From Pseudorhodoferax aquiterrae (GTDB taxonomy: Bacteria; Pseudomonadota; Gammaproteobacteria; Burkholderiales; Burkholderiaceae_C): DNA of 64,000 nucleotides. Positions 1-64,000 of this stretch are shown here, in pieces. A program made the position numbers and the translations under genes. Under the pieces are notes generated by a model. The model worked only from the letters and a program-made list of their open reading frames with translations, was not told where the DNA came from and made no database searches. The stretch covers positions 1-64,000 of the forward strand of contig NZ_BMYK01000017.1 of the NCBI RefSeq assembly GCF_014652235.1. Reading direction: 5' to 3'. Position 1 is the stretch's first letter, and every line of letters starts with the position of its first letter.

Positions 1-17
1 AAGTACCCACCAAAGAA

Positions 18-48
18 AATGCCAGTCAGCGCTTAACTGACTGGCATT
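18..48. repeat. 31-bp perfect hairpin repeat at the window edge
   Basis: A perfect 12-bp stem (aatgccagtcag / ctgactggcatt) encloses a 7-base loop (cgcttaa). It lies directly before the surviving C-terminal codons of an ABC permease and puts a TGA (38-40) in that reading frame. Short palindromes like this are, as far as I recall, common extragenic elements in Comamonadaceae, and repeats often mark draft contig ends. It could also be a terminator-like element, although no T-run follows. Confidence 0.8.
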
Positions 49-49
49 G

Positions 50-211
50 GGCCTGGGCTGGTATCTGCAATGGGCCCAGGGCTGGGCCGCCTACGCCAAC
101 ATGTACGCCGCGCTGCTGGTCATGGCCGCGCTGTGCTCGGGCCTCATCACGCTCCTGTTCACGGTGCGCGACCGCGTGCTGTCCTGGCAGAAGGGAACGG
201 TCAAATGGTGA
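50..211 (+). CDS. ABC transporter permease, C-terminal fragment
   Basis: The frame ending at the TGA 209-211 encodes about 53 residues: a GLGWYLQW stretch, a hydrophobic segment (YAALLVMAALCSGLITLLF) and a basic tail. This matches the last transmembrane segment of NitT/TauT (SsuC-like) ABC importer permeases, inner-membrane subunits that form the substrate channel. The next gene, the ATPase, starts inside this stop region (ATG at 205), typical of permease-ATPase coupling. Everything upstream of about position 45 is replaced by a palindromic repeat carrying an in-frame stop, so the gene is either cut by the contig end or truly disrupted. Confidence 0.65.
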   Translation, partial: GLGWYLQWAQGWAAYANMYAALLVMAALCSGLITLLFTVRDRVLSWQKGTVKW

Positions 212-996
212 ACGCGGTGCAGGTGGCACCGGCCGTCAGCAAGGGCGCCCGGATCGCGGTGCAGCAGGTCAGCCACTGGTTCGAACAGAAGGGCAGCGCG
301 CTGCAGGTGCTCGATGGCGTGGACCTCACGGTCGCGCCGGGCGAGTTCGTCGCGCTGCTGGGCCCCAGCGGCTGCGGCAAGTCCACGTTGCTGCGGCTGG
401 TGGCCGGGCTGGAGCCGGCCACCACCGGCCAGCTGACGCAGGACGGCACGCCGATCACCCGACCCGACCCCTCGCGCATCGTGGTGTTCCAGGACCCCAC
501 GCTGTTCCCCTGGCGCACGGTCTGGGACAACGTGGCACTGGGCCCGCAGGCCCGCGGCCTGCTCAAGGACCAGCGCGCGCGCGTGGATGCGGCGCTCAAG
601 CTGGTCGGCCTGTCGGACTTCGCGGCCAGCTTTCCGCACCAGCTCTCGGGCGGCATGGCGCAGCGCGTGGCGCTGGCGCGCGCGCTGGTCAACGACCCGC
701 AGTTGCTGGTGCTCGACGAACCGCTCGGCAAGCTCGACTCGCTGACGCGCATCGCGATGCAGAGCGAGCTGGTCGCGCTGTGGCAACGCGCCGGCTTCTC
801 GGCGCTGCTGGTCACCCACGATGTGGAAGAGGCGCTGTTCCTGGCCCAGCGCGTGATCGTGCTGAGCGACCGGCCCGCGCGCATCACGGCCGAGCTCAAG
901 GTCGACCTGCCGTACCCGCGCCAGCGCGGCCACCAGCGGCTGGCCGAACTGCGGCACGAGGCACTGCGCCATCTCGGGCTGGACGCCACCTGGTGA
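205..996 (+). CDS. ABC transporter ATP-binding protein, NitT/TauT type
   Basis: A 263-residue cytoplasmic ATPase. It shows Walker A GPSGCGKST, Q-loop VFQDPTLFPW, signature LSGGMAQR, Walker B LLVLDEP followed by the D-loop KLD, and the H-loop motif VTHDVEEAL. The FPW after the Q-loop and the overall length fit the SsuB/TauB/nitrate group that energises sulfonate, nitrate or taurine-like uptake. The ATG at 205 overlaps the stop of the permease fragment and is preferred over an upstream ATG at 70, whose extra codons read through permease DNA in another frame. The substrate cannot be deduced, because no binding protein is in view; the next gene is a cytochrome c. Confidence 0.9.
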   Translation: MVNAVQVAPAVSKGARIAVQQVSHWFEQKGSALQVLDGVDLTVAPGEFVALLGPSGCGKSTLLRLVAGLEPATTGQLTQDGTPITRPDPSRIVVFQDPTLFPWRTVWDNVALGPQARGLLKDQRARVDAALKLVGLSDFAASFPHQLSGGMAQRVALARALVNDPQLLVLDEPLGKLDSLTRIAMQSELVALWQRAGFSALLVTHDVEEALFLAQRVIVLSDRPARITAELKVDLPYPRQRGHQRLAELRHEALRHLGLDATW

Positions 997-999
997 GCG

Positions 1000-2154
1000 A
1001 TGCCGCCTGAGGCCGAATGGCTGAACCAGCTCATCGCCGCGCTGCAGTCCGCCCAGTCCGCGCTGTTGCGGCTGCTCGATGCGGTGGGCCTGGTGCAGCC
1101 GCTGGACGGCCAGCCGGCTTGGCCATTCGCCTGGCGCCTGTCCGGCGAGAACCTTCTGATCGACCTGGGGCAGGCACGCCGCCTGGGCTGGACGCTGGCG
1201 GCGCTGGCCGTGGCCGCGCTGCTGGTGCTGCTGGCCCTGTGCTGGCGGCGCGGGCGCTGGTACGTGTTGGCCAGCGTGCCGCTGTGGCTGCTGGCCGCGC
1301 CCTGGCCCGATTCGCGCGTGCTGCTGGTGCCCGCCACGCCGGCCAGCTTCCACCGTTCGCCGACCGGCTTCTCGGCCCGCGCCATCGTGCAGGGCCAGGC
1401 GCTCTACGCGCAGCACTGTGCGGCTTGCCATGGCGCGGACGGTCGCGGCCAGGGGCCGCTGGCGGCGGCGCAGCCGGTCTGGCCGCCCAACTTCGCCGGG
1501 CCGCTGCTGTGGCGGCGCGCCGATGGTGACCTGTGGTGGCATGTGCTGCACGGCGTGCGCGGGCGCCAGGGCGAGGCCACGATGGCTGGCTTCGGCGACC
1601 GCCTCTCCGGTGCCGAGGCCTGGGCGCTGATCGACTTCATGAAGGCCCAGGGGGCCGGGCAGGCCTTGCGCGTGGCCGGCTTCTGGCCGCAGCCCGTGGG
1701 CCTGCCCGATGTGGCGGTGCGCTGCGCGGGGCAGGGCGAGCGGCCGCTGCGCAGCTGGAACGGCCAGCGCATGCGCGTGGTGGCCGAGGGCCGGGCTGCG
1801 GCCACGGTGCTGGAAGACCCGCGCTTCGTCACCGTGCTGCTGCGCCAGGCCGCAGCGCCTGGACCCGCAGCGGTCGATTGCGTGGCCAGCGACGCTGCGG
1901 CCTGGCAGGCCTTCGCGTTGATTACCGGCAGCGATGCCCTGGCCGGCACGCAACTGCTGGCCGACCGCCATGGCTGGGCCCGCGCCCGCGCCGTGCCGGG
2001 CCAGGCCGGCTGGTCCGAGGACGACCTGCTGTGCCGCACGGAGGGCCAGCCGCGGGGGCGGGCAGAGCGTGCGGCGCCCGACGGCCTGTCGGCCCTGATC
2101 GCGGCCATGGACGCCGAGCCGGTGCGTTACGTCAAGGGCGGCTTCGTGCACTGA
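1000..2154 (+). CDS. Membrane-anchored cytochrome c
   Basis: A 384-residue protein. Two hydrophobic segments (about residues 65-85 and 89-100) precede a c-type heme site C140-A-A-C-H144 in a cytochrome c domain of about 90 residues that contains MAGFGDRLSG, a plausible Met axial ligand region. The remaining roughly 170 residues match nothing I recognise. It would carry electrons in the periplasm while anchored to the inner membrane. It starts 3 bases after the ATPase stop, so the two are probably co-transcribed, an odd pairing of an importer with a redox protein. The donor and acceptor are unknown. Confidence 0.8.
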   Translation: MPPEAEWLNQLIAALQSAQSALLRLLDAVGLVQPLDGQPAWPFAWRLSGENLLIDLGQARRLGWTLAALAVAALLVLLALCWRRGRWYVLASVPLWLLAAPWPDSRVLLVPATPASFHRSPTGFSARAIVQGQALYAQHCAACHGADGRGQGPLAAAQPVWPPNFAGPLLWRRADGDLWWHVLHGVRGRQGEATMAGFGDRLSGAEAWALIDFMKAQGAGQALRVAGFWPQPVGLPDVAVRCAGQGERPLRSWNGQRMRVVAEGRAAATVLEDPRFVTVLLRQAAAPGPAAVDCVASDAAAWQAFALITGSDALAGTQLLADRHGWARARAVPGQAGWSEDDLLCRTEGQPRGRAERAAPDGLSALIAAMDAEPVRYVKGGFVH

Positions 2155-2269
2155 ACTCCGATGGCCGAACCGGGGCGCTTGCGTGCGCCAGCGATCGGTC
2201 CTACGCCAGCAGCAGCGCACGCATCATTTATCCGTCGCGGCGCGAATGCACGCTGCCTACACTGCCGCC

Positions 2270-2965
2270 ATGCCTCTGGAACTTCTGTGCGTGGACGCCG
2301 ACGACACGCTATGGCACAACATGCGCCACTTCGACGCGGCCGAACGTGCCTTCCTGACCTTGATGGAGCCGTTCGTCGAAGCCGGTGTGGCGCGCGAGCG
2401 CCTGGAAGCCGTCGGCACAGCCAACCTGAAGCTCTACGGCTATGGAGCCAAGAGCTTCACGCTGTCGATGATCGAGACGGCCGGCCTGCTGTGCGGGCAA
2501 GCGCTGTCGCCTTCCATGCTTGCCTCCATGCTGGAAGCGGGGCGCGCGTTGTGCGCCCATCCGGTCGAGCTGTTCGACGGCGTGCAGGAGACATTGGCCG
2601 GGCTCTCGGAGCGGGTGCGTCTGGTGCTGGTGACCAAGGGTGACCTGCTGCACCAGGAATCAAAGCTGGCGGCTTCCGGGTTGGGCGAACTGTTCGAGAG
2701 CGTGGAGATCGTGAGCGACAAGACCGCACAGACCTTTGCCCGCCTGTTCGAACGCCACGGCGTCGATCCTTCGCGGGCAGGCATGGTCGGCGACTCGCTG
2801 CGCTCGGACATTGCGCCCGCGCTCGCAGCGGGCGGGTGGGCGGCACACGTGCCCCATGCCATCACCTGGATTCACGAACGTGCGCAAGAGCCTTCCGGCC
2901 ACCAGCGCTACGCCCGTCTGGAGCGCTTCCAGGACGTTCCGGCCTGGCTCGACCAGATCGCCTAG
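2270..2965 (+). CDS. HAD-family hydrolase
   Basis: A 231-residue haloacid dehalogenase-type phosphatase. Motif I is DADDT near the N-terminus, motif II lies in VLVTKGD, and motif III/IV is MVGDSLRSD. The helical cap sits between motif I and II. Such cytosolic enzymes hydrolyse small phosphomonoesters; the substrate is not predictable. The ATG at 2270 puts the catalytic motif at residues 9-13, the usual position; the longer frame starting near 2183 adds a low-complexity leader. Its TAG stop shares the palindrome CTAG (2962-2965) with the stop of the convergent XRE gene. Confidence 0.88.
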   Translation: MPLELLCVDADDTLWHNMRHFDAAERAFLTLMEPFVEAGVARERLEAVGTANLKLYGYGAKSFTLSMIETAGLLCGQALSPSMLASMLEAGRALCAHPVELFDGVQETLAGLSERVRLVLVTKGDLLHQESKLAASGLGELFESVEIVSDKTAQTFARLFERHGVDPSRAGMVGDSLRSDIAPALAAGGWAAHVPHAITWIHERAQEPSGHQRYARLERFQDVPAWLDQIA

Positions 2966-3534
2966 CCGCCGATGGTTTCCACCAAGCGCGCGGCCGTCCC
3001 GTCCGACAAGATGAGGCGCGTCCAGCGGCACACGCTGTCACGGATGGGCACGAGCTGGGACCGGTTGCTGCCGGTCTCGAACACCACGGGCTCGGGCACG
3101 GCCAGGGCGTACCAACCGCGGTCCTCCAAGCCTCGCTCGACAGCCATCAGGGGCTCCGTGGCAAAGCGCAGCAGCGAGGTACCGAGCAGCTGGCTGCAGT
3201 CGCGGCCCAGCTCACGTGCCCGCACCCGCGAGCACGCCAGCAGCCGGTGGCTGTGGTCGCAGACCAGGTGCACTGGCCGCGTCGTGTCCTCGATCAGCTG
3301 GGCCAGCACCCTGTCCGCAGCGGTGGCCAGCCGCGCCGACACCAGCGCCTCGACCCGCCTGCGCTCCGGCGCCTCCATGCGCTGCAGGCCGGTTTCCCAG
3401 CGCGATATGGTGGCCTGGGCGACACCGAGCATCTCGGCCGCCGCCGATTGCTTGACCCGATGCAGCAGCCGCCAGCGGCGCAGCGCAGCACCGAGCGCCG
3501 CCGAGCGGTCTTGGACGAAGGGCGGTTCCATCAT
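2962..3534 (-). CDS. XRE-family helix-turn-helix transcriptional regulator
   Basis: About 190 residues. Residues 10-65 form an XRE/Cro-type helix-turn-helix with the typical EMLGVAQATISRWETG recognition helix. The C-terminal half (from about residue 80) has a PAS-like pattern (VHLVCDHSHRLLACS...) that may sense a ligand. It is divergent from the MFS exporter at 3748, so it may control that gene. In-frame ATGs at 3546 and 3552 would extend the start by 4 or 6 residues; no clear ribosome binding site separates them. It converges on the HAD gene with shared stop bases. Confidence 0.85.
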   Translation of the reverse strand: MMEPPFVQDRSAALGAALRRWRLLHRVKQSAAAEMLGVAQATISRWETGLQRMEAPERRRVEALVSARLATAADRVLAQLIEDTTRPVHLVCDHSHRLLACSRVRARELGRDCSQLLGTSLLRFATEPLMAVERGLEDRGWYALAVPEPVVFETGSNRSQLVPIRDSVCRWTRLILSDGTAARLVETIGG

Positions 3535-3747
3535 TCGCAACGACATGGACATGACAAGGATGACGACAACGGAGGAAGAGCCGAACGGGAAGGGCAGCGC
3601 AGCAGGGCGAGCCCGCATCGATTGTCGCGGACCGCAGCGCCCGCGCAGCCCGGGCACACCGAAGATGGTCGCCCCCCGGTCCGGGACGGACGCCCCGGGT
3701 CGACCGCATCCAGTGCCGCACATGCGGCATGAACCTGGACGCGCACG

Positions 3748-4935
3748 ATGCAGCGCCTGACCCTGGACCGGCTCGCACCGTTCGCGTTGTTGGTTCTCGG
3801 CACCGTGCTCGGGCTCGCCGGGACCGATCTGGTGCTGCCCGCCATTCCAGCGCTGGCCCGCGACCTGGGCGGCACGCCGGCCGAGGCCCAGTGGGTGCTC
3901 GCTGCCTTCACGGCCGGTGCCGCTGCCGGCCTGTTGTTGTTCGGAGCGCTCGGCGCGCAGCAGGACTGGAGGCGCCTGTTGATGGTGTCGGCGGCCAGCT
4001 TCGCGGCCGTTTCGCTGGCGGCAGCGTGCGTGGATTCGATCTGGCTGCTGATTGGCCTGCGCTTCGTTCAGGGTGCGTGCGGCGCCGCGGCTGCGGTCTT
4101 CGCGCCGGCCGTGATCCGCGCGCTCTTCCAAGGGCCGCACGCGGTGCGCGCGCTGGCGGCCTTCGGCAGCATCGAAGCGATGGCCCCGGCGCTGGCGCCG
4201 CTCGCGGGCGCGGCATTGCTGGCGCGCTGGGATTGGCGTGCCAGCTTCGCCGTTCTGGCCGCGTTGGGTGCGCTGCTGGCGCTGGCGCTGCGCTGGCAGG
4301 CAGGACGCTTGCCGGAGCGGCTGCAGCTGGCGGCCGACGGCAGCTACGTCCGGCTGGCGCGCAACCGGTGCTTCGTGCGGCTTGCGCTGTCGCATGCATT
4401 CAGCCTCGCCGCGCTGCTGGTCATCGTCTTCGCGGCGCCGGCCGTGTTCAGTCGGCTCAGCGACGCCCCGGTCAGGGCCTTCGTCACCATGCAGATGGTC
4501 GGCATCACCGCATTCGTGCTCGTCGCCAACGGCGCCGGCCTGGTCATCGAGCGCTTCGGCGCCCTGCAGCTGCTCCGGCTTGGCAGCCTGCTCAGCGCCG
4601 TCAGCAGCGCAGCGATCTTCGGCGCAGCGCTGCTCGGCATGGGCCAGACCCCGGTCATCACCGTCTTGTTCGTCCTGTTGTGCACGGGTTTCGGCTTCCG
4701 GGCGCCGATCGGGTTCCACGCGGCTTTGACAAGTGCGCAAGGCGACGACACCCGAGCGGCAGCCTGCATCGTGGTCGCGATGCTGCTCACCACCGCGCTG
4801 GGAACGGCGGTCGTGGCACCCTTTGTCGATTCGGGGATGGCTGCTCCGGCGGCCGTCGCCTGGCTGCTCGCCTGCACTGCCGCCGTGTTGGGTTGGCGCA
4901 CGGCAGCTCCGCCCGCTGCGGGCCGCGCTGCGTAG
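3748..4935 (+). CDS. MFS transporter, Bcr/CflA drug-export type
   Basis: A 395-residue inner-membrane protein with about 12 hydrophobic helices. The N-terminus has the Bcr/CflA pattern: a first helix with TDLVLPAIPAL followed by a loop ending in AEAQWVLAAFTAG. The usual motif A between TM2 and TM3 is degenerate (GALGAQQDWRR), which weakens an exact family call. Likely a proton-driven exporter of drugs or metabolites. It is divergently arranged with the XRE regulator (213-bp gap), a plausible local regulator. The ATG at 3748 is the first start after an in-frame stop (3730). Confidence 0.85.
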   Translation: MQRLTLDRLAPFALLVLGTVLGLAGTDLVLPAIPALARDLGGTPAEAQWVLAAFTAGAAAGLLLFGALGAQQDWRRLLMVSAASFAAVSLAAACVDSIWLLIGLRFVQGACGAAAAVFAPAVIRALFQGPHAVRALAAFGSIEAMAPALAPLAGAALLARWDWRASFAVLAALGALLALALRWQAGRLPERLQLAADGSYVRLARNRCFVRLALSHAFSLAALLVIVFAAPAVFSRLSDAPVRAFVTMQMVGITAFVLVANGAGLVIERFGALQLLRLGSLLSAVSSAAIFGAALLGMGQTPVITVLFVLLCTGFGFRAPIGFHAALTSAQGDDTRAAACIVVAMLLTTALGTAVVAPFVDSGMAAPAAVAWLLACTAAVLGWRTAAPPAAGRAA

Positions 4936-5082
4936 GCGGGGGGGCGGGCGCGGAAAGCGCCGTGGTGTCCCGGCACGGGACGACTCGACCTCGATGGACC
5001 GGCATCCATCGGCCCGAAGGGATCCTCTACGCGCAGCGCATATCCATAGACGATTTGCCCAGGGGCGTGGCAGCCGGCCCTC

Positions 5083-5496
5083 ATGCACAATCGCCACCCC
5101 ATGCACGCCTTGCTCCGCCTGATCGCCCGCATGCCCCTGGTGGCAGGCCGGCGGCCGGGCGCGGGCCTGGTGCGCGCCATGCTCGCGCTGTTCCTGCTGT
5201 CGCTGGGCGCGGCCATCGCCTCGCCCATCATCCAACCGCAGGCCATGGAGCTGATCTGCTCGGGCGCCGGCATCGTCAAGGCCGTGGTCCACACCGACGA
5301 CGGTGTGCAGGAACTGGGCGACAGCCACCTGGACTGCCCACTGTGCGTGCTGGGCGGTGCGCCGCCGCTGCCATCCACGGTGGCCCTGCCGCCCGTGCTG
5401 CCGCTGGGCCATGCGGTCCAGTCCATCCCCGCCGCGCGCATCGCCGCGGCCACCGCGGCGCCGCTGCCGGCGCGCGGCCCCCCCTCGCTCGGCTGA
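5083..5496 (+). CDS. DUF2946-type small membrane or exported protein
   Basis: A 137-residue protein with a basic N-terminus, one hydrophobic segment (about residues 30-48) and a downstream pair of cysteine sites, ICSG and DCPLC. A signal-anchor followed by a C-P-x-C motif and a proline/alanine-rich tail fits DUF2946 proteins, which often sit beside TonB receptors and copper proteins. A metal-related role is inferred from position: the TonB receptor follows 85 bases later and a YcnI-PCuAC protein after that. A second in-frame ATG at 5101 gives a 131-residue form and may be the real start; neither has a strong ribosome binding site. Confidence 0.7.
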   Translation: MHNRHPMHALLRLIARMPLVAGRRPGAGLVRAMLALFLLSLGAAIASPIIQPQAMELICSGAGIVKAVVHTDDGVQELGDSHLDCPLCVLGGAPPLPSTVALPPVLPLGHAVQSIPAARIAAATAAPLPARGPPSLG

Positions 5497-5581
5497 CATC
5501 GCCATCGACGGCGCAGCACCGCTGCGCCCTTGTTTTGCCATGCAGCGGCGGGCCGCGGCCCGCCTTTCGAGAGAGTCTTCC

Positions 5582-7873
5582 ATGCACAAGATCACCGTGC
5601 TGTTGTCGGGCGCCGCCCTGACCGGCGCAGCCCTGGCCCAGGCCGCAGACGATGCGCCCGAGCGCCAGAAATCCCTGGGCGTCGTGACCGTCAGCGGCGG
5701 CCAGCCCACCTCGCTGCCCACGCAGATCCCGACCACCATCGAGGGCGTCACGCGTGCCCAGATCGCCACCACCGTCAACGCGACCGACGCCGAGGACGCG
5801 CTGAAGTACCTGCCCAGCCTCCTGGTGCGCAAGCGCTACATCGGCGACTACAACCACGCCATCCTGTCCACGCGCGCCTCGGGCACAGGCAACAGCGCGC
5901 GCTCGGCCGTCTATGCCGACGGCATCCTCTTGTCCAACTTCCTGGGCAACGGCATCGCCAACGGCACCAACTACGCGCCGCGCTGGGGCCTGGTCACGCC
6001 CGAGGAGATCGAGCGCGTGGACGTGATGTACGGCCCGTTCTCGGCCGCCTACCCCGGCAACTCGGCCGGTGCCGTGGTCGACTACGTGACGCGCATGCCG
6101 AAGAAGCTGGAGGCCCACATCCGGCTGGGCTATGCGGCCCAGCCCAACAGCCTGTATGCGACGGACCGCACGTTCACGTCCTGGCAGACCAGCGCCTCGC
6201 TGGGCAGCAGGAGCGGTGACTGGTCCTGGTGGCTGGCGCTGCAGCGCGGCCGCAGCGAGGGCCAGCCGCAGACCTTCGCCACGGCGCTGCAGTCGGCCGG
6301 CCAGGCCGGCGGCAACGGCGTGCCGGTCACCGGTGCCGTGCCCGGGCGCAACCTCACGGGCCAGCCCTGGTGGCTGCTGGGCAGCGCCACGCAGTACACC
6401 ACGGTGCAGGACCAGGCCAAGCTCAAGCTGGCCTACGACATCAGCGCGACGCTGCGCGCGAGCTACACCCTGGGCTGGTGGCAGAACCAGTCCGAAGGCC
6501 GGTCGCAGAGCTGGTTGCGCGATGCCGCGGGCAACCCGGTTTACAGCGGCCCGGTGCGGATCGACGGGCGCAGCTACACGCTGGGCGCCACGGCGTTTCC
6601 CTCGACCGACGACGACCAGACGCACTGGATGCACGGCTTTTCGCTCAAGAGCCGCACGCAGGACACCTGGGACTGGGAACTGGTGGCCAGCCTGTACGAC
6701 TATGCCAAGGACCGCCAGCGCACGCCCACCACCGCGCTGCCGCAGGCGGCCAGCGGCGGGCCCGGCACACTGCAGTCCCAGGACGGCACGGGTTGGAACC
6801 AGCTCGCGGCCAAGGGCACCTGGCGACCGCAGGGCGTGGGCGGCGCGCACACCGTGGACTTCGGCGTGGGGCGCGATGCCTATGAACTCAACATCGTGAA
6901 GACCGCCGTGGCCGGCGACTGGCGCAGCGGCGAGGGCGGCGCGCTGCAGAGCCAGGTCGGCGGCCGTACCAGCACCTGGTTCGCCTGGGCGCAGGACGCC
7001 TGGGCCTTCGCCCCGCAATGGAAGGCCGTGCTGGGCGCGCGCTGGGAGCACTGGCAGGCCGAGGACGGGTTGAGTGCCAGCGCGAGCAGCCGGCTGGCCT
7101 ACGCGCAGCGCAGCCAGTCCGATGTCTCGCCCAAGGCCGCGCTGGCCTGGCAGCTGACGCCGCAGACCGTGCTCGAGGCCTCGCTCGGCCGCGCCGTGCG
7201 CTACCCCACCGTGGGCGAGCTCTACGGCGCGACCTCGGGCGGCGCGCTGGACTTCGTCAACGACCCGAACCTCAGGCCCGAGAAGTCCTGGACCAGCGAA
7301 CTCACCGCCGAGCGCGACCTGGGCACGGGCCTGGTGCGCGCCACGCTGTTCCGCGAGACCACGCGCGACGCCCTCATCAGCCAGCTGATCCCGGGCAGCG
7401 CCGTCTCGCGTGTGCAGAACGTGGACAAGGTGCGCACGGTCGGCGTGGAACTGGCCGCCAACGCGAGCGACGTGGCATTGCGCGGCCTGGACCTTGGCGG
7501 CAGCCTGACCTTTGCCAACAGCAAGACCGTGGCCAATGCGGCCAACCCGGCCAGCGTCGGCAAGTGGCAGCCGCGCGTGCCGCGCTGGCGCGCCACGGCG
7601 CTGGCCACCTGGCGTGCCGACGACCGCTGGTCGGCCACGCTGGCCGCGCGCTACAGCGGCCGCCAGTACAGCAACCTGGACAACAGCGACACCAACCCCT
7701 TCACCTACTTCGGCGCCAGCCGCTACCTCACGCTGGACCTGCGCCTGCGCTGGCAGATCGACCGGCAGTGGTCGGCTGCCTTCGGCATCGACAACCTCAA
7801 CAACCAGCAGTTCTGGGCCTTCCACCCCTATCCGCAGCGCACCTACCACGCGCAACTCCAGTTCGACCTGTGA
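5582..7873 (+). CDS. TonB-dependent outer-membrane receptor, putative copper uptake
   Basis: A 763-residue receptor. A signal peptide ends near AALAQA, followed by a plug domain (about residues 40-170) with the conserved GVYADG-like patch SAVYADGILLSNF and the plug end EEIERVDVMYGPFSAAYPGNSAGAVV. The rest is beta-barrel ending in an aromatic terminal strand (QLQFDL), as needed for BAM insertion. TonB receptors import metal chelates or other scarce solutes. Copper is inferred from the neighbours only: DUF2946 before it and a YcnI-PCuAC fusion 16 bases after. It does not look like classical OprC/NosA in the plug, so another metal or a metallophore is possible. Confidence 0.9.
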   Translation: MHKITVLLSGAALTGAALAQAADDAPERQKSLGVVTVSGGQPTSLPTQIPTTIEGVTRAQIATTVNATDAEDALKYLPSLLVRKRYIGDYNHAILSTRASGTGNSARSAVYADGILLSNFLGNGIANGTNYAPRWGLVTPEEIERVDVMYGPFSAAYPGNSAGAVVDYVTRMPKKLEAHIRLGYAAQPNSLYATDRTFTSWQTSASLGSRSGDWSWWLALQRGRSEGQPQTFATALQSAGQAGGNGVPVTGAVPGRNLTGQPWWLLGSATQYTTVQDQAKLKLAYDISATLRASYTLGWWQNQSEGRSQSWLRDAAGNPVYSGPVRIDGRSYTLGATAFPSTDDDQTHWMHGFSLKSRTQDTWDWELVASLYDYAKDRQRTPTTALPQAASGGPGTLQSQDGTGWNQLAAKGTWRPQGVGGAHTVDFGVGRDAYELNIVKTAVAGDWRSGEGGALQSQVGGRTSTWFAWAQDAWAFAPQWKAVLGARWEHWQAEDGLSASASSRLAYAQRSQSDVSPKAALAWQLTPQTVLEASLGRAVRYPTVGELYGATSGGALDFVNDPNLRPEKSWTSELTAERDLGTGLVRATLFRETTRDALISQLIPGSAVSRVQNVDKVRTVGVELAANASDVALRGLDLGGSLTFANSKTVANAANPASVGKWQPRVPRWRATALATWRADDRWSATLAARYSGRQYSNLDNSDTNPFTYFGASRYLTLDLRLRWQIDRQWSAAFGIDNLNNQQFWAFHPYPQRTYHAQLQFDL

Positions 7874-7889
7874 CACAAGGATCACCGTC

Positions 7890-8750
7890 ATGCGCTCTTT
7901 GCTCCTGCCCCTGATCGCCGCCGCCGCGCCGGCCTTCGCCCACGTCACGCTGCCACCCGGCGGTGCCGCCGCCGGAAGCGACTACGAGGCCGCGTTCCGC
8001 GTCGGCCACGCTTGCAAGGACACGCCGGCCACCACGGCCGTCACCGTGCGCCTGCCTGAAGGCTTCACGTTGACCGAGGCGCTGCCGCGTGCGGGCTGGC
8101 AGCTCAGCAGCAGCGCCCGCGAGGTGCGCTGGACGGCAGACGCCGCCAGTGCGCTGCCCGACAAGGAGCGCGCCGAGTTCGTCGTGCGCGGCAAGCTCAC
8201 GGCCACGCCGGGCACGCTGTGGTTCCCGGTGCGCCAGGACTGCGGCACGCAAAGCGCCGACTGGGCCCAGCTGCCCGGTGCCGACGCCAGCGCCAAGCGG
8301 CCGTTCCCGGCCGCGCGGCTCGAGGTGCTCGCGCCCGGCGTGGCCGCCGTCGACGTGAAGAACGCCTGGGCGCGCCCCAGCGTTCCAGGCCAGAGCGGGA
8401 CGGGCGCCTTCATGCAGCTCAGCGCGCCGCAGGGCTTGCGTCTGGTGGGCGCTTCGACGCCGCTCGCGGGCGTGGCCGAACTGCACGAGATGCGCATGGA
8501 CGACAACACCATGCGCATGCGCGAACTCAAGGACGGCCTGGCGCTGCCCGCGCGCCAGACCGTGGAGCTCAAGCCCGGCGGCTACCACCTGATGCTGATG
8601 GATCTGAAACAGCCGCTGGCCAAGGGCACGCAGCTGCCGCTGACGCTGCGTTTCGTCGATGCCCAGGGCCTGGCCAGCCAGCGCGTGCTGCAGGTGCCGG
8701 TGGGCGTGCCCGAAGGGGCCGCCGCGCCCGCAGGTGGCCACGTGCATTGA
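7890..8750 (+). CDS. YcnI (DUF1775)-PCuAC copper-binding fusion protein
   Basis: A 286-residue periplasmic protein. The signal peptide ends in AFA, so the mature chain would begin with His, as in YcnI proteins that bind copper with an N-terminal His. Residues 18-150 are the DUF1775 domain (HVTLPPGG, GHACKDT). Residues about 152-275 are a PCuAC copper chaperone domain with the Met/His-rich site ELHEMRMDDNTMRM and GGYHLMLMDLK, close to the family motif of spaced H, M and HxM. The two domains are usually separate neighbouring genes, so this is a natural fusion. A short His tail (GGHVH) adds metal ligands. It is probably co-transcribed with the TonB receptor and would receive Cu for delivery to oxidases. 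Confidence 0.88.
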   Translation: MRSLLLPLIAAAAPAFAHVTLPPGGAAAGSDYEAAFRVGHACKDTPATTAVTVRLPEGFTLTEALPRAGWQLSSSAREVRWTADAASALPDKERAEFVVRGKLTATPGTLWFPVRQDCGTQSADWAQLPGADASAKRPFPAARLEVLAPGVAAVDVKNAWARPSVPGQSGTGAFMQLSAPQGLRLVGASTPLAGVAELHEMRMDDNTMRMRELKDGLALPARQTVELKPGGYHLMLMDLKQPLAKGTQLPLTLRFVDAQGLASQRVLQVPVGVPEGAAAPAGGHVH

Positions 8751-8788
8751 TCCACCGAATGTGATGCCGCATGCTGCCCGATGCATTC

Positions 8789-8857
8789 CGGTGATTTCCA
8801 GATATTCGGTTGACATTGGGAAATCACCGAATATCAAGAACGATCGTCGGAATATCT
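8789..8857. promoter_or_regulatory. Overlapping inverted repeats, possible activator binding sites
   Basis: Two interlocked inverted repeats are present. cggtgatttcc (8789-8799) pairs with ggaaatcaccg (8819-8829), and gatattcggt (8801-8810) pairs with accgaatatc (8826-8835). A third, inverted copy of the GATATTC core lies at 8848-8857. The block lies about 70-140 bases upstream of the sigma-54 promoter at 8927, the usual distance for an NtrC-type enhancer-binding protein. Because the two stems overlap, an RNA switch is a second reading. Confidence 0.5.
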
Positions 8858-8926
8858 GACAGCTCGAGATTCTCATTTTTTCCGCCGGAATGGAAGGTCC
8901 ATGACGGCGATGAAAAATCGCTGCAA

Positions 8927-8942
8927 GGGCACGCGGATTGCT
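8927..8942 (+). promoter_or_regulatory. Sigma-54 (RpoN) promoter of the PEP-CTERM gene
   Basis: The sequence gGGCACGcggaTTGCt matches the -24/-12 consensus (GG at 8928-8929, GC at 8940-8941, correct 10-base spacing). Transcription would start near 8953 and give a leader of about 48 bases. The gene's ribosome binding site tgagga (8989-8994) sits 6 bases before the ATG at 9001. In floc-forming betaproteobacteria PEP-CTERM genes are known to be controlled by RpoN with the PrsK/PrsR two-component pair, which fits. Confidence 0.75.
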
Positions 8943-9000
8943 GATTATCCGGGGTCAACCCTGGTTGGCTTTTCTCTGTTCCAGCATTTGAGGATCTGTT

Positions 9001-9819
9001 ATGCGACCCATCACATTCACCCGTATCGGCCTGGCGGCCGCCTTGGCCCTGGCCGGTGCGGCGGCTTCGGCGGCGCCTGTCACCACCTGGACCTACAGCA
9101 TCACGAGCGCGTTCGACACCGATCCCTCGGTCACGACCTTCGTGAGCTCGGGCACCAACCCCGCCAACCCCGTCAACAGCAATACCAGCTACTGGGTCAG
9201 CGACACGCTGCTGCAGTGGGGCCAGAAGAGCGGCAGCATCGCGGCCGGCACGCGCAGCGGCCTGGAGATCACGAACACGCCGGCCACTGGCACGGTGGAC
9301 ACCAACGGCGTCTTCGTGGCCGCCAACAGCTACACGCACTACAACAACAACGCGCTGGGTGCCAACAGCTACACGCTCTCCACCACCAAGATCGATTCGG
9401 TGCTGACGCTCTACGCCGATGGCTTCGAGCAGGCATTTTCCACGGCCTACAGTGTTTATTTCCTGGAGACGCCCAACACCAACGCCACCTGCCCTGTGAA
9501 GGAAACCAACCCCTGCAGCGACATTTTCGTCCTGGTGGGTTCTTTCGGTGAATCCTTCGTCTACAACGGCTATGAATACAGCTTCGAATTCGTCTCCGAT
9601 CCCTCGTTCACGCAATTGACCGACGCGCAATGCGTGGCGGCCGGCTACGAGGCCGGCTGCTACGGTTTTGCCACGCCCGAAGGGCAGGACTACACGGTGA
9701 ACTTCGCCTTCCGCCTGGTCGCCACCGAGGTGCCGGAGCCGGCCTCGGTCGCGCTGGTCGGCCTGGGCCTGCTGGGCCTGGCCGGCATTCGCCGGCGCAA
9801 GGGCCGGCAGCCGGGCTGA
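9001..9819 (+). CDS. PEP-CTERM sorting-domain protein, THxN type
   Basis: A 272-residue exported protein. An N-terminal signal peptide ends near AASA. The C-terminus is a classic PEP-CTERM tripartite signal: VPEPAS, a hydrophobic helix (VALVGLGLLGLAGI) and the basic tail RRRKGR, recognised and cut by an exosortase in the inner membrane. The body contains a THYNN element, placing it with the THxN family of PEP-CTERM proteins, and four Cys near residues 160-225. These proteins are surface or matrix components linked to exopolysaccharide and floc formation. The exosortase and polysaccharide genes are not in this window, so this is an orphan target. It converges on the patatin gene. Confidence 0.92.
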   Translation: MRPITFTRIGLAAALALAGAAASAAPVTTWTYSITSAFDTDPSVTTFVSSGTNPANPVNSNTSYWVSDTLLQWGQKSGSIAAGTRSGLEITNTPATGTVDTNGVFVAANSYTHYNNNALGANSYTLSTTKIDSVLTLYADGFEQAFSTAYSVYFLETPNTNATCPVKETNPCSDIFVLVGSFGESFVYNGYEYSFEFVSDPSFTQLTDAQCVAAGYEAGCYGFATPEGQDYTVNFAFRLVATEVPEPASVALVGLGLLGLAGIRRRKGRQPG

Positions 9820-9820
9820 T

Positions 9821-10864
9821 TCAACCTTGGGCCACCGCGCGCAGCGCCGTGCCGCTGCGCTGGCCCACATGGCGCGCGGGGCCCACCAGCCACTCTTGCG
9901 CGGCCGCGCGCCCCGCGTCACGCAGGCGCTCGAGGAAGGGCAGGTGCGCGATCAGCCGCGTCTCGCCGCGCAGCGCGGCCAGCACCGGCGCGCCGTCCAC
10001 GAGGTGCCAGCGCGCGCGGGCGATCCGCGCAGCCACGCCGCCGCCGGGCCACCAACGCTGGCCGGCGTCGGCCTGCAGCGTGGCCAGCAGCTCCAGTTCG
10101 CGCAGGAAGGGCGCCTGGAACGCGATGTCCGTGGCGCGCTCGGCGATCTCGGCGCGTTGCCGCGGCGTGCGCGCGTGCTGGCGCGGCGCCAGCAGCACGA
10201 GCAGGGTGTCGGCGGCGCAGCGCGCATCGGCCAGCAGCGGCAGCAGCGCCGGGTTGGCGCTGTAGCCGCCATCCCAGTAAGGCTCGCCCGCGATGTCCAC
10301 AGTGTGGTGCAGCGTGGGCAGGCAGGCCGAGGCGAGCAAAGCGTCCAGCGTGAGTGCGGCGTTGTCGAACACCCTGAGCCGACCGCTGTTGGCATGCGTG
10401 GCTGCGATCGCCAGCCGCGGCGCGCCCACGCGGCGCAGCGCCGTGAAGTCCAGCTGCTCGGCCAGCAGTTCGCGCAGCGGATCGCGGCCCAGCGGGTTGA
10501 GCTCGTGCGGCGCGAACAGCTGCGACCACTGCAGCATGAGCCGCGCCAGCGGGTTGAAGGCCAGCGCATCGTCCTGGCCCACTGTCAGCCACTCGAAGGG
10601 CACGCGCGTGCCGATCGCGCTCCAGAAACCGGCCAGCGCCGCGCGCGCGGCCGGGGGGCCGCCTTGCACCAGGCCATGGGCCAGCAGCACGCCATTGATG
10701 GCGCCGGCGCTGGTGCCGCTGATGCCCGCGAGGGCGAAGCGGTCGGCCTCCAGCAGCGCGTCCAGCACGCCCCAGGTGAAGGCACCGTGCGCGCCGCCGC
10801 CCTGCAGGGCCAGGTTCAGGGCCGGACGGTGCGGGGCGAGAAAGGGCAGGGTGGGCCAGCGCAT
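9821..10864 (-). CDS. Patatin-like phospholipase
   Basis: A 347-residue predicted lipid acyl hydrolase. The patatin triad region is complete: the oxyanion loop GGGAHG, the nucleophile motif GTSAG (G-x-S-x-G) and the catalytic Asp in DGGYSANP. It belongs to the RssA/YchK-like bacterial patatins. No signal peptide is evident, so it probably acts on the cytoplasmic side of the membrane. The start ATG at 10864 gives MRWPTLPFLAPH just before the core. It is the last gene of a likely operon read from 11847 (VF530, TfoX, a 103-residue protein, patatin) and ends one base from the convergent PEP-CTERM gene. Confidence 0.9.
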   Translation of the reverse strand: MRWPTLPFLAPHRPALNLALQGGGAHGAFTWGVLDALLEADRFALAGISGTSAGAINGVLLAHGLVQGGPPAARAALAGFWSAIGTRVPFEWLTVGQDDALAFNPLARLMLQWSQLFAPHELNPLGRDPLRELLAEQLDFTALRRVGAPRLAIAATHANSGRLRVFDNAALTLDALLASACLPTLHHTVDIAGEPYWDGGYSANPALLPLLADARCAADTLLVLLAPRQHARTPRQRAEIAERATDIAFQAPFLRELELLATLQADAGQRWWPGGGVAARIARARWHLVDGAPVLAALRGETRLIAHLPFLERLRDAGRAAAQEWLVGPARHVGQRSGTALRAVAQG

Positions 10865-10889
10865 GCCCGCAGCATGCCATGCCCGGCTG

Positions 10890-11201
10890 TCAAGGCTTGC
10901 CGCGGTAGCGGCCGGGGCGTGCGGCGCCCTCGATGATCTCGTGCCAGGACTTGCCGGCCGCCTGCAGTTGCTCGGCCGAAGGGCCCAGCGCGTTGCCGTA
11001 GCGCGCGCGGGTCCAGGCCTCCAGGCGGGCCAGCTCGTCCGTCGGCGTGCCGGCGCGAAAGCGCAGCTTGAGCGCATTGCGCTGCGCCACGATCCAGCGC
11101 GCCACCTGCTCCGCGCTGTTGCCCGCGGCGAGCCGTTGCGCGGCCGCGGTGCGCAGCGCGGCGACCTCGGCTTCGTACTGCACGCGCAGCGGCTCCGCCA
11201 T
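10890..11201 (-). CDS. Conserved hypothetical protein, 103 residues
   Basis: I do not recognise a family. The protein is soluble, helical and basic in the middle (NALKLRFRAG), with a conserved-looking end (GKSWHEIIEGAARPGRYRGKP). Its real-gene status rests on context: 5 bases after the TfoX stop and 25 bases before the patatin start, same strand, with an ATG and GC-rich third positions. Tight spacing suggests co-expression with both neighbours. There are no cysteines, signal peptide or membrane segment. Confidence 0.65.
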   Translation of the reverse strand: MAEPLRVQYEAEVAALRTAAAQRLAAGNSAEQVARWIVAQRNALKLRFRAGTPTDELARLEAWTRARYGNALGPSAEQLQAAGKSWHEIIEGAARPGRYRGKP

Positions 11202-11206
11202 GGTCT

Positions 11207-11572
11207 TCAGCGGCGCGCGCCGCGCTTGCCCGCGGCCGGGGGCTGGGCCGGCCTGGCCGCGCGCAAGGCTGCGTCCCAGGCCAGGCGGGCCCAGCGCGCG
11301 GCCTCCTCACGGTCTTCGAAGACCTCGGCCGGCGCCTCGTGGTAGTTCATGCGCGCGGTCTGGCCCTGGCGCGCGTATTCGAAGGGGGGCAGGCCGCGGG
11401 CCTCGAACGTGGCGCGGCTCTGCGCGTCGGTCTTGAGGTACAGCCGCCCGCCGGCGACCAGCGCGAACATGCGCCCCCCGTGGAACACGCCATGGCCGCC
11501 GAACATGCGGCGCACCGCAATGCGGCCGAAACGCTCGAACACCTCGTGCAGGTTGTCGCTGAATTCGCTCAT
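11207..11572 (-). CDS. TfoX/Sxy N-terminal domain protein
   Basis: A 121-residue protein made of the TfoX N-terminal domain only: FGRIAVRRMFGGHGVFHGGRMFALV, then LYLKTD and a C-terminal helical part, with a basic tail rich in Pro/Ala/Arg. Full-length TfoX/Sxy proteins activate natural competence genes; short single-domain homologues are widespread and of uncertain function. The ATG overlaps the VF530 stop (ATGA, 11569-11572), so translation is coupled. A competence role is only a possibility here. Confidence 0.85.
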   Translation of the reverse strand: MSEFSDNLHEVFERFGRIAVRRMFGGHGVFHGGRMFALVAGGRLYLKTDAQSRATFEARGLPPFEYARQGQTARMNYHEAPAEVFEDREEAARWARLAWDAALRAARPAQPPAAGKRGARR

Positions 11573-11847
11573 GGGGCCGCGGTTCGGTCCCGGCTGGCGC
11601 GGCGCTGCTCGCGCAGCATGAACAGGTACAGCCCCTCGACCTTCTCGCGCGCCCAGGGCGTCTTGCGCAGAAAGCGCAGGCTGGAGGCGATGCTGGGATC
11701 GTGCGTGAAGCAACGCACGGGGATGCGCTGGCCCAGGCCCGGCCAGCCGAAATGGGCCACGAGCGCGGTCAGGATGCGCTCCAGCGTGAGGCCGTGCAGC
11801 GGATTGCGCGGTTGCGCGGGCGGGGAGGGGGGCAGGCTGTCGTTCAC
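11569..11847 (-). CDS. VF530-family DNA-binding protein (DUF2132)
   Basis: A 92-residue protein with the family core NPLHGLTLERILTALVAHFGW, CFTHDPSIASSLRFLRKTPW and REKVEGLYL. VF530 proteins have a small helical fold with DNA-binding ability shown for homologues; their cellular role is unclear. A GTG (11845-11847) is the best start, since no ATG lies close before the conserved core and the upstream frame is shadow coding. It overlaps the next gene, TfoX, by an ATGA and heads the four-gene operon that ends with patatin. Confidence 0.85.
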   Translation of the reverse strand: MNDSLPPSPPAQPRNPLHGLTLERILTALVAHFGWPGLGQRIPVRCFTHDPSIASSLRFLRKTPWAREKVEGLYLFMLREQRRASRDRTAAP

Positions 11848-11940
11848 GTGGCGATGCTGCCACAGACGGCCGCGGGTTTGCCTGCCTCGCCTTGGCGCGC
11901 ACACGGGCGCAGAATCGGCCCCCCCTTCGATGCCCGTACC

Positions 11941-12873
11941 ATGAACACCCTCGAGAAGATCCTGCTGTTCGGCGCCGCACCCACCGTGCTGGCGCTGTCG
12001 CTGCTGGAGGGCGTGCTGCTGTCGCGCCGCGGCGGCTACGACTGGCGCGCCTACGGCGTCTCGCTGTTCGACTATGCGGGGCGCATCGCGCTCACCGTGT
12101 TCGTGCCCTTCACCATCGCCGCGCCGCTCGTGCGCTGGGTCGAGCAGCACCGGCTGGGGACGATCCCGGTGGATTCGGCCGGCGCGGCGCTCGCGCTGTT
12201 CCTGTTGCTGGAGTTCTTCTACTACTGGCTGCACCGCGCCGGCCACCGCGTGCGCTGGTTCTGGTGCAACCACGCGGTGCACCACACGCCCAACCAGCTG
12301 AACCTGGGCGCTTCGCTGCGCATCGGCATGTTCGGCAAGCTGACCGGCAACGTGGTGTTCCTGCTGCCGCTGGTCTGGCTGGGCTTCGAGCTGCGGCAGG
12401 TAGCGGCCGCGCTGACGCTGAACCTCCTCTACCAGTTCTGGCTGCACGCCACCTGGATCCCCAAGCTGGGCTGGCTGGAGCACTGGCTCAACACCCCCTC
12501 GGCCCACCGCGTGCACCATGCGGCCAACCTGGAGTACCTGGACGCCAACTACGGCGGCGTGCTGATCGTGTTCGACCGCCTGTTCGGCACCTATGTCGCC
12601 GAGCGCGAGGACCTGCCCTGCCGCTACGGCCTGGTGCATCCCATGACCAGCCGCAACCCGTTCACTGTGGAGCTGGCGCAGTGGCGCGCGCTCGCGCGCG
12701 ACCTGGCGCGGGTGCGCAGCCTGCGCGCGCTGCTGGGGCACCTGGCCATGCCGCCGGGCTGGTCGCCGACGGGCGCGCACGAGACCACCGAGGCGCTGCG
12801 GGCGCGGGCGGCCGTCCCTGCGGGCGCGCCGCTCAGCGCGACCCAGGCGCCGCGCCTGCGAACGGATCCCTGA
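11941..12873 (+). CDS. Sterol desaturase / fatty acid hydroxylase family membrane protein
   Basis: A 310-residue integral membrane di-iron oxygenase. The three histidine boxes are present: HRAGH, HAVHH and HRVHH, with an additional NPF(T)VE region. About four hydrophobic segments surround them. Family members hydroxylate or desaturate lipids (sterols, carotenoids, fatty acids, alkylglycerols); the bacterial substrate cannot be called. The last 60 residues are Ala/Pro-rich and probably disordered. It stands alone, divergent from the VF530 operon and convergent with the GntR gene. Confidence 0.9.
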   Translation: MNTLEKILLFGAAPTVLALSLLEGVLLSRRGGYDWRAYGVSLFDYAGRIALTVFVPFTIAAPLVRWVEQHRLGTIPVDSAGAALALFLLLEFFYYWLHRAGHRVRWFWCNHAVHHTPNQLNLGASLRIGMFGKLTGNVVFLLPLVWLGFELRQVAAALTLNLLYQFWLHATWIPKLGWLEHWLNTPSAHRVHHAANLEYLDANYGGVLIVFDRLFGTYVAEREDLPCRYGLVHPMTSRNPFTVELAQWRALARDLARVRSLRALLGHLAMPPGWSPTGAHETTEALRARAAVPAGAPLSATQAPRLRTDP

Positions 12874-12946
12874 AGCCGCGCCCGGCCCGCGGCAGGGCGG
12901 CCGCGGCGTCGGAGCGGGCCCGTCAGCACGGGCGGCACGGGCTGGC

Positions 12947-13618
12947 TCATGCAGCGGCAGGGCGTGGCGCGGTGATGCCGGCGATGGTGCGCAGGATGTG
13001 GGCGCGCACCAGGGCTTCGACGCCCTCGGCATCGCCGGCCTTGAGCGCCGCGAGGATTTCGCGGTGCACGTCCTGCACGTAGTCGACCGAGGGCCGGGCC
13101 TCCATCCAGATGCGCATGAGCGGCTCGATCACCGAATGCAGCGCCGAAATCTGGTGCATCAGCCGCGGCGCATCGCTGACCGCGCACAGGCGCTCGTGGA
13201 ACTGCCGGTGCACGGTGATCCAGTCCGAGGTGTTGGCCGCGCTGCGTTGCATCTTGGCCAGCAGCTGTTCCAGGTCGTGGATGTCGTCGGCGCTCACGCG
13301 CCGGGCTGCCATCGCGGCGGCCAGGCCTTCGAGCACGGCGCGCATCTCGAACACCTCGCGCACTTCCTTCTCGGTGAGGTCGCGCACCACGGCGCCGCGA
13401 TTGGGCCGCATCACGATCAGGCCCTCGGCGGCCAGCCGGTTCAGGGCCTCGCGTACCGGCATGCGGCTCATGCCCAGCGCGCTGGCGATCTCTTCGGGCA
13501 CCAGGCGCGCGCCCGGCCGCTGCAGCCCCATGCGGATGGCATGGCGGATGTGCTGGTAGGCCTCTTCCTGGGCGGTCGAGTGCGGGGATTCGAACGAGGA
13601 AGAGCGTTGCGTGAGCAT
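12947..13618 (-). CDS. GntR-family regulator with FCD ligand domain
   Basis: A 223-residue regulator. Residues about 18-80 form the GntR winged helix (AYQHIRHAI, LVPEEIASALGMSRMPVREALNRLAAEGLI), and the remainder is the all-helical FCD domain with the metal/carboxylate-binding His positions (FHERL, H-x3-E patterns). FCD regulators usually sense organic acids. It is divergent from the Bug protein and gamma-glutamyltransferase genes, and the palindrome TTGGATCCAA (13850-13859) in the gap is a good operator candidate. Likely a repressor of that operon. Confidence 0.9.
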   Translation of the reverse strand: MLTQRSSSFESPHSTAQEEAYQHIRHAIRMGLQRPGARLVPEEIASALGMSRMPVREALNRLAAEGLIVMRPNRGAVVRDLTEKEVREVFEMRAVLEGLAAAMAARRVSADDIHDLEQLLAKMQRSAANTSDWITVHRQFHERLCAVSDAPRLMHQISALHSVIEPLMRIWMEARPSVDYVQDVHREILAALKAGDAEGVEALVRAHILRTIAGITAPRPAAA

Positions 13619-13849
13619 CAGGGAAGCAGGGGATTTGCGCGGCCAGCCGCGCGATTCTAGGGGTGGGACTGCGCATGCAGCGCACGCGGTGCATGCCCCA
13701 CTGCGGTGCGCGACCTGCGACGCAGGCCTCGGCCCGGTGCGTGCGCTGCGCATGCGCGGGCGCTTTCCCGTGCAGCGGCAGCGCCTTACGCCGTCAGCCG
13801 CTCCGTAAAAGCTGGCCTGGCTATTGCTTCATCGCCCGCGTCTCGCAGA

Positions 13850-13859
13850 TTGGATCCAA
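13850..13859. promoter_or_regulatory. Palindromic operator candidate for the GntR regulator
   Basis: TTGGATCCAA is a perfect 10-base palindrome in the 335-bp gap between the GntR gene (start 13618) and the Bug gene (start 13954). It is followed by two further half-like repeats of atccaaa (13863-13876). FCD-type GntR proteins bind short palindromes of this kind. The rest of the gap shows no convincing gene. Confidence 0.5.
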
Positions 13860-13953
13860 ATATCCAAAAATCCAAAAACTGCGGGATACTCGCGGCGGCC
13901 TCGGGCTCGCGGCCGCCAGACCGACCTTCATTCGTCAGACGGGGATTTCTTCC

Positions 13954-14934
13954 ATGCTTCTTGAGTCGTTGCGCACGTCCATCCTGGCGGCCGTGGTCCT
14001 GGCAGCGGGCAGCGCCAGCGCGCAAACGCCCGCGCCGGCCTGGCCCACCAAGCCGGTCCGCATCGTGGTGCCGTTCTCGGCCGGGGCCGCCACGGACCTC
14101 ATCAGCCGGCATCTCGGCACCGGCCTGGCCAAGGCCCTGGGTCAGGCCTTCGTCGTCGAGAACAAGCCCGGTGCCGCCGCCATGATCGGCAGCGATGCGG
14201 CCGCACGCGCCCCCGGCGACGGCTACACGCTGCTCATGAGCGGCCCGGCCTCGATGGTGACCAACCGCTTCCTGTACAAGAAGCTCAGCTACGACCCCGA
14301 TGCGTTCGCGAAGGTGGCGGTGGTCGCCATCACGCCCAACGTGCTGCTGTCGCACCCCTCGCTGCCGTTCAAGACCGTGCCCGAGATGGTGGCCTACGCC
14401 AAGGCCAACCCCGGCAAGCTGACCTACGCCTCGTTCGGCGCGGGCACCACCTCGCACATGGCCGGCGAGATGCTGCGCCAGCAGGCCGGCATCGACATCG
14501 TGCACGTGCCCTACAAGGGCGCGGGCGAGGCCATCCCGGCGCTGCTGTCGGGCCAAGTGTCCATGTACTTCGACACCATCATGACCGCGCTGCCGCAGGT
14601 CAAGGCTGGCAAGCTCAACGCGCTGGGCGTGTCCAGCGCCACGCGCTCCGCGATGGCGCCCGACATTCCCACCATCGCCGAACAGGGCTACCCGGGCTAC
14701 GACATCGCGCCCTGGTACGGCATCGTCGCCAGCCCGGGCACGCCGCAGCCCATCGTGGCCCGCCTGAACACCGAGATCAACAAGCTGCTGCAGGACGCCG
14801 CCTTCCGCGAGAGCCTGGCCGCCACTGGCGCCGAGCCGCGCGGCGGCTCCGTCGCCGACTTCGAGGCCTTCGTGCGCACCGAGGTGCCGCGCACCGAGAA
14901 ACTCGTGCAGCAGTCCGGCATCACCATGCAGTAG
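13954..14934 (+). CDS. Bug/TctC-family tripartite tricarboxylate transporter substrate-binding protein
   Basis: A 326-residue periplasmic binding protein. The signal peptide ends in ASAQT; the conserved Bug motifs WPTKPVRIVVPFSAGAATD, LGQAFVVENKPGA, DGYTLLMSG, VHVPYKGAGEA and the PDIPTIAEQGYPGY segment are all present. It would capture a carboxylate for a TctAB-like membrane complex encoded elsewhere. The gene is followed 38 bases later by gamma-glutamyltransferase, so a glutamyl compound or a breakdown product is a possible ligand. The divergent GntR protein is the likely regulator. Confidence 0.92.
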   Translation: MLLESLRTSILAAVVLAAGSASAQTPAPAWPTKPVRIVVPFSAGAATDLISRHLGTGLAKALGQAFVVENKPGAAAMIGSDAAARAPGDGYTLLMSGPASMVTNRFLYKKLSYDPDAFAKVAVVAITPNVLLSHPSLPFKTVPEMVAYAKANPGKLTYASFGAGTTSHMAGEMLRQQAGIDIVHVPYKGAGEAIPALLSGQVSMYFDTIMTALPQVKAGKLNALGVSSATRSAMAPDIPTIAEQGYPGYDIAPWYGIVASPGTPQPIVARLNTEINKLLQDAAFRESLAATGAEPRGGSVADFEAFVRTEVPRTEKLVQQSGITMQ

Positions 14935-14972
14935 CAGCCTGCGCTGCCTTCCTTCCCACCCACGCCAAGCCC

Positions 14973-16562
14973 ATGCAAGACTTCGACTGGTCCTTTCCCT
15001 ACCGTTCGCAAAAGATGCCGCTGCTCGCGGCCAACGCCGTCAGCACCAGCCAGCCGCTGGCCGCGCAGGCCGGCCTGCAGATGCTGCGCGAAGGCGGCAA
15101 CGCCATCGACGCGGCCATCGCCACGGCCATCACGCTCACGGTGGTGGAACCGGTCATGAACGGCATCGGCGGCGACCTGTTCGCCCAGGTCTGGCACGAA
15201 GGAAAGCTCTACGGCCTGAACGCCAGCGGCCGCGCGCCGGCGCGCTGGACGCCGGACCATTTCGCGGGCCGCAGCGCCATGCCCAAGGTCGGCTGGGACA
15301 CCGTCACGGTGCCCGGCCAGGTGGCGGGCTGGCGCGCGCTGTCCGAGCGCTTCGGCAAGCTGCCGTTCGCACAGCTGTTCGCACCCGCCATCGCCTATGC
15401 GGCGGAAGGTTTCCTGGTCTCGCCGCAGATCGCGCGGCAATGGGCGGCCCAGGTGCCGGTGCTCGTGGAGCAACCGGGGTTCAAGGAGACCTTCCTCGTC
15501 GACGGCCGTGCGCCACGCGCGGGCGAGCGCTGGCGCTGCCCCGACCAGGCGCGCACGCTCGCGGAGATCGCGGCCACGGGCGGGCGCAGCTTCTACGAGG
15601 GCCCGCTGGCCGAGCGCATCGTGGACCATGCACGCAAGACCGGCGGCGTGCTCGCCGCGCAGGACCTCGCGCAGCACCAGGTCGCCTGGGTGGAGCCGAT
15701 TGCCCAGGCCTTCCGCGGGCATCTGCTGCACGAGCTGCCCCCCAACGGCCAGGGCATCGCGGCCTTGATCGCGCTGGGCATCGTCGAGCGCTTCGACGTG
15801 GAGGCCATGGGCCTGGACAGCCCGGACTTCTACCACCTGGCCATCGAGGCCATGAAGCTGGCCTTCGCCGACCTGCACGCGCATGTGGCCGATCCGGCCC
15901 ACATGCAGGTGGCGCCCGCGGCGCTGCTGGACCCGCAGTACCTCGCGGCGCGCGCTGCGACGATCCGCATGGACCGCTCCTCGGTGCCCATGGCCGGTGT
16001 GCCCAAGCCGGGCGGCACCGTGTACCTGGCGGCAGCCGATGCCCAGGGCAGCATGGTGTCCTTCATCCAGTCCAACTACCGCGGCTTCGGCTCGGGCGTG
16101 GTGGTGCCGGGCACCGGCATCGCGCTGCACAACCGCGGCGAAAGCTTCAGCCTGCAGGCCGGCCACCCCAACTGCGTGGCGCCGGGCAAGCAGCCCATGC
16201 ACACCATCATCCCGGGCTTCGTCACACGCAGTGGCCAGCCGCTGATGGCCTTCGGCGTGATGGGCGGCTCCATGCAGGCCCAGGGCCACCTGCAGATGCT
16301 GATGCGCCTGGCGGCGTTCCGCCAGAACCCGCAGGCCATGAGCGACGCGCCGCGCTTTCGGGTCGAGAACGGCCCGGTCGTCAACGTCGAGGCCCATCTG
16401 CCGGGCGCCGTGGCGCAGGAACTGCGCGCGCGCGGCCATGACGTGCAGGTGGCCCCGAGCGACAGCCTGGAGTTCGGCTCGGCCCAGCTGATCCACCGCG
16501 TGGACGGCGGCTACCTCGCGGCCAGCGACTCGCGCCGGGACGGCCAGGCCGTCGGGTTCTAA
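14973..16562 (+). CDS. Gamma-glutamyltransferase family protein
   Basis: A 529-residue Ntn-hydrolase. GGT features include NAVSTSQPLAAQAGLQML, GGNAIDAAIA, MNGIGGDLF, a large/small subunit processing point at PGGT, where Thr349 would become the new N-terminal nucleophile, and GKQPMHTIIPG. It cleaves or transfers gamma-glutamyl groups. No signal peptide is visible, unlike classical periplasmic GGT, so it may be one of the cytoplasmic GGT-like acylases. Co-transcribed with a Bug protein and probably controlled by the GntR/FCD regulator. Its stop overlaps the convergent rhodanese gene by 4 bases. Confidence 0.9.
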   Translation: MQDFDWSFPYRSQKMPLLAANAVSTSQPLAAQAGLQMLREGGNAIDAAIATAITLTVVEPVMNGIGGDLFAQVWHEGKLYGLNASGRAPARWTPDHFAGRSAMPKVGWDTVTVPGQVAGWRALSERFGKLPFAQLFAPAIAYAAEGFLVSPQIARQWAAQVPVLVEQPGFKETFLVDGRAPRAGERWRCPDQARTLAEIAATGGRSFYEGPLAERIVDHARKTGGVLAAQDLAQHQVAWVEPIAQAFRGHLLHELPPNGQGIAALIALGIVERFDVEAMGLDSPDFYHLAIEAMKLAFADLHAHVADPAHMQVAPAALLDPQYLAARAATIRMDRSSVPMAGVPKPGGTVYLAAADAQGSMVSFIQSNYRGFGSGVVVPGTGIALHNRGESFSLQAGHPNCVAPGKQPMHTIIPGFVTRSGQPLMAFGVMGGSMQAQGHLQMLMRLAAFRQNPQAMSDAPRFRVENGPVVNVEAHLPGAVAQELRARGHDVQVAPSDSLEFGSAQLIHRVDGGYLAASDSRRDGQAVGF

Positions 16563-18154
16563 AGCACGCGAAAGCCGTGCGTGCCGTCGCGCGCGAGCTG
16601 CGCGACGAGCCCGAACTCCCAGTCCAGGTAGCCCTGCATGGCCGCGCGCGGCGCGTCCGTGCCCTCGTAGGGGCGGCGGTAGCGGTCGGTGCGCGGCGTG
16701 GCCAGGCGCGGCGCGCCGGCTTCCAGCGGCAGGCCGGCGGCGGCCCAGGCGGCCGTGCCGCCCGCGAGCACCCGCACGCGGCTGGTCGGCCGTCCGCGTG
16801 CGTCGAGCAGGCTGCGCAGCTCGGGGACGGCATAGGGGGCGAGCGCACCGTCGGCGCTGGTCAGCACGTACTGCGGCGCGGCCGGCAAGCGCTCCAGCGC
16901 CTGGCGCAGCTGGGCACGGATCGCGAACCAGGCACCCGGCACGTGGCCGCGCACATGGGCCTGGCCCGGGCCGAGGTCGATGACCACGCTGTCTGCCAGC
17001 GCGGCCGCCAGCTGCGCTGCGTCGATGGCATCGGTGTCCGGTGCCGGCGGCAGCGCGGGCGGCGCGGCGCCGCGTTCGGCGAACGGCCCGGCTCCGTCGA
17101 GCACGTGCACCTCCCAGCCCATCTGCGCCAGCCACGAGGCCGTCATGTTCGCCCGCACGCCATCGTCGTCCACGAGCACGATGCGCGCGCCGCGCACCGG
17201 CACGCTGTGGTCGGTCTCCTGCACCAGCTGGCCGCCGGGCGCGTTGGCGAAGCCGGGCAGGTGGCCGGCCGCGTACTCCTCGGGCGTGCGCACGTCGAAG
17301 GCGTAGAGCGTGCGGCGGGGTTCGGTGCGCCACCGCGCCAGCGCCTGCGGCGTGGCGCGGCCCACGCCGGCACGCCCGGCCGTCTCGGCAGCGGCCTGCC
17401 GTGCCTCGGCCAGCCGCCCGGGCGCGACCTGCTGCGGCGCGCGGCGCGCCGCGCCATGGTCCAGCTGCTGGCCGGCCAGCAGCCAGCCGATGGTGCCGTT
17501 GCGCAAGGCCGCCACGGGATTGGGCACACCGGCGTTGACCAGCGACTGCGTGCCGATGATGCTGCGCGTGCGGCCCGCGCAGTTGACGATGATGCGTGTG
17601 GCCGGGTCGGGCGCGAGCTCGCGCGCGCGCAGCACGAGCTCGGCGCCGGGCACGCTGGTCGCGCCCGGGATGCTCATGGTCTGGTACTCGTCGAAGCGGC
17701 GCGCGTCGACGACCACGGCGTCGGCACCGGAGACGATCAGCGCCTGCACCTCCTCGGCCGCCAGCGAGGGCGTGTGGCGCTCGTGCTCCACGAGCTCACC
17801 GAAGGCCTTGCTCGGCACGTTGACATCGCGGAACACCTCGCCGCCCGCGGCGATCCAGCCGGCCAGGCCGCCGGCCAGCGCATGCACCTGCGTGTAGCCC
17901 AAGGCGGCCAGCATGGCCGCACCGCGCGGCATCAGGTCTTCGCCATCGTGCTCGCCGTACAGCACGATGCGCGTGTCGCGCCGCGGGATGCGGCGCCAGG
18001 CCTCGAGCTCGATGCGCGAGAGCGCAAGGTTGGCGGCCCACAGCGGATGCGCCTGGGCGAACGGGTCCTCCTCGCGCAGGTCGAGCAGGGCGATCTCGTC
18101 GCGCGCGAGCAGCGCGGCGCGGACCTCGGCAGGTGTCAGCAAGGGCAGGGGCAT
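16559..18154 (-). CDS. Protein with four rhodanese domains
   Basis: A 531-residue protein with four rhodanese-like modules (about residues 1-108, 128-225, 260-350 and 375-485). Only module 2 carries a catalytic Cys (C192 in NCAGRTRS); modules 1, 3 and 4 have YGEHDGED, VDDDGVRA and TSADGALA at the corresponding loop and should be inactive in sulfur transfer. Rhodaneses move sulfane sulfur from thiosulfate or persulfides. The last 40 residues hold an additional PYEGTD...YLDWE segment. No signal peptide is seen. Tandem quadruple forms are uncommon; inactive modules may act in dimerisation or substrate channelling. Confidence 0.88.
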   Translation of the reverse strand: MPLPLLTPAEVRAALLARDEIALLDLREEDPFAQAHPLWAANLALSRIELEAWRRIPRRDTRIVLYGEHDGEDLMPRGAAMLAALGYTQVHALAGGLAGWIAAGGEVFRDVNVPSKAFGELVEHERHTPSLAAEEVQALIVSGADAVVVDARRFDEYQTMSIPGATSVPGAELVLRARELAPDPATRIIVNCAGRTRSIIGTQSLVNAGVPNPVAALRNGTIGWLLAGQQLDHGAARRAPQQVAPGRLAEARQAAAETAGRAGVGRATPQALARWRTEPRRTLYAFDVRTPEEYAAGHLPGFANAPGGQLVQETDHSVPVRGARIVLVDDDGVRANMTASWLAQMGWEVHVLDGAGPFAERGAAPPALPPAPDTDAIDAAQLAAALADSVVIDLGPGQAHVRGHVPGAWFAIRAQLRQALERLPAAPQYVLTSADGALAPYAVPELRSLLDARGRPTSRVRVLAGGTAAWAAAGLPLEAGAPRLATPRTDRYRRPYEGTDAPRAAMQGYLDWEFGLVAQLARDGTHGFRVL

Positions 18155-18227
18155 GGGGCGAGCATAGGCGCCCGCGCAGGCGCTTATGCGGTGCCCGCAT
18201 CAGCAGCTGCGGAAAACCTGCTTGGCC

Positions 18228-18935
18228 TCATGCGCCGCGGCGCGCCACCCAGTAGGTCGCGCCTTCGGGCCCGTAGCGCTCGGCATGCGGGGTGCCGCGG
18301 GCCAGCGCGAAGCCGTCGCCCGGCCGCAGGTGGCGCGTGCCACCGGCAGCGCTGAGCCACATCTCGCCCTGCACGACCAGGGCTTCGGCGTCGAAGGGAT
18401 GCTGGTGGTCCTCGACCACCTGGTGCGGCGCCCAGCTGCGCGCGATGGCCTCGTCGAAGCCTTCGGCCAGCGCCGCCGCGCGGAAGTCGTCCAGCGTCCT
18501 GGCGGCGGCCAGCACCGGGCGCAGGGTGGGGATGTCGGCGGGCAGGGGCGAGACGCTAGCGCGCATGGCGGCCGGAGGCGCGCGGCGCCGGCGCCGCCGT
18601 GCGAAGCGTGCGGCCCAGCGGTCGAGCAGCCAGCGCAGGCGGCGCCCGCCCCACAGCAGCAGGCGACCGACGGGCTGCTGCAGCGGCGGCACATCGCGTG
18701 CGATCAGCACGAGCGCGATCGGCAGGTACTCCAGGCCGACCACCGGCAGGAACCAGAGCATGCTGAACACCAGACACAGCAGCGCCGTCGGAATGCGCAC
18801 CCAGCGGGCACGGCGCGAGAGCAGCCAGCGCAGCATGCGCCGCAGGCGGCGCGGCAGCAGCGCCAGCAGGCCGGCGACGGCCTGGTCGTAGGCGCCGTGC
18901 GCGGCGGGGCCTGCGGGGTGCACCAGCTGGTTCAA
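18228..18935 (-). CDS. Membrane segment fused to a cupin domain
   Basis: A 235-residue reading frame with two unlike halves. Residues 1-120 carry two hydrophobic stretches (WVRIPTALLCLVFSMLWFLPV and YLPIALVLIARDVPPL) flanked by very basic segments. Residues 124-235 form a single cupin: HQHPFDAEALVVQGEM and the second motif PGDGFALARGTPHAERYG, a metal-binding beta barrel. The only start that includes the membrane part is TTG at 18935, which overlaps the upstream stop as TTGA. The cupin could alternatively start at an internal ATG (18566) as a separate gene product. Function unknown. Confidence 0.65.
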   Translation of the reverse strand: MNQLVHPAGPAAHGAYDQAVAGLLALLPRRLRRMLRWLLSRRARWVRIPTALLCLVFSMLWFLPVVGLEYLPIALVLIARDVPPLQQPVGRLLLWGGRRLRWLLDRWAARFARRRRRRAPPAAMRASVSPLPADIPTLRPVLAAARTLDDFRAAALAEGFDEAIARSWAPHQVVEDHQHPFDAEALVVQGEMWLSAAGGTRHLRPGDGFALARGTPHAERYGPEGATYWVARRGA

Positions 18936-19426
18936 AGGCCGTCCCGCGGGGCGCCCGACGCGGCCGCGCGCACGCTTGCGTCGCTGAGCCGTTGCCAGGC
19001 ATCGCGCGAGGCGTGGCGCGCACTTTCCCAGTCCAGCGTGGAGCGGCCGCGCGCACGGTTCCAGTCGCGCGCAAGTTCCTCGTCGACCTCTTCGAAGCTG
19101 CGGCCCGGGTGGCGTCCATAGGCGTTCACGCCGTAGCGGTAGGCGGGGCCGTAGTCGTCGAAGCTGCCCGTGTCCTCCGTCCGGCTGGCATGGTGGGCAC
19201 GCCAGTAGGCCTCTTCAGCGGCCGGATCCACCGTGGGGTCGGCCACGGCCACGCCCTTGCCGGCCAGCGCACCCAGCGCCGCGCCGGCCACGGCCCCCGC
19301 TGCGGCGCCGACCGGACCGGCCACGCCGCCCACGGCCGCTCCTGCAGCGGCCGCCCCGGCGACCCCGCCGGCCAATCCACCCGCCACCGCGCCCACGCCG
19401 GTGGCCGCTTTGCTCCTGTCGCTCAT
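18932..19426 (-). CDS. Glycine-zipper stress-type protein
   Basis: A 164-residue protein. Residues 8-65 are almost entirely Gly, Ala and Val with regular GxxxG spacing, a glycine-zipper segment able to insert in membranes. The C-terminal part is acidic and aromatic, with [36 protein letters not shown], a pattern seen in general-stress proteins with YRYG repeats. Co-transcribed with the membrane-cupin gene through a start/stop overlap. Role unknown; envelope stress is a guess from composition. Confidence 0.75.
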
Positions 19427-19632
19427 GTGCTGCTCCTGAAATGCGTTGGGGTCCACCGTACGGGGCCGGACGCGGTCGCCATGCAGGACAAATTCGCAGC
19501 CGCTTGTCCACCGCAGCGGGAAGCCGGCCGACAGCAGTTCGGCCTGGCGTGGGCTGGACCGGGCGGGGCAGCCGGTCACACTGTGCGCTTCCAGACCCGA
19601 GGATCCATCCATTGGCAAGACCATCCCAAGCC

Positions 19633-22266
19633 ATGTCGCCGCGCGCTGGCGCGCCCGCCGAAGACGGCCAGGGCTTCGTGCGCGTGCGCGGTGCGCGCGA
19701 GCACAACCTCAAGAACGTCGACGTCGACATCCCGCGCAACGCCTTCGTCGTCTTCACGGGTATTTCCGGCTCGGGCAAGTCCTCGCTGGCCTTCGGCACG
19801 CTGTTCGCCGAGGCGCAGCGGCGCTACCTCGATTCCATCGCGCCCTACGCGCGCCGGCTCGTCGACCAGGCCGGCATTCCGCAGGTCGATGCGGTCGAGG
19901 GCATGCCGCCCGCCGTCGCACTGCAGCAGCAGCGCGGCACGCCCATGGCGCGCTCATCGGTCGGCAGCGTGAGCACCGTCTCCAACCTGCTGCGGCTGCT
20001 GTTCTCGCGCGCGGGCCACTACCCGGCCGGCCAGCCCATGCTGTTCGCCGAGGACTTCTCGCCCAACACGCCGCAGGGTGCCTGCCCGCAATGCCATGGC
20101 CTGGGCCGCGTCTACGACGTGACCGAGCGCTCGGCCGTGCCCGACGACAGCCTGAGCATCCGCCAGCGCGCCGTCGCGGCCTGGCCCGGTGCCTGGCAGG
20201 GCCAGAATCTGCGCGACATCCTGACCACGCTGGGCCATGACGTCGACAAGCCCTGGCGCGACCTGCCGCAGCGCACGCGCGACTGGATCTTGTTCACCGA
20301 CGAGCAGCCCACCGTGCCCGTCTATGCCGGCTTCGACCGCGACGAAGTGCGCGCGGCCGTGAAGGCCAAGATGGCGCCAAGCTACATGGGCACCTTCACG
20401 GGCGTGCGGCGCCACGTGCTGCACACTTTCGCGAACAGCCCGAGCGCGGCCATGCGCAAGCGTGTCGCTCCTTACATGGTCAGCGCGCCCTGCAGCCTGT
20501 GCGCGGGCCGCAGGCTCAAGCCCGAGGCCCTGGCCGTGCGCTTCGCCGGGCACGACATCGCAGCGCTGGGCGCCATGCCGCTGGCCGACCTGGCCCAATG
20601 CCTGGCGCCCGCAGGCCAGGGGCACCCGGCCACCGCGTCCACCCACCGCGGCGCACACCGGCCTGCACCCGCGAACCCGCGCCACGCCGGCGCGGACGAC
20701 GTGCTGCGCACGCCGGACGATTCGCAGGAGAAGGTCCTGGCGGCCCAGCGCCTGGCCGGCGAGATCCTCGCGCGGCTGCAGACGCTGCAGAGCCTGGGCC
20801 TGGGCTATCTCTCGCTGGACCGCGCCACGCCCAGCCTGTCGGCCGGCGAACTGCAGCGCCTGCGCCTGGCGACGCAGATCGGCTCCAAGCTGTTCGGCGT
20901 GGTCTATGTGCTGGACGAGCCCTCCGCGGGCCTGCACCCGGCCGATGGCGTGGCGCTCCACGAGGCGCTGGGGCGGCTCAAGGCCGCCGGCAACACGCTG
21001 TTCGTGGTCGAGCACGACGTGGCCACCATGCGCGCGGCCGACTGGCTCGTGGACGTGGGGCCGGCGGCCGGCAGCCAAGGCGGCGAGGTGCTCTACAGCG
21101 GCCCGCCTGCCGGGCTGGCGGGCGTCGCGCGCTCGCAGACGCGGCCCTACCTGTTCCCGGATCCGGCGCACGTGCCGGCGCCACGCCAGGTGCGCGCACC
21201 GCGTGCCTGGCTGCGGCTGCGCGACCTGCGGCACCACAACCTGGACGGTGTCGACGCCGACTTGCCCGTTGGCTGCCTGAGCGTGGTCACGGGCGTCTCG
21301 GGCTCGGGCAAATCCAGCCTGGTCAGCCAGGGCCTGCTCGAACTGGCGCGCCGCCACCTGCACCTGCCCGCCGAGCCGGAGGAGGACGGTGCCGCGGCCG
21401 AGGGCGAGGACACGGCGCAGGCCGCCTTGCCGCCCGTGCAGGGCCGCATCGACGAGGGCATGGCACATGTCGCGCGCGTGGTCCAGGTCGACCAGAAGCC
21501 CATCGGCCGCACGCCGCGCTCCAACCTGGCCACCTACACCGGCCTGTTCGACGCCGTGCGCAAGCTGTTCGCGGCCACGCCGCAGGCCCGCCGGCGCCGC
21601 TTCGATGCCGGCCGCTTCTCGTTCAACGTGGCCAAGGGCCGCTGTGCGACCTGCGCGGGCGAGGGCTTCGTGAGCGTGGAACTGCTGTTCCTGCCCAGCG
21701 TCTACGCGCCATGCCCCGACTGCCAGGGCAAGCGCTACAACGCGGCGACGCTGGAGGTGACCTGGGAAGGGCTCACCATCGCCGACGTGCTGGACCTCAC
21801 CGTGGACGCGGCCTGCGCGCGTTTTGCCGAGGAGCCCGCCGTGCTGCGCCCGCTGGAAGTGCTGCGCGACATCGGCCTGGGCTACCTGCGGCTGGGCCAG
21901 CCCGCTACCGAGCTGAGCGGCGGCGAGGCCCAGCGCATCAAGCTCGCCACCGAACTGCACCGGCCGCAGAACGGCGGCACGCTCTATGTGCTGGACGAAC
22001 CGACCACCGGCCTGCACCCGGCCGACGTGGACCGGCTGCTCGCGCAGCTGGACAAGCTCGTGGCCGCAGGCAACACCGTGGTCGCCGTGGAGCACGACAT
22101 GCGCGTGGCCGCAGCGGCCGACTGGCTGATCGACATGGGGCCGGGGGCAGGGCCGCAGGGTGGGCGTATCGTCGCGGCCGGCCCGCCGCAGCAGGTGGCT
22201 CGACAGCGTGGCAGCGCCACCGCACCCTACCTGGCGCAGGCCCTGCGCCCCGACGCGAAGGCATAG
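19633..22266 (+). CDS. UvrA-like ABC ATPase, class II (lacks UvrB-binding domain)
   Basis: An 877-residue twin ATPase. It has two Walker A motifs ([20 protein letters not shown]), two signature regions ([24 protein letters not shown]), two Walker B motifs ([24 protein letters not shown]) and zinc-binding CxxC pairs (CPQC/CSLC and CATC/CPDC). After [19 protein letters not shown] the sequence passes straight to the first zinc pair without the UvrB-interaction domain of canonical UvrA, the hallmark of class II UvrA. These accessory proteins are linked to DNA-damage or drug tolerance rather than core excision repair. No uvrB or uvrC lies nearby. The ATG at 19633 starts just before the conserved core. 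Confidence 0.88.
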
Positions 22267-22431
22267 CGCGTTCTGCGCATGTGCGCATGCGCAAAACACG
22301 CTTGTGCGTTCAAGAGGGCTTGCACAGAAGTTTTTTGCATAAGCAAGCAAATAAACAATCGTTGGTCGGCGTGCATGGGCGGCCTACAGTGCGGCGCATC
22401 GCTGCACGCTGCAGCCTCTTGTTGCCCATCC

Positions 22432-23328
22432 ATGTCCGCCTTGCTCGATTCTCCCGCCCTGTCCGACGCACCCGCTCAGGCCTTCGAGGTGCGCCGCCTC
22501 GATGCGCCCTTCGGTGCCGAGGTGCTGGGGCTGGACCTGGCCCAGCCCCTCAACGACGCCGACTTCGCACGCCTGCACCGCGCCCACCTGGACCACCACG
22601 TGCTCGTGCTGCGCGACCAGCGCATCACGCCTGCCCAGCACGTGGCCTTCACACGCCGCTTCGGCCCGCTGCAGATCCACGTGCAGAAGAAGTTCCAGCT
22701 GGAAGGCCATCCCGAGGTGCTGATCGTCTCCAACATCAAGGTGGACGGCCAGCCCATCGGCCTGGGCGATGCGGGCCACTACTGGCACTCGGACCTGTCG
22801 TACAAGGAAAAGCCCAGCCTGGGCTCGCTGCTGCACGCGCAGGAACTGCCGAACGCCGGCGGCGACACGCTGTTCGCCGACCAGCACGCGGCCTACGAGG
22901 CGCTGCCCGAGCCCGTCAAGGCGCGCATCGCCACGCTGAAGGCCGAGCACAGCTACCTGGCCAAGTACGAGGAACTGCGCGCGCGCAGCCCCTGGCGTCC
23001 GGCGCTGACGCAGGCCCAGCTCGACGAGGTGAAGCCGGTCGTGCACCCGGTCGTGCGCACCCATCCCGAGACCGGCCGCAAAGCGCTGTTCGTCAGCGAG
23101 CACTTCACGACGAAGATCGTCGGCCTGCCCGAGAACGAGAGCCGCGCGCTGCTGGAGCTGCTGTTCGCGGCCAGCACGAAGCCTGAATTCCAGCTGCGCC
23201 ACCGCTGGCTGCCGCACGACATCGTGTTCTGGGACAACCGCTCGGTGCTGCACCTGGCGGCCGGCACGCCCGACAGCGAACGCCGCAAGCTCTACCGCAC
23301 CACGATCGAGGGCGACCAGCCCTTCTGA
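22432..23328 (+). CDS. TauD/TfdA-family 2-oxoglutarate dioxygenase
   Basis: A 298-residue non-heme Fe(II) enzyme. The iron triad is H119-x-D121 (WHSD) and a distal His near residue 274 (SVLHLAAG); the 2-oxoglutarate-binding Arg is in SERRKLYRTTIEG. The family oxidises sulfonates (taurine) or aryloxyalkanoates and releases sulfite or an alcohol. It heads a block with two binding proteins, an ATPase and a permease of TauABC type, supporting use of an organosulfonate or alkyl sulfate. The 165-bp upstream gap holds a perfect 12-base palindrome (22282-22293) and an AT-rich stretch likely to be the promoter. Confidence 0.9.
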   Translation: MSALLDSPALSDAPAQAFEVRRLDAPFGAEVLGLDLAQPLNDADFARLHRAHLDHHVLVLRDQRITPAQHVAFTRRFGPLQIHVQKKFQLEGHPEVLIVSNIKVDGQPIGLGDAGHYWHSDLSYKEKPSLGSLLHAQELPNAGGDTLFADQHAAYEALPEPVKARIATLKAEHSYLAKYEELRARSPWRPALTQAQLDEVKPVVHPVVRTHPETGRKALFVSEHFTTKIVGLPENESRALLELLFAASTKPEFQLRHRWLPHDIVFWDNRSVLHLAAGTPDSERRKLYRTTIEGDQPF

Positions 23329-23351
23329 TCCTGTCTGTTCCCGTCTTTTTT

Positions 23352-23375
23352 CTGCCCACGCCGCGGCGTGGGCAG
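23352..23375. promoter_or_regulatory. 24-base perfect palindrome between dioxygenase and binding-protein genes
   Basis: The palindrome ctgcccacgccg/cggcgtgggcag has no loop and is preceded by a T-run (23345-23351). On the plus strand the T-run is on the wrong side for a terminator; on the minus strand the hairpin would be followed by an A-run. It may be an operator or an mRNA-stabilising/processing hairpin that sets different expression of the dioxygenase and transporter genes. Confidence 0.5.
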
Positions 23376-23405
23376 GCTTCGCTCACCCTGGAGATTGTCC
23401 CCACC

Positions 23406-24416
23406 ATGCACCGCATCACCCGTCGCCTCGCCGCGCTCGCCACCGGCGCCGCGCTGCTCGCCGGCAGCCTGGCCGCCCACGCCGAAGGCCGCATCCGCAT
23501 CGCCGAGCAGTTCGGCATCGTCTACCTGCTGCTCAACGTGGCGCAGGAGCAAAAGCTCATCGAAAAGCACGGCAAGGCGGCCGGCGTGGACATCAACGTC
23601 GAGTTCGTCAAGCTCTCGGGCGGCTCGGCCGTCAACGACGCGCTGCTGTCGGGCAACATCGAGGTGGCCGGCGCCGGCGTGGGCCCGCTGCTGACCATCT
23701 GGGACCGCACCCGAGGCCGCCAGAACGTCAAGGGCGTGGCCTCGCTGGGCAACTTCCCGTACTACCTGGTCACCAACAACCCGAACGTGAAGACGATCGC
23801 CGACTTCACGGACAAGGACCGCATCGCCGTGCCGGCCGTGGGCGTCTCGGTGCAGTCGCGCGTGCTGCAGCTGGCCTCCGCCAAGCTGTGGGGCGACAAG
23901 GACTTCGCCAAGCTCGACAAGATCAGCGTGGCCGTGCCGCACCCTGACGCGGCCGCCGCCATCATCAAGGGCGGCACCGAGATCACGGGCCACTTCGGCA
24001 ACCCGCCGTTCCAGGAACAGGAGCTGGCGGGCAACCCGCAGGCCCGCGTGGTGCTGAAGTCCTACGACGTGCTGGGCGGCCCCTCGTCGGCCACGGTGCT
24101 CTACGCCACCGAGAAATTCCGCAGCGAGAACCCCAAGACCTACAAGGCCTTCATCGACGCGCTGAACGAAGCCGCGCAGTTCATCGCCGCCAAGCCCGAG
24201 CAGGCCGCCGACATCTACCTCAAGGTCTCGGGCGCCAAGACCGACCGCGCGCTGCTGCTGTCGATCCTCAAGAACCCCGAGGTGCAGTTCACCACCGCGC
24301 CGCAGAACACCTACACCCTGGCCGAATTCATGCACCGCGTGGGCGCCATCAAGAACAAGCCCGCGTCCGCACGCGACTACTTCTTCGACGACGCGCACAG
24401 CGCCCAGGCGAACTGA
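23406..24416 (+). CDS. NitT/TauT-type ABC transporter substrate-binding protein 1
   Basis: A 336-residue periplasmic protein with a signal peptide ending at AHA. It has the SsuA/TauA-like fold pattern (RIRIAEQFGIVYLLLNVAQEQKLIEKHG, then NDALLSGNIEVAGAGVGP and the NNPNVKTIADF domain crossover). It should bind an organosulfonate or related anion and deliver it to the permease downstream. Roughly half of its residues match the next gene by eye, so the two arose by tandem duplication. It lies 77 bases after the dioxygenase, with the palindrome between. Confidence 0.9.
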   Translation: MHRITRRLAALATGAALLAGSLAAHAEGRIRIAEQFGIVYLLLNVAQEQKLIEKHGKAAGVDINVEFVKLSGGSAVNDALLSGNIEVAGAGVGPLLTIWDRTRGRQNVKGVASLGNFPYYLVTNNPNVKTIADFTDKDRIAVPAVGVSVQSRVLQLASAKLWGDKDFAKLDKISVAVPHPDAAAAIIKGGTEITGHFGNPPFQEQELAGNPQARVVLKSYDVLGGPSSATVLYATEKFRSENPKTYKAFIDALNEAAQFIAAKPEQAADIYLKVSGAKTDRALLLSILKNPEVQFTTAPQNTYTLAEFMHRVGAIKNKPASARDYFFDDAHSAQAN

Positions 24417-24417
24417 G

Positions 24418-25431
24418 ATGGCGCTGCGCAGAAGAACGCTTGCCGCTGCCGCGGCGCTGGCCGCCGCGCTGGGCCTGGCCGCCGGGCCCGCCCAAGCCGA
24501 GGGAAAGATCCGCATCGCCCAGCAGTTCGGCATCGCCTACCTGCTGCTGGACGTGGCACGCGACCAGCAACTGATCGAGAAGCACGGCAAGGCGCTGGGC
24601 CAGGAGGTCGCTGTTGAGTGGGCCAGCATCTCGGGCGCCACGGCCATGAACGAGGCGCTGCTGGCCGGCTCGCTCGACGTGGTCTCGGCCGGCGTGCCGC
24701 CCATGCTCACGCTGTGGGACCGCACCAAGGGGCGCCAGAACGTGAAAGCGCTGGCCGCGCTGGGCTCCCTGCCCAACTACCTGCTGACCAACAACCCCGA
24801 GGTCCAATCGCTCAAGGACCTGGGGCCGAAGGACCGCATCGCGGTGCCGGCTGCCGGCGTGGGCTTCCAGTCGCGCACGCTGCAGATTGAAACTGCGCGC
24901 CTGTTCGGCAAGGACGACTTCAAGCGCTTCGACGAGATCTCGGTGAGCCTGCCGCATCCCGAGGCCACGGCCGCCCTGGTCTCGGGCGGCACCGAGATCA
25001 GCACGCATTTCTCCAGCGCGCCGTTCTACTACCAGGCGCTGGCCGCGAACCCCAAGGTGCGCAAGATCGCCAGCAGCTACGACATCCTGGGCGGGCCGGC
25101 CACCTTCAACGTGCTCTACACCACGCAGAAGTTCCGCGAGCAGAACCCCAAGACCACGCAGGCCTTCTACAACGCGCTGGTGGAGGCCGAGCAGATCGTC
25201 AAGGCCGACAAGGCCAAGGCGGCCGACATCTTCATCCGCGTGCAGAAGTCCAAGCTGGCCCCGGCGCTGGTGCGCCAGATCGTGGAGGACCCCGAGAACG
25301 ACTTCACCGTGTCGCCCCAACGCAGCATCGTGTACGCGCAGGAGCTGCACAAGCTCGGCGTGTTGAAGAACCAGGCCGGTTCCTGGAAGGACTACTTCTT
25401 CGAGGAGGCCTGGGCGCGCCCTGGATCGTGA
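24418..25431 (+). CDS. NitT/TauT-type ABC transporter substrate-binding protein 2
   Basis: A 337-residue paralogue of the preceding gene with its own signal peptide (ending near GPAQA) and the same landmarks (RIRIAQQFGIAYLLLDVARDQQLIEKHGKALG, WDRTKGRQNVK, NNPEVQSLKDL). The start is one base after the previous stop. Differences cluster in the ligand-facing segments (for example STHFSSAPFYYQ versus TGHFGNPPFQEQ), which suggests a different ligand for the same transporter. One ATPase and one permease follow. Confidence 0.9.
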   Translation: MALRRRTLAAAAALAAALGLAAGPAQAEGKIRIAQQFGIAYLLLDVARDQQLIEKHGKALGQEVAVEWASISGATAMNEALLAGSLDVVSAGVPPMLTLWDRTKGRQNVKALAALGSLPNYLLTNNPEVQSLKDLGPKDRIAVPAAGVGFQSRTLQIETARLFGKDDFKRFDEISVSLPHPEATAALVSGGTEISTHFSSAPFYYQALAANPKVRKIASSYDILGGPATFNVLYTTQKFREQNPKTTQAFYNALVEAEQIVKADKAKAADIFIRVQKSKLAPALVRQIVEDPENDFTVSPQRSIVYAQELHKLGVLKNQAGSWKDYFFEEAWARPGS

Positions 25432-25432
25432 G

Positions 25433-26305
25433 ATGACCATGCAACTTGCCGCCCCCACCTTGCGCCATGCCGTGCCGGGAAACCCGCTGCGCGCACCTGG
25501 CCCGGTGGCGCCCGCGCAGGCCGCGCGCCAGACCGATGGCAGCGCGCTGCTGCAGGTCGACGGCGTGAGCCTGGAGTACCGCACGCCCGAGCGCGTGGTG
25601 CGCGCCACGCACCGCGTGGGCTTCGACGTGCATGCGGCCGAGCGCTACGTTCTGCTGGGGCCTTCGGGCTGCGGCAAGTCCACGCTGCTCAAGGCGATCG
25701 CCGGCTTCATCGCGCCCGTGGAAGGCGAGATCCGGCTCGACGGCAAGCGCGTCACGGCGCCGGGACCGGACCGCATCGTCGTGTTCCAGGAGTTCGACCA
25801 GCTGCCGCCCTGGAAGACCGTGCGCGAGAACGTGATGTTCCCGCTGCTGGCTTCCCGCACGCTGGGCCGCAAGGAGGCCGGCGAGCGCGCATTGCACTAC
25901 CTGGACAAGGTGGGCCTGTCCAAGTTCGCCGACGTGCACCCGCACCAGCTGTCGGGCGGCATGAAGCAGCGCGTGGCCATCGCCCGCGCGCTGGCCATGC
26001 AGCCGCGCGTGCTGCTCATGGACGAGCCCTTCGCGGCGCTGGACGCGCTCACCCGCCGCAAGATGCAGGAGGAACTGCTCGCGCTGTGGGACGAGGTGCG
26101 CTTCACGCTGCTGTTCGTCACGCACTCGATCGAAGAGGCCCTGGTGGTGGGCAGCCGCATCGCGCTGCTGTCGCCGCACCCGGGCCGCATGCGCGCCGAG
26201 ATCAACAGCCACGCCTTCGATCTGCAAAGCACGGGCGGCGCGGAGTTCCAGGCGACGGCGCAGCGCATCCACCACCTGTTGTTTGAAGAAGAGAAGACCG
26301 CATGA
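25433..26305 (+). CDS. NitT/TauT-type ABC transporter ATP-binding protein
   Basis: A 290-residue ATPase. Motifs in order: Walker A GPSGCGKST, Q-loop VFQEFDQLPPW, signature LSGGMKQR, Walker B VLLMDEP, H-loop VTHSIEEAL. The first 40 residues, ahead of the ATPase domain, are a Pro/Ala-rich extension not typical of SsuB. The ATG follows the binding-protein stop by one base, and its own stop overlaps the permease start (ATGA). It powers uptake for the two binding proteins upstream. Confidence 0.92.
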   Translation: MTMQLAAPTLRHAVPGNPLRAPGPVAPAQAARQTDGSALLQVDGVSLEYRTPERVVRATHRVGFDVHAAERYVLLGPSGCGKSTLLKAIAGFIAPVEGEIRLDGKRVTAPGPDRIVVFQEFDQLPPWKTVRENVMFPLLASRTLGRKEAGERALHYLDKVGLSKFADVHPHQLSGGMKQRVAIARALAMQPRVLLMDEPFAALDALTRRKMQEELLALWDEVRFTLLFVTHSIEEALVVGSRIALLSPHPGRMRAEINSHAFDLQSTGGAEFQATAQRIHHLLFEEEKTA

Positions 26306-27171
26306 GTGCGCTGAATCCCCCGGTGCGGCCCGAAGCTGAATGGCCGCTGCAGCCCTATACCGAGGGCAGCGTCGAACGCGCGCTGCCCCTGGGCACGCGC
26401 CTGTGGCAGCAGGCCTGGCTGCGCAAGGGCCTGATCCTCGCGGTGCTGGCCATCCTCTGGGAGCTGCTCGCGCGCTGGCAGGACAACGACCTGCTGCTGC
26501 CTACCTTCAGCGCCACCATGCGCGCGCTGCTCGAGGGCTTCGCCAGCGGCGAACTGCTGGGCCGCGTGGGCATCTCGCTGTCGGTGCTGCTGCAGGGCTA
26601 TGTGGCCGGGGTGCTGCTGGCCTTCGCGCTGACGCTGCTGGCCGTGTCCACGCAGCTGGGCCGCGACCTCTTGTCCACGCTGACCTCGATGTTCAACCCG
26701 CTGCCGGCCATCGCGCTGCTGCCGCTGGCGCTGCTGTGGTTCGGCCTGGGCCGCGGCAGCCTGGTGTTCGTGCTGATCCATTCGGTGCTGTGGCCGCTCG
26801 CGCTCAACACCTTCGCGGGCTTCCAGGGCGTGCCCGAGACGCTGCGCATGGCCGGGCGCAACTACGGCCTGCGCGGCCTGCGTTATGCGCTGCAGATCCT
26901 GGTGCCGGCCGCGCTGCCGGCCATCCTGTCGGGCCTGAAGATCGGCTGGGCCTTCGCCTGGCGCACGCTGATCGCCGCCGAGCTCGTGTTCGGTGCGAGC
27001 TCGGGGCAGGGCGGCCTCGGCTGGTACATCTTCCAGAACCGCAACGAGCTGTACACGGACAAGGTGTTCGCCGGTCTCGTGACCGTGGTGCTGATCGGCC
27101 TCGCAGTGGAGACCTTGGGCTTCGCCACGCTGGAGCGGCTGACCGTGCGCCGCTGGGGCCAGCAGCGCTGA
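26302..27171 (+). CDS. NitT/TauT-type ABC transporter permease
   Basis: A 289-residue inner-membrane subunit with about six hydrophobic helices and the EAA loop FQGVPETLRMAGRNYGLRGL that docks to the ATPase. The segment ELVFGASSGQGGLGWYIFQNRN is typical of SsuC/TauC. It starts within the ATPase stop (ATGA), so translation is coupled. The presence of one permease for two binding proteins suggests a homodimeric channel shared between ligands. About 60 bases separate it from the aldehyde dehydrogenase that follows. Confidence 0.93.
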   Translation: MSALNPPVRPEAEWPLQPYTEGSVERALPLGTRLWQQAWLRKGLILAVLAILWELLARWQDNDLLLPTFSATMRALLEGFASGELLGRVGISLSVLLQGYVAGVLLAFALTLLAVSTQLGRDLLSTLTSMFNPLPAIALLPLALLWFGLGRGSLVFVLIHSVLWPLALNTFAGFQGVPETLRMAGRNYGLRGLRYALQILVPAALPAILSGLKIGWAFAWRTLIAAELVFGASSGQGGLGWYIFQNRNELYTDKVFAGLVTVVLIGLAVETLGFATLERLTVRRWGQQR

Positions 27172-27234
27172 GTCTGCAAGGGCGGGCCGAGGTCGGGTAC
27201 AAGTGCGGGACCACCACCGCCTTGTTGCCGCACC

Positions 27235-28749
27235 ATGTCCGACCTGAAACAACGCAGCCTCTCCCTCCTGTCCGCGCTGGGCGTGGACCCCGCGCAGCTG
27301 GCCGCCGGCCCGCTGGCGGTCCGCTCGCCGGTGGACGGCAGCCTGCTGGCCGAACTGGCCATCGAAGGCCCCTCCCAGGTGACCGGCGCCATCGGCATGG
27401 CCCGGACCGCCAGCCTGGCCTGGCGCGATGTGCCGGCGCCCCAGCGCGGCCAACTCGTGCGCCTGCTCGGCGAGGAGCTGCGCGCGGCCAAGCCGCAACT
27501 GGGCGAGCTGGTCTCCATCGAGGCCGGCAAGATCGGGACCGAAGGCCTGGGCGAGGTGCAGGAGATGATCGACATCTGCGATTTCGCGGTCGGCCTGTCG
27601 CGCCAGCTGTACGGCTTGACCATCGCCTCGGAGCGGCCCGGCCACCGCATGATGGAGACCTGGCATCCGCTGGGCGTGGTCGGCGTCATCACGGCCTTCA
27701 ACTTCCCGGTGGCGGTGTGGGCCTGGAACGCGGCGCTGGCGCTGGTCTGCGGCAATGCCGTGGTCTGGAAGCCCTCGGAGAAGACGCCGCTGACCGCGCT
27801 GGCCTGCCAGGCCATCTTCGAGCGGGCGGCGCGGCGCTTCGGCCAGGCGCCCGCGCAGCTGAACCAGGTCATCGTGGGCCTGCGCGAGACGGGCGAGGTG
27901 CTCGTCGACGATGCGCGCGTGGCCCTGGTCTCTGCCACGGGCAGCACGCGCATGGGCCGCGCAGTGGGGCCGCGCGTGGCGCAGCGCTTCGGCCGCTCCT
28001 TGCTGGAGCTCGGCGGCAACAATGCGGTGATCGTCACGCCCAGTGCCGATCTGGACCTCGCGGTGCGCGGCATCGCCTTCGCGGCCGTGGGCACGGCCGG
28101 GCAGCGCTGCACGAGCACGCGCCGGCTCATCGTGCACGCCAGCGTCAAGGATGCGCTGGTCGGGCGGCTCAAGACGGCTTTCGCCAGGCTGCCGATCGGC
28201 AGCCCGCTGGAGGCCGGCACGCTGGTCGGCCCGCTGATCGACCGCCAGGCCTTCGAGGCCATGCAGGCCGCGCTGGCCGCAGCACGCGCCGAGGGCGGCA
28301 CCGTGACGGGCGGCGAGCGCGTGCTGGACCATGCATTTCCGCAGGCCTTCTACGTGCGCCCGGCCATCGTCGAGATGCCGGCGCAGACCGACACGGTGCG
28401 CCACGAGACCTTCGCGCCCATCCTCTACGTGCTGGCCTACACCGACTTCGACGAAGCCATCGCGTTGCAGAACGAGGTGCCGCAGGGCCTGTCGTCCGCC
28501 ATCTTCAGCAACGACCTGCGCGAGGCGGAACGCTTCCTGTCCGCGAGCGGCTCGGACTGCGGCATCGCCAACGTCAACATCGGCACCTCGGGCGCGGAGA
28601 TCGGTGGTGCCTTCGGTGGCGAGAAGGAGACGGGCGGTGGCCGCGAGTCCGGCTCGGATGCCTGGCGCGCCTACATGCGGCGCGCCACCAACACCGTCAA
28701 CTACTCGCGCGCGCTGCCGCTGGCGCAGGGCGTGAAGTTCGACGTGTGA
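27235..28749 (+). CDS. amaB: ALDH7-type aldehyde dehydrogenase (aminoadipate semialdehyde type)
   Basis: A 504-residue NAD(P)-dependent enzyme. Catalytic Cys lies in GTAGQRCTSTRR and the general base Glu in LLELGGNN; the coenzyme site includes AFNFPVAVWAWN and VWKPSEKTP. The GGNNAV form and GEKETGGGRESGSDAWRAYMRR ending are diagnostic for the ALDH7 group, which oxidises 2-aminoadipate-6-semialdehyde (piperideine-6-carboxylate) in lysine breakdown. The amaB symbol is inferred from family only. It is 63 bases after the ABC permease and may be on the same transcript, although lysine and sulfonate use do not obviously connect. Confidence 0.85.
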   Translation: MSDLKQRSLSLLSALGVDPAQLAAGPLAVRSPVDGSLLAELAIEGPSQVTGAIGMARTASLAWRDVPAPQRGQLVRLLGEELRAAKPQLGELVSIEAGKIGTEGLGEVQEMIDICDFAVGLSRQLYGLTIASERPGHRMMETWHPLGVVGVITAFNFPVAVWAWNAALALVCGNAVVWKPSEKTPLTALACQAIFERAARRFGQAPAQLNQVIVGLRETGEVLVDDARVALVSATGSTRMGRAVGPRVAQRFGRSLLELGGNNAVIVTPSADLDLAVRGIAFAAVGTAGQRCTSTRRLIVHASVKDALVGRLKTAFARLPIGSPLEAGTLVGPLIDRQAFEAMQAALAAARAEGGTVTGGERVLDHAFPQAFYVRPAIVEMPAQTDTVRHETFAPILYVLAYTDFDEAIALQNEVPQGLSSAIFSNDLREAERFLSASGSDCGIANVNIGTSGAEIGGAFGGEKETGGGRESGSDAWRAYMRRATNTVNYSRALPLAQGVKFDV

Positions 28750-28805
28750 GCACAAGGGGCATCGCCGGGCTGGCACACTCGCCGCTTCGTCCAACGGAGA
28801 AGCAC

Positions 28806-29354
28806 GTGAACCTGAGACTGTCCCGGCGCCGCGCGCTTGTGCTCGCCGCCTGCGCCCTGTCCCTGTCCGCCGCGCAGGCCGCGCTCAAGCCCGGTGACGC
28901 GGCACCGTCCTTCGCGGCCGAGGCCGCGCTGGGCGGCAAGACCTTCCGCTTCCAGCTGACCGAGGCGCTGGCCAAGGGTCCGGTCGTGCTTTACTTCTTC
29001 CCCAAGGCCTTCACCCAGGGCTGCACGGTGGAGGCGCACCTGTTCGCCGAGGCCAGCGAGCGCTTCGCCGCACTGGGCGCCACCGTGGTCGGTGTCTCGG
29101 GCGACAACATCGACACGCTCAAGCGCTTCTCGGTCGAGGCTTGCCGCGACAAGTTCGCCGTGGCCGGCGCCAATCCCAAGACCATCGAAGACTACGACGC
29201 GCGCTCGTCCTGGCGCGCCGACATGGCCGACCGCATCTCCTACGTGATCGCCAAGGACGGCAAGATCGTGTTCACGCACCACGGCTCCGACCCCGAGGCG
29301 CATGTGACGCGCACGCTGCAGGCCGTCGAGCAGCTGGCCAAGCCCGCGCGCTGA
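28806..29354 (+). CDS. Exported peroxiredoxin (Bcp/AhpC-TSA type)
   Basis: A 182-residue thiol peroxidase. The signal peptide (basic RLSRRRALVLAACALSLS, end near AAQA) points to the periplasm, unusual for the cytosolic Bcp group. The peroxidatic motif is PKAFTQGC, a fit to P-x3-T-x2-C; a second Cys (VEACRDKF) is the likely resolving residue. It reduces hydrogen peroxide or organic peroxides. The start is GTG at 28806, with ggag 8 bases upstream; no ATG is available in frame before the signal peptide. It ends one base before the convergent hydrolase gene. Confidence 0.88.
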   Translation: MNLRLSRRRALVLAACALSLSAAQAALKPGDAAPSFAAEAALGGKTFRFQLTEALAKGPVVLYFFPKAFTQGCTVEAHLFAEASERFAALGATVVGVSGDNIDTLKRFSVEACRDKFAVAGANPKTIEDYDARSSWRADMADRISYVIAKDGKIVFTHHGSDPEAHVTRTLQAVEQLAKPAR

Positions 29355-29939
29355 TCAGCGCGCGGCCAGCGCGAGCGTGGCGCGGCGCAGGCGGGGCGTG
29401 GGCTGCTCCGCCGGGCGCGGCGGTGCCTGTTCCAGCGCCCGCAGCAATTCCAGCCCCTGCGGCCATTCGCCATGGCCCGAATCCACATTGATGTGCCCCG
29501 CGTCGGGCAGCCGCACCAGCTGGCTGCCCCAGGCGCGCGCATAGGCGCCGGCCAGGCGCACGGGACAGTAGGGATCGTTGGTGCTGGCCACCAGCGTGCT
29601 GCGGAACGGCAGCCGCGCGTGCGGCACGGGCGCGAAGTCCACCAGCACGGCGCGGCGCTCGGGGTCCGCGGGCGCCACCAACAGCGCGCCATGCACGCGC
29701 GCCTGGGCCTCGGGCGGCAGGTGCGCCACCACGATGCAACCCAGGCTGTGGGCCACCAGCAGCACCGGATCGGGCCGGGCCAGGATGGCCCGCACGGTGT
29801 TCTCCAACCAGGCCGCGCGCCGCGGTGCGACCCAGTCGTCCTGCTGCACGCGCGTGACGTCGGGCAGCCGGGCCTCCCACAGGCTCTGCCAGTGGCCGGG
29901 GCCGGAATTGCGCCAGCCCGGGATGATCAAAGTGCGCAT
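29355..29939 (-). CDS. RBBP9/YdeN-family alpha/beta hydrolase
   Basis: A 194-residue small serine hydrolase. The opening LIIPGWRNSGPGHWQSLWE is the family signature; the nucleophile is in VAHSLGC, the acid in STNDPYCP and the catalytic His in DAGHINVDSGHGEW. Members hydrolyse short esters or amides; the natural substrate is unknown. The start at 29939 leaves no room for a signal peptide, so the enzyme is cytosolic. The last 35 residues (Pro/Arg-rich) extend beyond the fold. Confidence 0.88.
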   Translation of the reverse strand: MRTLIIPGWRNSGPGHWQSLWEARLPDVTRVQQDDWVAPRRAAWLENTVRAILARPDPVLLVAHSLGCIVVAHLPPEAQARVHGALLVAPADPERRAVLVDFAPVPHARLPFRSTLVASTNDPYCPVRLAGAYARAWGSQLVRLPDAGHINVDSGHGEWPQGLELLRALEQAPPRPAEQPTPRLRRATLALAAR

Positions 29940-30018
29940 GCGCGTCGTCGTCCAGAAGAAGGAGCGCCCCATTCTGGGAGCCGGCCCGGGCCGGGCCAAC
30001 GAAGCTTTTCGAGGAAGC

Positions 30019-30966
30019 TTAGACGCGCGGTCTCCGGCTGCGGGCAGGGCCGGCCGGTGCCGCGGGCCAGTGCCCTGGCGCGGCAAACCAGTCGACCAGG
30101 AAGTCCAGCAGCGCACGCAGCACGGGTGGCACCCGGCGCTGCGGCTGGTACAGCGCATGCACGCCCAGGGCCTGCGGCACCCACAGCGGCAACAGGGCCT
30201 GCAGCCGTCCTGCCGCCAGCAGCGGAGCCGCTGCATAGACCGGCTGCAGCGTGATGCCCACGCCCTGCGCCGCAGCGGCCAGCAGCACCTGGGTCTCGTT
30301 GGCGCTGAGCGGGCCGCCCACGGGCACGCCGACGGGCCGGCCCTGGGCGTCGGCGAATTCCCAGACGCTGCGGCCGAAGTAGGAGTAGGTGAGGCAGCGG
30401 TGCGCGGCCAGGTCCTCGGGCCGCTGCGGCGTGCCGTGGCGGGCCAGGTAGTCGGGTGAGGCGCAGACCACCGAGGCGCAATCGCCCAGCCGCCGCGCGA
30501 CGAGGCCCGGCTCCAGCTGGTTGCTGATGCGGATGGCCAGGTCCACGCGCTCCTCGACCAGGTTCACGGCGCGCGAATCCACGCGGAAATCGATGGCCGC
30601 GAGCGGATGGCGCTGCAGGAACACCGCCGCCGCGGGCGCCAGCACCTCCTGCGCGAGCGATTGCGCACAGGCCAGGCGCAGCAGGCCGCGCACCGGATCG
30701 GCCTGGCGCTCGTCCTCGGCCACGCGCGGCAGCTCGCGCGCCACCGCGAGCAGCTGGCGGCTGTGGGCCAGCGCCTGCTCGCCCGCGCTGGTGAGGCTGA
30801 GCCGGCGCGTGGTCCGGTGCAGCAGCCGGGCGCCGGCCCATTGCTCCATCTGCGCCAGGTAACGCGTGACCATGGCGCGCGACATGTCCAGCGCCGTGGC
30901 GGCAGCCGCCATGCTGCCGCGCTCGGCGATCTGCACGAAGACTTCGGCGGCAGTCAGGCGGTCCAT
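30019..30966 (-). CDS. LysR-family transcriptional regulator
   Basis: A 315-residue regulator. The N-terminal winged helix (MDRLTAAEVFVQIAERGSMAAAATALDMSRAMVTRYLAQME) has the Met-rich variant seen in the DsdC/CrgA-like group, followed by a LysR substrate domain with PVGVPVGGPLSANE. An alternative ATG 12 codons upstream (31002) would add MQCFVASFDEI. It is divergent from the NAD(P)-binding gene, and two 13-base direct repeats in the gap are candidate binding sites. Likely it controls that gene and itself. Confidence 0.92.
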   Translation of the reverse strand: MDRLTAAEVFVQIAERGSMAAAATALDMSRAMVTRYLAQMEQWAGARLLHRTTRRLSLTSAGEQALAHSRQLLAVARELPRVAEDERQADPVRGLLRLACAQSLAQEVLAPAAAVFLQRHPLAAIDFRVDSRAVNLVEERVDLAIRISNQLEPGLVARRLGDCASVVCASPDYLARHGTPQRPEDLAAHRCLTYSYFGRSVWEFADAQGRPVGVPVGGPLSANETQVLLAAAAQGVGITLQPVYAAAPLLAAGRLQALLPLWVPQALGVHALYQPQRRVPPVLRALLDFLVDWFAAPGHWPAAPAGPARSRRPRV

Positions 30967-30974
30967 GATTTCAT

Positions 30975-31030
30975 CGAACGAAGCAACAAAGCATTGCATG
31001 GTAGGCGGTTTTTCCGCCGAACGAAGCAAC
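30975..31030. promoter_or_regulatory. Direct repeats in the LysR divergent promoter region
   Basis: The 13-mer cgaacgaagcaac occurs at 30975-30987 and 31018-31030, 43 bases apart (about four helical turns), with a small hairpin ggcggttttt ccgcc between (31004-31018). The repeats lie between the LysR start and the divergent oxidoreductase gene. LysR proteins bind paired sites in such gaps, so these are good candidates, although LysR boxes are usually T-N11-A palindromes. Confidence 0.5.
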
Positions 31031-31089
31031 CTACGATGCCCACCACGGGCCGTGTCCCGCATGTTCATTCCCAGGAAAGAGATTCATCC

Positions 31090-31707
31090 ATGTCCAAGAT
31101 CGCCATCCTCGGCATCACCGGCAACGCCGGTTCCCGCATCGCCAACGAACTGCTGTCGCGCGGCCACAGCGTGACTGGCATCGCCCGCGATCCGTCCAAG
31201 GCTGCGGCGCGCCCCGGCCTCACGCTGGCCGCGGCCGACGCCACCCAGGCCGCCAAGCTGGCGCCGCTGCTGCGGGGCCACGACGTGGTGGTCAGCGCCA
31301 CGCGCTTCGTCGGCGGCATCGATGCCGCCACGCTGCTGGCGGCGGCCAGGCAGGCCGGCGTGCCGCGCATCGCCGTGGTCGGCGGCGCCGGCAGCCTGGA
31401 GGTGGCGCCCGGCGTGGCGTTGATCGACACGCCGCAGTTTCCGGACGCCTACAAGGCCGAGGCCGGTGCCGGCCGCGTGTTCCTGCAGGCACTGCGCAGC
31501 GAGAAGGATCTGGATTGGACCTTCCTGTCGCCCTCGGCGCTGTTCGCGCCGGGCGAGCGCACTGGCCAGTTCCGGCTGGGTGGCGACCAACTGTTGGTCG
31601 ACGCGCAGGGCAACAGTCACATCTCGATGGAAGATTTCGCGATCGCGCTGGCCGACGAGATCGAGCGACCCGCGCACGCGCGGCAGCGCTTCACGGTCGG
31701 CTACTGA
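31090..31707 (+). CDS. NAD(P)H-binding epimerase/reductase (NmrA/YwnB-like)
   Basis: A 205-residue short Rossmann protein. The dinucleotide site GITGNAGSRIANELLSRGH is at the N-terminus, followed by an acidic/basic strand (VTGIARDPSK). It lacks a classical Tyr-x3-Lys catalytic pair, as in YwnB, NmrA and biliverdin-reductase-like atypical SDRs, which act as sensors or simple reductases. Divergently transcribed from a LysR gene with a candidate operator. Substrate unknown. Confidence 0.88.
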   Translation: MSKIAILGITGNAGSRIANELLSRGHSVTGIARDPSKAAARPGLTLAAADATQAAKLAPLLRGHDVVVSATRFVGGIDAATLLAAARQAGVPRIAVVGGAGSLEVAPGVALIDTPQFPDAYKAEAGAGRVFLQALRSEKDLDWTFLSPSALFAPGERTGQFRLGGDQLLVDAQGNSHISMEDFAIALADEIERPAHARQRFTVGY

Positions 31708-31856
31708 GCGCCCATACGGCCAGCGCGCACCCCTGCTGACGGGTGAAGTTGGGAGCCTTCATCGGCACATCGAGCACTTTTTTCAGGTCAGCGCGAATCC
31801 TTTGGCTGCGCTGGTGACTCTTGGCATCGGTCACCATCACCCATGAGGAACCGAAC

Positions 31857-32066
31857 ATGTTTTACCTGAAACGCAACCTGCCGCTGGCAGAGCGTGCTGC
31901 CCGGCTCGCCCTGGCGGCGGCTGCGCTGACCGTCGCCTACGTCTGGTCCGACATCGCCCCGCTGGCCTGGGCCGCCGGGGTCAGCGCGTGCACGCTGGCA
32001 GGGACTGCAATCGTGGGCTTCTGTCCTGCGTGCGCGTTGCTGGGGCGCAAGCCCGTGGCGCGATGA
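31857..32066 (+). CDS. Small DUF2892-type membrane protein
   Basis: A 69-residue protein: a basic start FYLKRNLPLAERAARLALAA, two hydrophobic segments and the ending GFCPACALLGRK. This is the DUF2892 layout (YgaP C-terminal domain), where the conserved end is normally CPLYxLLG; here it is CPAC, giving a pair of cysteines that could bind metal or undergo redox. A gagga sequence (31845-31849) sits 7 bases before the ATG. Its stop overlaps the sigma factor start (ATGA), so the two are translationally coupled. Confidence 0.8.
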   Translation: MFYLKRNLPLAERAARLALAAAALTVAYVWSDIAPLAWAAGVSACTLAGTAIVGFCPACALLGRKPVAR

Positions 32067-32649
32067 GCCTGACCGCAGACCGCCTGGCCTTGGTCGAGGC
32101 CGCCCGCAACGGCACGCCCGGTGCGGTGCTGGAGTTGATGCGGGTGAGCCTGCCCGACATCCGCCGCTTCGCGCGCCGCACCTGCTCCACCAGCGAGGAC
32201 GCCGAAGACGCTGTGCAAGTGGCGCTCTGGCGGCTGTACCGCCACGTGGGCGCGCTGCGCACCGCCGCCACGTTCGTGAGCTGGCTCTTTCGCATCGTCG
32301 AGGCGAGTGCCATCGCCTGCTGCGTGGGCGTGGCCGCACCCAGCCGCTCGAGGCGCTGCCAGAGGCTGACCATCCCGCGGCGCCCGCCGTACCGCTGGCG
32401 CTTCGGCTGGACCTGGCGCGCGCGGTGGAGGCGCTGGCCCCACCGTACCGGGAGGTGCTGGTGCTGCGCGACCTGCACGAACTGACCGCACCGGAGGTGG
32501 CGGCACAACTGGACATCAGCGTGGACGCGGTCAAGAGCCGCTTGCACCGCGCCCGCATGCAGGTGCGCACCGTCCTGATGGCCAGCGGCTACTGGTTCAA
32601 CGGGACCGCAGCCGAACCGCATGGCCCTGCGCGCCAACAGAGGGACTGA
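32063..32649 (+). pseudogene. ECF-type RNA polymerase sigma factor, frameshifted
   Basis: Two reading frames together make one sigma-70 family factor. Codons from 32063 to about 32302 encode region 2 (SLPDIRRFARRTC, EDAEDAVQVALWRLYRHVGAL, SWLFRIVE). From 32305 a different frame continues it without a gap (ECHRLLRGRGR, then PPYREVLVLRDLHELTAPEVAAQLDISVDAVKSRLHRARMQVR, region 4). One base is missing at 32301-32304, where gag-cgc-gag would be expected. No slippery heptamer is present, so it is either a real inactivation or a sequencing error. Region 4 and the flanking genes remain intact and in step. Confidence 0.85.
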
Positions 32650-32651
32650 GC

Positions 32652-32864
32652 ATGTTCTGCAGCTCTTCCATCACCGTGCACCTGCTGCGCGGCCTGGCCG
32701 CGGTCGCGTTCGTCACGCTGGCGTTGCTGGCAGCCACATGGCCTGCGCCCTTGCGCATGGCCGCGGGCATCGGCGCTTTGCTGCTGCTGCGCGGCTGCCC
32801 TGCGTGCTGGCTGCTGGGGCTGGCGCAGGCCTGGGCCGCGCGCCGCCGGCCGCCGGCCGGATAA
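32652..32864 (+). CDS. Small CPAC membrane protein, DUF2892-like
   Basis: A 70-residue protein with two hydrophobic segments and the ending RGCPACWLLGL, the same G-x-CPAC-x-LLG signature as the 69-residue protein before the sigma factor. The ATG is two bases after the sigma stop. The three genes form a unit of two paralogous tiny membrane proteins around a sigma factor. The protein may be an anti-sigma-like or sensor component; that is inference from arrangement. Confidence 0.7.
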   Translation: MFCSSSITVHLLRGLAAVAFVTLALLAATWPAPLRMAAGIGALLLLRGCPACWLLGLAQAWAARRRPPAG

Positions 32865-32913
32865 ACCCCGGCGCAGCTGCTCACGGCGTTCGCCAGGGGG
32901 CCGACCCGGCACC

Positions 32914-33876
32914 TCACTCGATCGCCACCTTGGCGTCTTTGACGAGCCTGGCGTACTTGGCCGTGTCATCCTTGATGCGCGCGGCCATCTGCTCGGCCGT
33001 GTCGCCCACGGGCTCGGCGCCGATCTCTTCCATGCGCTTCTTGAACTCCGGCGAATGGATGATCCTGGTCATCTCGGCATTGAGTCGGGCCACGACGTCC
33101 TTGGGCGTGGCCGCAGGCGCGAGGATGCCGAACCAGGTCCCTTGGTCGAAGCCCGGCATGCCGGACTCGGCCAGCGTGGGCACATCGGGCAGCGTGCTCG
33201 AGCGCCTGGCCGTGGTCACGGCCAGCGCGCGCAGCTTGCCGCCCTGGATGTGCTGTACCAGTGGTGTCAGCGTGTCGAACGACAGGTCGATCTGCCCGCC
33301 CAGCAGGTCGGTCGTCAGCGGCGCGCTGCCCTTGTAGGGCACGTGGACGAGTTCCACGCCCGCTAGGCCCGCGAACTGCGTGCCGATCAGGTGCTGCACC
33401 GTGCCGTTGCCGTTGGAGCCGTAGGCGATCTTGCCCGGCGCGGCCTTGGCCAACGCGATGAGACCCTTGACATCGGTGGCGCTGGACTTGGCGTTGACCA
33501 CCAGCACATTGGGCACCAGCGCCACCGTGGTGATGGGCGTGAAGCTCTTCTCGAAGTCGTAGGGCAGCTTCTTGTAGACGCTGGTGGCGATCGTGTGGTG
33601 CACGGCGCCCATCAGCAAGGTATGGCCGTCAGCCCTGGACTTGGCGACGAAGTCTGCGCCGATGGTGGCGCCGGCGCCAGGCCGGCTCTCGACGATGACG
33701 CTCTGGCCCAGCGCCTGCGACAGCGGCATGGTCAGCGCACGGGCCAGCGCGTCGGAACTGCCACCGGGCGGGAAGGGCACGATCAGCGTGATCGGCTTGG
33801 TCGGGAAGGTCTGGGCGGAGGCCAGGCCACAGGCGAGGGACAAGGCCAGCGTGGCCAAGGTGTTGCGGCGGTTCAT
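32914..33876 (-). CDS. Bug/TctC-family substrate-binding protein
   Basis: A 320-residue periplasmic protein. Signal peptide ending near GLASAQ, then [69 protein letters not shown] and [15 protein letters not shown]. It would bind a carboxylate. Encoded just after a tartrate/malate-type dehydrogenase on the same strand (105-bp gap), so tartrate, malate or a related diacid is the most likely ligand. Confidence 0.92.
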   Translation of the reverse strand: MNRRNTLATLALSLACGLASAQTFPTKPITLIVPFPPGGSSDALARALTMPLSQALGQSVIVESRPGAGATIGADFVAKSRADGHTLLMGAVHHTIATSVYKKLPYDFEKSFTPITTVALVPNVLVVNAKSSATDVKGLIALAKAAPGKIAYGSNGNGTVQHLIGTQFAGLAGVELVHVPYKGSAPLTTDLLGGQIDLSFDTLTPLVQHIQGGKLRALAVTTARRSSTLPDVPTLAESGMPGFDQGTWFGILAPAATPKDVVARLNAEMTRIIHSPEFKKRMEEIGAEPVGDTAEQMAARIKDDTAKYARLVKDAKVAIE

Positions 33877-33980
33877 GCGTGTCTCCAGGAATCAGCGGGC
33901 AAAGACCGTCCCCCGCAGCGCTGGCGGCTGCTTCGCAAAGGGGGCGGGCGGAAAGGGCGCGGGCGCAGAGCCCGCCGGGC

Positions 33981-35066
33981 TCAGGCGGCCTTGCGCTGGG
34001 CGCTGCCGGCCACCAGGGCGCAGACGGCCTGCGTGACCTGGGCCGTGGTGGCCCGGCCGCCCAGGTCGCGCGTGTGCAGTTGGGGGTCGGCCGTCACCTG
34101 CTCGATGGCGGCCATCACGCGCTGGGCCGCTGCGTGCTCGCCCAGGTGCTCCAGCAGCATCACGACCGACCAGAAGGTGCCGACCGGATTGGCCAGGCCC
34201 TTGCCCATGATGTCGAAGGCCGAGCCGTGGATGGGCTCGAACATCGACGGGTAGCGGCGCTCGGGGTCGATGTTGCCGGTGGGCGCGATGCCCAGGCTGC
34301 CGGCCAGCGCGGCCGCCAGGTCCGACAGGATGTCGGCATGCAGGTTGGTGGCGACGATGGTGTCCAGCGTGGCGGGCTTGTTGACCATGCGCGCCGTCAT
34401 CGCGTCCACGAGTTCCTTGTCCCAGTGCACGTCGGGGAAGCCGGCGGCCACCTCGGCGGCGATCTCGTCCCACATCACCATGGCGTGGCGCTGTGCGTTG
34501 CTCTTGGTCACCACGGTCAGCTGCTTGCGCGGGCGGCTCTGGGCCAGCTGGAACGCGTAGCGCAGGATGCGCTCCACGCCCACGCGGGTCATGATGGACA
34601 CGTCGGTCGCGGCTTCGATGGGATGGCCCTGGTGCACGCGGCCGCCCACGCCGGAGTATTCGCCCTCGGAGTTCTCGCGCACGATGACCCAGTTCAGATC
34701 GTCCGGGCCGCAGCGCTTGAGCGGCGCGTCGATGCCGCGCAGGATGCGTGTGGGCCGCACGTTGGCGTACTGGTCGAAGCCCTGGCAGATCTTCAGGCGC
34801 AGGCCCCACAGCGTGACGTGGTCGGGGATGTGCGGGTCGCCGGCCGAGCCGAACAGGATGGCGTCCTTGCCCTTGAGTGCTTCCAGGCCGTTGGCCGGCA
34901 TCATCTCGCCGTGGGCGCGGAACCAGTCGCCGCCCCAGCCGAAGTCCTCGAACTCGAAACGCAGGCCGCTGCTGGCCGCCACGGCCTCGAGCACTTCGCG
35001 GCCGGCCGGCACGACCTCCTTGCCGATGCCGTCGCCGGGGATGGTGGCGATCTTGTAGGTCTTCAT
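33981..35066 (-). CDS. ttuC: Tartrate dehydrogenase / D-malate decarboxylating dehydrogenase
   Basis: A 361-residue member of the isocitrate/isopropylmalate dehydrogenase family. It has KIATIPGDGIGKEVV, VRENSEGEYSGVGG, VTKSNAQRHAMVMWDE and FEPIHGSAFDIMGKGLANPVG. The Gln/Arg pattern in QFD...RPTRILRGIDAPL and SNAQRHAM fits the TtuC/DmlA group acting on D-malate and tartrate with NAD and Mn. It is divergent from a DmlR-like LysR gene and co-directional with a Bug binding protein: sensor, uptake and first enzyme of a dicarboxylate pathway. TtuC and DmlA cannot be separated from sequence alone. Confidence 0.9.
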   Translation of the reverse strand: MKTYKIATIPGDGIGKEVVPAGREVLEAVAASSGLRFEFEDFGWGGDWFRAHGEMMPANGLEALKGKDAILFGSAGDPHIPDHVTLWGLRLKICQGFDQYANVRPTRILRGIDAPLKRCGPDDLNWVIVRENSEGEYSGVGGRVHQGHPIEAATDVSIMTRVGVERILRYAFQLAQSRPRKQLTVVTKSNAQRHAMVMWDEIAAEVAAGFPDVHWDKELVDAMTARMVNKPATLDTIVATNLHADILSDLAAALAGSLGIAPTGNIDPERRYPSMFEPIHGSAFDIMGKGLANPVGTFWSVVMLLEHLGEHAAAQRVMAAIEQVTADPQLHTRDLGGRATTAQVTQAVCALVAGSAQRKAA

Positions 35067-35172
35067 GGTCCGTCTCCTTGGGGAACAGTGGTGGGATGGA
35101 CGGACTGTAAGAACGATGGCAGGTGCTGGATCGGCGCTAAAGTGAATCCATTCTTAACTTGTGTTCAACACC

Positions 35173-36102
35173 ATGGGCCACGGCATCCAGCCCGCCGACC
35201 TGGGCTTTTTCTCCACCCTGGCCGGCGCGGCCAGCCTCAGCGCGGCGGCGCGCGAGCTCGGCGTGACGCTGCCGGCCGTCAGCAAGCGGCTGGCGCAGAT
35301 GGAGGCACGCCTGGGCGTGCTGCTCGTGAACCGCTCCACGCGCCGCATGGGCCTCACGCCCGAGGGCGAGCTCACCCTGGAGCATGCGCGGCGCATCCTC
35401 GCGGACATCGACGGCCTGGGCGAACTGCTGGGCCTGTCCAAGGCCACGCCGCAGGGCCTGCTGCGCGTCAACGCCACGCTGGGCTTCGGCCGCAGCCATG
35501 TGGCGCCACTGGTCTCGCGCTTCGTGCGCAGGAACCCGCAGGTGCAGGTGCAACTGCAGCTGTCGGTCAGCCCGCCGGCGCCGACCGAGGACCTGTACGA
35601 CGTTTGCGTGCGCTTCGGCGCGCCGCCGGACAGCCGCGTCGTCGCGCGCAACCTGGGCGCCAACCGCCGCCTGCTGTGCGCCGCGCCGGCCTACCTGGCG
35701 CGCCACGGCATGCCCAGGGTGCCGCACGACCTCACGGCGCACAACTGCATCGGCATCCGCCAGGGCGAGGAGGCCTACGGCGTGTGGCGCCTCACGCCCG
35801 CCAAGGGCAAGGGCCGCGGCGCCCGGCCCGAGGCGGTGAAGACGCGCGGCAGCCTGACCACCAACGACGGCGAGATCGCGGTGAAGTGGGCACTGGACGG
35901 CCATGGCATCGTGATGCGCGCCGAATGGGACGTGCAGCACCACCTGCGCAGCGGCCGCCTCGTGCAGGTGCTGCCGCAGTACGCCACGCCCGACGCCGAC
36001 ATCTACGCCGTCTACCCGCAGCGCCACCAGACCTCGGCCCGGGTGCGCAGCTTCGTCGACTTTCTCGCGCAGGCCTTCACGCAGCAGGGCCCAGGGGCCT
36101 GA
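35173..36102 (+). CDS. LysR-family regulator, DmlR-like
   Basis: A 309-residue regulator. Winged helix at residues 5-65 (GFFSTLAGAASLSAAARELGVTLPAVSKRLAQMEARLG), then the effector domain. A GTG at 35161 would add four residues (VFNT). It is divergent from the tartrate/malate dehydrogenase, the normal arrangement for DmlR, which activates dmlA in the presence of D-malate or related acids. The gap holds an imperfect inverted pair TAAGAA (35108-35113) / TTCTTA (35151-35156). Confidence 0.9.
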   Translation: MGHGIQPADLGFFSTLAGAASLSAAARELGVTLPAVSKRLAQMEARLGVLLVNRSTRRMGLTPEGELTLEHARRILADIDGLGELLGLSKATPQGLLRVNATLGFGRSHVAPLVSRFVRRNPQVQVQLQLSVSPPAPTEDLYDVCVRFGAPPDSRVVARNLGANRRLLCAAPAYLARHGMPRVPHDLTAHNCIGIRQGEEAYGVWRLTPAKGKGRGARPEAVKTRGSLTTNDGEIAVKWALDGHGIVMRAEWDVQHHLRSGRLVQVLPQYATPDADIYAVYPQRHQTSARVRSFVDFLAQAFTQQGPGA

Positions 36103-36105
36103 GTC

Positions 36106-37038
36106 TCAGATCCACGCCAACCAGAGGTTGATGCTCAGGAAGGACAGCGTCATCGTGGCCAGCAGCGCGGCCGCGCAGACCCCTTCGAGCTGGTACTTCT
36201 GCGCCAGCACGGCATAGACGCTCATCATGGGCACGCAGGCGTAGACCAGCGCGGCCTTGGCCAACTCGGTGTCGACGGGAGGCAGCAGGGTCACCGCCAG
36301 CAGCACCATGAGCGGGTGCAGCACCAGCTTGCCCAACGTGATGGCGGCCACGTCGGCCAGCATGCCGCCGGGCTTCAGGCCCACCAGCGCGCCGCCGATC
36401 GCGAACAGCGCCAGCGGGCTCGCGCTGCCCGCGACGATGTTGATGGTCTGGTGCAGCACGGCCGGCACGGGCAGATCCAGCGCCGAGACCGTGATGCCCA
36501 CCGCGATGGCCACGACCAGCGGGTTGCGCACCATGGCATGGGCCAGGCCAGCGAGGCGGCGCAGCACGCTGCCCGAGCCGCCGCCGCTGTCGGCCACCGA
36601 CAGCGCAAGCGGGATCATGAGCAGGTTCTCCACCAGCATCACGAGCGCCAGCGCCACGCCGGCCGCCGGCCCCAGCAGCTGCGAGGCGATCGGGTAACCG
36701 AAGAATGCGCTGTTGGAGCCCGACATGCCCATGCCCATGATCGCAGCCTTGGTCACGCCTTCGCGCCGCACGCGGCGTGCCCACACGAAGCCCAGCGCCA
36801 GCGCGGCGAGCGAGCCGGCCGCGTAGGCCGCCAGGAAGCGCGGGCTCAGCACCTCGCCCAGCGGCCGGCTGGCCAGCGCGCGCAGCAGCAGCGCCGGCAG
36901 CGCGATCAGCGTGGCGAAGCGGCCTAGCACGCGCACCTGCGTCGCGTCGAACACGCGCAGGCGCACGCACAGGAAGCCGGCCAGGATCAGCAGGTAGATC
37001 GGACCCGTGGCCGCGAGCACATTGCCGACAGCGGTCAT
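36106..37038 (-). CDS. AEC-family (auxin efflux carrier) permease
   Basis: A 310-residue inner-membrane protein with about ten hydrophobic helices. Characteristic patches include IMGMGMSGSNSAFFGYPIA, AMVRNPLVVAIAVGI and the end YACVPMMSVYAVLAQKY. Bacterial AEC members (MdcF, MleP-like) move malate, malonate or other carboxylates, consistent with the neighbouring tartrate/malate genes. The ATG at 37038 begins a hydrophobic first helix; an upstream GTG would add an unlikely leader. Stops lie 3 bases from the convergent LysR gene. Confidence 0.9.
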   Translation of the reverse strand: MTAVGNVLAATGPIYLLILAGFLCVRLRVFDATQVRVLGRFATLIALPALLLRALASRPLGEVLSPRFLAAYAAGSLAALALGFVWARRVRREGVTKAAIMGMGMSGSNSAFFGYPIASQLLGPAAGVALALVMLVENLLMIPLALSVADSGGGSGSVLRRLAGLAHAMVRNPLVVAIAVGITVSALDLPVPAVLHQTINIVAGSASPLALFAIGGALVGLKPGGMLADVAAITLGKLVLHPLMVLLAVTLLPPVDTELAKAALVYACVPMMSVYAVLAQKYQLEGVCAAALLATMTLSFLSINLWLAWI

Positions 37039-37137
37039 CTGGTAGGGAAAGGGGCGGCGCACATCATCGTGAACAGGCGGGATTCTGACCGGTGAGGGCA
37101 CCACGCAAGTCGTGTGCCGATTCCGGGCCCGCTGGCT

Positions 37138-37236
37138 TCAACGCCGCGCCACGATCAGCGCCATCTGCAAGCGCGGGAAGGCATCGCGCGAGAGGCGCTC
37201 GGTCATCTGCCGGATGGCGCGGGCGCGCGGGTTCAT
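37138..37236 (-). CDS. Short open frame, possibly a truncated gene remnant
   Basis: A 32-residue frame (MNPRARAIRQMTERLSRDAF...) starting inside the DUF1294 stop as ATGA. The sequence reads like the N-terminus of a longer small membrane protein with a cut after MALIVARR; I recall similar starts (RAIRxMTERLSRDAFPRLQM) in Comamonadaceae. After the stop the frame enters the AEC leader. Whether it is expressed is unknown. Confidence 0.35.
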   Translation of the reverse strand: MNPRARAIRQMTERLSRDAFPRLQMALIVARR

Positions 37237-37634
37237 GCGCGCCAGGCCTGCAATAGGGGCACATGCAGGGCGAGGAAGGCCGCCGCATTGAGCACCACCG
37301 TGCCCCAGAACGCCAGCCGGAACGCGGCCTTGCTCGTTTTGTGGCGATACCGCTGCTGCGCCAGGATCGCGCCTGGCCAGCCGCCGGCCAGGCCCAGCAG
37401 CAGCAACGCGCGCTCGGAGGTGCGCCCGCCGCCCGCGGTGGCGGCCGACTTGTCGCGGGCATAGGCCAGGAAGCACACGGCGCTTGCCGCCAGGTACAGG
37501 CCAGCGACCCAGGCAGGCACATGCCACAGCAGGGCCACGGCCGCGTAGACCAGGACGAAGACCGGAATGGCCAGCGCGCTCGCCATGCTCCAAGGGGCGG
37601 GCCTGTCGCGGCGGCGCGGGGCGTGGACGCGCAT
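37233..37634 (-). CDS. DUF1294 membrane protein
   Basis: A 133-residue protein with about three hydrophobic segments and the DUF1294 signature: FLAYARDKSAA, RTSERALLLLGLAGGWPGAILAQQRYRHKTSKAAFRLAFW. Members are small inner-membrane proteins of unknown role, sometimes fused to cold-shock domains. It starts inside the stop of the NTF2-like gene (ATGA), so they are co-translated. Confidence 0.88.
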   Translation of the reverse strand: MRVHAPRRRDRPAPWSMASALAIPVFVLVYAAVALLWHVPAWVAGLYLAASAVCFLAYARDKSAATAGGGRTSERALLLLGLAGGWPGAILAQQRYRHKTSKAAFRLAFWGTVVLNAAAFLALHVPLLQAWRA

Positions 37635-38026
37635 CAGGGCTGGCGCGCCTGCAGCATGGCCGCCATCTTCTGGTGCACCAGATTGATGGCCTTGAGCGGG
37701 CGGATGAAGACCTTGAACTCGGTGATCCGGCCGTCGGCGTCCCATTGGAAGCTGTCGATGCCATTGACGGCGATGCCGTCGATCTCCACCTGGAACTCCA
37801 GCACCGCGGACGACGGGCCCGTGGTCTCGCGCACGTAACGGAAGCTCTCGTTGAAGAAGACGTGGAAGGCGGCCGCCAGGTACTGGCTCGTCACCGGTTT
37901 GCCGACCTGCGGCGTGTGCACGACGGGCGAGTGGAATACGACCCCGTCGGCCAGCAGGTCGGCGAGGCCCCGGGTGTCGCGTGTGGAGACGAGGTGGTGC
38001 CAGGTGGCGAGCGTGGCGATGGCCAT
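37634..38026 (-). CDS. SnoaL/NTF2-like domain protein
   Basis: A 130-residue cone-shaped fold protein of the NTF2-like superfamily. It begins MAIATLATWHHLVSTRDTRGLADLLADGVVFHSPVV and continues with the typical strand pattern (VLEFQVEIDGIAVNGIDSFQWDADGRITEFKVFIRP). Such proteins are isomerases, hydrolases or carriers for small hydrophobic ligands. A conserved lid sequence is present but catalytic residues cannot be assigned. First gene of the pair with DUF1294. Confidence 0.85.
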   Translation of the reverse strand: MAIATLATWHHLVSTRDTRGLADLLADGVVFHSPVVHTPQVGKPVTSQYLAAAFHVFFNESFRYVRETTGPSSAVLEFQVEIDGIAVNGIDSFQWDADGRITEFKVFIRPLKAINLVHQKMAAMLQARQP

Positions 38027-38077
38027 GGGATGTCCGTTTCAGGGGTGTGCGGGCATGAACGATAGCCGACACCGACC

Positions 38078-39196
38078 CTAGCGGACGGCGCCGTGGATCA
38101 GGCGCTGCACCGCGAACACCGGGCCCAGCTGGTCCTTGCGGTAGTAGTTGCCCATGAAGACCACGTAGACCAGCTCTGCGCCCGGCACCACCACCAGCCG
38201 CTGCCCGCCCAGCCCGATGCCCAGCGTGACCGAGGGCGCCCCGTCGGCACCGCGCGCCAGGTACCAGTGGTAGCCGTACTGCACGCCTTCGAAGGCAGCG
38301 GTGCGCGGGGTCAGCGAAGCCGCGATCCACTCGGCCGGCACCACGCTGCGGCCCTGCCAGCGGCCCTGGTCCAGCACCAGCTGGCCCACGCGCGCGAGGT
38401 CGGGCGCGCGCATGCGCAGGCCCGAGGCTGCGGCGGCCTCGCCGTTCAGGCCGGGCGTCCATTCCACGTCCTCGATGCCCAGCGGCGCGAACAGCCTGGC
38501 GCGCGCGTACTCCAGCAGCGGCATGCCCGTGCCGCGCGCGATCAGGTGGCCCAGCAGGGCGGTGGCGCCGCCGCTGTAGCGCCAGGCCGCGCCCGGCGCG
38601 CCGACGATGGGCCGCGACAGCACGTAGTGGTAGCGGTCGGCGCTGCGCTCCATCGCGATCTCGCTGTTGGCCGGATCGGTGTAGGGCAGGTCCTCGTTCC
38701 AGGCCAGTCCCATGGTCATGGACAGCACATGGGCGATGGTGATGGCGCGGCGCGCCGGCTCGGCGGCCAGGTCGGCGTAGTTGGGAAAGGCGTCCAGCAC
38801 GGGCTGGTCCGGCGTGGGCACCTTGCCCTCGGCCAGCGCGAGGCCGTAGAGCAGGCCCACGATGCTCTTGCTGACCGAGCGCAGGTCGTGCCGTGTGCGG
38901 CCGTCGAAGGCCACGCGGCCCAGCGGCTGGCCCCAGCGCTCGTCGGGGCCGGTGTAGTAGCGCTCCAGCACGATGGCGCCGCGCTGCACCACCACCACCG
39001 CGTGCAGATCGGCGAACTGGCCGCTGCGCACACCTTCGTCGAGCTGGGTGCCGAGACCGGCGGCGAAGCTGGCATCGGCGCGTGGCCAGGCGAAGGGGTC
39101 CACGACCGGGGCGGCGATGGCGGGCGCGCAGGCCAGGGCGGCGGCGGCCTGCAGCAGCGTGCGGCGGCCGCACGCGGGCGGGTTCGCGGAGTGCAT
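38078..39196 (-). CDS. Serine beta-lactamase-like hydrolase (class C fold), exported
   Basis: A 372-residue protein. The twin-arginine-like N-terminus (CGRRTLLQAAAALACAPAIAA) suggests export. The nucleophile motif S-x-x-K is SVSKS, in HDLRSVSKSIVGLLYG; the second motif is YSG (WRYSGGATALLG) and a third possible HxG-like LGIGLGGQ. This matches the penicillin-binding/esterase branch (EstB-like, 6-aminohexanoate-dimer hydrolase-like) more than true AmpC. Substrate unknown; it may cleave esters or amides in the periplasm. Single gene, divergent from terC. Confidence 0.9.
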   Translation of the reverse strand: MHSANPPACGRRTLLQAAAALACAPAIAAPVVDPFAWPRADASFAAGLGTQLDEGVRSGQFADLHAVVVVQRGAIVLERYYTGPDERWGQPLGRVAFDGRTRHDLRSVSKSIVGLLYGLALAEGKVPTPDQPVLDAFPNYADLAAEPARRAITIAHVLSMTMGLAWNEDLPYTDPANSEIAMERSADRYHYVLSRPIVGAPGAAWRYSGGATALLGHLIARGTGMPLLEYARARLFAPLGIEDVEWTPGLNGEAAAASGLRMRAPDLARVGQLVLDQGRWQGRSVVPAEWIAASLTPRTAAFEGVQYGYHWYLARGADGAPSVTLGIGLGGQRLVVVPGAELVYVVFMGNYYRKDQLGPVFAVQRLIHGAVR

Positions 39197-39368
39197 GGCG
39201 TGTTCTCTGGAGGGTGGGTGTCGGGGCACTGTAGCGTTGCCTGGCGGCGGCACCTGTATGCGGGCGTTACGGAGCCAGCCGACGAAAGCCCGCCGCAGCG
39301 ACCGGCTATTGCAGGCCCGATGCCGGCGCGGCGCATGATGCGGCGCGTCGCACCGACCGGAACACACC

Positions 39369-40157
39369 ATGGAAAGCCTGCAGGCCTTGTTCACCAGCCC
39401 CGCCGCCTGGGCCGCGCTCGCGGCGCTGGTCGTGATGGAAGTCGTGCTGGGCATCGACAACCTGATCTTCATCTCCATCCTGTCGAACAAGCTGCCCGAG
39501 AACCAGCGCGCGCGGGCGCGGCGCCTGGGCATCGGCCTGGCGCTCGTCATGCGGCTCGGCCTCCTGTCCATGATCGCCTGGCTCGTGGGCCTGACGGCGC
39601 CGGTGTTCGACCTGGGCTGGCAGGGCGACGTCGGCCCGAGCGGACTGCCCAGCTTCGAGACCGAGTTCTCGTGGAAGGACATGATCCTGATCGCCGGCGG
39701 CCTGTTCCTGATCTGGAAGGCCACCAAGGAGATCCACCATGCCGTGGACCCGGTGCCCACGGGCAGCGTGTTCGAGAAGGGCAAGCAGACGGCGGCGCTG
39801 TCGTTCTCCTCGGTGATCGTGCAGATCATCCTGCTCGACCTGGTGTTTTCGATCGACTCCATCCTGACGGCCGTGGGCATGACCGACAACCTCGCGGTCA
39901 TGGTCATCGCCGTGCTGGTCGCCGTGACGGTGATGCTGCTGGCGGCCGAGCCGCTGGCCAACTTCATCCACAAGAACCCCACGGTGGTGATGCTGGCCCT
40001 GGGTTTCCTGCTCATGATCGGCGCCGTGCTGATCGCCGAGGGTTTCGGCGTGCACGTGCCCAAGGGCTACATCTACGCCGCCATGGCGTTCTCCACGCTG
40101 GTGGAGGTGCTCAACATGTTCTCGCGCCGCGCGAAGCAGCGCAGCGCGGGGGCCTGA
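39369..40157 (+). CDS. TerC-family membrane protein
   Basis: A 262-residue protein with about seven hydrophobic helices. The acidic motifs of the TerC family are in place: [13 protein letters not shown] in the first helix region and [15 protein letters not shown] in the middle. TerC proteins bind and move metal ions (Mn export in several bacteria; tellurite resistance in plasmid systems). The ATG at 39369 gives a hydrophobic start after four residues. I looked for a yybP-ykoY-type manganese riboswitch in the upstream 170 bases and saw no clear match. Confidence 0.92.
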
Positions 40158-40160
40158 GAT

Positions 40161-41135
40161 TCAGTCCGGCTGGATGTTCGCCGCCTTCACGACCTTGGCC
40201 CACTTGGCCAGGTCCGACTTGATCAGCGCCGCATAGTCCTGCGGCGTGCCGCCCTGGACCTCGATGCCGGCGGCTTCGAGCTTGCTGCGCACGTCCGGCA
40301 GCTTGAGGGCCGCGTTGATCTCGGCGTTGAGCTTGTCGACGATGGCCTTGGGCGTGCCGGCTGGCGCCAGAAAGCCGCCGTTGGTGTTCGCGTCGTAGCC
40401 CTTGAGGCCTTGTTCGTCGGCGGTGGGCACGTCCGGCAGCGCCGCCGTGCGCTTGAGCGTGGAGACCGCCACCGCGCGCACGTTGCCGCCCTTCACCTGC
40501 GGCCCGATGGCGCTGATGGTGTCGATGTACAGCGCCGTGCGCCCGCCCAGCAGGTCCGGGTGCGCGGCCGACGAGCCCTTGTAGGGCACCAGCAGCATGT
40601 CGATGCCGGCGGCCATGCGGAACATCTCGGCCGCCATCTCCTGCGCGCTGCCGCGGCCCGAGGTGGCGACCTTGGCCTGGTCCGGATGCGCCTTCATCCA
40701 GGCCACGAGTTCGGGCAGGGTCTTGGCCGGGATCTGCGGGTAGATCGCGAACACCAGCGGCACCACGTGGGTGTAGACGATGGGCTCGAAGCTCTTCTCG
40801 GGGTCCCAGCCCAGGTTCCTGAACAGGAACTTGTTGATGTTGTGGCTGCCGCCCACGATGCCGATGGTGTAGCCGTCGGCCGGCGACTTGGCCAGCACGT
40901 CGGTGCCCAGGTTGTTGGAGGCGCCGGGCCGGTTGTCCACGATCACGGGCTGGCCCATCGAGGTGGTGAGCTTGTCGCCGACCACGCGCGCGATCAGGTC
41001 GATGGCGCCGCCAGGCGGGGCCGGCACGATGATCTTGATCGGCCGCGTCGGGTACGCCTGGGCGGACGCCAGTGTGGGCGCCAGGGCCAGCACCGCGCCG
41101 GCGGCCAGGGTCTTGAGCAGGGTTTTGCGCTGCAT
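40161..41135 (-). CDS. Bug/TctC-family substrate-binding protein
   Basis: A 324-residue periplasmic protein with a signal peptide ending at ASAQA and all family landmarks ([85 protein letters not shown]). Last gene of a likely four-gene operon (2-hydroxyacid dehydrogenase, Bug, SDR, Bug), all on the minus strand with gaps under 30 bases. The ligand should be an organic acid handled by those enzymes. Confidence 0.92.
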   Translation of the reverse strand: MQRKTLLKTLAAGAVLALAPTLASAQAYPTRPIKIIVPAPPGGAIDLIARVVGDKLTTSMGQPVIVDNRPGASNNLGTDVLAKSPADGYTIGIVGGSHNINKFLFRNLGWDPEKSFEPIVYTHVVPLVFAIYPQIPAKTLPELVAWMKAHPDQAKVATSGRGSAQEMAAEMFRMAAGIDMLLVPYKGSSAAHPDLLGGRTALYIDTISAIGPQVKGGNVRAVAVSTLKRTAALPDVPTADEQGLKGYDANTNGGFLAPAGTPKAIVDKLNAEINAALKLPDVRSKLEAAGIEVQGGTPQDYAALIKSDLAKWAKVVKAANIQPD

Positions 41136-41162
41136 GGTCTGTCTCCTCGGGGGGGTTGTCGG

Positions 41163-41927
41163 TCAGCCGCGGCCGACGAAGGGCATGGCGCTGGCCATCA
41201 CGGTCATGTTCAGCACGTTGGCCGAAAGCGGCAGCGCGGCGATGTGGCGCACCGCATCGGCCACGTGCTTCGCGTCCATCATGGGTTCGGGCGCGGTCTG
41301 TCCGTTGGCCTGCAGCACGCCGCGCGTCATGCGCTCGGACAAATCGGTCAGCGCGTTGCCGATGTCGATCTGGCTGGCCACGATGTTGAAGGCGCGGCCG
41401 TCCAGCGCGAGCGACTTGGTGATACCGCTCACGGCATGCTTGCTGGCGGTGTAGGGCGCCGTGAAGGGCCGCGGCACGTGGGCCGAGATCGAGCCGTTGT
41501 TGATGATGCGGCCGCCCTGCGGCGATTGCCGGCGCATGAGGCCGAAGGCGGCGCGCGCGCACAGGAACACGCCCGTCACGTTGGTGTCGAGCACGGCGAA
41601 CCACTTGTCCAGCGGCAGCTCGTCCATGGGCACGGCGGGCGCGTTCACGCCGGCGTTGTTGAAGACCACGTCGAGCCGGCCGTAGGTCTTCTCGATGGTG
41701 GCGAACAGGGCCTCGACGCTGGCCGGGACTGTCACGTCGGTGGGCACGGCCAGTGCGGTCTGGCCGCGGGTCGCGGCCTGGTCCACGAGGGTGTGCAGGG
41801 GCTCGGCGCGGCGGCCGGCCAGCACGACGGTGAAGCCGTCTTCGAGCAGGCCCAGCGCGGCCGCGCGGCCGATGCCGCTGCCGGCACCGGTGACGAGGGC
41901 GATGCGGGGGGAGGCATTGTGGTTCAT
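41163..41927 (-). CDS. Short-chain dehydrogenase/reductase
   Basis: A 254-residue Rossmann oxidoreductase. Coenzyme motif [11 protein letters not shown], the NNAG motif, and the active site Ser (NNGSIS), Tyr and Lys (YTASK). An R in LAGRRAEP after the second strand favours NADP. It should interconvert an alcohol and ketone, fitting as a companion of the 2-hydroxyacid dehydrogenase upstream in the operon. The ATG at 41927 begins with a short polar leader ([11 protein letters not shown]). Confidence 0.92.
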
Positions 41928-41955
41928 GGCGGTTCGAGGGAATGTGGCCCGGCCG

Positions 41956-42921
41956 TCAATCGATGGTGATGTTGCGGCTGCGGATGATTTGGGCGTAGCG
42001 CGCGCGGTCGTCCGTGATGAGCTTGGCGAACTCGGCCGGCGTCGTGGCGCGCGGCACGCCACCCAGGGCCACGAAGCGGGCCTTGACGGCTTCGTCGGCC
42101 AACACGGCGCGCACGTCGGCGGCGATCTTGTCCTGCACGTCCTGCGGAGTGCCGGCGGGCGCCAGCAGGCCGATCCAGGAGATCGCGTTGAAGCCCGGCA
42201 GCGTCTTCTCGGCCAGCGTGGGCACGTCCGGGAACGCGGGCACGCGCTTGTCGCCCGTGACGGCCAGTGCGCGCAGCTTGCCGGCCTTGATGTGGCCCGA
42301 GGCCTCGAGCACGGTCATGAACGACAGCTGCACATGGCCGGCGAGCAGGTCGGCGATGGCCGGGCCGCCGCCACGGTAGGGCACGTGCAGGATGAAGGCA
42401 CCCGTCCGGTCCTTGAACATCTCGGCCGCCAGGTGCGGCGCGCCGCCCGCGCCCGAGCTGCTGTAGCTCAGCTGCCCGGGCTGGGCCTTGGCCAGTGCGA
42501 CGAACTCGGCCGCGGTCTTGGCCGGCACGGCGGGGTTGACCATCATGGCCAGGGGCAGTTCGGCCACGAGCGAGACCGGCGCGAAGGCCTTGTCCGCGTC
42601 GTAGGGCATCTTGGGGTACAGCAGCGGGTTGATGGCCTGCGTGCCGATGTTGCCCAGCAGCAGCGTGTAGCCGTCGGGCTTGGACTTGGCGACGAAGTCC
42701 GCACCGATCTGGCCGGCCGCGCCGCCCTTGTTCTCCACGATGACGGGCTGGCCCCAGCGGCGGCCCAGTTGCTCGGCGATCACGCGGCCGCCGGTGTCGG
42801 TGCCGCCGCCGGGCGGGAAGGGCACGACCAGCGTGACGGGCTTGTTGGGGAAGCCCTGCGCGAACGCGGGGGCGGCACAGGCCAGGGCCAGGGCGACAAG
42901 AAAGTGGCGTTTGGTGCTCAT
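41956..42921 (-). CDS. Bug/TctC-family substrate-binding protein
   Basis: A 321-residue periplasmic protein; signal peptide ends at PAFAQ. Motifs: [75 protein letters not shown] and [15 protein letters not shown]. It is the second binding protein in the same operon as that at 40161. Having two binding proteins with two dehydrogenases suggests uptake of two related acids, or of one acid and its product. Confidence 0.92.
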
Positions 42922-42946
42922 GGTTTGTCTCCGGAAGGGAAAGGGG

Positions 42947-43900
42947 TCAGGTCGTGAGGCTCATCGCGGGGCGCTGGCCGGCCAGGGCCTGGTCGACGGC
43001 GTCGAGCACCATCTGCGCCATGGCCGTGCGCGTCTCCCAGGTGGCGCTGGCGCGGTGCGCCTGCAGCGTGGCCTGCTCGTGCGTGCGCAGCGCCTGCGGC
43101 ACGCGCGGCTCGTCGACGAACACGTCCAGGCCGGCGCCGGCGATGCGGCCGGCCACCAGGGCCTCGGTCAGGTCGGCTTCGTTGACGAGGCGGCCGCGCG
43201 CCACGTTGACGAGGAAGCCGCGCGGGCCCAGCGCGTCGAGCACGGCGGCGTTGACGATGCCCTCGGCCTGGTCGGCCGCTGCGCACAGCACCAACGCGTC
43301 GGACGCGCGTGCCAGGTCCACCAGATTGGGCACGAAGTCGTAAGGCACGTCGCCCATGGCGCGCAGGTCGGTGTAGCTGATGGGGCAGCCGAAGGCAGCG
43401 GCGCGCACCGCCACGGCACGGCCGACGCGGCCCAGGCCGACGATGCCCACGCGCATGCCCGAGAAGCGGCGCGCCAGCGGGATGGCGCCGGGCGAGGGGT
43501 TGGTCTCCCAGAGGCCGGCGCGCACGAAGCGGTCGCCCGCGCAGAGGTTGCGGCAAGCCGCGATCAACAGGCCGATGGCCAGGTCCGCCACGTCCTCGGT
43601 CAGCGCGCCCAGCGTGGCCGTCACCGGCAGGCCGCGGGCGCGGCAGTAGGCCAGGTCCACGGCATCGGTGCCGACGCCGTTGACGGCCACCACCTGGAGG
43701 TTCGGCATCTGCTCCAGCAGCGCGCGCGAGATGCCGGTGTGGCCGCCCGTGGTCACGGCCTGGATGCTGGCGCCATGCTCGCGCATCCAGCCGGCCGGGT
43801 CCTTGAATTCGTAGTAGCGGTGCACCTCGTAGCGCGTCGCCAGCGCCTCGTTGATGGCCGGGATCAGGATAGGGTTCAGTTGGAGGACGCGCGGTTTCAT
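42947..43900 (-). CDS. D-2-hydroxyacid dehydrogenase (NAD(P)-dependent)
   Basis: A 317-residue enzyme. NAD site GLGRVGRAV with TDLRA after the second strand; catalytic residues Arg in NVARGRLVN, Glu in DVFVDEPRVP and His in LQAHRASATWETR, the family triad R-E-H. It reduces or oxidises a 2-keto/2-hydroxy acid such as glyoxylate or hydroxypyruvate. First gene of the operon facing the HTH-citrate synthase, with a 109-base AT-rich promoter region between. Confidence 0.92.
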   Translation of the reverse strand: MKPRVLQLNPILIPAINEALATRYEVHRYYEFKDPAGWMREHGASIQAVTTGGHTGISRALLEQMPNLQVVAVNGVGTDAVDLAYCRARGLPVTATLGALTEDVADLAIGLLIAACRNLCAGDRFVRAGLWETNPSPGAIPLARRFSGMRVGIVGLGRVGRAVAVRAAAFGCPISYTDLRAMGDVPYDFVPNLVDLARASDALVLCAAADQAEGIVNAAVLDALGPRGFLVNVARGRLVNEADLTEALVAGRIAGAGLDVFVDEPRVPQALRTHEQATLQAHRASATWETRTAMAQMVLDAVDQALAGQRPAMSLTT

Positions 43901-43943
43901 GGGCTGTCGGTGCGGGGTGGCGGAAGTTGGCGCATCCTAGTTT

Positions 43944-43986
43944 TATATTGATCCACATGTAAATATTGATGTATAAAATCAATATA
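43944..43986. promoter_or_regulatory. AT-rich divergent promoter with ATATTGAT repeats
   Basis: Within GC-rich surroundings this stretch is strongly AT-rich. It holds ATATTGAT at 43945-43952 and 43963-43970 and its inverse ATCAATAT at 43978-43985; the last two form a palindrome with a 7-base spacer. It sits between the 2-hydroxyacid dehydrogenase operon (leftward) and the HTH-citrate synthase gene (rightward). A MerR/excisionase-like DNA-binding domain in the latter is an obvious candidate ligand for these sites. Confidence 0.6.
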
Positions 43987-44009
43987 TAAGCAGCACAACA
44001 ACCCAGACC

Positions 44010-45152
44010 ATGGCCTCCTGGATCTCGATGGACGAAGCCTGCCGCCAGCTCGGCGTGCGCGCGCAGACCGTGTACGCCTACGTGAGCCGCGGCAAGCTGG
44101 AGGTCATGCCCGACCCGGCCGACACGCGGCGCAGCCTGTACCGCGCCGAGCATGTGGCGGCCCTGGCCAAGCGCAAGCAGGCCGGCCGCAAGCACGAGAC
44201 GCTGGCCACCAACACCTTGTTCGGTGCCGAGCCCAGCATTCCCACGGCGCTGACGGCCTTCTTCAAGGGGCGGCCGCACTACCGCGGGCGCGACGCGGTG
44301 GCGCTGGCCGAATCGGCCACGCTGGAAGAGGCCGCACAGTGGATGTGGGAGGCCGAGCAGCCGGTGGACTTCGCTTCGGTCGGGGGCAAGCCCGCCGGCC
44401 CGGCCGGCCGCGCTGCCGCGTTCACGGCACTGGCACAGCTGGCCGCCTCGGGTCACTCCACGCGCGGGCGCCTCACGCGCGTGCTGCACCAGGAAGGGCA
44501 GGGCCTCGTGGGCCTGGTGGCCGATGCCTTCGGCGCCGCGCCGGGCAAGGGGCCGTTGCATGAGCGCCTGGCGCGCGGCTGGAAGCAGCCGCCGGCCGTG
44601 GCCGGGCTGCTGCGCACGGCCCTGGTGCTGCTGCTGGACCACGAGCTCACAAGCTCGGCCTTCGCGGCGCGCATCGCTTCGTCCAACGGCGCCTCGCTGC
44701 CGGCCTGTTTGCTCGCCGGGCTCACCACGCTGTCAGGCCCGCTGCACGGCGACGCCTCGGGCCGCGTGCGTGCGCTGTTCGCCGAGGTCGAGCGCCTGGG
44801 CGAGGAGCAGGTGCTGGCGCACTACCTGTCGACGGGCCAGCCCTTCGCAGGCTTCGGCCACTTCCTGTACCCGGACGGCGACCCGCGCGCGGCGGCCCTG
44901 CTGGCGCGCTTCGAGGCGCCGCCCGTGATCGCGCGCTTCATCGAACGCGTGACTGCGCTGACGGGCCTGCGGCCCAATGTGGACGTGGCGCTGGCCGCGC
45001 TGGTCGCGCACCACGGCCTGCCGCCCGATGCCGCCTTCGGCATCATGGCCACGGCGCGCAGCGTGGGGCTGCTGGCGCACAGCATCGAACAGCTGGGCGT
45101 GACGCAGGTGATCCGTCCGCGCGGGCGTTATGTGGGCGCCCTACCGGCGTGA
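44010..45152 (+). CDS. Citrate-synthase-family protein with N-terminal helix-turn-helix
   Basis: A 380-residue protein in two parts. Residues 1-60 are a MerR/excisionase-type DNA-binding domain (MASWISMDEACRQLGVRAQTVYAYVSRGKLEVMPDP, then RRSLYRAEHVAAL). Residues about 70-380 are a citrate synthase fold with the catalytic His in LLDHELTSSAF, PLHGDASGRV, GFGHFLYPDGDPR and the catalytic Asp region NVDVALAAL. Citrate synthases condense acetyl-CoA or a similar acyl-CoA with a 2-keto acid. The joined DNA-binding domain suggests a metabolite-sensing regulator or a regulated enzyme. It faces the carboxylate operon across AT-rich repeats. Confidence 0.88.
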   Translation: MASWISMDEACRQLGVRAQTVYAYVSRGKLEVMPDPADTRRSLYRAEHVAALAKRKQAGRKHETLATNTLFGAEPSIPTALTAFFKGRPHYRGRDAVALAESATLEEAAQWMWEAEQPVDFASVGGKPAGPAGRAAAFTALAQLAASGHSTRGRLTRVLHQEGQGLVGLVADAFGAAPGKGPLHERLARGWKQPPAVAGLLRTALVLLLDHELTSSAFAARIASSNGASLPACLLAGLTTLSGPLHGDASGRVRALFAEVERLGEEQVLAHYLSTGQPFAGFGHFLYPDGDPRAAALLARFEAPPVIARFIERVTALTGLRPNVDVALAALVAHHGLPPDAAFGIMATARSVGLLAHSIEQLGVTQVIRPRGRYVGALPA

Positions 45153-45155
45153 ATT

Positions 45156-45467
45156 TCAGTGGTAGTCGTCCTCGCGCTGGTGGCGGATGGCCGAGACGAG
45201 CACGAGGCTGTCGCTCTCGATGTGGAACAGGGCCACATACCCCGTGGCACCGAAGGGGATGACCAGTTCCCGCTCCAGCGGATCCTCCCAGGCCATGCGA
45301 CAGGTGAACGGGTTGCGCTGGAGAATGCGGAACTCTTCCTGGATGGCGTCCATGGCCCTGTCGGGCAGGTCGACATCGCCGTGCTGCAGTGCCTGGTCGA
45401 TCAGAAAGTCTTCGAGGCGCTGCAAATCCGCCAGCGCTTCAGCCGTCAGACGGACGATGTAACGCAC
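45156..45467 (-). CDS. RelE/ParE-family toxin
   Basis: A 103-residue toxin of the RelE/ParE fold. Pattern: MRYIVRLTAEALADLQRLEDFLIDQA at the start, a central RMAWEDPLERELVIPFG strand, and YVALFHIESDSLVLVSAIRHQREDDYH at the end; the terminal RHQREDDY is typical of ParE-type gyrase-targeting or RelE-type toxins. The GTG at 45467 begins the conserved fold 19 bases after the antitoxin stop; a TTG at 45509 inside the antitoxin gene would add a non-homologous leader. Convergent with the citrate-synthase-like gene. Confidence 0.85.
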   Translation of the reverse strand: MRYIVRLTAEALADLQRLEDFLIDQALQHGDVDLPDRAMDAIQEEFRILQRNPFTCRMAWEDPLERELVIPFGATGYVALFHIESDSLVLVSAIRHQREDDYH

Positions 45468-45486
45468 GGCAGCTTGCGGTGGTAAC

Positions 45487-45762
45487 TCAGGTTTTTCGCA
45501 GGGCCGCAATGCGTGCGTTCAGCCGCTCGCGCATGGCGGAAAGCGCGTCTTCCGCAGCGTACAGCTCGCCCGTCTTGCGGGCCTTGGCCAACGACGCACG
45601 GCCGCGCGCGATGAACGCCTGTTGGGCCTGGCGCCGACGTGCCGCGTCCAGCGTGGCTTTCTCGACGAACTGCGTGAGGGATTCGCCCTCGTGCAGCACG
45701 CGTTCAATCTCCTCGCGCACCGCAGGCGTGACCCGCACAGGGGGAAGTTGAGCGGTTTTCAT
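45487..45762 (-). CDS. Antitoxin, ribbon-helix-helix type
   Basis: A 91-residue protein. The N-terminal strand-helix-helix (QLPPVRVTPAVREEIERVLHEGESLTQFVEKAT) is a ribbon-helix-helix DNA-binding domain; the C-terminal half is a charged helix (EDALSAMRERLNARIAAL) that would wrap the toxin. It precedes the toxin in the operon, the normal order. The palindrome 12-25 bases upstream of the ATG is its likely operator, so the pair should self-repress. Confidence 0.82.
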   Translation of the reverse strand: MKTAQLPPVRVTPAVREEIERVLHEGESLTQFVEKATLDAARRRQAQQAFIARGRASLAKARKTGELYAAEDALSAMRERLNARIAALRKT

Positions 45763-45773
45763 GGGCTGATCGT

Positions 45774-45787
45774 ATAGCAGTTGCTAT
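45774..45787. promoter_or_regulatory. Toxin-antitoxin operator palindrome
   Basis: ATAGCA-GT-TGCTAT is a perfect 6+2+6 palindrome 12 bases before the antitoxin start. Read on the minus strand it abuts tatacg, a plausible -10 element. Ribbon-helix-helix antitoxins bind such short palindromes over their own promoter. Confidence 0.6.
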
Positions 45788-45821
45788 GCGTGCGCCCGTT
45801 CAGGACCCGCGTGACGCAGCA

Positions 45822-47036
45822 TCAGCCCCCGACGTTGCATTCCCGCCGCAGCAGCGCCAGCGCGTCCGCCGTGGCATGCACCTGGTCGCTGCGCAGCACG
45901 GGCTCGGCTTCGGCGATGAAGGCATTCCACAGCTGCAGGTAGTCGCCGCGCAGATCTGCGGGCGCATGCTCGGCGATGAACCGGCGCGGCAGGTCGGCAT
46001 CGAGCCCCGACTTCTGGATCTTCTTGACCAGGGCCAGCGCGGTCTTCTCGCTGATCAGCGTGGCGTGCCTGCCGCCCGTGGCGATGCGCAGGAACAGCGT
46101 CAGCAGCGCGCTGTCGTCGCCGTGGCCCTCGGTGGCCTTGTCCCACACGGCGCTGGTGCTGCGGGCGTGGTGCTCGATCTCGGCCAGCGGGTCCTCGGAC
46201 CAGAAGTAGCGGCCCAGAAAGGCCGGCGTCTGGTCGAACAGCCTGCGCACGCCGACCGAGGCGTCGAGGATCCGGGGCAGGTCCTGCACGATGGAGTCCA
46301 GCACGGACCGAACGACCGCAGCATAGGGGGCCGGCAGGTCGCTGGGCGGGCCCAGGGGCACCTGGGCCGGCGCCGCGTACTTCTTGCGCAGGCCCTGCAC
46401 CATCTTCTCGAAGGCGGGCCAGTCCGGCATGGCATTGCGCCGGCAGGCGCGCACGAGCAGGGCGGTGCGCAGCACGGCCTCGGCATCCTTGCCGGCGTCT
46501 TCCAGGTCGTCGGCGTCCAGCCCGAACTGCGCGGCCATCCAGACGGCGGCCTCCACCAGCGTCGCGGCATGGCTGCGCGCGGCACGCTCGGCCTGGACCT
46601 CGGTCAGGCTGCGCAGCGACCACTTGGCCAGCAAGGGGATGTGCTTGTCCTCGAAGACGCGCTCTTCCTGCATGCCGAAGTGGCTGCTCTGCGGCATCAC
46701 GATCAGCGCCTTGAGCATGTCCGAGCCGCCCTTGGAGCGCGACAGCAGGCTGTGGTCGCGCAGGGACTGGGCCGCGCGGTCCAGGTCGCCGTCGCAGGAA
46801 TCCTCCAGGTACAGGCTCACGAGGTTGACCAGGCGCGTGCGCGCCAGTTCCAGGTCGGGCCGCAGGTATTCCGTGCCGAAGTAGCGCGCGATCTGCACCA
46901 TGCCCTTGGGCGCCTCCTGGCACATCGCGGCCAGCTTCTCGGGCACGAGGATGCCGTGGCGCACGCCATGCTGCAGCGCCCTCTCGAAGAAGGGGCGCTC
47001 GTCGAACAGCGCGATGGCTTGGGCAGCCTGTTCCAT
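45822..47036 (-). CDS. Conserved hypothetical protein, 404 residues (J-domain operon)
   Basis: I do not recognise a family. The protein is soluble and mainly helical, with no signal peptide or membrane segment. Landmarks: FERALQHGVRHGILVPEKLAAMC near the start, a QSSHFGMQEERVFEDKHIPLLAKWSLRSLTE stretch in the middle, CRRNAMPDWP and a helical C-terminus ending RRECNVGG. Its ATG overlaps the stop of the upstream gene (ATGA, 47033-47036). Last gene of a four-gene operon headed by a J-domain protein. Role unknown; it may be a client or regulator of the chaperone. Confidence 0.75.
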   Translation of the reverse strand: MEQAAQAIALFDERPFFERALQHGVRHGILVPEKLAAMCQEAPKGMVQIARYFGTEYLRPDLELARTRLVNLVSLYLEDSCDGDLDRAAQSLRDHSLLSRSKGGSDMLKALIVMPQSSHFGMQEERVFEDKHIPLLAKWSLRSLTEVQAERAARSHAATLVEAAVWMAAQFGLDADDLEDAGKDAEAVLRTALLVRACRRNAMPDWPAFEKMVQGLRKKYAAPAQVPLGPPSDLPAPYAAVVRSVLDSIVQDLPRILDASVGVRRLFDQTPAFLGRYFWSEDPLAEIEHHARSTSAVWDKATEGHGDDSALLTLFLRIATGGRHATLISEKTALALVKKIQKSGLDADLPRRFIAEHAPADLRGDYLQLWNAFIAEAEPVLRSDQVHATADALALLRRECNVGG

Positions 47037-47785
47037 CAGATCGCGGACTCTTCGTCGTCCTCGCGCGCGGCGGGGGTGCTGCGGCCGCGGTCGGTGTCCT
47101 TGGTTTCCACGCGCGCGTCCTCGTCGCCGGCCTCTTCCTCGTCCTCGGTGCCCAGGTGGTGGGCGCGCGCCTGGGCGCGCAGCACCAGCAGCATCTCGGT
47201 GAACAGGTCGGGGCACTCGTAGCGCATCAGCCAGGCCAGTTCCATCCAGTCCTGGTCGGCCACTTCCTCGCGCTCGACGCGCGGGCTGGCGTAGGCCGAT
47301 CCCAGCAGCGCCTGCTCGGACAGCATCTCGCCGTCTTCCTCCACGGTGTCGAAGGTGCCGGTGCGCGCGAAGGCTTCGATGCGGGCCCACTTCTCGGCGA
47401 AGTAGTTGGCCATGGCCTCGCTGCCGCCTTCCAGGTCGCCCACGGCGGTCAGGAAGGCGACGGGGTCGGCGTCCTCGCGGAAGACGATGGAGTTCACCAT
47501 GCCGCGCAGGTGCGTGTGCGTGAGGTCCTTGTAGCGCTTCTCGATGACGATGGCGCGCGCGAACTGCTCGGGCGTGACCAGCAGGTTCACGACCGATTCG
47601 CGCGAGGGGTCGTACTCGCGCATGATGGCCAGCACGTCCTTGGGCGCGAGCTCGTCCAGCACCACCATCAACGCGCGGTCGCCCTCGGCGTCGGCCAGCT
47701 CGGTGAGGGCCGATTCGGCGCCGGCGATGTCGCCTGCGGCGATCAGGCTCTGGGTTTTCTCGATCAGGGCGAGGTGGTTGCTCAT
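47036..47785 (-). CDS. Conserved hypothetical protein, 249 residues (J-domain operon)
   Basis: Family not recognised. The N-terminal half is helical repeat-like (LIAAGDIAGAESALTELADAEGDRALMVVLDELAPKDVLAIMREYD), resembling paired helices of TPR or HEAT type by composition. The centre has EGGSEAMANYFAEKWARIEAF, and the C-terminal 45 residues are highly acidic and disordered (EDEEEAGDED...). No signal peptide. It starts one base after the previous gene's stop and overlaps the next start. Likely part of one protein complex with its neighbours. Confidence 0.75.
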   Translation of the reverse strand: MSNHLALIEKTQSLIAAGDIAGAESALTELADAEGDRALMVVLDELAPKDVLAIMREYDPSRESVVNLLVTPEQFARAIVIEKRYKDLTHTHLRGMVNSIVFREDADPVAFLTAVGDLEGGSEAMANYFAEKWARIEAFARTGTFDTVEEDGEMLSEQALLGSAYASPRVEREEVADQDWMELAWLMRYECPDLFTEMLLVLRAQARAHHLGTEDEEEAGDEDARVETKDTDRGRSTPAAREDDEESAI

Positions 47786-47786
47786 G

Positions 47787-48362
47787 TCACTCCTTGCGGT
47801 CGAAGCCTTGCTCGGCCATCCAGTCGGCGCGCGCGTCTTCGCGGGTCTGGGCGTCGGCATCGTCCAGGTCGTCGGCCGAGAGGGGCTGGCGTTCTTCGTC
47901 GTCGCGGTCGTCGTCGTGCTCGGCATCCACGTCGTCCGCGTCGTCGCCCTGGTCCGCGCCACCGGCGGCCTGCCGGGTGCTCCCCACCATGTATTCCAGC
48001 GCGGCGGCCACGCTGAGGAAGTTGTCGCCGGCCGGGTGCTTGCGCAGCTGCTGCACCGTGGCCTGCGCCCAGGGGGCGATCACGATGTTCTGCTGCAGGC
48101 TGTCCCAGGCGGTCAGGTTGCCGGCTTCGCAGGCCAGCAGGCGCTCCATGGCCGGGCCGGAGCGGAACTGGAAGGCCTTGTGCAGCACCACGGCCACCAT
48201 CTCGGGGCTCAGCTCGAGCATGGCGACCAGGAAGCCGATTTCCTTGCGCCGTTCGGCCAGCCGCCGGTCCAGCACATTGGCGCCCTCGGAGTCCTGGCGC
48301 ATGTCGTCGAGTTCGGCCAGGTAGGCGGTGCGCAGGTTGCGGAAGAAAGGAGAAACGTGCAT
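47787..48362 (-). CDS. Conserved hypothetical protein, 191 residues (J-domain operon)
   Basis: Family not recognised. A helical N-terminal region (FFRNLRTAYLAELDDMRQDSEGANVLDRRLAERRKEIGFL) is followed by a compact domain with AFQFRSGPAMERLLACEAGNLTAWDSLQQNIVIAP. The C-terminal 60 residues are extremely acidic, with long Asp/Glu runs (about 137-180), a composition seen in chaperone-binding or histone-mimic tails. It lies 5 bases after the J-domain gene. Acidic tails recur in the next gene of the operon. Confidence 0.75.
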   Translation of the reverse strand: MHVSPFFRNLRTAYLAELDDMRQDSEGANVLDRRLAERRKEIGFLVAMLELSPEMVAVVLHKAFQFRSGPAMERLLACEAGNLTAWDSLQQNIVIAPWAQATVQQLRKHPAGDNFLSVAAALEYMVGSTRQAAGGADQGDDADDVDAEHDDDRDDEERQPLSADDLDDADAQTREDARADWMAEQGFDRKE

Positions 48363-48367
48363 CGGGG

Positions 48368-48643
48368 CTAAATGAGCTTCTGGAAATACTCTGCCCAGAT
48401 CCCACGCGCCGTTTCCAGCGGGTCGTCGAGCAGGTTGCGCTTGCGGTTGTTGTCGTAGGCCTCGCGCCTGGCCTCGTCGCCCAGCACCTCGTAGGCCTCC
48501 TGGACGGCGCGGAACCGCGCGGCGGCATCGGGTGCGGTGCTGCGGTCCGGGTGGTGCAGGGCGGCCTGGTGGCGGTAGGCCTTCTTGATGTCCGCCAGGC
48601 TCGCGCCAGGGCTGACACCCAGGGCGAGATAGTGGTCTTGCAT
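48368..48643 (-). CDS. Single J-domain (DnaJ-like) protein
   Basis: A 91-residue protein consisting of the J-domain only: YLALGVSPGASLADIKKAYRHQAALHHPDRS with the catalytic H31-P32-D33, then AVQEAYEVLGDEARREAYD of helices III-IV, and a short tail (LLDDPLETARGIWAEYFQKLI). The HPD motif stimulates the ATPase of an Hsp70 (DnaK), so the protein would recruit DnaK to a specific client. It lacks the G/F region and zinc finger of DnaJ. First gene of the operon; the three unknown genes downstream are natural candidates for clients. Confidence 0.9.
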   Translation of the reverse strand: MQDHYLALGVSPGASLADIKKAYRHQAALHHPDRSTAPDAAARFRAVQEAYEVLGDEARREAYDNNRKRNLLDDPLETARGIWAEYFQKLI

Positions 48644-48773
48644 GCGGTGGCTGGTTGCGGTCCGCCGAGGGCTGCGAACGGCAAAAGGCGGCAATTGTAG
48701 AAGGGCGCGCGGCATGCCGTGGCGCGCAGCGCCGCAGCAGGCCCGGGGCCAGTGGGGCGGTTGCGCAGATCTG

Positions 48774-48806
48774 CTGACACTTCAACAATCGTTGTATAGT
48801 CGATGT
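48774..48806 (+). promoter_or_regulatory. ars operon promoter/operator, apparently leaderless
   Basis: A -35-like ctgaca (48774-48779) and -10-like tatagt (48795-48800) are separated by 15 bases. The palindrome CAACaatcGTTG (48783-48794) lies between them, the usual place for an ArsR operator. The ATG at 48807 is 7 bases after the -10 box, so transcription would begin on or very near the start codon, giving a leaderless arsR mRNA. Confidence 0.6.
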
Positions 48807-49130
48807 ATGGACGAAACCGATGCCGTGCAATCCCTCGCAGCCCTGGCCCATGGCATGCGCTTGCGCGTGTTCCGCGCCCTGGTGGTGGCGGGCGCCGATG
48901 GCCTGGTGCCGGGCGCACTGGCCGGGCAGTTGCAGGTGGCGCCCAACGCACTGTCGTTCCACCTCAAGGAGCTGAGCCACGCCGGCCTGGTGACGCAGGA
49001 GCGCCAGGGCCGCAACCTGGTCTACCGCGCTTCGTTCGAGACCATGAACGGCTTGCTGGCCTACCTCACCGACAACTGCTGCGAGGGGGCGGCCTGCGCC
49101 GTCACCGAAGCGGCGCCTTGCCGCTGCTGA
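48807..49130 (+). CDS. arsR: ArsR-family As(III)-responsive repressor
   Basis: A 107-residue winged-helix repressor. The DNA-recognition region is VAPNALSFHLKELSHAGLVTQERQGRNLVYRASF. The arsenite site is C-terminal: C91, C92 and C97, plus C105 and C107, close to the Acidithiobacillus-type ArsR (C95/C96/C102) and unlike E. coli ArsR, which uses a CVC in a helix. It represses the operon until As(III) binds. The ATG at 48807 fits the fold; an out-of-frame ATG at 48803 is ignored. An operator palindrome lies directly upstream. Confidence 0.93.
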   Translation: MDETDAVQSLAALAHGMRLRVFRALVVAGADGLVPGALAGQLQVAPNALSFHLKELSHAGLVTQERQGRNLVYRASFETMNGLLAYLTDNCCEGAACAVTEAAPCRC

Positions 49131-49152
49131 GCAACCAAGCACCGACCACGCC

Positions 49153-49650
49153 ATGACCACCCCTCCTGCCCTGAACGTGCTGTTCATCTGCACCGGCAAC
49201 TCGGCCCGCTCCATCCTGGCCGAAGCCATGCTCAACCAGCTCGGCCGCGGGCACTTCCGCGCCTTCTCGGCCGGCAGCCAGCCCAGGGGCCGCGTGCATC
49301 CGCTGGCGCTGCAGACGCTGCGCCACCTGCATTTCGACGACACCGGCTTGTCCAGCAAGAGCTGGGGCGTGTTCGCCGAGCCCGATGCGCCGCGCATGGA
49401 CTTCGTGATCACGGTCTGCGACCAGGCCGCCGGTGAGGTCTGTCCGGTGTGGCCAGGCCAACCGATCACGGCGCACTGGGGTGTGGCCGATCCGGCTGCG
49501 GTGGAAGGCTCGGACGATGCGAAGCGGCATGCCTTCTTGGACATGGCCGTCACGCTCAAGCGACGCACCGAGTTCCTGCTGGCGCTGCCGCTGGCCAAGC
49601 TGGAGACGCTGGCCATCCAGCGCGAAGTGCGCGACATCGGAAAACGTTGA
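49153..49650 (+). CDS. Arsenate reductase, low-molecular-weight phosphatase type (first copy)
   Basis: A 165-residue LMW-PTP-like enzyme. The catalytic P-loop is CTGNSARS near residue 13, followed by SSKSWGVFA and VITVCDQAAGEVCPVWPG, which supplies the further cysteines for the disulfide relay used with thioredoxin or mycothiol-type donors. It reduces arsenate to arsenite. First of three reductases in the operon; the tail after HWGVADPA is longer than in the second copy. Confidence 0.88.
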   Translation: MTTPPALNVLFICTGNSARSILAEAMLNQLGRGHFRAFSAGSQPRGRVHPLALQTLRHLHFDDTGLSSKSWGVFAEPDAPRMDFVITVCDQAAGEVCPVWPGQPITAHWGVADPAAVEGSDDAKRHAFLDMAVTLKRRTEFLLALPLAKLETLAIQREVRDIGKR

Positions 49651-49651
49651 G

Positions 49652-50137
49652 ATGACGACGAACATCCTGATCCTGTGCACCCACAACTCCGCGCGCAGCG
49701 TGCTGGCCGAAGGCATGCTCAACCACTGGGCGCGGCAGCTGGGTGCCGACCTGCGCGCCCACAGCGCCGGCAGCGCCCCCAGCGGGCGCATCAACCCGCT
49801 GGCCACCGAGGTGCTGCAGGCCGCGGGCATCGACACCGCCGGCCACCGCAGCAAGAGCTGGGACGAATTCACCGGCGATGCCGCGCCGCGCATGCGCGTG
49901 GTGATCACCGTGTGCGACAGCGCGGCCAACGAGACCTGTCCGTACTGGCCTGGGTCGCCGGTGCAGGTCCACTGGGGCTACCCGGATCCGTCGAACGCCG
50001 GCAGCAACGCCGACGAGAAGCGCGCCGCCTTCGAGGCCACGCGCCGGGCCATCGGTGAACGCATGCGCGCACTGGCGCAGCTGCCGTTCGACACGCTGGA
50101 CGACGCGCAGCTGCGCGCCGCGCTGCAACGCCTCTGA
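49652..50137 (+). CDS. Arsenate reductase, low-molecular-weight phosphatase type (second copy)
   Basis: A 161-residue paralogue of the preceding gene. P-loop CTHNSARS, then HRSKSWDEF and VITVCDSAANETCPYWPGSPVQVHWGYPDPS. By eye it shares the fold and cysteine pattern but many other residues differ, so the two are not a recent duplication. The start is one base after the previous stop. It would work with a different reductant partner or at different arsenate levels. Confidence 0.88.
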   Translation: MTTNILILCTHNSARSVLAEGMLNHWARQLGADLRAHSAGSAPSGRINPLATEVLQAAGIDTAGHRSKSWDEFTGDAAPRMRVVITVCDSAANETCPYWPGSPVQVHWGYPDPSNAGSNADEKRAAFEATRRAIGERMRALAQLPFDTLDDAQLRAALQRL

Positions 50138-50212
50138 ACCTTCTTCGGCCGGCCTGCCGTGGCGCCGCCACGGCGGCCGTCCTGCGCCACGTCATCTTCT
50201 TCGCCACGCACC

Positions 50213-51425
50213 ATGCCCGCTGCCATCCTCATCTTCCTGTTCACGCTGGTGCTCGTCATCTGGCAGCCGCGCGGGCTGGGCATCGGCTGGAGCGCCTCGC
50301 TCGGCGCCGTGCTCGCGCTGCTGTTCGGCGTGGTGCAGCTGGCCGACATCCCGGTGGTCTGGCGGATCGTCTGGAACGCCACCGCCACCTTCGTGGCCGT
50401 GATCGTCATCAGCCTGCTGCTGGACGAGGCCGGCTTCTTCGAATGGGCCGCACTGCACGTGGCGCGCTGGGGTGGCGGGCGCGGCACGCGGCTGTTCGCC
50501 TTCATCGTGTTGCTGGGCGCGGCCGTGGCGGCGCTGTTCGCCAACGATGGCGCGGCGCTGATCCTCACGCCCATCGTGATGGCCATGCTGGTGGCGCTGG
50601 GCTTCTCGCCGGCCGCCCAACATCGTCTCGGCCGACTTCTTCCGTCTGGGCTTCACGCAGTACGCGGCCGTGATGGTGCCGGTCGACATCGCCGCCGTGC
50701 TGGCCAGCCTGCTGGTGCTGCTGCTGTACTTCCGGCGCAGCATTCCGGCCAGCTACGACATGGCGCAGCTGAAAGCGCCAGCCGCCGCGATCCGCGATGC
50801 GGCCACCTTCCGCGCCGGCTGGGTGGTGCTGGTGCTGCTGCTGGTGGGCTTCTTCGGTCTGGAGCCGCTGGGCGTGCCGGTCAGCGCGGTGGCGGCGGGG
50901 GGCGCGGTGCTGCTGCTGGCGGTGGCGGGCAGGGGCCGTGTCATCAGCACGCGCCGTGTGCTGCACGGTGCGCCCTGGCAGATCGTGGTGTTCTCGCTGG
51001 GCATGTACCTGGTGGTCTACGGCCTGCGCAACGCCGGGCTGACGGACCGCATCGCCACGCTGCTGGACTGGTTCGCGCAGGGCGGCGTCTGGGGCGCGGC
51101 GCTGGGTACGGGCGTGCTCACGGCGCTGCTGTCCTCGGTCATGAACAACATGCCCACGGTGCTGATCGGCGCGCTGTCCATCGACGCCTCGCAGGCCAGC
51201 GGCGTGGTGAAGGAGGCCATGGTCTACGCCAATGTGATCGGCTGCGACCTGGGCCCCAAGATCACGCCCATCGGCAGCCTGGCCACGCTGCTGTGGCTGC
51301 ACGTGCTGCAGAAGAAGGGCACGACCATCGCCTGGGGCGACTACTTCCGCGTGGGCATCGTGCTGACGCTGCCCGTGCTGCTGGTGACGCTGGCCGCTCT
51401 GGCACTGCGCCTCAGCCTGGCCTGA
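50213..51425 (+). pseudogene. arsB: ArsB-type arsenite efflux permease, internal deletion and frameshift
   Basis: The first 133 residues (from 50213) match ArsB TM segments, ending [18 protein letters not shown]. The frame then breaks at 50606-50620. A different frame continues correctly with [27 protein letters not shown] and the rest of ArsB ([42 protein letters not shown]) to the stop at 51425. About 26-28 residues are missing between (family consensus ...[21 protein letters not shown]...). Total length would otherwise fit ArsB (about 430). The gap plus shift implies a loss of about 77-83 bases, so no functional pump is made unless this is an assembly error. Confidence 0.85.
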
Positions 51426-51445
51426 ACATCAACAAGGAACCGACC

Positions 51446-51877
51446 ATGAGCACCATCACGATCTACCACAACCCGGCCTGCGGCACCTCGCGCAACGTGC
51501 TGGCCCTGATCCGCAACACGGGCGAAGAGCCGCAGGTCATCGAGTACCTCAAGACACCGCCCGACCGCGCGACGCTGCAGCGCCTGATCGCGGCCATGGG
51601 CATCACGCCGCGCGAACTGCTGCGCGAGAAGGGCACGCCCTATGCCGAGCTGGGGCTGGACCGACCCGGGTGGACCGACGCGCAGCTGATCGACCACATG
51701 CTGCAGCATCCCATCCTGATCAACCGGCCCATCGTCGTGACGCCGCTGGGCACGCGGCTGTGCCGGCCCTCCGAGGCCGTGCTCGACCTGCTGCCGCGCC
51801 CGCAGCAGGGCGCGTTCGCCAAGGAAGACGGCGAAGCCGTCGTCGACGCGAAAGGCCAGCGCGTTGCCAAGCCCTGA
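51446..51877 (+). CDS. arsC: Arsenate reductase, glutaredoxin-dependent type
   Basis: A 143-residue enzyme of the E. coli plasmid ArsC family, unrelated to the two LMW-PTP copies. The catalytic Cys is in [11 protein letters not shown]; arginines of the arsenate site occur in [28 protein letters not shown]. It reduces arsenate with glutathione and glutaredoxin. It overlaps the arsH gene by 14 bases at its 3' end. Confidence 0.92.
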
Positions 51878-52580
51878 GCTGCCCCACCTCGACGCGGCGT
51901 GCTTCCGCGTGCCGGACCTGCAGCAGCTGCTGCCCGCCACGCGCGCCACGCATCCCCCGCGCATCCTCCTGCTGTACGGCTCGGTGCGCGAGCGCTCCTA
52001 CAGCCGCCTGCTGACCGAGGAGGCCGCGCGGCTGCTGCAGGCCATGGGCGCCGAGCCGCGCATCTTCGACCCGCGCGGCCTGCCGCAGCCCGACGGCGCG
52101 CCCGACGGGCACCCCAAGGTGCAGGAACTGCGCGCGCTGGCGCAGTGGTCCGAAGGCATGGTCTGGTGCTCGCCCGAGCGGCATGGCGCCATGAGCGGCA
52201 TCCTCAAGTCGCAGATCGACTGGATCCCTCTGTCCAGCGGCGCGGTGCGGCCGACGCAGGGCAAGACGCTGGCCGTGATGCAGGTCTCGGGCGGCTCGCA
52301 GTCCTTCAATGCCGTGAACCAGCTGCGTGTGCTGGGCCGCTGGATGCGCATGCTGACCATCCCGAACCAGTCCTCCGTGGCCAAGGCCTTCGCCGAGTTC
52401 GAGGACGACGGGCGCATGAAGCCCTCGGCGTACTACGAGCGCGTGGTCGACGTGATGGAGGAACTCGTGAAGTTCACGCTGCTCACGCGCGACTGCGCCG
52501 GCGTGCTGGTCGACCGCTACAGCGAGCGGCGCGAGAGTGCCGAGGCGCTGTCGCGGCGCGTGAACCAGCGCAGCATCTGA
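51864..52580 (+). CDS. arsH: ArsH, NADPH-dependent FMN organoarsenical oxidase
   Basis: A 238-residue flavodoxin-like protein. The FMN-binding loop is [12 protein letters not shown]; further marks are [20 protein letters not shown] and [25 protein letters not shown]. ArsH oxidises trivalent methyl- or aryl-arsenicals to less toxic pentavalent forms. The start appears to be TTG at 51864, inside the arsC coding end, because no ATG lies between it and the conserved fold. It closes the operon and overlaps nothing downstream except for a 39-base gap to the convergent ATPase. Confidence 0.92.
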
Positions 52581-52619
52581 AGTCGGCCGCTGCGGCCCGG
52601 GGCATGGGCCCGTCCCGGT

Positions 52620-55274
52620 TCAGGCCGCCGCGCCGTCCAGCGTGCGCACGGGCACGCCCATGTCGCGCCACAGCGACGGGTGGCAGGTGAACAGCAGCAC
52701 CTGGTGGCGCTGGGCAGCATCGAACAGCACGCGCTTCATGTGGCCCAGGCGTTCGCTGTCGCTGTGCACGAGCGCGTCGTCCAGGATCAGGAGCGTGGGC
52801 CGGCCGGCCTGCTGCAGCAGGTCGGCGTAGGCGAAGCGGCTGATCAGGCCCAGCTGTTCCCGCGCGCCGAAGCTCAGTGCCTGCACGGCACCGGATTCGG
52901 CTGCGCCGGTGCTGCGCGGCCGCGTCAGCAGCGCGGGCGCCAGTTGCTCGTCGATCTGCACGCTGGCGCCGGGCAGCAGCAGCGGCAGGTAGTGCTGCAG
53001 GCGCTGCGCCAATGGCGCCTGCAGCCGCGCCAGCGTGGCCTGGCGGCGTGCCTGCAGGCGTTCGCAGAGCAGGTCGAGCGCGGCGGCGCGGCGCTGCAGC
53101 TCGTGCTGGCGGCGCAGCGCGCGCTGCAGTTCGCCATCGAGCGCGGCGCGTTGCTCCTCCAGGCCCTGTGCGCCGGCCTGCTGCAGCGCGCTGTGCAGCA
53201 CGAGGATCTGCTCGTGGCGCTGCTGGTGGCTGGCGCGCAGCTGCTCGATGCTGCGCGCCAGCCGCGCGATGTCCTGGGCCACGATGTCGGGGCGGGCCGA
53301 CTGCAGGCTGGCCGCCGTCTGGGCCACGCGTGCGTACAGCGCCTGGTGCTCGGCCTGGGCCTGCAGCAGCTGCTGTTGCGCGGCCTCCTGCTGGGTGGCG
53401 CGCTCGGGCGCGGCGAGCCGGGCCTGCGCAGCCTGCCATTCGGCGCGCGCGGCATCGCGCCGGCTGCCGGCCGCCGCCTGCAGGGCCTGGGCCTTGGCAA
53501 GGGCCTCGCGTGCGATGGCCAGGGCCTGCTGCGCGGACTGGTCGGCAGCCGCAGCCTGTGCCGCGGGCATGACGTCCTGCCGCGCAGTTGGCAGGCGGGC
53601 CAGGGCGGCATCGGCCGTGTGGATGCGCGCCTGAACCTGGGTGCAGGCGGTGTGCAGCGCGTCCAGCCCCTGCGGCGCGACGATGGCCAGTGCCTGCTCG
53701 GCCAGCTGCACGGCCCCTTGCGCCGCGCTGCAGGCGGCGAGCCGGGCTTCGGCCTCTGCCAGGTCGGCCAGGCCGAGCGCGGCCATGGCCTGCTGCAGCT
53801 GGTGGCTGGCCTGCTGGTCGGCACGGGCCAGCGCGGCCAGGTCCTGGCCGCCGGGCGTGATGCGCAACGCGCCGCCGCCGGGCAGGTGCAGCAGCGCGGG
53901 GGCGGTCAGCAGCAGCTCGCCCTGGTCCTGCAGCGGCTGCGCGTCGAGTCGCAGGTCCTGGCCGGGCGGCAGTTGCCAGGCCAGCCGCGTGGCCACGGCC
54001 TGGTGGCGCAGGGCCGCCTGCTCGCGCGCCTGCACCAGCGTGCGCAGCTGCTGCAGCTGGCGCGGCGTGATGGCCGGCAACGCGGCGGCCTGGGCGCGCT
54101 GCTTGGCGAGTTCGGCGTGGGCGGCCTGGGCGCGCTGCAAGGCCTGGCTGGCGCTGGTGGCGTCGGCCTGGGCCTGGGCCAGCTGCTGCTGCAGGCTGTC
54201 GCGCAGCGCCTGTTGCTGGGCCGCCTGGGCCTGCTCCTGGGCGGCCTGCGCCTGGGCCTGGGCGGCTGCGGCTGCGGCCTGGGCCTGGCTGGTGGCGGCG
54301 TCTGCCGCCTGCGCGGCGGTTTCGGCCTGGTTCAGCGCGGCCTGGCGCCGGGCCAGGTCGTCCTCCTGCTGGCCGAACGCGGCCAGGCGTTGGCCCAGCA
54401 GTTCGCGCGTGCGGACCAGGTCGGCCAGGCGCTGGCGGTCTTCGCCGAGCTGGCGCGCGCTGGCGTCGAGCGTGGTCTGCAGCGCGCGCGCCCGGGCCAG
54501 GTCGTGCTCCAGCGCCTCCCAGGGTCGCTGGCTGCTGTCGGCCGCGTGCGCGCGGCGCAGCTGGTCGAGCCGGTCGACCTGATCGCGGTACTGCGCGATC
54601 TGCGCGTCCAGCGCGGCGATGTCGGCCTGGTGCTGGGCCACGGCGTCGATGGCCTGCTTGTGCTCGCCGGTGGGCTTGCCGGTGCCGGTCAGCAGCTCGG
54701 CGCGGTCCTTGCGCAGGCGTTCGAGCAGCGCATCGCCGCCGGTGGCGGCCAGTGCGCTGGCGGCTTCGCCCTGGCCGTGCAAGGCGTCGTGCAGGTGCTC
54801 GCGCGCGTGTCGCACGTCCAGTTCCTGGCCGCTGCCTTGTTCCACCCACAGCAGGCCCGGGATGCCCTGGTGCTCGGTCTTGCTCGCGCCCTTGGGGGAG
54901 TAGGCATAGCCGAACAGCTGGGCCAGGTGGTCCTCGGCCTCGGCACCTTCGAGCTGGCGCGCGCCGATGGCCAGCACGCAGCGCTTCTTGCCCAGGAAGC
55001 TCTTGACCAGGTGGTGCGGCTGGCCGGCGAGTACGAAGTCGATCTCCACGCGTGGCGCGGCGCCGCTGCCTTCGTCCCAGGGCTTGAGGTCGTCGACCAT
55101 GCTGGACTTGTGGCGCTCGAAGAAGGCGGCGCGGATGGCGCGCACCAGCGTGCTCTTGCCGGCCTCGTTGGGGCCGGCCAGGATGTTCAGGCCGGGTGTG
55201 AAGCCGGTGAGTTCGAGCGGGGCGCGGAAGCGGCGCAGCTGCTCGACGCGCAGGCGGGTGATCTGCATGGTCAT
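52620..55274 (-). CDS. SbcC/YhaN-like AAA ATPase with long coiled coil
   Basis: An 884-residue ATPase. N-terminal Walker A GPNEAGKST (residues 34-42), a very long helical region rich in Ala and Gln (about 210-760) that should form coiled coils, then signature ALSFGAREQLG and Walker B TLLILDDALVHSD. The layout is that of the SbcC/Rad50 and YhaN families, which pair with an SbcD-like nuclease and act on DNA ends or hairpins. The partner nuclease lies upstream on the same strand, separated by a 445-base gap holding a repeat. A zinc-hook CxxC is not visible in the middle, unlike Rad50. Confidence 0.9.
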   Translation of the reverse strand: MTMQITRLRVEQLRRFRAPLELTGFTPGLNILAGPNEAGKSTLVRAIRAAFFERHKSSMVDDLKPWDEGSGAAPRVEIDFVLAGQPHHLVKSFLGKKRCVLAIGARQLEGAEAEDHLAQLFGYAYSPKGASKTEHQGIPGLLWVEQGSGQELDVRHAREHLHDALHGQGEAASALAATGGDALLERLRKDRAELLTGTGKPTGEHKQAIDAVAQHQADIAALDAQIAQYRDQVDRLDQLRRAHAADSSQRPWEALEHDLARARALQTTLDASARQLGEDRQRLADLVRTRELLGQRLAAFGQQEDDLARRQAALNQAETAAQAADAATSQAQAAAAAAQAQAQAAQEQAQAAQQQALRDSLQQQLAQAQADATSASQALQRAQAAHAELAKQRAQAAALPAITPRQLQQLRTLVQAREQAALRHQAVATRLAWQLPPGQDLRLDAQPLQDQGELLLTAPALLHLPGGGALRITPGGQDLAALARADQQASHQLQQAMAALGLADLAEAEARLAACSAAQGAVQLAEQALAIVAPQGLDALHTACTQVQARIHTADAALARLPTARQDVMPAAQAAAADQSAQQALAIAREALAKAQALQAAAGSRRDAARAEWQAAQARLAAPERATQQEAAQQQLLQAQAEHQALYARVAQTAASLQSARPDIVAQDIARLARSIEQLRASHQQRHEQILVLHSALQQAGAQGLEEQRAALDGELQRALRRQHELQRRAAALDLLCERLQARRQATLARLQAPLAQRLQHYLPLLLPGASVQIDEQLAPALLTRPRSTGAAESGAVQALSFGAREQLGLISRFAYADLLQQAGRPTLLILDDALVHSDSERLGHMKRVLFDAAQRHQVLLFTCHPSLWRDMGVPVRTLDGAAA

Positions 55275-55719
55275 GTCAATGCGCCTGCAGGAAGGCGGTG
55301 GCCGAGCGCAGCTGGGGGCATATCCCGGCCTCTGGTGCCTGCAAATGACACTACGGTGGATCGAGGTGAGGAGGTGGGGGCTTCACCCCCACACCCCGAC
55401 TTACTTTCTCTTGCTTCGCCAAGAGAAAGTAAGCAAAGAGAAGGCGACCCCGGTGCCCCTGTCCCTCCGCTGCGCTCCGGGCAACCTGCGGTGCTCGCGC
55501 CATGGGCTGCATTGCGCAACTCATGCTGTTCACTTCGTTCACTGCATTCGGACAAGCGCAATGAGTCAGTTAACGAAGCGCAAGGTGCCCTTGCGCAGCC
55601 CATGGCGCTGCGCTCCTCGGCAGGGGCACAGGGGATTTTTCGATCCGGGCCATCGCTGCGCTCGGCCTGGGATTCGGGCCATCGCTTCGCTCGGCCCCTG
55701 ATGCGATGGGAGATGCGCC
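55275..55719. repeat. Extragenic repeat with a 14-bp hairpin, between the nuclease and ATPase genes
   Basis: This 445-base non-coding stretch contains a perfect hairpin: cttactttctcttg (55400-55413), loop cttcgc, caagagaaagtaag (55420-55433). Around it are further short repeats (gggccatcgc at 55647 and 55677; tgcgctc motifs) and a run ctgcgctccgggcaacctgcgg. I recall near-identical sequences between many genes in Burkholderiales and Xanthomonas-type genomes, often misannotated as small ORFs. No credible gene is present here. It interrupts an otherwise tight operon. Confidence 0.75.
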
Positions 55720-56817
55720 TCATGCCCGCTCCGCCAACACGCCCGCCAGCAAGGCCAGCGCATCCTGCGCCGTCTCACTCTCGCCCTCGGCCCGCAGCTC
55801 GGCGATCACCTCGCCCAGGTAGCCATCGGCCTGCAGGCCGGCGATGTCCGCATCGGTCGGCACCAGGCGCAGCGCGGCCAGGTCGGTCTGCAGGTGGCGC
55901 AGGCGCGCCTCGGCCTGGCCCAGGCCGGCCTGCAGCCGCTGGCGCGCCGTCAGGTCCAGCTGGCCGCGCAGGCGCAGGTCGACCACGTGCTGCGGTGTCA
56001 GTGCAGCGAGCTGGTCCAGCAGCAGGTCCAGATCGCTGTCGACCTGCAGGGCCGCGTCGATCTGCTGCCAGCGGAATTGGCCGACCGGAACGCTGCGCAC
56101 CTGCGGCATGGCGCCGGGCGCGGCGATGTCCACCAGCAGCGCGTTGCCGGCGTCGTTGGCGCGGAAGCGGTCGGCCTCTGGCGTGCCGGCGTACCAGGTC
56201 CGTGCATCGACGCCCTTGGTGCCGTGCCAGTCGCCCAGCGCCAGGTAGTCGAGCCGGGCGCGCGCGGCACGGTCCGGCGCGATCGGGTTGGCCGAATCGA
56301 TGCCCTCGGCCAGGATGCCCTGCACGCTGCCGTGCGCGATGCCGATGCGCAGCAGCCCGGCCGGCGTGTCGGCGCTGTCGAACCAGGCCGTGAGGTCGTG
56401 GTGGGTGTGGCGCTGCGTCAGCGGCGCGGGCAGGGCGGCAAAGCCCTGGGCCTCGAACAGGCGCACGCCGGCATCGAGCAACAGATGCGCGTTGGGCGGC
56501 ACCGCGCCCAGGCGCTGGGCGCGGCTCCAGACGCTTTCGGCCAGCGCCGCGTCGTGGTTGCCGGGCAGCAGCAGCCAGGGGCCGGCGAAGCCGGCCAGCG
56601 CGTTGAACAGCCGGCGCACGGTGCGCTCGGAGACGGTCTGCGCATCGAACACGTCGCCGGCCACCAGCACGGCGTCCACGCGCTCGGTGCTGGCCAGCGC
56701 CGCCAGGCGCTCCACGGCCTGCAGCCTGGCCTCGGCCAGCATGGGGGCGTTGTCAGGGGACAGGGTGGCGAACTGGCGGCCGATCTGCCAGTCGGCCGTG
56801 TGCAGGAAGCGGGGCAT
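55720..56817 (-). CDS. SbcD/YhaO-like DNA repair exonuclease
   Basis: A 365-residue calcineurin-type nuclease. Metal motifs: HTADWQIG, GDVFDA, GNHD, IAHGSVQG and LGDWHGTK. In motif I the usual second ligand His (D-x-H) is Gln (D-W-Q), which I recall as frequent in this subgroup, so it may use metals differently. C-terminal helices (about 270-360) should bind the ATPase. It should cut DNA ends with the SbcC-like partner encoded downstream. Confidence 0.88.
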   Translation of the reverse strand: MPRFLHTADWQIGRQFATLSPDNAPMLAEARLQAVERLAALASTERVDAVLVAGDVFDAQTVSERTVRRLFNALAGFAGPWLLLPGNHDAALAESVWSRAQRLGAVPPNAHLLLDAGVRLFEAQGFAALPAPLTQRHTHHDLTAWFDSADTPAGLLRIGIAHGSVQGILAEGIDSANPIAPDRAARARLDYLALGDWHGTKGVDARTWYAGTPEADRFRANDAGNALLVDIAAPGAMPQVRSVPVGQFRWQQIDAALQVDSDLDLLLDQLAALTPQHVVDLRLRGQLDLTARQRLQAGLGQAEARLRHLQTDLAALRLVPTDADIAGLQADGYLGEVIAELRAEGESETAQDALALLAGVLAERA

Positions 56818-56972
56818 GGGCGCGGATTGTGCCCGGCAGGCCTGGCCTGTCCGCCACGCGACATTTGTGCACTGAACGTTACAAATCTAGGGGAATACAC
56901 GACTACGTGGCGAACAGGTCCGTGTGTCATGTTCTGTGCCGCGAACGCACGATCCACCAACGAGAGGAGACC

Positions 56973-58187
56973 ATGGAGAACACCAAGATCCGCGCCACGG
57001 TTCGCACCGTGTGCGCCGCCGCACTGCTGCTGGCCGGCACGGCCGGCTGGGCCCAGCAGAAGGCCGAGGAGGAACCCGGCTGGGCCAAGGGCCGGCCCAA
57101 GACCGACACCGCCATGCGCATGGCGCCGGTGCCGGCCTTTCCGATCCCCACGGCGGCCGACCAGCTGCCCACGAGGAAGTTCAAGCTGCCGCCCGGTTTC
57201 AAGGTGGAGACCTTCGCCTCCGGCCTGCTCGACGCGCGCGGTCTGCGCCAGGGCGAGAAGGGCACGATCTTCGTGAGCACGCTGTTCGTGGGCAACAAGG
57301 TCTACGCGCTGCCTGCCGACGGCAAGGGCCCCGCCAAGACCATCATCGACAAAATGCCGTTCGCCACCGGCATCGAGGTCCACAAGGGCGCGCTGTACGT
57401 CGCCACCAACACCAAGATCCTGCGCTACGACAACGCCGAGGCCAACCTGGACAACCTGGGCGAGCCCAAGGTGCTCTACGACAAGCTGCCCGGTGGCGGC
57501 GACCACAGCTGGAAGTACCTGCGCATCCGCGACGAGAAGCTCTACTTCGCCATCGGCGCGCCCTGCAACATCTGCGACCCGGGCGAGTACGCCAAGATCT
57601 ACCGCATGAACCTGGACGGCACCGGCATGGAGACCGTGGCTGCGGGCGTGCGCAACACTGTGGGCTTCGACTTCAACCCCAAGGGCGGCCAGCTCTGGTT
57701 CACCGACAACGGGCGCGACTGGCTCAGCGAGGAGATCCCCAACGACGAGCTCAACGTGGTCAGCAAGCCGGGCCAGCACTTCGGCTACCCGTTCTGCCAC
57801 CAGGGCAACATCTCCGATCCCGAGTTCGGCTGGGGCAAGGACTGCCTGGGCAGCGAGTTCGCCAAGCCGGCCGCTCTGCTGGGCCCGCACGCGGGCTCGC
57901 TGGGCCTGAAGTTCTACACCGGCAAGATGTTCCCGGCCAAGTACCAGGGTGCCATGTTCATCGCGCGCCACGGCCCCTGGAATCGGACCGTGAAGTACGC
58001 CGACGTCTCGGTCGCCTGGCCCGACGGCAAGGGCGGCGCCAAGGTCGAGCCGTTCATGACGGGCTTCGTCGAGAACAACACCTACCTGGGCAGGCCGGTG
58101 GACTTCATGGTCATGAAGGACGGCTCGCTGCTGGTCTCCGACGACCACGCTGGCGCGATCTACCGCATCACCTACGCCGGTAAATGA
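56973..58187 (+). CDS. PQQ-dependent sugar/sorbosone-type dehydrogenase, exported
   Basis: A 404-residue periplasmic beta-propeller enzyme. Signal peptide (CAAALLLAGTAGWAQQ), then LPPGFKVETFASGLLDARGLRQG, PCNICDPGEYAKIYRMNLDGTGMETVAAGVRNTVGFDFNP and LWFTDNGRDWLSEE, matching the sorbosone/PQQ glucose dehydrogenase group. It would oxidise a sugar or aldose and pass electrons to a cytochrome. A strong gaggaga ribosome binding site (56964-56970) precedes the ATG. The cytochrome c gene overlaps its stop (ATGA), so they form a redox pair. Confidence 0.88.
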   Translation: MENTKIRATVRTVCAAALLLAGTAGWAQQKAEEEPGWAKGRPKTDTAMRMAPVPAFPIPTAADQLPTRKFKLPPGFKVETFASGLLDARGLRQGEKGTIFVSTLFVGNKVYALPADGKGPAKTIIDKMPFATGIEVHKGALYVATNTKILRYDNAEANLDNLGEPKVLYDKLPGGGDHSWKYLRIRDEKLYFAIGAPCNICDPGEYAKIYRMNLDGTGMETVAAGVRNTVGFDFNPKGGQLWFTDNGRDWLSEEIPNDELNVVSKPGQHFGYPFCHQGNISDPEFGWGKDCLGSEFAKPAALLGPHAGSLGLKFYTGKMFPAKYQGAMFIARHGPWNRTVKYADVSVAWPDGKGGAKVEPFMTGFVENNTYLGRPVDFMVMKDGSLLVSDDHAGAIYRITYAGK

Positions 58188-58807
58188 AGCTGCGCCTGCG
58201 CGGGCTTTTCGCCGCCACTGTGCTGCTGCCCCTGGCGACGGCCGCGCAGCAGCCGCCCGCCGCCGGCAACGCCTACGCCCAGCGCTTCGCCAGCCTGTGC
58301 GCGGCCTGCCACGGCGCCAACGGGCGCAACGACGTGGCGCTGACGCCGGCCCTGGCCGGCCAGCACTCCTTCTACGCCATCACGCAGCTGTTCCTGTTCC
58401 GCGAAGGCCGGCGCAGCAACGAGGCGATGACGGCCGTGGCCAAGACGCTGACCGACGCCGACCTGCGCGGCTTTTCCGACTACATCGCCACCCTGCCGGC
58501 CGTTCCGGCGCCGCCACCGGCACAGCCGGCCGACGCGACGCGCATGGCCCGCGGCCAGGCGCTGGCGCAGGAGCACAAGTGCTTCGCCTGCCACGGCGCC
58601 GACCTGTCCGGAGGCCAGCAGGTGCCGCGCATCGCGCAGCAACGTGAGGACTACCTGCAGATGACGCTGCAGGAGTTCAAGTCCGGCAAGCGCCCCGGCT
58701 ACACCATGGCCATGGGCGAGGCCGTGGGCCGCATTCCGGTCGAAGACCTGGACACGCTGGCCTACTTCGTGGCGCGCTTCGCGCCGCCTGCTGCGGCACG
58801 CAAATAG
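58184..58807 (+). CDS. Diheme cytochrome c
   Basis: A 207-residue exported protein. Signal peptide, then two heme sites, CAACH (about residue 38) and CFACH (about residue 130), separated by a Pro-rich linker (VPAPPPAQPAD), with a Met-containing loop after each. It belongs to the cytochrome c4-like diheme group. Its start overlaps the stop of the PQQ-dehydrogenase, so it probably accepts electrons from it and feeds the oxidase chain. Confidence 0.88.
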   Translation: MKLRLRGLFAATVLLPLATAAQQPPAAGNAYAQRFASLCAACHGANGRNDVALTPALAGQHSFYAITQLFLFREGRRSNEAMTAVAKTLTDADLRGFSDYIATLPAVPAPPPAQPADATRMARGQALAQEHKCFACHGADLSGGQQVPRIAQQREDYLQMTLQEFKSGKRPGYTMAMGEAVGRIPVEDLDTLAYFVARFAPPAAARK

Positions 58808-58865
58808 CGCGCGACCGCGGCCAGCACCTGATCCCGGCGGGTTTTTTCCCGCGTCCGCGGCCGCA

Positions 58866-58926
58866 TCCGATACAGTTCTGAACAAATATCGGACGCCTTC
58901 TGTCGACTTACCGCACAAATATGTGC
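58866..58926. promoter_or_regulatory. Candidate operator sites for the winged-helix regulator
   Basis: An inverted repeat tccgata (58866-58872) / tatcgga (58887-58893) and a palindrome GCACAAATATGTGC (58913-58926) lie 80-140 bases before the regulator start. The 8-mer acaaatat occurs in both (58882-58889, 58915-58922), 33 bases apart, three helical turns, the spacing preferred by OmpR-type proteins. The preceding stretch (58808-58865) has a weak cgggtttttt hairpin that may end the cytochrome transcript. Confidence 0.45.
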
Positions 58927-59004
58927 TAGCGCGGCACAATCCCGCTGCAGGCCGGGGGCTGCCGTCGCGGCACGCGCGTGGAGGCCTGGGCAACACCTTG
59001 GGAC

Positions 59005-61533
59005 ATGGCTGAGACTGTTTTTCGATTCGACCGGGCCGAGTTGCGGCTGGACACGCGCGAACTCTGCGTGGATGGCGCCCCTGTGGCCGTGGGCGCCCGC
59101 GCCTTCGACCTGCTGCAGGCGCTGGTGACCCACCGCGACCGGCTGCTGACCAAGCACGAACTCATGGAGATGGTCTGGCCCAAGCTGGTCGTCGAGGAGA
59201 ACAACCTGCAGGTGCAGGTCAGCACGCTGCGCAAGCTGCTGGGCAGCAAGGCGATCGCCACCGTGCCGGGGCGTGGCTACCGCTTCGCAGCGCCCCTGAT
59301 CGACCAAGCTCCGGTGCCGGCGGCGCCGCAGCGCGTGGCGGCGCCGCCCACCGCGCGCGGCCATGTCGGCAACCTGCGCCAGGGGCCGCCGCTGGTGGGC
59401 CGGGCCGCAGACCTCGCGGCTGTCGCCGCGCTCGTGCGCTCGCAGCGTCTGGTCAGTCTGCTGGGGGCCGGCGGCATCGGCAAGACCAGCCTGGCCCGCG
59501 CGGTCGGCTGGGAACTGGGCCATGCGTTCGCCGATGGCGTCTGGCTGGTGCCGCTGGCCGATGTGGCCGAAGCCGCGGCGCTGCCGCTGGCCGTGGCGCG
59601 CGTGCTGCAGATCAACCTGCCCGGGCCCGACCCGCTCGCCGCCCTGGCGGAGCGGCTGCCACCCCAGGCGTTGCTGGTGCTGGACAACTGCGAACATCTG
59701 GCCGGCGCCGTGGCCGAACTCGTGCAGCGCCTCCTGCAGACCAGCCCCGGACTGCACGTGCTGGCCACCAGCCAGGAGCCGCTGCGTCTGGCGCGCGAGC
59801 AGCAGGTGCGGTTGCAGGCACTGGCCGTGCCCGAGCCAGGTGCGCGTGAGGCGGCGCAGTCGCACGGTGCCGTGGCCCTGTTCCTGGCGCGCGCCCAGGC
59901 CGCGCAACCGGGGTTCATGCTCGAGGCCGGCAACGAGGGGGCCGTCGTGGAGATCTGCCGCGCGCTCGACGGCGTGCCGCTGGCGCTGGAATTCGCCGCC
60001 GCACGCGTGCCGCTCCTGGGCGTGGAAGGCGTGCGCCAGCACCTGGGCCAGCGCCTGCGCGTGCTGAGCCGCGGCGCGCGCGACGCGCCCGAACGCCACC
60101 GCACACTGCGCGCCACGCTGGACTGGAGCCATGCGCTCTTGCGCGAGGATGAGAAGAAGGTGTTCCGCCGCCTGGGCGTGTTCGTCGGCGGCTTCGGCCT
60201 GGAACTGGCCCAGCAACTGGCAGCGGACGACAGCACCGACGCCTGGGATGTGCTGGAACTGCTGGGCAACCTCGTCGACAAGTCCATGGTGGTGGTGGAC
60301 ACCGCCAGCGCCCAGCCGCGCTACCGCCTGCTGGAGACCGCGCGGGCCTACGCCTGGGACCAGCTCGCGCTGGCCGGCGAGCGGCCCGCGTTGCAGCTCG
60401 CCCATGCGCGCGCCATGCTGGCCATGTTCGACCGCCGCACGCGCATGGAGCGCCTGGGCCTGGAAACCGTGGACCAGTGGATGCAGGCCTGCCAGGGCGA
60501 GGCCGACAACCTGCGCGCTGCCATCGACTGGGCCGTTGCGGCCGGCGAGCGCGCGCTCGCGCTGGATCTGGCCAACACGGCTGCCGAGTTCATGTACGAG
60601 GCCGGCCGCTACCCCGAATGCGTGGCCTGGATGCGCCGCGTCGAGCCGCTGATCGATGCCGACACGCCCGAGCTTGTGCTCGCGCGCTTCCAGTTCGGCC
60701 TGGCCATGGTCGGCCTGCACGGCGGCGTGGAAGGGCGGGAGCGGCTGCGCCTGCTGGACGCGGCGCTGGCCATCCTGGAGCGCCACCCGCCCTCCATGGT
60801 GCTGGTCTACGCGCTGTGCATGCGCGGCTACGTGGCTGGCATCTGCGGCGACCTGGCGCTGGCGCGCAGCACGCTGGACCGCGTGCACGCCCTGACGCAG
60901 CCCGCCCCCTTCGCACCGCTGCGCGGCCTGCCGCTGTACATCGAGGGCATGGTGCGCCGTTTCGAGGGCCGCTCGCATGAGGCCCTGGCCGCCTTCACCG
61001 AGGCGCTGCCTTACGTGCGCCGCCACGGCGACGGCCGCACGCTGTTCTACCTGCAGAGCAACATGGCCGCCGTGCACCACGAGATGGGCCACCTGGACGA
61101 GGCCGTGGACCAGTACCGCCGCGCCATCGCGGCGCTCGAGGATTCACCGCGCACCGACGCGCAGATGATGTCTTTCGCGCTGGTCTGGTACGCCCATGCG
61201 CTGACGGCGCAGGGCGCGCTGGACGAGGCGCTGGAGCAGGTGCGGCGCAGCCTGCCGTACTGCCGGCGTTCGGTCGGCCTGCGGCACTTCGCCGGCATGC
61301 TGGCGCTGCTGGCAGCGCGGCGCGGCAAGCTGCGCGAGGCGGCCTTGCTGCTCGGTTGCGACGATGCGGCGCGGCAACGGCGGGGCGAGGTGCGTACGCC
61401 GTTCGATCTGCGCACCATGAAGGCCGTGCTGGCCCTCGTGGGAGCACAGCACGGCGAGGAGCGCGTGGTGGTGTGGCGCGTGCAGGGCGGCGCGCTGGAG
61501 GAGGGCGAGGCGGCGGAGCTGGCGCTGGGGTAG
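59005..61533 (+). CDS. Winged-helix (OmpR-type) regulator with ATPase and TPR regions
   Basis: An 842-residue regulator. Residues 5-105 are an OmpR/PhoB DNA-binding wing (VGARAFDLLQALVTHRDRLLTKHELMEMVWPKLVVEENNLQVQVSTLRKLLGS and GRGYRFAAP). Residues about 130-420 are an NB-ARC/STAND ATPase with Walker A LLGAGGIGKTSLARAVG and Walker B ALLVLDNCEHLAGAV. The C-terminal 350 residues form helical TPR-like repeats. These large cytoplasmic STAND regulators bind a ligand through the repeats and activate transcription after ATP exchange. ATG at 59005 is chosen over an upstream GTG (58978) because the domain starts 5 residues later. Confidence 0.9.
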   Translation: MAETVFRFDRAELRLDTRELCVDGAPVAVGARAFDLLQALVTHRDRLLTKHELMEMVWPKLVVEENNLQVQVSTLRKLLGSKAIATVPGRGYRFAAPLIDQAPVPAAPQRVAAPPTARGHVGNLRQGPPLVGRAADLAAVAALVRSQRLVSLLGAGGIGKTSLARAVGWELGHAFADGVWLVPLADVAEAAALPLAVARVLQINLPGPDPLAALAERLPPQALLVLDNCEHLAGAVAELVQRLLQTSPGLHVLATSQEPLRLAREQQVRLQALAVPEPGAREAAQSHGAVALFLARAQAAQPGFMLEAGNEGAVVEICRALDGVPLALEFAAARVPLLGVEGVRQHLGQRLRVLSRGARDAPERHRTLRATLDWSHALLREDEKKVFRRLGVFVGGFGLELAQQLAADDSTDAWDVLELLGNLVDKSMVVVDTASAQPRYRLLETARAYAWDQLALAGERPALQLAHARAMLAMFDRRTRMERLGLETVDQWMQACQGEADNLRAAIDWAVAAGERALALDLANTAAEFMYEAGRYPECVAWMRRVEPLIDADTPELVLARFQFGLAMVGLHGGVEGRERLRLLDAALAILERHPPSMVLVYALCMRGYVAGICGDLALARSTLDRVHALTQPAPFAPLRGLPLYIEGMVRRFEGRSHEALAAFTEALPYVRRHGDGRTLFYLQSNMAAVHHEMGHLDEAVDQYRRAIAALEDSPRTDAQMMSFALVWYAHALTAQGALDEALEQVRRSLPYCRRSVGLRHFAGMLALLAARRGKLREAALLLGCDDAARQRRGEVRTPFDLRTMKAVLALVGAQHGEERVVVWRVQGGALEEGEAAELALG

Positions 61534-61580
61534 CGGTCGCGGTTCGTCTTCAGCCGCAACGGTCCGCCACGGGGTGGCGG

Positions 61581-62645
61581 TCAGCCAGGCTTGCACAGGC
61601 CCAGGATCTGCTCCTGCTGCGGGCATTCCTTCGCCGGTTTCGATGGCACGGGCAGCGCTGCCTTCGCGGGGCCGGCCATGCAGGCACGGATCTCCTGTGC
61701 GGACGGAGGGTAGTAGAACCAGCCGCGGCCGAGGTTAGGAAGCGCCATCTGGACCTCGCGCCACTTCGGATGTCCTTTTTCCTGCAGCGTCGCGAAGTTC
61801 TGGCACAGCGACCGCGTCAGGTTGCGCAGGTGGCCTTCGGTTTCCTTGAGCCGAAAGTCGTAGGTGACCAGAAACGCCTTGACCGCCAAGCCCGCAATGT
61901 CCGTTGCCAGCAGATTGGGGTAATTCCTGGCCAGCACGTCGGATGGGAAATAGGTCTTGAGAACCGCTGCGCTGCTCGGATGGTCGCGGTCGAACTTGAG
62001 CAGCTTGATGAGTTTGCGCGATTCGGGCTTCATGTCGACGAGCAGCTTGGCGGGCTGCCCGGCAACGACGGCCACCACATCGACGGTCTTGTCGGTCACC
62101 AGCTTGATCAGCGCCTGCTCGTTGGAGGCGAAACTCGCGTTGGCTTGCGGCATCGGCTCGCCGAACATCAGGCGGTAGAGCGTGGCCGAAGTCAACGCCG
62201 TTCCACTGCCGGATTCGCCCGCGCTGATTCTGGCGTTCTTGATGTCGTGGATGTAGTTCAGTTCCGAGTCGGCCCGGACGATGAAATAGATCTCTTCGTT
62301 GTACAGCGGCATGACCACCCGCAAGGGGCGAATCATGTCGCGGGCTTCCGCGTTTCCGCCCGCGGCGATGTCGAGAAAGGCCTGGTACACGTCCGACTGC
62401 ACCAGGGCCAGTTTGACGCCGGCGTCGTAACGCAAGCGGCGCACATTTTCGGCGGAACCGGCCGAAGGCAGGACCTCGAGTTTGACGTCCGCTGCGGGCG
62501 CGGCGAACTGGGCGAGATCCTGCCCGATCTTGATGTAGGTTCCCCGCGAGGACGCCGTCACGATCTTGTATTCCGCCGCGGCGAACGCGGACATGTGAAG
62601 GAGCATTCCCGCGGCGACCAGCACGCGCAGCACGAGGTTTGTCAT
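61581..62645 (-). CDS. TAXI-family TRAP-type solute-binding protein
   Basis: A 354-residue periplasmic protein. Signal peptide (LVLRVLVAAGMLLHMSAFAAAEYK), then TAXI landmarks YKIVTASSRGTYIKIGQDLA, VLPSAGSAENVRRLRYD, ALVQSDVY and ISAGESGSGTALTSATLYRLM. It would bind an organic anion such as glutamate. The protein ends with CPQQEQILGLCKPG, a Cys pair not usual for the family. The ATG directly follows the stop of the zinc-ribbon gene (TAA then ATG), so the two are translationally coupled. No TRAP permease (DctQM) is present nearby. Confidence 0.85.
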   Translation of the reverse strand: MTNLVLRVLVAAGMLLHMSAFAAAEYKIVTASSRGTYIKIGQDLAQFAAPAADVKLEVLPSAGSAENVRRLRYDAGVKLALVQSDVYQAFLDIAAGGNAEARDMIRPLRVVMPLYNEEIYFIVRADSELNYIHDIKNARISAGESGSGTALTSATLYRLMFGEPMPQANASFASNEQALIKLVTDKTVDVVAVVAGQPAKLLVDMKPESRKLIKLLKFDRDHPSSAAVLKTYFPSDVLARNYPNLLATDIAGLAVKAFLVTYDFRLKETEGHLRNLTRSLCQNFATLQEKGHPKWREVQMALPNLGRGWFYYPPSAQEIRACMAGPAKAALPVPSKPAKECPQQEQILGLCKPG

Positions 62646-63431
62646 TTATCGCTTCTCCTGTGGCATATCGAGATTGCACAGCCCCAGCGCTGCGACGGCC
62701 GGTGGACATGGCTTGCCCGTCGATGACTCTGGAAGGGGGACTGCATCGGTACCGGTGGCCGGAAGGCTCGAGCTCGTGGCCGCTTCTGTAGCGGGTGCCG
62801 CAGCCGATCGCTGCCGTACGGCGTCGTTCTCCATGGCAAGGGGCGACTGAACCGCTTCGTTCGGCATGGCAGTGGCATCCCGCGCGGGTGGGCGTTCGGA
62901 GCCCACGGATTCCTGGCCACGGCGCGCGTTCGACGAATCGCCGGCCGCCTCTTCCCGGCCTTGCGACCCATCGGCGCGGGACCGAGCACCTTGGTACACA
63001 TAGGCGGAAATCGCCCCGACCACCAGCAGCAGCGCGAGCACTAGGACCGCCATGCGCGTGCCCCGCTGCGAGCGGGCGCCAGGGAGCGAAAGTTCCGGCG
63101 GCGCGGCTGCGTCGGCCGATGGGCGGTCCACGTGCCCATCCGTCGGATGCTTGCTCTGGAACAGGGCGGCGGATGGCGGCGCTTCCAATCTCTGCGGCGT
63201 GCCGTCGCCGCCCGCCAAATCAAAATTGGACGGCCGAAACTGGAAATCGCGTTCCGGGGGCACTGTCAGAGAAAATGCGCCGCCGCATTTGTGGCATTTC
63301 GTCGCGGTTCGCAGATCCACCCCGCCACATCGGTAACAAGGCTGAAGATTTAACTGACCGTCACAACTGTTGCAATAATCTACATCCGCCGGATTGAGAT
63401 GCTGACAGAAGAGGCACTTGAGCGTGGACAT
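62646..63431 (-). CDS. Zinc-ribbon membrane protein with a Cys-containing periplasmic tail
   Basis: A 261-residue protein. N-terminal zinc ribbons: CLFCQHLNPADVDYCNSC and CYRCGG...CHKCGG (residues about 5-50). A Ser/Pro-rich region follows, then one transmembrane segment (MAVLVLALLLVVGAISAYVY, about residues 125-145) and a long low-complexity tail of about 100 residues ending KPCPPAVAALGLCNLDMPQEKR. The zinc part should face the cytosol and the tail the periplasm. The ATG at 63431 is preferred over an upstream TTG (63488). It forms a two-gene unit with the TAXI protein and shares its CP-x5-LGLC tail. Confidence 0.8.
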   Translation of the reverse strand: MSTLKCLFCQHLNPADVDYCNSCDGQLNLQPCYRCGGVDLRTATKCHKCGGAFSLTVPPERDFQFRPSNFDLAGGDGTPQRLEAPPSAALFQSKHPTDGHVDRPSADAAAPPELSLPGARSQRGTRMAVLVLALLLVVGAISAYVYQGARSRADGSQGREEAAGDSSNARRGQESVGSERPPARDATAMPNEAVQSPLAMENDAVRQRSAAAPATEAATSSSLPATGTDAVPLPESSTGKPCPPAVAALGLCNLDMPQEKR

Positions 63432-63488
63432 CTGCGGCTTATCGGGTAACGCGGCATGGGCGGTGATCAAAATTGCGGCATTGTTCAA

Positions 63489-63846
63489 TAAAACGGTGCC
63501 ATTATGTGGGTGCTGATCAGAGCTCTGGGTGGTCGTATTCCCGACGGTAGCTACCTTCCCACAAGCTGTTTCACCCTATCTGAGCGGTCGTCACCGGCTC
63601 TCGAAGCGGACCTGCACCAGGAGCTTGTTTTCCATTCCGGGTGGTGGACCGCGATACGCGACTTTGCTCGTTTCGAGAATGTCGCCAATTGGCCGCCGTG
63701 GGAATGAATCCCCCGGGACGATTCTCGTAAAGCACGGGCGTCACCTTCGTGTGGAGACGGGATTGAAGCTCCGGATGGAACCGGATCGGGCCGTGCGCCA
63801 CCTGGTGCGGCAAGGCGCCGGTTCGCCGGGCTTGCCAGAGATTCCG
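63489..63846. other. Intergenic region, no supported gene
   Basis: A 358-base stretch between the zinc-ribbon gene and the hydrolase. A 67-codon plus-strand frame (from ATG 63504) and several minus-strand frames exist but show no recognisable motif and mixed composition. The region is less GC-rich at its left end and probably holds the promoter of the zinc-ribbon/TAXI pair; no clear box is visible. Confidence 0.6.
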
Positions 63847-64000
63847 TCAGTTGAACCGATCCAACTCCCCCACCACCCACGGATACACGTCCTTCGCCGC
63901 GCCGCGCCCCACGAACAAGTCCATGTGCGCATAGCCCTCGAACACCTGGCGCCGGTACAGCGCCGGGTCGTTGTGGCGCTGCAGCCAGGCCTGCGTGCGC
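63847..64000 (-). CDS. Alpha/beta hydrolase, C-terminal end (partial)
   Basis: The minus-strand frame entering at the window edge encodes 50 complete residues ending RQVFEGYAHMDLFVGRGAAKD, then a short tail and the stop at 63847-63849. The GYAHMDLFVG motif carries a catalytic His of alpha/beta hydrolases (as in the C-terminal domain of some cholesterol-oxidase-like and poly-hydroxyalkanoate-type hydrolases). The N-terminal part lies outside the window, so the family is open. Confidence 0.65.
   Translation of the reverse strand, partial: RTQAWLQRHNDPALYRRQVFEGYAHMDLFVGRGAAKDVYPWVVGELDRFN

Follow-up and report, generated by a model that had tools for sequence, protein, structure and literature searches.

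The window (the whole stretch of 64,000 nucleotides that was analysed) carries on its minus strand four co-directional open reading frames encoding proteins of 91, 191, 249 and 404 amino acid residues, in the order J-A-B-C. The genes are separated by 5 nt (J/A) and 1 nt (A/B), and B and C overlap by 1 nt (spacing −1); the lengths and spacings given for this cluster in a preliminary description are verified. Gene order, the homology of all four genes, their motifs and their distribution are established here, and the coordinates of the features discussed are collected in Table 1.

Table 1. Genes, motifs and segments of the atcJABC-like cluster
Feature	Position	Strand	Evidence
atcJ-like gene, 91 aa, J-domain and C-terminal extension	48368..48643	-	Pfam DnaJ 8.1e-22; NCBIfam AtcJ NF050028
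HPD motif, residues 31–33, DnaK-stimulating tripeptide	48545..48553	-	kept in 61/61 rows
P-x7-W motif PLETARGIW, residues 75–83, predicted AtcC-docking segment in C-terminal extension	48395..48421	-	61/61 rows
atcA-like gene, 191 aa	47787..48362	-	NCBIfam AtcA 4.4e-4; profile–profile with gamma AtcA 3.9e-9
Acidic C-terminal 60 residues of AtcA-like protein, end GFDRKE	47790..47969	-	D/E count; GF[DE]xK
atcB-like gene, 249 aa	47036..47785	-	profile–profile with gamma AtcB 1.8e-6, residues 22–128
Acidic C-terminal 45 residues of AtcB-like protein, end DEESAI at 47039–47056	47039..47173	-	16 D/E, 6 K/R
atcC-like gene, 404 aa	45822..47036	-	profile–profile with gamma AtcC 2.4e-7; with short Burkholderiales AtcC 5.7e-13
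C-terminal extension of AtcC-like protein, approximately residues 295–404, boundary approximate	45825..46154	-	lengths and alignment ranges

The J-protein and its C-terminal extension

The sole Pfam domain in the 91-residue protein is PF00226 (DnaJ), which matches residues 3–64 and, as previously described, includes an intact HPD motif. The same description took the protein to be a J-domain and nothing else; the J-domain stands, but the last 27 or so residues form a conserved extension with a motif of its own. This motif, P-x7-W, is found in all 61 J-protein rows (59 distinct, four of these gamma-type), including every one of the 55 distinct close beta rows, and arises on average in about 3.5% of shuffled tails, the control being a shuffling of each tail itself and not a set of unrelated J-proteins. 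Among 17 order-level relatives, it is exact in 11; Ala takes the place of Pro in L116–L118, and Trp is missing from L106, L113 and L114. Assignment to the class A or B J-proteins (DnaJ/CbpA) was rejected: the chain ends at residue 91, with neither a G/F region nor substrate-binding C-terminal domains. Full-length Hsp70 genes are present in the genome, and one adjoins a DnaJ match.

The NCBIfam AtcJ model aligns with the protein over model positions 1–93 (7.5e-14), and general DnaJ models of the same collection outscore it. By itself, the AtcJ model is not specific. It finds matches in 12 of 14 control genomes, and a larger DnaJ-type ORF of the window's own genome scores 59 bits with it, against 50.5 for the window J-protein. 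Of the four matches in this genome, only that in the window covers model positions 1–93, the others ending by position 69.

Homology to the atcJABC operon

In Shewanella oneidensis, atcJABC (SO_1850, SO_1849, SO_1848 and SO_1846) is a cold-adaptation operon that links DnaK to dedicated partners (PMC6715715). None of the window proteins reaches the curated NCBIfam cut-offs for the Atc families (NF050028, NF047888, NF047889 and NF047890): AtcJ scores 52 of the 150 bits set, AtcA 20.1 of 200 and AtcC 11.1 of 370, and the AtcB model gives no match. Automatic annotation would therefore leave the proteins unnamed, and it is because the branch lies so far under these cut-offs that the earlier reader was unable to recognise Atc homologues. 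A gamma-type operon used as a positive control (L050) scores above all four. For the three partners, no Pfam family scores above threshold, and PDB sequence searches returned no credible relative.

Comparison of profiles built from the beta and gamma operons gave E-values of 6e-25 for J, 3.9e-9 for A, 1.8e-6 for B and 2.4e-7 for C, against 0.082–0.64 for the 12 mismatched pairs, so that only matching genes are significant. In two smaller sets, the matching pairs gave 1.5e-7 and 4e-8 (A), 7.1e-5 and 5.6e-5 (B), and 2.5e-7 and 4.8e-7 (C), the lowest mismatched pairs being 0.018 and 0.03. The C profiles leave out rows of 380 residues or fewer (L078 and L093, cut by the contig end), and the larger one is also without L106 and L110. 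Among the rows in general, L068 and L070 were set aside as duplicates of L003 and L002, respectively. The partners are thus homologous to the known AtcA, AtcB and AtcC, contrary to their earlier listing as three unrecognised proteins. It could be supposed that the three have no relation to Atc and need a dedicated J-protein either as ordinary clients of folding or as subunits of some unrelated complex. Such a reading would fit the lack of a Pfam family above threshold (AtcC relatives included) and of an NCBIfam AtcB-model match. However, each partner matches solely the Atc gene of the same operon position and the P-x7-W tail is shared, which largely refutes it and leaves it very improbable. 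Sequence comparison indicates, with little room for doubt, that the cluster is homologous to atcJABC and forms a diverged branch of it in Burkholderiales. We conclude that the operon is a conserved system, a strongly diverged relative of one already known and not a new kind.

At E ≤ 1, the AtcA model of NCBIfam matches eight of the ten members of the alignment, that of the window among them, with a best value of 2.3e-4. In the short-AtcC operons (L115–L119), the AtcA profile link is not significant (0.047 versus the window branch and 0.014 versus gamma), one mismatched pair in the same comparison being as low as 0.011. The two acidic tails of the preliminary description are borne out by residue counts: D/E outnumber K/R by 25 to 6 over the final 60 residues of the AtcA-like protein and by 16 to 6 over the final 45 of the AtcB-like protein.

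The AtcB-like protein is overall the most conserved of the four, and its homology is, on these profile comparisons, the weakest of the four links. The beta–gamma match spans about 105 residues; its probability is 89.7 when the largest set is used, and the smaller sets give 62.8 and 66.1. The predicted structure is all-helical, with a mean pLDDT of 67.7 and confidence below 50 at residues 213–249. A Foldseek search with this model gave nothing at E ≤ 0.001. The best VIA-align rows, to the cytosolic domain of MgtE-type magnesium transporters (2oux_B, Z 7.7, rmsd 3.2, 124 aligned; 2yvy, Z 7.4, rmsd 3.3, 116 aligned), lie under the level advised for helical proteins, and we therefore claim no fold for AtcB. 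DUF5575_C (0.057) falls under the Pfam cut-off; a ClpXP specificity-enhancing factor, matched in NCBIfam by one member only (0.14), was put down to chance; and spectrin, the best PDB sequence match of the AtcB profile (0.007), was taken as a chance helical match.

The AtcC-like protein matches the gamma profile over residues 8–171, and the profile of its branch matches the short AtcC of other Burkholderiales over residues 46–270. With E ≤ 1 as the limit, the NCBIfam AtcC model matches three of the ten members (best, 2.4e-4). The predicted structure of the AtcC-like protein has a mean pLDDT of 57.0 and a pTM of 0.35. DUF6178, found at 0.047 for two AtcC-like members, was not taken up.

Distribution and lineage-specific segments

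AtcB is carried by 48 of the 299 genomes of the family (Burkholderiaceae) that were sampled, and this unannotated four-gene system can now be placed in a described, poorly understood chaperone network. J, A and B lie in order on one strand in all 48, and J-A-B-C in 47; in the exception (L072), the contig ends after B. Gaps between the genes range from −4 to 209 bases. The preliminary description had made its case depend on the J gene adjoining its partners in relatives, as it does throughout these genomes, and the conservation of neighbourhood that it asked after was also found, the four genes recurring with the same order and strand in nine of nine related loci. The order J-A-B-C is likewise seen in all four gamma-type operons, which came from a phylum-level search. 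No flanking ORF is common to more than 9 of the 59 loci (blastp, 1e-12), so that the four genes are the unit. That a stand-alone class C J-protein happens to lie upstream by chance is refuted by this constancy of order and direction amid changing flanking genes, and its probability is negligible. The AtcB sequence of G475 has one in-frame stop, and one open piece alone was used.

The AtcC model found nothing in 274 genomes of the class, the window's own included, and must thus be blind to the window branch; the AtcB profile found only the own genome among 321. A search of the class genomes for an Enterobacterales handle (E. coli 16S in 56, SeqA in 80) gave nothing usable, and AtcB had no match among plasmids at E ≤ 0.01.

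AtcC can be aligned in its first 270 or so residues only. The C-terminal extension of some 110 further residues is absent from the AtcC proteins of other lineages (286–306 residues); close beta rows clear of contig ends have lengths of 401–466 residues, against 296–306 in gamma (L096, at 390 residues, reaches its contig end). DEESAI closes AtcB in 52 of the 55 distinct close beta rows, and EE[SQ]AI does so in all 55; the four gamma sequences all end in D[DE]MF[SA] followed by two or three further residues, for example DDMFSFLD. The extra AtcC residues and the nearly invariant AtcB end are specific to the window branch. Close to the AtcA terminus, GF[DE]xK is kept in all 55 distinct close beta rows.

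The altered AtcB terminus means that the target could differ. One may accordingly picture an operon that is the same by descent and has been re-aimed in Burkholderiales, the AtcC extension and AtcB terminus directing DnaK to a different client, with cold growth no longer the main phenotype. The AtcC lengths and AtcB termini speak for this, and the 2019 authors leave room for another Atc role (PMC6715715). Against it, the J-A-B order (48/48) and the AtcJ docking motif (55/55) have been retained, an argument for an unchanged mode of action of the core machine, and we consider a re-aimed branch unlikely. Slightly more doubtful still is the specific proposal that the AtcC extension and the DEESAI terminus of the AtcB tail form a docking module sending DnaK to a non-Shewanella client. 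The diverged set nevertheless separates what is kept (HPD, mostly P-x7-W, the AtcC core and the N-terminal half of AtcB) from what is lineage-specific (the AtcC extension and the AtcB terminus), so that what AtcB–AtcC deliver DnaK to becomes easier to test.

Proposed function and comparison with known systems

The S. oneidensis AtcJ protein stimulates DnaK and has an affinity of 7 nM for AtcC, which in turn binds AtcB; binding of AtcJ to AtcC was judged too tight for a transient co-chaperone–substrate contact (PMC6715715). The preliminary idea of a dedicated J-protein with a partner complex therefore holds in kind, but the term 'client complex' suits it less well than 'adaptor chain'. These contacts and the cold phenotype were demonstrated in S. 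oneidensis only, and we infer their carry-over to this bacterium. The best overall explanation, which we regard as probable, is a diverged atcJABC operon that delivers DnaK through AtcC–AtcB. AtcJ would tie DnaK to AtcC–AtcB, with the P-x7-W segment as the predicted docking site for AtcC. AtcC would hold AtcB, which, with AtcA as an accessory, would carry the assembly to the place where it acts; atcA is dispensable for cold growth in S. oneidensis (PMC6715715). Each of the two acidic tails, in AtcA and in AtcB, is probably a flexible tether with a short docking motif at its end. S. oneidensis AtcB is reported to contact RNA polymerase (PMC7871303), and the likeliest job would thus be to keep DnaK positioned at the transcription apparatus, or at one of its partners, allowing continued growth in the cold. 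By analogy with S. oneidensis, a function in cold growth is somewhat favoured for the window branch, and RNA polymerase would be a tentative candidate for its target.

The operon fits the AtcJ subfamily that Weber et al. (2023) reportedly described in environmental proteobacteria, namely short J-proteins with PX7W in operons with atcA, atcB and atcC in beta- and gamma-proteobacteria. HscB, a class C J-protein dedicated to IscU, is encoded alongside it, and the window has the same arrangement of a dedicated class C J-protein beside partner genes. In contrast to that pair, the window J-protein has no HscB match among its 14 NCBIfam matches (E up to 10), and no partner matches an Fe–S scaffold family in Pfam or NCBIfam. 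HscB–IscU was also drawn on for comparison by the 2019 authors (PMC6715715). The S. oneidensis operon differs in its AtcC (34 kDa there, 404 residues here), in the C-terminus of AtcB and in that all four window sequences fall under the NCBIfam Atc cut-offs. The two share the order J-A-B-C, a short J-protein (about 94 residues there, 91 here) that has HPD and is extended at its C-terminus, AtcA and AtcB of similar size (about 20 and 29 kDa in S. oneidensis) and, through the profiles of gamma-type operons, homology of AtcA, AtcB and AtcC.

The four genes and their conservation

The four-gene set of the preliminary description is present on the minus strand with the lengths reported there and is tightly packed, the J/A, A/B and B/C spacings being 5, 1 and -1 bases; its J-domain, with an intact HPD, is likewise confirmed. 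The genome that holds it is 7.1 Mb. The two acidic tails are also evident, with 25 Asp/Glu against 6 Lys/Arg in 60 residues of the AtcA-like protein and 16 against 6 in 45 residues of the AtcB-like protein. The closest named relatives of the AtcC-like protein are from Variovorax boronicumulans DE0202 (94%) and Pseudorhodoferax sp. Leaf265 (89%). The AtcB-like protein is overall the most conserved of the four, at 70-99% identity to nine relatives, yet it has no NCBIfam Atc match.

Features of the atc-like operon and its surroundings
Feature	Position	Strand	Evidence
atcJ-like gene, 91 aa	48368-48643	minus	J-domain PF00226 (8.1e-22) and HPD
atcA-like gene, 191 aa	47787-48362	minus	ORF, acidic tail
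atcB-like gene, 249 aa	47036-47785	minus	ORF, acidic tail
atcC-like gene, 404 aa	45822-47036	minus	ORF
Putative enzyme-DNA-binding fusion, one ORF	44010-45152	plus	Citrate synthase domain (7.9e-45); N-terminal helix-turn-helix (HTH_17, 8.3e-5, under its score cut-off)
ParE-like toxin gene	45156-45762	minus	1.5e-10
Arsenic-type cluster	48809-51425	plus	
ORF of this cluster	50670-51425	plus	ArsB model positions 178-421

AtcB was found in 48 of 299 genomes of the family Burkholderiaceae_C, spread over 25 of 141 genera. In all 48, J, A and B are arranged in that order on a single strand, and C is next in 47, so that the J gene does lie beside its partners in relatives; gaps range from -4 to 209 bases across operons. 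The one family operon without C (L072) is ended by a contig edge, and the C genes of L078, L093 and L096 are cut by contig ends. A sample of the order Burkholderiales gave AtcB in 19 of 300 genomes, two of them already counted in the family set. The 17 new operons all contain J and B, and 16 contain A and 16 C; L111 ends at a contig edge, the A gene of L118 is too weak to call, and those of L115-L117 were accepted by place, their matches being weak (0.009-0.2). In an evenly drawn sample of the class, only the window's own genome was recovered (1/321), and the branch is therefore patchy.

Flanking ORFs are common to at most 9 of 59 loci. The operons of L002, L003, L004 and L007 have an ORF similar to the citrate synthase fusion on their downstream side, in a cluster of five loci of which the fifth is perhaps the window. 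The ParE-like gene, directly downstream of the operon, is overlapped by a small partner ORF upstream of it, and the pair is likely a toxin-antitoxin system. The arsenic-type cluster, divergent from atcJ, comprises a small ORF that appears ArsR-like by eye and has no Pfam match at 1e-3, two probably ArsC-type ORFs that belong to the low-molecular-weight phosphatase family, and an ArsB, the part of which preceding the ORF at 50670-51425 seems to lie in another frame.

Relationship to described atc operons

Pfam assigned no family to the three partner proteins. The NCBIfam AtcJ model matched the 91-residue protein over its full length (7.5e-14), AtcA matched the 191-residue protein (4.4e-4) and AtcC, very weakly, the 404-residue protein (0.2). 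Among ten alignment members, window included, the AtcA model matched eight (best 2.3e-4), AtcC three (best 2.4e-4) and AtcB none; nor did the AtcB model find a match in the window's genome. All these matches fall far below the curated cut-offs and thus constitute a lead, not a result. The AtcJ match alone is weak evidence because general DnaJ models score the window protein higher, a larger DnaJ-type ORF in the same genome scores 59 bits versus 50.5 with the AtcJ model, and 12 of 14 control genomes also give matches to this model.

A phylum-wide AtcC-model search of 398 genomes yielded five with a match, three of them above the cut-off; of the weak two, one is from the same family as one above the cut-off (G962, G729) and the other (G340) is within the window's own family. 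The four gammaproteobacterial operons used for comparison (L050-L053), labelled Atc-type by score and not as Shewanella, all have the J-A-B-C order on one strand, and L050 exceeds all four NCBIfam Atc cut-offs. Profile-profile comparison of 61-67 Burkholderiales sequences with these four gave E-values, each for a single comparison, of 6e-25 (J), 3.9e-9 (A), 1.8e-6 (B) and 2.4e-7 (C), against 0.082-0.64 for the 12 mismatched gene pairs. Smaller Burkholderiales sets reproduced this pattern of matched genes, B giving 7.1e-5 and 5.6e-5 and the lowest mismatched pairs 0.018 and 0.03. We conclude that the operon is real, conserved and a member of the already described atc kind; the partners, earlier regarded as unrecognised, have counterparts in AtcA, AtcB and AtcC.

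Tails and termini

The roughly 27 residues of AtcJ past the J-domain contain P-x7-W (PLETARGIW, residues 75-83), reportedly described as an AtcJ signature by Weber et al. in 2023. It occurs in 61 of 61 sequences (59 distinct; 4 gammaproteobacterial), compared with a mean of 3.5% for shuffled tails, and is exact in 11 of the 17 more distant order-level operons; Ala replaces its Pro in L116-L118, and its Trp is lost in L106, L113 and L114.

AtcC has 401-466 residues in close Burkholderiales sequences uncut by a contig end, 296-306 in the gammaproteobacterial type and 286-300 in five Burkholderiales operons (L115-L119). Long and short AtcC profiles match over residues 46-270 (5.7e-13), placing the extra ~110 residues at the C-terminus. 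Among 55 distinct close sequences, the AtcB end is DEESAI in 52 and fits EE[SQ]AI in all 55; AtcA has GF[DE]xK inside its last 16 residues in 55 of 55. In 12 more distant long-type operons, AtcB ends mostly in EESAL or EESAI (L112 has EELAI, L114 differs and L111 is cut); the gammaproteobacterial end is D[DE]MF[SA] followed by two to three residues. We infer that the acidic tails of AtcA and AtcB are tethers with terminal docking motifs. A literature search not aimed at these features returned no paper describing the extension of AtcC or the terminus of AtcB.

L115-L119 form a second Burkholderiales operon form, with short AtcC, an AtcB end of DIF[SA] and an AtcA whose similarity to the others is marginal at most.

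Comparison with Shewanella oneidensis

Among the papers searched, one, PMC6715715, is about the operon and two meeting reports mention it; the word AtcJ occurs once each in PMC10495460 and PMC8548654. According to PMC6715715, S. oneidensis AtcJ stimulates DnaK, its last 21 residues bind AtcC (7 nM) and AtcC binds AtcB; atc expression hardly changes with temperature, and growth at 7 C is crippled by loss of J, B or C but not of A. Full-length Hsp70 genes are present in the window's genome, one adjoining a DnaJ match. Given these Hsp70 genes, and the contacts and cold phenotype in S. oneidensis, the best reading is that the operon would likewise encode an adaptor chain that targets DnaK for growth in the cold.
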